A DNA stretch of 11,265 bases from Sulfurimonas sp. (GTDB lineage Bacteria; Campylobacterota; Campylobacteria; Campylobacterales; Sulfurimonadaceae). Below the pieces are notes generated by a model. It worked only from the letters and a program-made list of their open reading frames with translations. It had not been told where the DNA came from and made no database searches. Positions 1 to 11,265 of this stretch are shown piece by piece; position 1 is the first letter of the stretch, and each line of letters starts with the position of its first letter. The stretch spans positions 1 to 11,265 of the forward strand of contig JAESSH010000048.1 in the NCBI GenBank assembly GCA_016764205.1, given 5' to 3'. Position numbers and translations under genes: made by a program.

Positions 1-33
1 ATCCAGATTTATACTACAAGAAAAAAACGATGA
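1..33 (+). CDS. C-terminal end of an upstream gene (partial)
   Basis: Frame 1 is open from the window edge and ends at a TGA at 31-33, giving a basic tail that ends in T-T-R-K-K-R. The stop overlaps the ATG of the next gene as ATGA, the same junction seen between the next two genes, so this is probably the last few codons of an upstream member of the same operon. Ten codons are too few to identify it. A competing reading is that the downstream 97-residue frame itself extends past the window edge, because that frame is also open to base 3. Confidence 0.35.
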   Translation: MQIYTTRKKR

Positions 34-323
34 AGTATGAGGATAAAAAACTTTACTTTGGACTTGATATAAAAAATGACAAAATTGCAATGCTTGATGA
101 AAATTCAATGTTAGTCTTACCAAGCATAGAGCCTAGTGATTCTACTCCATTACTTGGAGTTTTTAAACATTCTGTAACACGTTTTCGTATAGCAGTGAGT
201 TTGTATCTTCATGATTTTAAAGAGGAAGAAATTCTTTGGGTGGCGCTAAAAAATATAGAAAATGGCCCAATATCTTCACTCACAAAAAAAGCAATAAACC
301 TTTATAAAAAGAGTGTGGCATGA
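30..323 (+). CDS. Small conserved-looking protein of unknown function, coupled to recD2
   Basis: I do not recognise this 97-residue protein. It is charged, has no signal peptide or membrane segment, and has a Lys-rich C-terminus, so it is probably cytoplasmic. The central part (about residues 37-75) looks like alternating beta and helical segments and contains an F-K-H-S-V-T-R-F-R-I stretch. The ATG at 30 was chosen because it overlaps the preceding TGA as ATGA. Its own stop overlaps the ATG of the helicase gene as ATGA (320-323), so the two are very likely translated together. A role connected to the helicase, or simply shared expression, is inference from position only. The frame stays open upstream to base 3, so a longer protein starting outside the window cannot be excluded. 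Confidence 0.72.
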   Translation: MKYEDKKLYFGLDIKNDKIAMLDENSMLVLPSIEPSDSTPLLGVFKHSVTRFRIAVSLYLHDFKEEEILWVALKNIENGPISSLTKKAINLYKKSVA

Positions 324-2557
324 CACAAACTCTTATTGGTCAGATAGATAAAATACTCTTTGAAGAAGAGGGCTTTTTTATTGCAGTATTAAAAAGTGGC
401 GAAAAAGTAAGTGGAACGTATTTTGAGAGTGAAGTAAGTCATATTAAAGATTCGGCTATAACACTAACTGGTGTTTGGGAAGAACATAAAAAATATGGAA
501 AGACTTTTAAATTTACTTCTATTAAAATTAACCAGAATCAACTTTTTTTCTTTTTAAATAAAATTGTAAAAGGCTTCACAAAAAAACTTAGCTCTGAGCT
601 TATAGAGAAGTTTGGGGCAGAGATGCTTATAGAAATTCTGGACAATGATATTGAGCGTCTTTTAGAGTTTAAGGGAATCAAAGAAAAACGTCTAAAAAAG
701 ATTCAAAACTCTTGGAAAAAATTCCGTTCAATGCGAGAGTTAGGAGAGTTTTTAAGTCCTTTTGATGTCTCGCCAATTCTTTTAACAACCATAGCAACGG
801 CTATGAAAGATGTGCAAGACCCATGTACTAAAATTAAAGACAACCCTTATGTACTTACTTCCATAAGCTCTATAGGATTTAAACGTGCTGATGAGTTAGC
901 CCTGAAGATGGGAGTACAAAAGACAGATGAAAATAGAATAGCTTCGGCTATGGATTATGTCTTACTCAATTATTGTGAGCAACAAGGAAACTCTTGTGTT
1001 GCAAAAGATATTTTGTTTAAAGAACTTGATGAACTCCTGATGTTTAGTAATCAAGAGAATTTTTATGAGAGTATTTTAGTACAACGTGTTGCTGAACAAA
1101 ACATAGTTGTAATGAAAAACGATAGACTTTCCCCTGCGAGACTTTACGATGCAGAAAAATTTTTATACGATACCTTTGTTTCTCGCTCAAAGATGGACTC
1201 TGGTGGATATGTTAAAGATATAGATAAGTTTTTAGAAGAATCGGACTTAGTTTTAGGTGAACAACAACGTGAGGCAGTTATGAAAATAAATGAAGGTGCT
1301 TCGATACTTTTTCTTGTAGGATACGCAGGAACAGGAAAAAGTACAACAAGTAAAACAATACTGAATCTTTTAAACACACGCTACGATTCTAAAGAAATAA
1401 TAACCTGTGCACTCAGTGGAATAGCTTCTCAACGTATTTCTGATACAACAGGCTATGAGAGTGCGACTATACAGTCTCTCATCGTTAAACATGAAAAGAG
1501 CGATACCTTTCCTTATGGAGTTGTTCTTATAGATGAGGCCTCTATGATTAACTCTAGCTTGTTTGCTAGGTTTTTAGCCAAAGTAGATAAAAAAGCGATT
1601 TTAATTATTGTTGGAGATGATGCGCAACTTCCTCCTATTGGAGCAGGAAATGTACTGAGTGATGTCCTAACCTTAGAGTTGGCACCAATCGTTAAGCTGA
1701 CTAAAATCTACCGCCAAAGTGAAGGACAAGCAATTACCCTCATAGCAAATGATATTCGCAAGGGGGAAGTACCACAGTATAGACAAAAGTATGATGACTT
1801 TGAGTTTGTGGAGATTAGTTTACAAAATTATTATGGAATGAAAAGTTCTTTAAGTGCGAAAGAGTTACAAGAAAGACGCGAAGAAAATTCTTTAGCAATT
1901 CTTGCTGAGATTACACATAAGGTTGTAGAGTCTATAGAAAAAGCAAGGTACCGACTGAAGAATAAACAAATTAAAGAGTATCTAAATTACTTCCAAGTGA
2001 TAACACCCATGAAAGGGGGCACGCTTGGGACAACAAATCTTAATAAGGTGCTCCAAGAGTATTTTAATCCAAACCCTAAAAAGTGTGTAAAAAGAGGTGA
2101 GACAGAATTTCGTTTGATGGATAAGGTTGTTCATATTAAAAATGAAAATATGACTTCGTGGGGAAGTGATGCTTTTAAGGCAGGAGAAGAGTCCAACCAA
2201 AGACGTATTTTTAATGGAATGAGTGGACTTTTATTTAAAATAGAAGAAGATGATGAACAGGTGTTTGTATTTTATCCAAATGAGGACATCGTTGTTGTGT
2301 ATGAGTATGCGGAGATTAAATCTTACCTCATGTTATCGTACGCCTTAACGATTCATAAGGTTCAAGGGATGGAGTACGATATAGTTGTGATTCCTATGAC
2401 TTTCTCGCACTTTATAATGCACAATACAAAGTTAATTTACACTGCGATAACACGAGCAAAACATAAGTGTATTTTAGTAGGAGAGGGCAATGCCTTTGAG
2501 AGTGGATGCAAAAAGTTTGAAGCAACACGACGTGATACTGTTTTGTTGGAGCTATAA
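320..2557 (+). CDS. recD2: RecD2-type 5'-3' DNA helicase (YrrC family)
   Basis: This 745-residue protein is a superfamily 1B ATP-dependent DNA helicase of the RecD2 type, which works without RecB and RecC and is linked in other bacteria to DNA repair and replication-fork maintenance. The N-terminal 72 residues look like the RecD2 OB fold, with a Y-G-K-T-F strand near residue 60. Helix-hairpin-helix DNA-binding segments follow (around G-I-K-E-K-R-L at 119-125 and S-I-G-F-K-R-A near 185). Helicase motifs are intact: Walker A GYAGTGKS at 334-341, Walker B LIDEAS at 403-408, motif III GDDAQLPP at 432-439, a Y-R-Q-S motif, an SH3-like insert before the final motifs, then TIHKVQG at 677-683 and YTAITRAK at 707-714. 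The length is within the range of known RecD2 proteins (about 700-800). Its ATG overlaps the stop of the preceding gene (ATGA), so translation is probably coupled. Confidence 0.95.
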   Translation: MTQTLIGQIDKILFEEEGFFIAVLKSGEKVSGTYFESEVSHIKDSAITLTGVWEEHKKYGKTFKFTSIKINQNQLFFFLNKIVKGFTKKLSSELIEKFGAEMLIEILDNDIERLLEFKGIKEKRLKKIQNSWKKFRSMRELGEFLSPFDVSPILLTTIATAMKDVQDPCTKIKDNPYVLTSISSIGFKRADELALKMGVQKTDENRIASAMDYVLLNYCEQQGNSCVAKDILFKELDELLMFSNQENFYESILVQRVAEQNIVVMKNDRLSPARLYDAEKFLYDTFVSRSKMDSGGYVKDIDKFLEESDLVLGEQQREAVMKINEGASILFLVGYAGTGKSTTSKTILNLLNTRYDSKEIITCALSGIASQRISDTTGYESATIQSLIVKHEKSDTFPYGVVLIDEASMINSSLFARFLAKVDKKAILIIVGDDAQLPPIGAGNVLSDVLTLELAPIVKLTKIYRQSEGQAITLIANDIRKGEVPQYRQKYDDFEFVEISLQNYYGMKSSLSAKELQERREENSLAILAEITHKVVESIEKARYRLKNKQIKEYLNYFQVITPMKGGTLGTTNLNKVLQEYFNPNPKKCVKRGETEFRLMDKVVHIKNENMTSWGSDAFKAGEESNQRRIFNGMSGLLFKIEEDDEQVFVFYPNEDIVVVYEYAEIKSYLMLSYALTIHKVQGMEYDIVVIPMTFSHFIMHNTKLIYTAITRAKHKCILVGEGNAFESGCKKFEATRRDTVLLEL

Positions 2558-3535
2558 ATTTGCCAATAACTGGGGCAAATCTAAAGTTTTTTTCTTCGCT
2601 CCTATAAGCCAATACGAAACAGATAGTCCAACGATAACTCCTGCAATGATGAGTAACTCTTCAGACCTTTCAGAAGATAAGGAGTAAATAAGTACTTTTC
2701 GTATAAGTGCTGCCATGGCTAGCATAATGAAGGCGGCTATAGCAAAGCCCTTTCCTTGAAGATGATATATTTCTTCTTGAATAAGCTCTATAGATGCCCA
2801 AAGGACAAGTAAACTTCCAAGGACCGTGAGTATTCCTTTTTCTATTCCAATATCAGTAAAGAAAAGTAGATAAATGTCATAAAGAAAAAGACCTATTGCA
2901 AAAAATGCAACAACGACTAATGCTGCTGCTAAAAAGTAGTTAGCATAAGAGTTAAACTTTTTTAACCCAGTTAAAATATTTTTTTCTATCTTAGAGAGTG
3001 ATAAAAACTTACCCAATTCTTCTTCTCTGTATGAGCTGGTGAGTATGTCGAGGTTAATATCTATCATTTTCTCAAAAGCTATAATCTCTTTGAGGTGTTG
3101 TTTTTTATTATCAAAATTTTCTTCTAGGTTACTAATGACAAACATACGAACAAAGGTAAAAGCAGAGTTGACATAGTAGGTCGGTAAGCCAATCTTTACA
3201 TGCACTTCACCGATTTTGTAAAGAGATACAAAGTACTGAGAGTCGTACTTTCCACAAAAGAGATTAACGAACCAAGCCTTAATCTTTGCTCTATGGTACT
3301 CAATGATTTTCTTGTTTTTTAAAAATTGAGCAGTTTTACCAAAGCCCCAAATATAATCGTAAAACTCATCAATAAAATCATCAACAACAGCTTCCATTTG
3401 AGCTTGAAGTACTTTGAGGGTTTCTGCCTCTTCATTTGTAAACTTGTAATGCCCTTTAAGGGTTTGGTAATTATGCTTAATAAAGACCGAACTTGTTGTC
3501 GTCACGTTTATAAAGTACACGTGTTTTATCTTCAT
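2552..3535 (-). CDS. Protoglobin haem sensor fused to a PsiE-like membrane domain
   Basis: Numbered from the ATG at 3535 (327 codons), residues about 28-165 look like a protoglobin or globin-coupled-sensor domain: an F-Y-D-Y-I helix near 58-62, and K-I-G-E-V-H-V-K-I-G-L, where His112 is the probable proximal haem ligand. The C-terminal half has four hydrophobic helices (about 199-221, 233-252, 263-285, 294-312) with short charged loops, resembling the phosphate-starvation-inducible PsiE family. The likely role is inner-membrane sensing of oxygen or another haem ligand; the output is unknown. The start is uncertain. The ATG lies 59 bases inside hpf, GTG codons in frame at 3520 and 3505 shorten that overlap, and none has a strong Shine-Dalgarno. 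There is no in-frame ATG, GTG or TTG between 3505 and the globin domain. Expression is probably coupled to hpf. The stop overlaps the end of the convergent helicase gene by 6 bases. Confidence 0.85.
   Translation of the reverse strand: MKIKHVYFINVTTTSSVFIKHNYQTLKGHYKFTNEEAETLKVLQAQMEAVVDDFIDEFYDYIWGFGKTAQFLKNKKIIEYHRAKIKAWFVNLFCGKYDSQYFVSLYKIGEVHVKIGLPTYYVNSAFTFVRMFVISNLEENFDNKKQHLKEIIAFEKMIDINLDILTSSYREEELGKFLSLSKIEKNILTGLKKFNSYANYFLAAALVVVAFFAIGLFLYDIYLLFFTDIGIEKGILTVLGSLLVLWASIELIQEEIYHLQGKGFAIAAFIMLAMAALIRKVLIYSLSSERSEELLIIAGVIVGLSVSYWLIGAKKKTLDLPQLLANL
2558..2593 (+). terminator. Candidate hairpin terminator between convergent genes
   Basis: A perfect 7-base inverted repeat, ATTTGCC at 2558-2564 and GGCAAAT at 2574-2580, has a 9-base loop and starts immediately after the helicase stop. 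A run of seven T follows at 2587-2593, six bases after the stem. That spacing is longer than in a classic intrinsic terminator and the stem is short, so strength is doubtful. On the minus strand the same hairpin lies inside the last codons of the protoglobin gene and is followed only by TTTATAG, so it could act weakly in both directions. Confidence 0.4.
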
Positions 3536-4010
3536 GGTCTATAAATATTTCAAACATCTTTGTGCTTTGTTTGAGGTCAGTTAAAACGTCTTCAACCTCT
3601 CTTGGTTTGTATAAAGAAAGCTCAACGGGAACAATCTCATCTTCCATCTCGAGTGTTGCAGTTTTGACATCAGCATTTTCAGATTTTACCTCATTAAGTC
3701 CAACCTTATGGTGTCCAGCATCCTTGTCATGGATACGTCTCATAGCCTTTTGTGCTCTTGAAGTAGCGAGGTCTATAGCTGCATATAAGTTGTCGTTATT
3801 TTGTTTGATAATTATAGAGTTCTTATGTGCGAGGTTGATAACAAACTCAACTATGGAATGTTCTTTACCCTTTTTTGTTTGCGCGCTTGCTACAATATTT
3901 ACGGAGATAATGTCGATGTTAAACTTGTTAAGTGTTTCTATGGAGCTAGTCATATGTTCTTTGATAGCGTCCGTAAGTTCTAAATGTTTTCCCGTTAAAG
4001 AAATATTCAT
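3477..4010 (-). CDS. hpf: Long-form ribosome hibernation promoting factor
   Basis: This 177-residue protein is a long-form HPF, which pairs inactive 70S ribosomes into 100S dimers during stationary phase or starvation. Residues 1 to about 98 form the S30AE/RaiA domain that binds the small subunit decoding region: it starts M-N-I-S-L-T-G-K-H-L, and a basic S-R-A-Q-K-A-M-R-R helix lies around 84-92. A linker of about 25 residues leads to the C-terminal dimerisation domain (about 123-177), with the typical Y-K-P-R-E-V-E-D helix and a final F-E-I-F, then V-L-Y-K-R-D-D-N and G-L-Y. The presence of the second domain separates it from short HPF and YfiA. The start is firm: AGGA at 4017-4020 lies 6 bases before the ATG. 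A separate promoter lies just upstream, so it is not simply the tail of the pilin operon. Confidence 0.96.
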   Translation of the reverse strand: MNISLTGKHLELTDAIKEHMTSSIETLNKFNIDIISVNIVASAQTKKGKEHSIVEFVINLAHKNSIIIKQNNDNLYAAIDLATSRAQKAMRRIHDKDAGHHKVGLNEVKSENADVKTATLEMEDEIVPVELSLYKPREVEDVLTDLKQSTKMFEIFIDHEDKTRVLYKRDDNKFGLY

Positions 4011-4046
4011 AAAAAATCCTTGATTATGTGTATATATATGTAATTA

Positions 4047-4055
4047 ATTGTATCA
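4047..4055 (-). promoter_or_regulatory. Extended -10 promoter for hpf
   Basis: On the minus strand TGATACAAT occupies 4055-4047, an extended -10 (TGn plus TACAAT) followed by an AT-rich leader. Predicted transcription start is near 4040, about 30 bases before the hpf ATG. No good -35 hexamer is visible at the right spacing, which is common for Campylobacterota housekeeping promoters. A small palindrome, GCTTT-AC-AAAGC at 4062-4073, lies where the -35 region would be and could be an operator or chance. Confidence 0.5.
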
Positions 4056-4073
4056 CAAATTGCTTTACAAAGC

Positions 4074-4553
4074 TTAAAGTTTTTGAATACTTCTTCGAAA
4101 ATATCTGATAGGTTCTGATGTGATAGTTGGGTCATTCACACTTACTGTAATATCCATTAAAACTGAGCCATTGGATTGAGGTGTAGTAGTTATTCCATAG
4201 TCAGTACCATCATTATTTGCACCATTGAAACATGTTCCAACACCTAATGTAATATAGAGCATATCAATATTAATAGTATAAATAGTGTTATAGATGAAAT
4301 TTATGTTATCAATAGAACAGGCTGGAACTTGAGATAGTCGTAACATAGCATATTCAGCAGCACTTTGTGAAAGTAAGATGGACTGCTCATAAAGATAAAG
4401 ATCAGTTGTACGTTTAGATGTTTGCGTGCTTAGCGATAAAGACAATGCCATAATGGTAGACATTATTACAATTATAAATAGAGCACCAATCATAGCTATA
4501 CCATTCCTATGAGAGCCTTTAGTATGTGCTAAAAAATTGTTTTTTCTTTGCAT
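4074..4553 (-). CDS. Minor pilin-like protein, MshP/PilX type
   Basis: This 159-residue protein has one N-terminal hydrophobic helix (about 19-43) after a basic leader, with G18-I19 in R-N-G-I-A-M-I-G as the probable prepilin peptidase site. After cleavage position +5 would be Gly, not the Glu found in most pilins. This fits MshP, PilX and GspK-like minor subunits, which often lack it. The helix continues through Q-S-A-A-E-Y-A-M-L-R-L, as in MshP/PilX proteins. C79 and C108 could form a disulfide. It is the last of three pilin genes; its ATG lies 25 bases inside the preceding gene, with GAGG at 4564-4567 spaced 10 bases as a weak ribosome site. Assignment to MshP versus PilX is by helix pattern and operon position. 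Confidence 0.75.
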   Translation of the reverse strand: MQRKNNFLAHTKGSHRNGIAMIGALFIIVIMSTIMALSLSLSTQTSKRTTDLYLYEQSILLSQSAAEYAMLRLSQVPACSIDNINFIYNTIYTINIDMLYITLGVGTCFNGANNDGTDYGITTTPQSNGSVLMDITVSVNDPTITSEPIRYFRRSIQKL

Positions 4554-5458
4554 ATTGCATATACCTCATTCGCAACTAAGTCACTTTTTACACATACTTG
4601 AATCTTAACTAGGGACTCTGAGGCGATAAATCTAAATGAACTTACATTTTCCATGATAATACTAGTGCTTCCATTAAGATCATACCTCTCACCTTTCCAT
4701 GGTCGATAGTTGTACCACATGGTTAGTGTTCCTGTATTTGTCCCTGCATTCCAGTTAGTTATTCCTATCGCATAAGCACTCCATGCTAGTTGAAAATATT
4801 CAGTAGCTTCTACTCCACTTAGATTATTGTCAACACTAACCCCAGTTCCCCAAGAAACAGGTACTAGGTCTGTAGTATTGAATATACTAGCTCTAATAGG
4901 ATGTATTTGAACATCAGATTGAATATCAAATCTACTTGCATTAGCATCCCATCCCCAATCTTCAGCCGTTGTTATTGCATCAGGATGAATAAAATAGATA
5001 GCTGAATCATCTATCCCCGCCTGATTGTTAGATAAATTATTTATAAGAACATTCGAGTCAAAAGTGTTACTAGCAGGTGAGTTGAGATTAACTGTAGTAG
5101 AAGGATTAAGATCTGCAATTCCACTCCAAAGTGGGAGAGCATTACCCCGATACCCATCAATATCTACACCAATCCATTCAAGGGTAGGAGCAGTTGCATT
5201 AAAGTAGTTTGTTAGTAGTGTGTATGAAGCGTTGTTTTCCCTAGCAATAGTAGAAGCTTTAATCCGGTGTTGAAGCCTTGATGCGATAAACTCAACAGCG
5301 GTAGCGCTATTTGTTTGGAGGGTATTGTTTATGGATGAAGAGATGAAACTTTGGTAGGATTGGGCTAAGAATTCAACTCCAAACTTTCCAATAATCCCCA
5401 TAATAACGATGACAAAAACAAGTTCAAGCATGGTAAATGCATGGTGTCTAAATTTCAT
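4529..5458 (-). CDS. Prepilin-type minor pilin, MshO/PilW-like
   Basis: This 309-residue type IV prepilin has a very short leader (MKFRHHA) before F-T-M-L-E-L, so cleavage would be A7-F8 with Glu12 at mature position +5. The hydrophobic helix runs to about residue 30 and continues as an amphipathic helix (about 31-72) containing A-S-R-L-Q-H-R-I-K, as in MshO and PilW. The globular part is Asn- and Ser-rich, with a late cysteine pair (C289, C303). Four extended D/E-x-N-x-S/T sequons occur (N76, N173, N212, N262). The ATG overlaps the preceding stop as ATGA, and AAGGA at 5466-5470 is spaced 7 bases. It probably forms part of the pilus tip or priming complex with its two pilin neighbours and the large surface protein. 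A type II secretion pseudopilin is the alternative, but no gsp-like genes are seen. Confidence 0.85.
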   Translation of the reverse strand: MKFRHHAFTMLELVFVIVIMGIIGKFGVEFLAQSYQSFISSSINNTLQTNSATAVEFIASRLQHRIKASTIARENNASYTLLTNYFNATAPTLEWIGVDIDGYRGNALPLWSGIADLNPSTTVNLNSPASNTFDSNVLINNLSNNQAGIDDSAIYFIHPDAITTAEDWGWDANASRFDIQSDVQIHPIRASIFNTTDLVPVSWGTGVSVDNNLSGVEATEYFQLAWSAYAIGITNWNAGTNTGTLTMWYNYRPWKGERYDLNGSTSIIMENVSSFRFIASESLVKIQVCVKSDLVANEVYAICKEKTIF

Positions 5459-6138
5459 GGAAAAGTCCTTCTATGATACGCGACTTCACCAATATTTGAA
5501 CTATATGTTCGCAACCTTGTTACTTCTTGATTTGTTTGCCTGTCTTGTATAGTTACACTAATCTCTTTTATATTAGTATTGTTAGCAATACCAAAGTCGA
5601 TACAGTCTGCACAAATCTCATCACCTCTTGTTACGGTTAGTCTACTGTTATATTCTTTTTTGTAACCAGTAGCTGAGGTATTTTGTGCAGTACCTGTTAC
5701 TGTGAGACGGTAAGGATGTTCTGCTGCATTTAAAGAGTCTACACAGTCGGTAGCTGTTGGATTATAAAATGGTGCACCTAAATTATTTAGGCATCTTCTA
5801 GTAATATGTCCCAGTCTTCTCATAATAGGATCACCATTTGCATCATTAATACCAGAGTTGAAACATGGTGCGGAAAAATGGTTTATAACCCTTGATAGTT
5901 CATCACCGGACATATTTGCATCTAAGAGTGAAGCCTCATCCCAAGTGTATGTTGTTGCTATATTTATCTCAGAAATAGCCGAAAATATAGCCTCTTGCGC
6001 TAAGTTGTTTTCCATGTTACTTGAAGTTACCTGTGTAACCATAGGTAGAGAGAGTACAGAGATAGATATAATTACAATAGCAAAAATGAGTTCTATAAGA
6101 GTAAAAGCATATCTACTAAGATGTGTTCTTCTTACCAC
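5455..6138 (-). CDS. Prepilin-type minor pilin, MshD/PilV-like
   Basis: This 227-residue prepilin has leader M-V-R-R-T-H-L-S-R-Y-A and then F-T-L-I-E-L-I-F-A-I, giving cleavage at A11-F12 and Glu16 at mature +5. The helix runs to about residue 34. Five cysteines follow (C92, C116, C132, C176, C179), the last two as a C-A-D-C motif, unusual in a minor pilin and echoed by C-L-E-C in the large surface protein. One extended sequon is at N75. The start is GTG at 6136-6138: AGGAGA at 6144-6149 is spaced 5 bases, and no ATG is available in frame before the leader. It overlaps the end of the large gene by 7 bases. First of three consecutive minor pilin genes whose order matches mshD-mshO-mshP. Confidence 0.85.
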   Translation of the reverse strand: MVRRTHLSRYAFTLIELIFAIVIISISVLSLPMVTQVTSSNMENNLAQEAIFSAISEINIATTYTWDEASLLDANMSGDELSRVINHFSAPCFNSGINDANGDPIMRRLGHITRRCLNNLGAPFYNPTATDCVDSLNAAEHPYRLTVTGTAQNTSATGYKKEYNSRLTVTRGDEICADCIDFGIANNTNIKEISVTIQDRQTNQEVTRLRTYSSNIGEVAYHRRTFP

Positions 6139-9100
6139 ATAATTCTCCTATTTACTCTTTTTACTCTATCTGTTGTAGTCTTGCTATCGGCTTCATGATC
6201 ACCGCTCCATTCAGTTTGTCTTCTAAAGATTACAGTATGGTTGTTTAATACGGCTGAGGCATTGTTCTCATCATACACAAGCCATTCGGAAACATTATCA
6301 TCCATAACAGCTGTATAGGGTAAGCCATTGGCTATTTGGTAGCTATGTTGTGAATTAAGAGTATAATTATTTGCATAATTAATTCCATTGGGAAGATAAG
6401 TATTACCGCTGTAGTAAGAATCTGTGCTTGAGTTAAGGTCACCATAATTAGAAATATTATGATCAAGACTCATAAACCACCTTGTATCAGTTTTTTGTTG
6501 CGTATTCCCATTTGCATCTCTTGGTAAAAGTGCTGGACTACAAACATTTCCATTAAGTACCCCGTTACAAAAGACTTCATAATAAAGAAAGACATCTGGC
6601 TCGGTACCACCAGAGGTACAGTTTGCAACAGCCGAGTCACAAATGATTGTTGTTCTTTTACCAGCAGTTCTAGCATAGAAGTGCGTAACATCAAGATTCT
6701 GTGTTGCTGATTTGTTTATATCACTAGAGCCATTTGTGAAATTGCCTGGGTTTAAGTCAGCGGTAAAAGTATTGTTTGAGTCTTGGACATTGTATCTAAG
6801 AAAAGTTATTTGTTCAGGATTTGCAGTTGCATTTACCTCTCTTGCATAGTTTAACCTCGTTGTTGTATCAAGGCTTCCCCCCATATTTCGTGGAAAATAA
6901 CCAGCAGTAGTTGTAATGTGTATATCTCTGTTAACTCCAACAGGAATAGAACTGTTAATCTCAGGGGTATCTAGTAGTTTTTGTCTTGTTAAATTATAGT
7001 CATTAAAATTGTATTGATGTATAAGTTGTGTACTGATTGTATTTGATTTACTAATGTTTATATCTAAAGCTTGTGCATAACAGCCTGTAACATAATTACT
7101 AAGTGCTGTTGGCGTATTTTTTCCTCGAGCAGTTATCATAGTGTTGATTTGAACGGACATGTTTTCATCATCAGACATATTGGCCATATAAATAAAGGCA
7201 TTGTTTACAGGGGGTGTTATATGACCTTGACCTAGGGTTACCCCTGTATTTACTGTAAACATATAAGGATGAAATCGAACATCTAAATCATTATAAACAA
7301 AATTATTATTGCTGTTTATATGATTTGAACTAATTTCACATCCATTTTTTGTAGATGAATTTATATCTTGTGTATCCGCATTGTTTTGGATACAGTCCGC
7401 AGTATTAGTGAAGTAGCTACTCGTTGTATGATGAATCATAGACAATGAAGTTGGGTCATTGTCTACATTTGTCCATGACTTATCAGTTAGGTTTAGTCTG
7501 TACTCACCAACTTGGTTTACTGATGTGTTTTCATCAACTTTCCCATTTACAAAGCGTACCGATACAGCCTGACTGCTTTCATCACAAGCCCCAGCTGTAA
7601 TAGCTATTGTTGGAGACCAGGTGTATTGGATATTTTCGTCGCTGGATGTAGAACTGAATGGTTTTGTATATCCATCTGAAGCGGTATTATTTACAAAGTT
7701 ACTAGCGTTGACTTCAACATTATAATTGTACGTAGATGCTACATGCAAGGTAGGAGGATTAGCCCCAACTACACCAGAGAAACCAGTTGTTAGTCTGGTT
7801 TGTATGAAGTTGTTATTTTCATCTTGATCATCGATATTTATTAAAAATGCTTCAGGACGTATGGCAAAATTGTCCCTTGAACAAATTTGTTTTATGTTTG
7901 AACCGTAAATACACTCTAAGCATCTATTTACTTCTCTTTGTGTCATTGCTGATGGAGCATTACTACTCGCGTTACCACATGATTGCGGAACTTGAGTATA
8001 TTTGCGTATTTGACCATTATCCTCTTCATAAAATACATCAGATGCACAAGTCTGTCCGGCATAATCTGGAAAATCTTCTAAATTAAAACGTCCTGAATTA
8101 GGAGCAGTTTCTGTAATGAGAATATTGCTGTTGTTATTATCAAGGGGGTAACTGATTCTAAATGCTGTGTTTTCTCTCGCTGTTTCATAAAACTCTATTG
8201 CAGCATTTGGATTTTTTACTAATTGATTATTAATAATATCAGCTGCTGTAAAAGTTGAAGTATTCCCTGTAATATTAATCCAAACCTTGTCATTAATAGC
8301 ACTCGATTTTTCTTGGCAGGAGGTCTCGCTTTCATGAAAAGCGGAGGAGTCAATAAGCTCTATGCCTACTGTAGTATTTATATCTTGGAGTGTATTTAAG
8401 TCATTTGGATCTGTTGCAATAAGCCTAAATGTTTCAGCTCTGGAAGTAACTTGCGTTGGAAGGTTATAGTAATACCCAGAACTTAAAAAAGGATTCTGAT
8501 AGGTATTATGTACTAGATTAAACATACCTTCTACTGGTGTATATATGAAGTTAGCATGAGTACATATGTCCATATTCACTCCGGGTTGCAAGGAATAAGG
8601 AACAACTGTACCATCTAGAACTAGATTATAATCTATCTGAATATTTAAAGGAGTCTGAACATAAGAATCTTGAGGAGTTACTTGATAATAAATATAAACA
8701 GAATCTTTTGCATCTATGGTTCCCACGTCGATGTCCTGAATGGACTCTGGATTAGAACCTATTGAGACATTTAAGTCACTATCTAAAATTGATGTAGCCG
8801 AGGAACTATTTCTGGCAAGTTTAACAGTGTTTTCTTTATACCGTATTTGTGATGTGTTTATATCTAGTATATTAACTTTGAAGTCACTCACGGTAACGTC
8901 TGAGTCTTCAAGGTTTTTTATAAATAAACTTACTTCTATCTCTTCACCAGTAACTACATCTCCCGTCAATGTAGGAAAGGCAGTTCCATTATTATCTTCT
9001 GTAAAATAGCGCCCTTGTTGTTTGTATGCATAGTCGTAACAGAACTCTGGTTCATACAGTTCTGTGGAAAATGCAAAAAGCCCTGGAAATATTTGATCCC

Positions 9101-10016
9101 ATGTGCCATTGTCTGGTTCAGTGATTGTTACTGTTGTTGTTGCTTGAAATGTTTCAATAATTGCTGGACTTCCATCGGGCGTGCCAATAAAGAATGTATC
9201 GATATCGACTCCAATAGTATTAGTACAGTTAGGACTTCTTGTTGTGACATCTATTCCATCGATTTGAATACTAGAGTTAAAAATATTATTTCCCAAGGAA
9301 TGAGCTGTGCCACTTTTATCAGTGATGGTAACGGAATCATTTCTTCCTATATCTCCTTCTCCTCCAAAAATTAGAAACTTAGCATTGACAGGTTCGCTTT
9401 TTGATGTTAAAAATCCATTTAATATAGAACCTATAGTTCCACCTTTAATAGTTGATTTAAATCCATCGAAAAGAGTAATATTTCTTGCTTTTGAGTTAGC
9501 GTCTAAGTAAATAACTACCAATGCCCATGCTCCAAAACTATTTGTAGATGTCGCTGCTTGAATGTCTGCAACCCATACTTCACCATTATAACCTGTCTCC
9601 TGGATTACACTGGTACTTTCATTATTGATGGCATCTGTTATGTTAGCAGTTATATTAACAAAACCTTGGTAGTCATTGTACGGTCCAAACCCAGGGGCAG
9701 TGTCAAATCCATAATAAAAATTACTTGTATTAGACGTTAGAGTAGTATAACTTGTAGTATTGGATGTTTTAAGTTTAATATTTTGTGCACTTACAGGCAT
9801 AGTTGCATTGTTCGTATTGATAAACCTTCCTTGCCAATATAAACCGGCAAATAGTACTTTATTAACTCCGGGTGGAAGAATAAGTTGTGACATTGTAGAA
9901 TTAACTGTTGTACTATCACTATCCATGTCAGCAAATACCATGTTTACACTACTGTTATTAATTGTTGCTCCAACACAAGTTGAATCTGGTCCAAGCATAA
10001 TTGAATTACCAATCAT
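6132..10016 (-). CDS. Giant secreted surface protein, MshQ-like, pilus operon
   Basis: Numbered from the first ATG (1294 codons), the N-terminal part (about 1-320) resembles the shared head of large bacterial surface proteins: G-D-I-S-M-I-G-N-S straddling the ATG, V-L-F-A-G-L-Y-W-Q-G at 54-63, then G-A-W-A-L-V-V-I-Y and N-I-T-L-F-D-G-F at 162-186. A Cys-rich middle contains C-L-E-C (699-702) and C-S-R-D-N-F-A-I-R-P (712-721). The R-F-H-P-Y-M-F segment at 914-920 also recalls MshQ/DUF6701-type pilus proteins. It is rich in Asn, Ser and Thr, has 18 cysteines and 19 extended N-glycosylation sequons. No von Willebrand A domain or PilY1 propeller is evident. As it heads an operon with three minor pilins, a pilus-tip or pilus-associated adhesin is the best inference. 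The true start is almost certainly upstream, since an in-frame signal peptide lies at 10017-10160. Confidence 0.82.
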   Translation of the reverse strand: MIGNSIMLGPDSTCVGATINNSSVNMVFADMDSDSTTVNSTMSQLILPPGVNKVLFAGLYWQGRFINTNNATMPVSAQNIKLKTSNTTSYTTLTSNTSNFYYGFDTAPGFGPYNDYQGFVNITANITDAINNESTSVIQETGYNGEVWVADIQAATSTNSFGAWALVVIYLDANSKARNITLFDGFKSTIKGGTIGSILNGFLTSKSEPVNAKFLIFGGEGDIGRNDSVTITDKSGTAHSLGNNIFNSSIQIDGIDVTTRSPNCTNTIGVDIDTFFIGTPDGSPAIIETFQATTTVTITEPDNGTWDQIFPGLFAFSTELYEPEFCYDYAYKQQGRYFTEDNNGTAFPTLTGDVVTGEEIEVSLFIKNLEDSDVTVSDFKVNILDINTSQIRYKENTVKLARNSSSATSILDSDLNVSIGSNPESIQDIDVGTIDAKDSVYIYYQVTPQDSYVQTPLNIQIDYNLVLDGTVVPYSLQPGVNMDICTHANFIYTPVEGMFNLVHNTYQNPFLSSGYYYNLPTQVTSRAETFRLIATDPNDLNTLQDINTTVGIELIDSSAFHESETSCQEKSSAINDKVWINITGNTSTFTAADIINNQLVKNPNAAIEFYETARENTAFRISYPLDNNNSNILITETAPNSGRFNLEDFPDYAGQTCASDVFYEEDNGQIRKYTQVPQSCGNASSNAPSAMTQREVNRCLECIYGSNIKQICSRDNFAIRPEAFLINIDDQDENNNFIQTRLTTGFSGVVGANPPTLHVASTYNYNVEVNASNFVNNTASDGYTKPFSSTSSDENIQYTWSPTIAITAGACDESSQAVSVRFVNGKVDENTSVNQVGEYRLNLTDKSWTNVDNDPTSLSMIHHTTSSYFTNTADCIQNNADTQDINSSTKNGCEISSNHINSNNNFVYNDLDVRFHPYMFTVNTGVTLGQGHITPPVNNAFIYMANMSDDENMSVQINTMITARGKNTPTALSNYVTGCYAQALDINISKSNTISTQLIHQYNFNDYNLTRQKLLDTPEINSSIPVGVNRDIHITTTAGYFPRNMGGSLDTTTRLNYAREVNATANPEQITFLRYNVQDSNNTFTADLNPGNFTNGSSDINKSATQNLDVTHFYARTAGKRTTIICDSAVANCTSGGTEPDVFLYYEVFCNGVLNGNVCSPALLPRDANGNTQQKTDTRWFMSLDHNISNYGDLNSSTDSYYSGNTYLPNGINYANNYTLNSQHSYQIANGLPYTAVMDDNVSEWLVYDENNASAVLNNHTVIFRRQTEWSGDHEADSKTTTDRVKRVNRRIMW

Positions 10017-10160
10017 ACTAATATCACCATAAATAGTGTAAGCTTTTTTTAGTGAAAATTCTTTATAATTATCTGCTGCATAGAGATTAGAATGGTGTGG
10101 TGAAAATGAGAAGAGTATAGTAAATATTTGTAAGCAACATAGTTTTTTTAATAAAGGGAT
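10017..10160 (-). other. In-frame signal-peptide extension lacking a standard start codon
   Basis: Reading upstream of the ATG at 10016 in the same frame gives 48 further codons with no stop. From ATC at 10160 they read I-P-L-L-K-K, then a hydrophobic core (L-C-C-L-Q-I-F-T-I-L-F-S-F), then a polar region ending N-L-Y-A, with probable cleavage before A-D-N-Y-K. This is a standard Sec signal peptide of about 28 residues. GAGGAG at 10167-10172 is spaced 6 bases before the ATC. The frame continues open to a TAG at 10200-10202 but contains no ATG, GTG or TTG upstream of 10016. Either initiation uses ATC, or an ATG to ATC change has damaged the start, or a base is missing: one extra base between 10151 and 10171 would join the ATG at 10174 to this frame. 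Confidence 0.68.
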
Positions 10161-10164
10161 AACA

Positions 10165-10201
10165 AACTCCTCATAAAAACTGTATATAAAGATAAGGAGC
10201 T
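10165..10201 (-). promoter_or_regulatory. Leader hairpin covering the Shine-Dalgarno of the surface-protein gene
   Basis: In the minus-strand transcript AGCTCCTTAT (10201-10192) can pair along its full length with ATGAGGAGTT (10174-10165), ten pairs including two G-U wobbles, around a 17-base loop. The paired arm contains the GAGGAG ribosome site and the nearby ATG at 10174. This could limit translation of the large surface gene, for example by temperature or a binding factor. The pairing is visible in the sequence; any regulatory role is inference. Confidence 0.42.
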
Positions 10202-10210
10202 AAACAGTTA

Positions 10211-10216
10211 TTTATA
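10211..10216 (-). promoter_or_regulatory. Candidate -10 element for the pilus operon
   Basis: TATAAA on the minus strand (10216-10211) would start transcription near 10204, just before the leader hairpin and about 44 bases before the ATC at 10160. TACAAT at 10239-10234 is an alternative. Neither has a convincing -35, and the whole region is AT-rich, so the choice is weak. Confidence 0.25.
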
Positions 10217-10280
10217 CTTGTCATATGGGTTTAATTGTACTCTTTTTTATAAAAATATATTCTTAAATCTGATGTTATTT

Positions 10281-10289
10281 TGTTATACT
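10281..10289 (+). promoter_or_regulatory. Extended -10 promoter for mntA-hepT
   Basis: TGTTATACT at 10281-10289 is an extended -10 (TGn followed by TATACT). Transcription would begin about 6-7 bases downstream, at or next to the mntA ATG (10296), so the message may be leaderless. No Shine-Dalgarno is present before that ATG, which agrees with this. The -35 region is AT-rich without a clear hexamer. Confidence 0.45.
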
Positions 10290-10295
10290 TGCTCT

Positions 10296-10583
10296 ATGAG
10301 ATTAAGTAAACACTCTATTGAGTCTATTAAAACCGTTTTTCAAATTGTTTTTAAGGAAGGAAATATTTATCTTTTTGGAAGTCGCACAGATGACACGAAA
10401 AAAGGTGGTGATATTGACCTTTACATTGAAGTGCAAGACAAAACTGATTTGTTTGAGAAAAAGATAAAATTTCTTGCAAGGCTAAAACAAAAAATACAAG
10501 ACCAAAAAATAGATGTAGTTTTTAATGAAGATGCTACAAGACTAATAGAAAAAGAGGCAAAAAAATGGGCGATAGCTATTTAG
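10296..10583 (+). CDS. mntA: MntA-type minimal nucleotidyltransferase, antitoxin of HEPN/MNT module
   Basis: This 95-residue protein is a minimal nucleotidyltransferase. In characterised HepT-MntA pairs the MNT protein neutralises its partner by transferring AMP groups to a tyrosine. The catalytic motif is visible as L-F-G-S-R (S29) followed by G-G-D-I-D-L, with Asp39 and Asp41 as metal ligands. The third acidic residue is probably Asp73 in K-I-D-V-V-F. Spacing between G-S and D-x-D is nine residues, one fewer than the usual GSx10DxD. The ATG at 10296 was chosen because the domain starts immediately after it; a TTG at 10218 would add 26 hydrophobic, Cys-rich residues and place the promoter inside the gene. 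There is no Shine-Dalgarno, and the -10 suggests a leaderless mRNA. It overlaps hepT by 19 bases. Confidence 0.86.
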   Translation: MRLSKHSIESIKTVFQIVFKEGNIYLFGSRTDDTKKGGDIDLYIEVQDKTDLFEKKIKFLARLKQKIQDQKIDVVFNEDATRLIEKEAKKWAIAI

Positions 10584-11032
10584 TATATCAAAAAAAATTT
10601 ACTAAAGCATTGAGTGAATCAAAAATGCACGTGCAAAGGATTAATGAAGCCTTTATAGAATTGGAAAAAAACTATACATTTCCTATAGAGGTAAAAGAGT
10701 TTGAGACATTAGTTACAAGTAAAACTACCTTAGCGTTTGCAGACCAAATTATCTACAGATTTGCAAAGGCACAAGATAGTATGGGAGCAAAACTTTTTAA
10801 GGCATATATGTTGGTGCAAGGCACGAATGTGGATAAGCCTTTTTTAGATATACTTAATTCCCTTGAAAAACTGGACATTTTAAATGTAGATGAATGGTTT
10901 GAATTACGTGAAATTAGAAATGAAATTGCACATGATTATGAGGACAATAAAGACTTAGCTATGAATATTTTAAACAGTATATTTAAGCATAAAAAAGAAC
11001 TCGAAAACATCTTAAAAGCCTTTACAAAATAA
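10565..11032 (+). CDS. hepT: HepT-type HEPN ribonuclease toxin
   Basis: This 155-residue, all-helical protein looks like the HEPN toxin of an MNT/HEPN pair, a metal-independent RNase family. The active-site motif is complete: R118-N-E-I-A-H123-D-Y125, fitting R-x4-H-x-Y, where Arg and His are catalytic and the Tyr is the residue AMPylated by MntA in characterised systems. The helix before it (D60 to about K79) has the Y-R-F-A-K-A-Q-D pattern common in this group. The ATG at 10565 has AGAGG at 10553-10557 spaced 7 bases and lies inside the end of mntA, so the two are translated together, antitoxin first. A 'nucleotidyltransferase substrate-binding protein' label is the alternative name for related HEPN partners. 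No truncation is seen, so the module appears intact. The stop is 2 bases from the convergent fliW stop. Confidence 0.86.
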   Translation: MGDSYLVYQKKFTKALSESKMHVQRINEAFIELEKNYTFPIEVKEFETLVTSKTTLAFADQIIYRFAKAQDSMGAKLFKAYMLVQGTNVDKPFLDILNSLEKLDILNVDEWFELREIRNEIAHDYEDNKDLAMNILNSIFKHKKELENILKAFTK

Positions 11033-11034
11033 AC

Positions 11035-11265
11035 CTACTTCTTTAAAAAGTCCGAAATTTTTTCAGCGACACCGTATTTTGTTGAATCATTAAGAATTAT
11101 TTGTGCCATTTTGTTGTTGTCTGTGTTAAATATGAGGGGTCCTATGAAGTTAACTATAGAGTCTTCTATGGGTGTTTGTATAAGAACGATGTTTAAAATG
11201 AGTAAGTTAGAATCCTTTGTGGCACTTAGTAATTCTTCTGTATTTTGTGGTACTTCAAAGTCATA
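11035..11265 (-). CDS. fliW: Flagellar assembly factor FliW, C-terminal part
   Basis: The last 76 codons of a minus-strand gene run off the right edge of the window, ending with TAG at 11035-11037. The sequence matches the C-terminal part of FliW: L-L-I-L-N-I-V-L-I-Q, then S-I-V-N-F-I-G-P-L-I-F-N, then M-A-Q-I-I-L-N and a final Y-G-V-A-E-K-I-S-D-F-L. FliW binds flagellin in the cytoplasm and antagonises CsrA, tying flagellin translation to filament assembly; whole proteins are about 130-150 residues, so roughly half is present. There is only a 2-base gap to the convergent hepT stop, leaving no room for a terminator between the two. Confidence 0.93.
   Translation of the reverse strand, partial: YDFEVPQNTEELLSATKDSNLLILNIVLIQTPIEDSIVNFIGPLIFNTDNNKMAQIILNDSTKYGVAEKISDFLKK

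Follow-up and report, generated by a model that had tools for sequence, protein, structure and literature searches.

The window (the whole stretch analysed here, 11,265 nucleotides of a Sulfurimonas sp. contig) carries a gene for a large predicted surface protein, adjoined by co-directional pseudopilin genes in an arrangement kept in the five loci compared. Its relevant features are:

6132 to 10160, minus strand: gene for a large predicted surface protein, 1342 codons if ATC at 10160 is the start; relatives found
10158 to 10160, minus strand: ATC at the position of the relatives' start codon, aligned to the ATG of G020, G048 and G128
10167 to 10172, minus strand: Shine-Dalgarno sequence GAGGAG, 6 nt 5′ of the ATC (relatives usually 5–8 nt)
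10014 to 10016, minus strand: first in-frame ATG (residue 49), where the database protein P0001 (1294 aa) begins
10148 to 10174, minus strand: short open reading frame of eight sense codons, its ATG overlapping the Shine-Dalgarno sequence; probably fortuitous
10077 to 10160, minus strand: signal-peptide-like segment (residues 1–28; model helix 2–18), with a putative cleavage, placed by eye, between LYA and AD
10165 to 10201, minus strand: predicted hairpin, AGCUCCUUAU with AUGAGGAGUU, pairing the Shine-Dalgarno sequence; fold energy not unusual (z −0.34)
5455 to 6138, minus strand: pseudopilin 1 with N_methyl motif; overlaps the large gene at its end
4529 to 5458, minus strand: pseudopilin 2 with prepilin motif (TIGR02532 above cut-off, Pfam N_methyl below)
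4074 to 4553, minus strand: small protein, third of the set; its start is weakly GspK-like (below cut-off)

Five genomes are nearest to the window by RecD2 identity (in order G128, G020, G055, G118 and G048). Three of them, G128, G020 and G048 (92, 89 and 85% identity), share the order fliW, large gene, three pseudopilin genes, HPF and RecD2, and fliW lies nearby in four of the five compared loci. In the window a nucleotidyltransferase and HEPN-type substrate-binding pair (10296–11032, plus strand; MntA/HI0074-like, below family cut-offs) sits between fliW and the large gene; the pair is unmatched in the five relatives' loci, where L256 and L257 end near or before this place or are without fliW. 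A gene at 2552–3535 (minus strand), coding for a protoglobin domain fused to a PsiE-family membrane domain, overlaps the end of the HPF gene, and its product has no match among the five compared relatives' loci.

The N-terminal domain of the large protein is matched in 58 of 135 genomes of the genus, 113 of 228 of the family and 141 of 398 of the order (E ≤ 1e-5), and named database matches of the protein include several Sulfurimonas records. G128 is itself one of the genus-level genomes, a set taken around a Sulfurimonas locus. Minor-pilin operons of type IV pilus and type II secretion systems can include a large partner such as PilY1 or MshQ, and the window resembles them in that three pseudopilin-like genes, overlapping or closely spaced, come after the gene of a large protein with a signal peptide. 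It differs in that the large protein matches no Pfam or NCBIfam family above cut-off, those of PilY1 and MshQ included; a fold search with the structure model gave nothing informative. What is seen is a beta-rich domain behind a predicted signal peptide, with pseudopilin genes running in the same direction, and the name 'adhesin' is an unproven guess.

Read on the minus strand, the frame of the large gene is open from 10199 to 6132 and is preceded by a TAG at 10202–10200. The first-pass annotation had it open to 10202 with no ATG, GTG or TTG upstream of the ATG at 10016; no such codon in fact lies between the TAG and that ATG, but the opening is at 10199, positions 10202–10200 being the stop. 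The Shine-Dalgarno sequence is where that annotation had placed it, GAGGAG occupying 10172–10167 and a spacer TTTGTT occupying 10166–10161, directly before the ATC. The 1342-codon frame has no internal stop, so the gene is not a pseudogene by the mark of a broken frame; single substitutions at 484 places could turn its codons into stops, and none is present. The window's other genes are also unbroken. No further copy of the window gene was found, P0001 being a single-member cluster from one contig. The gene thus has the marks of an AUH start (AUU, AUC or AUA), namely a Shine-Dalgarno sequence at normal distance and no canonical codon before the conserved N-terminus. Such starts are an established rare class in which AUU and AUA are known and AUC is rarer.

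Upstream of the ATG at 10016, 48 codons specify a stretch resembling a signal peptide, followed by the beginning of the conserved domain. From 10160 to 10016 the translation reads IPLLKKLCCLQIFTILFSFSPHHSNLYA and then, past the putative cleavage site (judged by eye), ADNYKEFSLKKAYTIYGDIS. A start at 10016 would therefore drop the signal peptide, as had been proposed, and it would split the G-D-I-S-M-I-G-N segment, which is conserved in a 17-row alignment (A1). The predicted structure of the large protein (399 residues modelled, mean pLDDT 80, 17 sequences) has a helix at residues 2–18 and its first beta strand at residues 33–53. Because the database start, residue 49, falls within this strand, the N-terminus given in the database is very unlikely on the model. 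The true start region of the large gene is at 10160, not 10016, and the deposited 1294-aa protein is one without its predicted signal peptide.

The start codon was then read in relatives, the orthologue alignment that the first-pass annotation had called for. In a DNA alignment with G128, G020 and G048, the ATG of all three relatives shares a column with the window ATC. Of the three leaders, that of G020 can be matched closely to the window starting some 100 nt upstream, whereas the match of the G048 and G128 leaders is looser; in G048 the ribosome site and spacer are identical to those of the window (GGAGTTTGTT) and are followed by ATG. Because ATG stands in the same column in three close syntenic genomes, the ancestral start is best read as an AUG at 10160 whose third base has since changed. 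The relatives begin at this position, 6 nt after GGAG, which contradicts the earlier suggestion that a one-base loss had separated the ATG at 10174 from the signal peptide. The open reading frame from that ATG does end, as described, after eight sense codons, at a TAA (10150–10148). Since the relatives start at the ATC-aligned position and one of them, L012, has a similar ATG overlapping its ribosome site that was not chosen as gene start, the ATG at 10174 looks fortuitous.

Regions for a family-wide count were the loci returned by the searches and 40 further ones from the order-level matching genomes (141 of 398). They gave 165 open reading frames, of which 152 had readable starts and 150 were distinct (L087 and L130 are the same gene; L142 and L144 have identical start regions). 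Left out were 10 frames cut by a contig or fetched end, two downstream fragments of L049, and L153. Starts in relatives were picked by a script that combines a ribosome site with a hydrophobic stretch, five having no recognised ribosome site, and Shine-Dalgarno spacing was mostly 5–8 nt. With the window included, the 150 starts comprise 142 ATG, 4 GTG, 2 TTG and two that are none of these: the window ATC and an ATA in one other lineage. AUC is thus not conserved among orthologues, 148 of the 150 distinct starts being canonical. All 148 lie upstream of the domain, and a signal peptide is present in the proteins compared; no orthologue that starts at 10016 and lacks one, a finding that would have spoken for the database call, was seen.

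Among 471 non-overlapping neighbouring control genes, no non-canonical start was accepted. One control row flagged as such (L194) was rejected because an ATG of its own lies at residue 14, and six flagged in an earlier control of 546 flanking open reading frames were all judged spurious (antisense frames, single votes, or an own ATG nearby). The family excess of AUH starts is not significant (2/150 versus 0/471, Fisher p = 0.058). Since the window was selected for this trait, the unbiased count is 1/149, for which p = 0.24, and we claim no AUH excess.

The second non-canonical lineage, G063 (L027, the same as L033), reads GGAG-TATATT-ATA where its relative L034 has GGGG-TACATT-ATG, and the upstream DNA of the two can be aligned. 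The large-gene frame of G063 is intact over 1346 codons, and its first canonical codon lies 82 residues further on. Against L034, the first 83 aligned codons give dN 0.23 and dS 0.57 (whole gene: dN 0.34, dS 1.26), values that fit purifying selection on the stretch before the canonical codon. A database protein from a contig of different length (P0091, standing for a cluster of 69 sequences) differs from the G063 protein at 5 of 1264 residues and begins at the same downstream ATG, which is consistent with a non-canonical upstream start there too, possibly the same ATA.

The leader of the window gene has a further peculiarity. Its ribosome site is predicted to pair with the leader segment of the hairpin listed above, giving an accessibility of 0.02; only 2 of 147 clean relatives have a lower value. 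An earlier impression that this pairing was near-unique (1 of 152 lower) was dropped, since in the clean set two are lower, several are close and the fold energy is ordinary. Taken by itself, the predicted pairing argues for an almost silent gene; together with the AUC it points to low output.

As a separate observation, a GAG[CT]CC motif lies 30–70 nt 5′ of the start in 55 of 144 distinct large-gene leaders, mostly followed by GTGC 8–9 nt on (consensus GAGCCCtgtTttTg-GTGCa, 55 rows). In 20 genomes the pattern had 10 matches, six of them in the large-gene leader by coordinates (G068 via identical sequence). No consensus RNA structure was found for the motif, and the window copy, at about 10179–10203, is eroded.

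The two explanations put forward first, rare AUC initiation and an attenuating start-codon change, remain the leading ones now that the ATC is aligned with ATG. The reading that we favour, as somewhat more probable than all else, is that AUC at 10160 initiates inefficiently and that the pseudopilin operon is led by an attenuated allele. An ancestral AUG would have been altered at its third base with no damage to the Shine-Dalgarno sequence, its 6-nt distance from the start, the signal peptide or the frame of 1342 codons; guided by the well-placed GAGGAG, the initiator tRNA would go on initiating at AUC, though infrequently, and small amounts of full-length exported protein would result. The evidence for this explanation is the alignment of ATC with ATG, the 148 canonical starts among 150, the signal peptide that is lost when the protein is begun at 10016, and the second lineage with its ATA. 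Against use of the codon stands the weaker match of AUC to the initiator, compared with that of AUG. We infer that the AUC is probably used, with low yield, and that the large protein may reach the surface and work with the three co-directional pseudopilins; the cell probably makes it weakly, if at all.

Ranked second, and distinctly less likely, is a silenced allele, in which a recent loss-of-function change of the start has struck a surface gene that is dispensable and quick to diverge, and practically no protein is produced. The divergence itself is plain: between the window and G128 the large protein is 43% identical (C-terminal part) whereas RecD2 is 92% identical, and across 4074–10160 the large gene and pseudopilins are 39–54% identical as against 86–92% for the flanking HPF and RecD2, suggesting that the operon has either diverged much faster or been exchanged. 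Surface proteins often diverge fast. The family also shows other lesions, and these, like the predicted pairing of the window ribosome site, would agree with silencing. Large-gene copies broken by stops or frameshifts are L024 (G129:C28), L025 (G023:C5) and L049 (G128:C2, from the window's closest relative), or 3 of 33 genes with a stop inside the fetched DNA, a subset enriched in short frames; in L153 (G153:C7) the leader motif runs directly into the end of the signal peptide at 240–300, either a deletion or an assembly artefact having taken away the start together with most of that peptide. In the window, by comparison, everything but the start is intact, including the 48 codons before the next ATG. 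A random inactivating hit would far more likely have fallen on one of the 484 nonsense positions than on one of the three third-base changes of the start, and the G063 lineage has the same class of change in an intact gene.

The third possibility, which we consider improbable, is that the C at 10158 is a wrong call or reflects a strain mixture in the metagenome contig and that the real start is canonical. The contig is the only one to carry this protein, and the relatives do have ATG. Yet the unbroken window genes indicate good sequence quality, a single error hitting the start codon is unlikely a priori in a window of 11 kb, and the ATA of G063, with its fitting second protein record, shows that such starts occur in the family. 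Very improbable indeed is a route in which ribosomes that have entered the short open reading frame at 10174 (overlapping the ATC and ending at 10148) reach the signal-peptide frame through frameshifting or re-initiation, since this needs a −1 shift where TCC-CTT-TAT-TAA offers no standard slippery heptamer (by eye) and the ATG lacks a ribosome site of its own, overlapping the Shine-Dalgarno sequence as in L012.

An extension of weak initiation at AUC, offered as speculation and given little probability, is that the start codon of this operon repeatedly undergoes third-base changes (AUG to AUC or AUA), which are retained as a dial on expression of the large pseudopilus-associated surface protein. 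The hairpin hiding the ribosome site in the window would then help to keep translation nearly off, a state that a regulator (fliW being a neighbour) or growth conditions could relieve.

Initiation at such codons has been measured elsewhere. In Staphylococcus aureus (PMC13009471), AUU and AUA starts with strong ribosome sites give about 10% of the AUG yield in poor medium and, for one gene, up to 30% in rich medium. The genes concerned, infC, ccpN, cvfC1 and citZ, resemble the window gene in having a third-base variant of AUG with a Shine-Dalgarno sequence at a working distance. Initiation was experimentally shown there, with lowered reporter yield, whereas at the window AUC it is predicted. 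The S. aureus codons are also mostly conserved among relatives, in contrast to the window AUC, which is absent from the relatives read, and they belong to regulators and enzymes instead of a predicted exported giant protein (PMC13009471). In Borrelia burgdorferi, pncA (bbe22) has an AUU start skipped by gene callers and a truncated database protein, as in the window; the fold depends on the N-terminus that is left out, and databases still miss this start (PMC13398362). That case differs in that the codon is AUU, not AUC, and in that expression and structure were proven (PMC13398362). For Salmonella, one AUU is reported among 26 new start sites (PMC11005335). No bacterial gene with an AUC start came up among the literature entries listed, which is no proof of absence.

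If the AUC is used, the window gene would be a candidate natural bacterial AUC start. The case shows how gene callers can strip signal peptides from surface proteins, so that the predicted localisation is wrong. Were the AUC used, the gene would also offer a simple model for expression tuning through start-codon drift in a fast-diverging surface gene.
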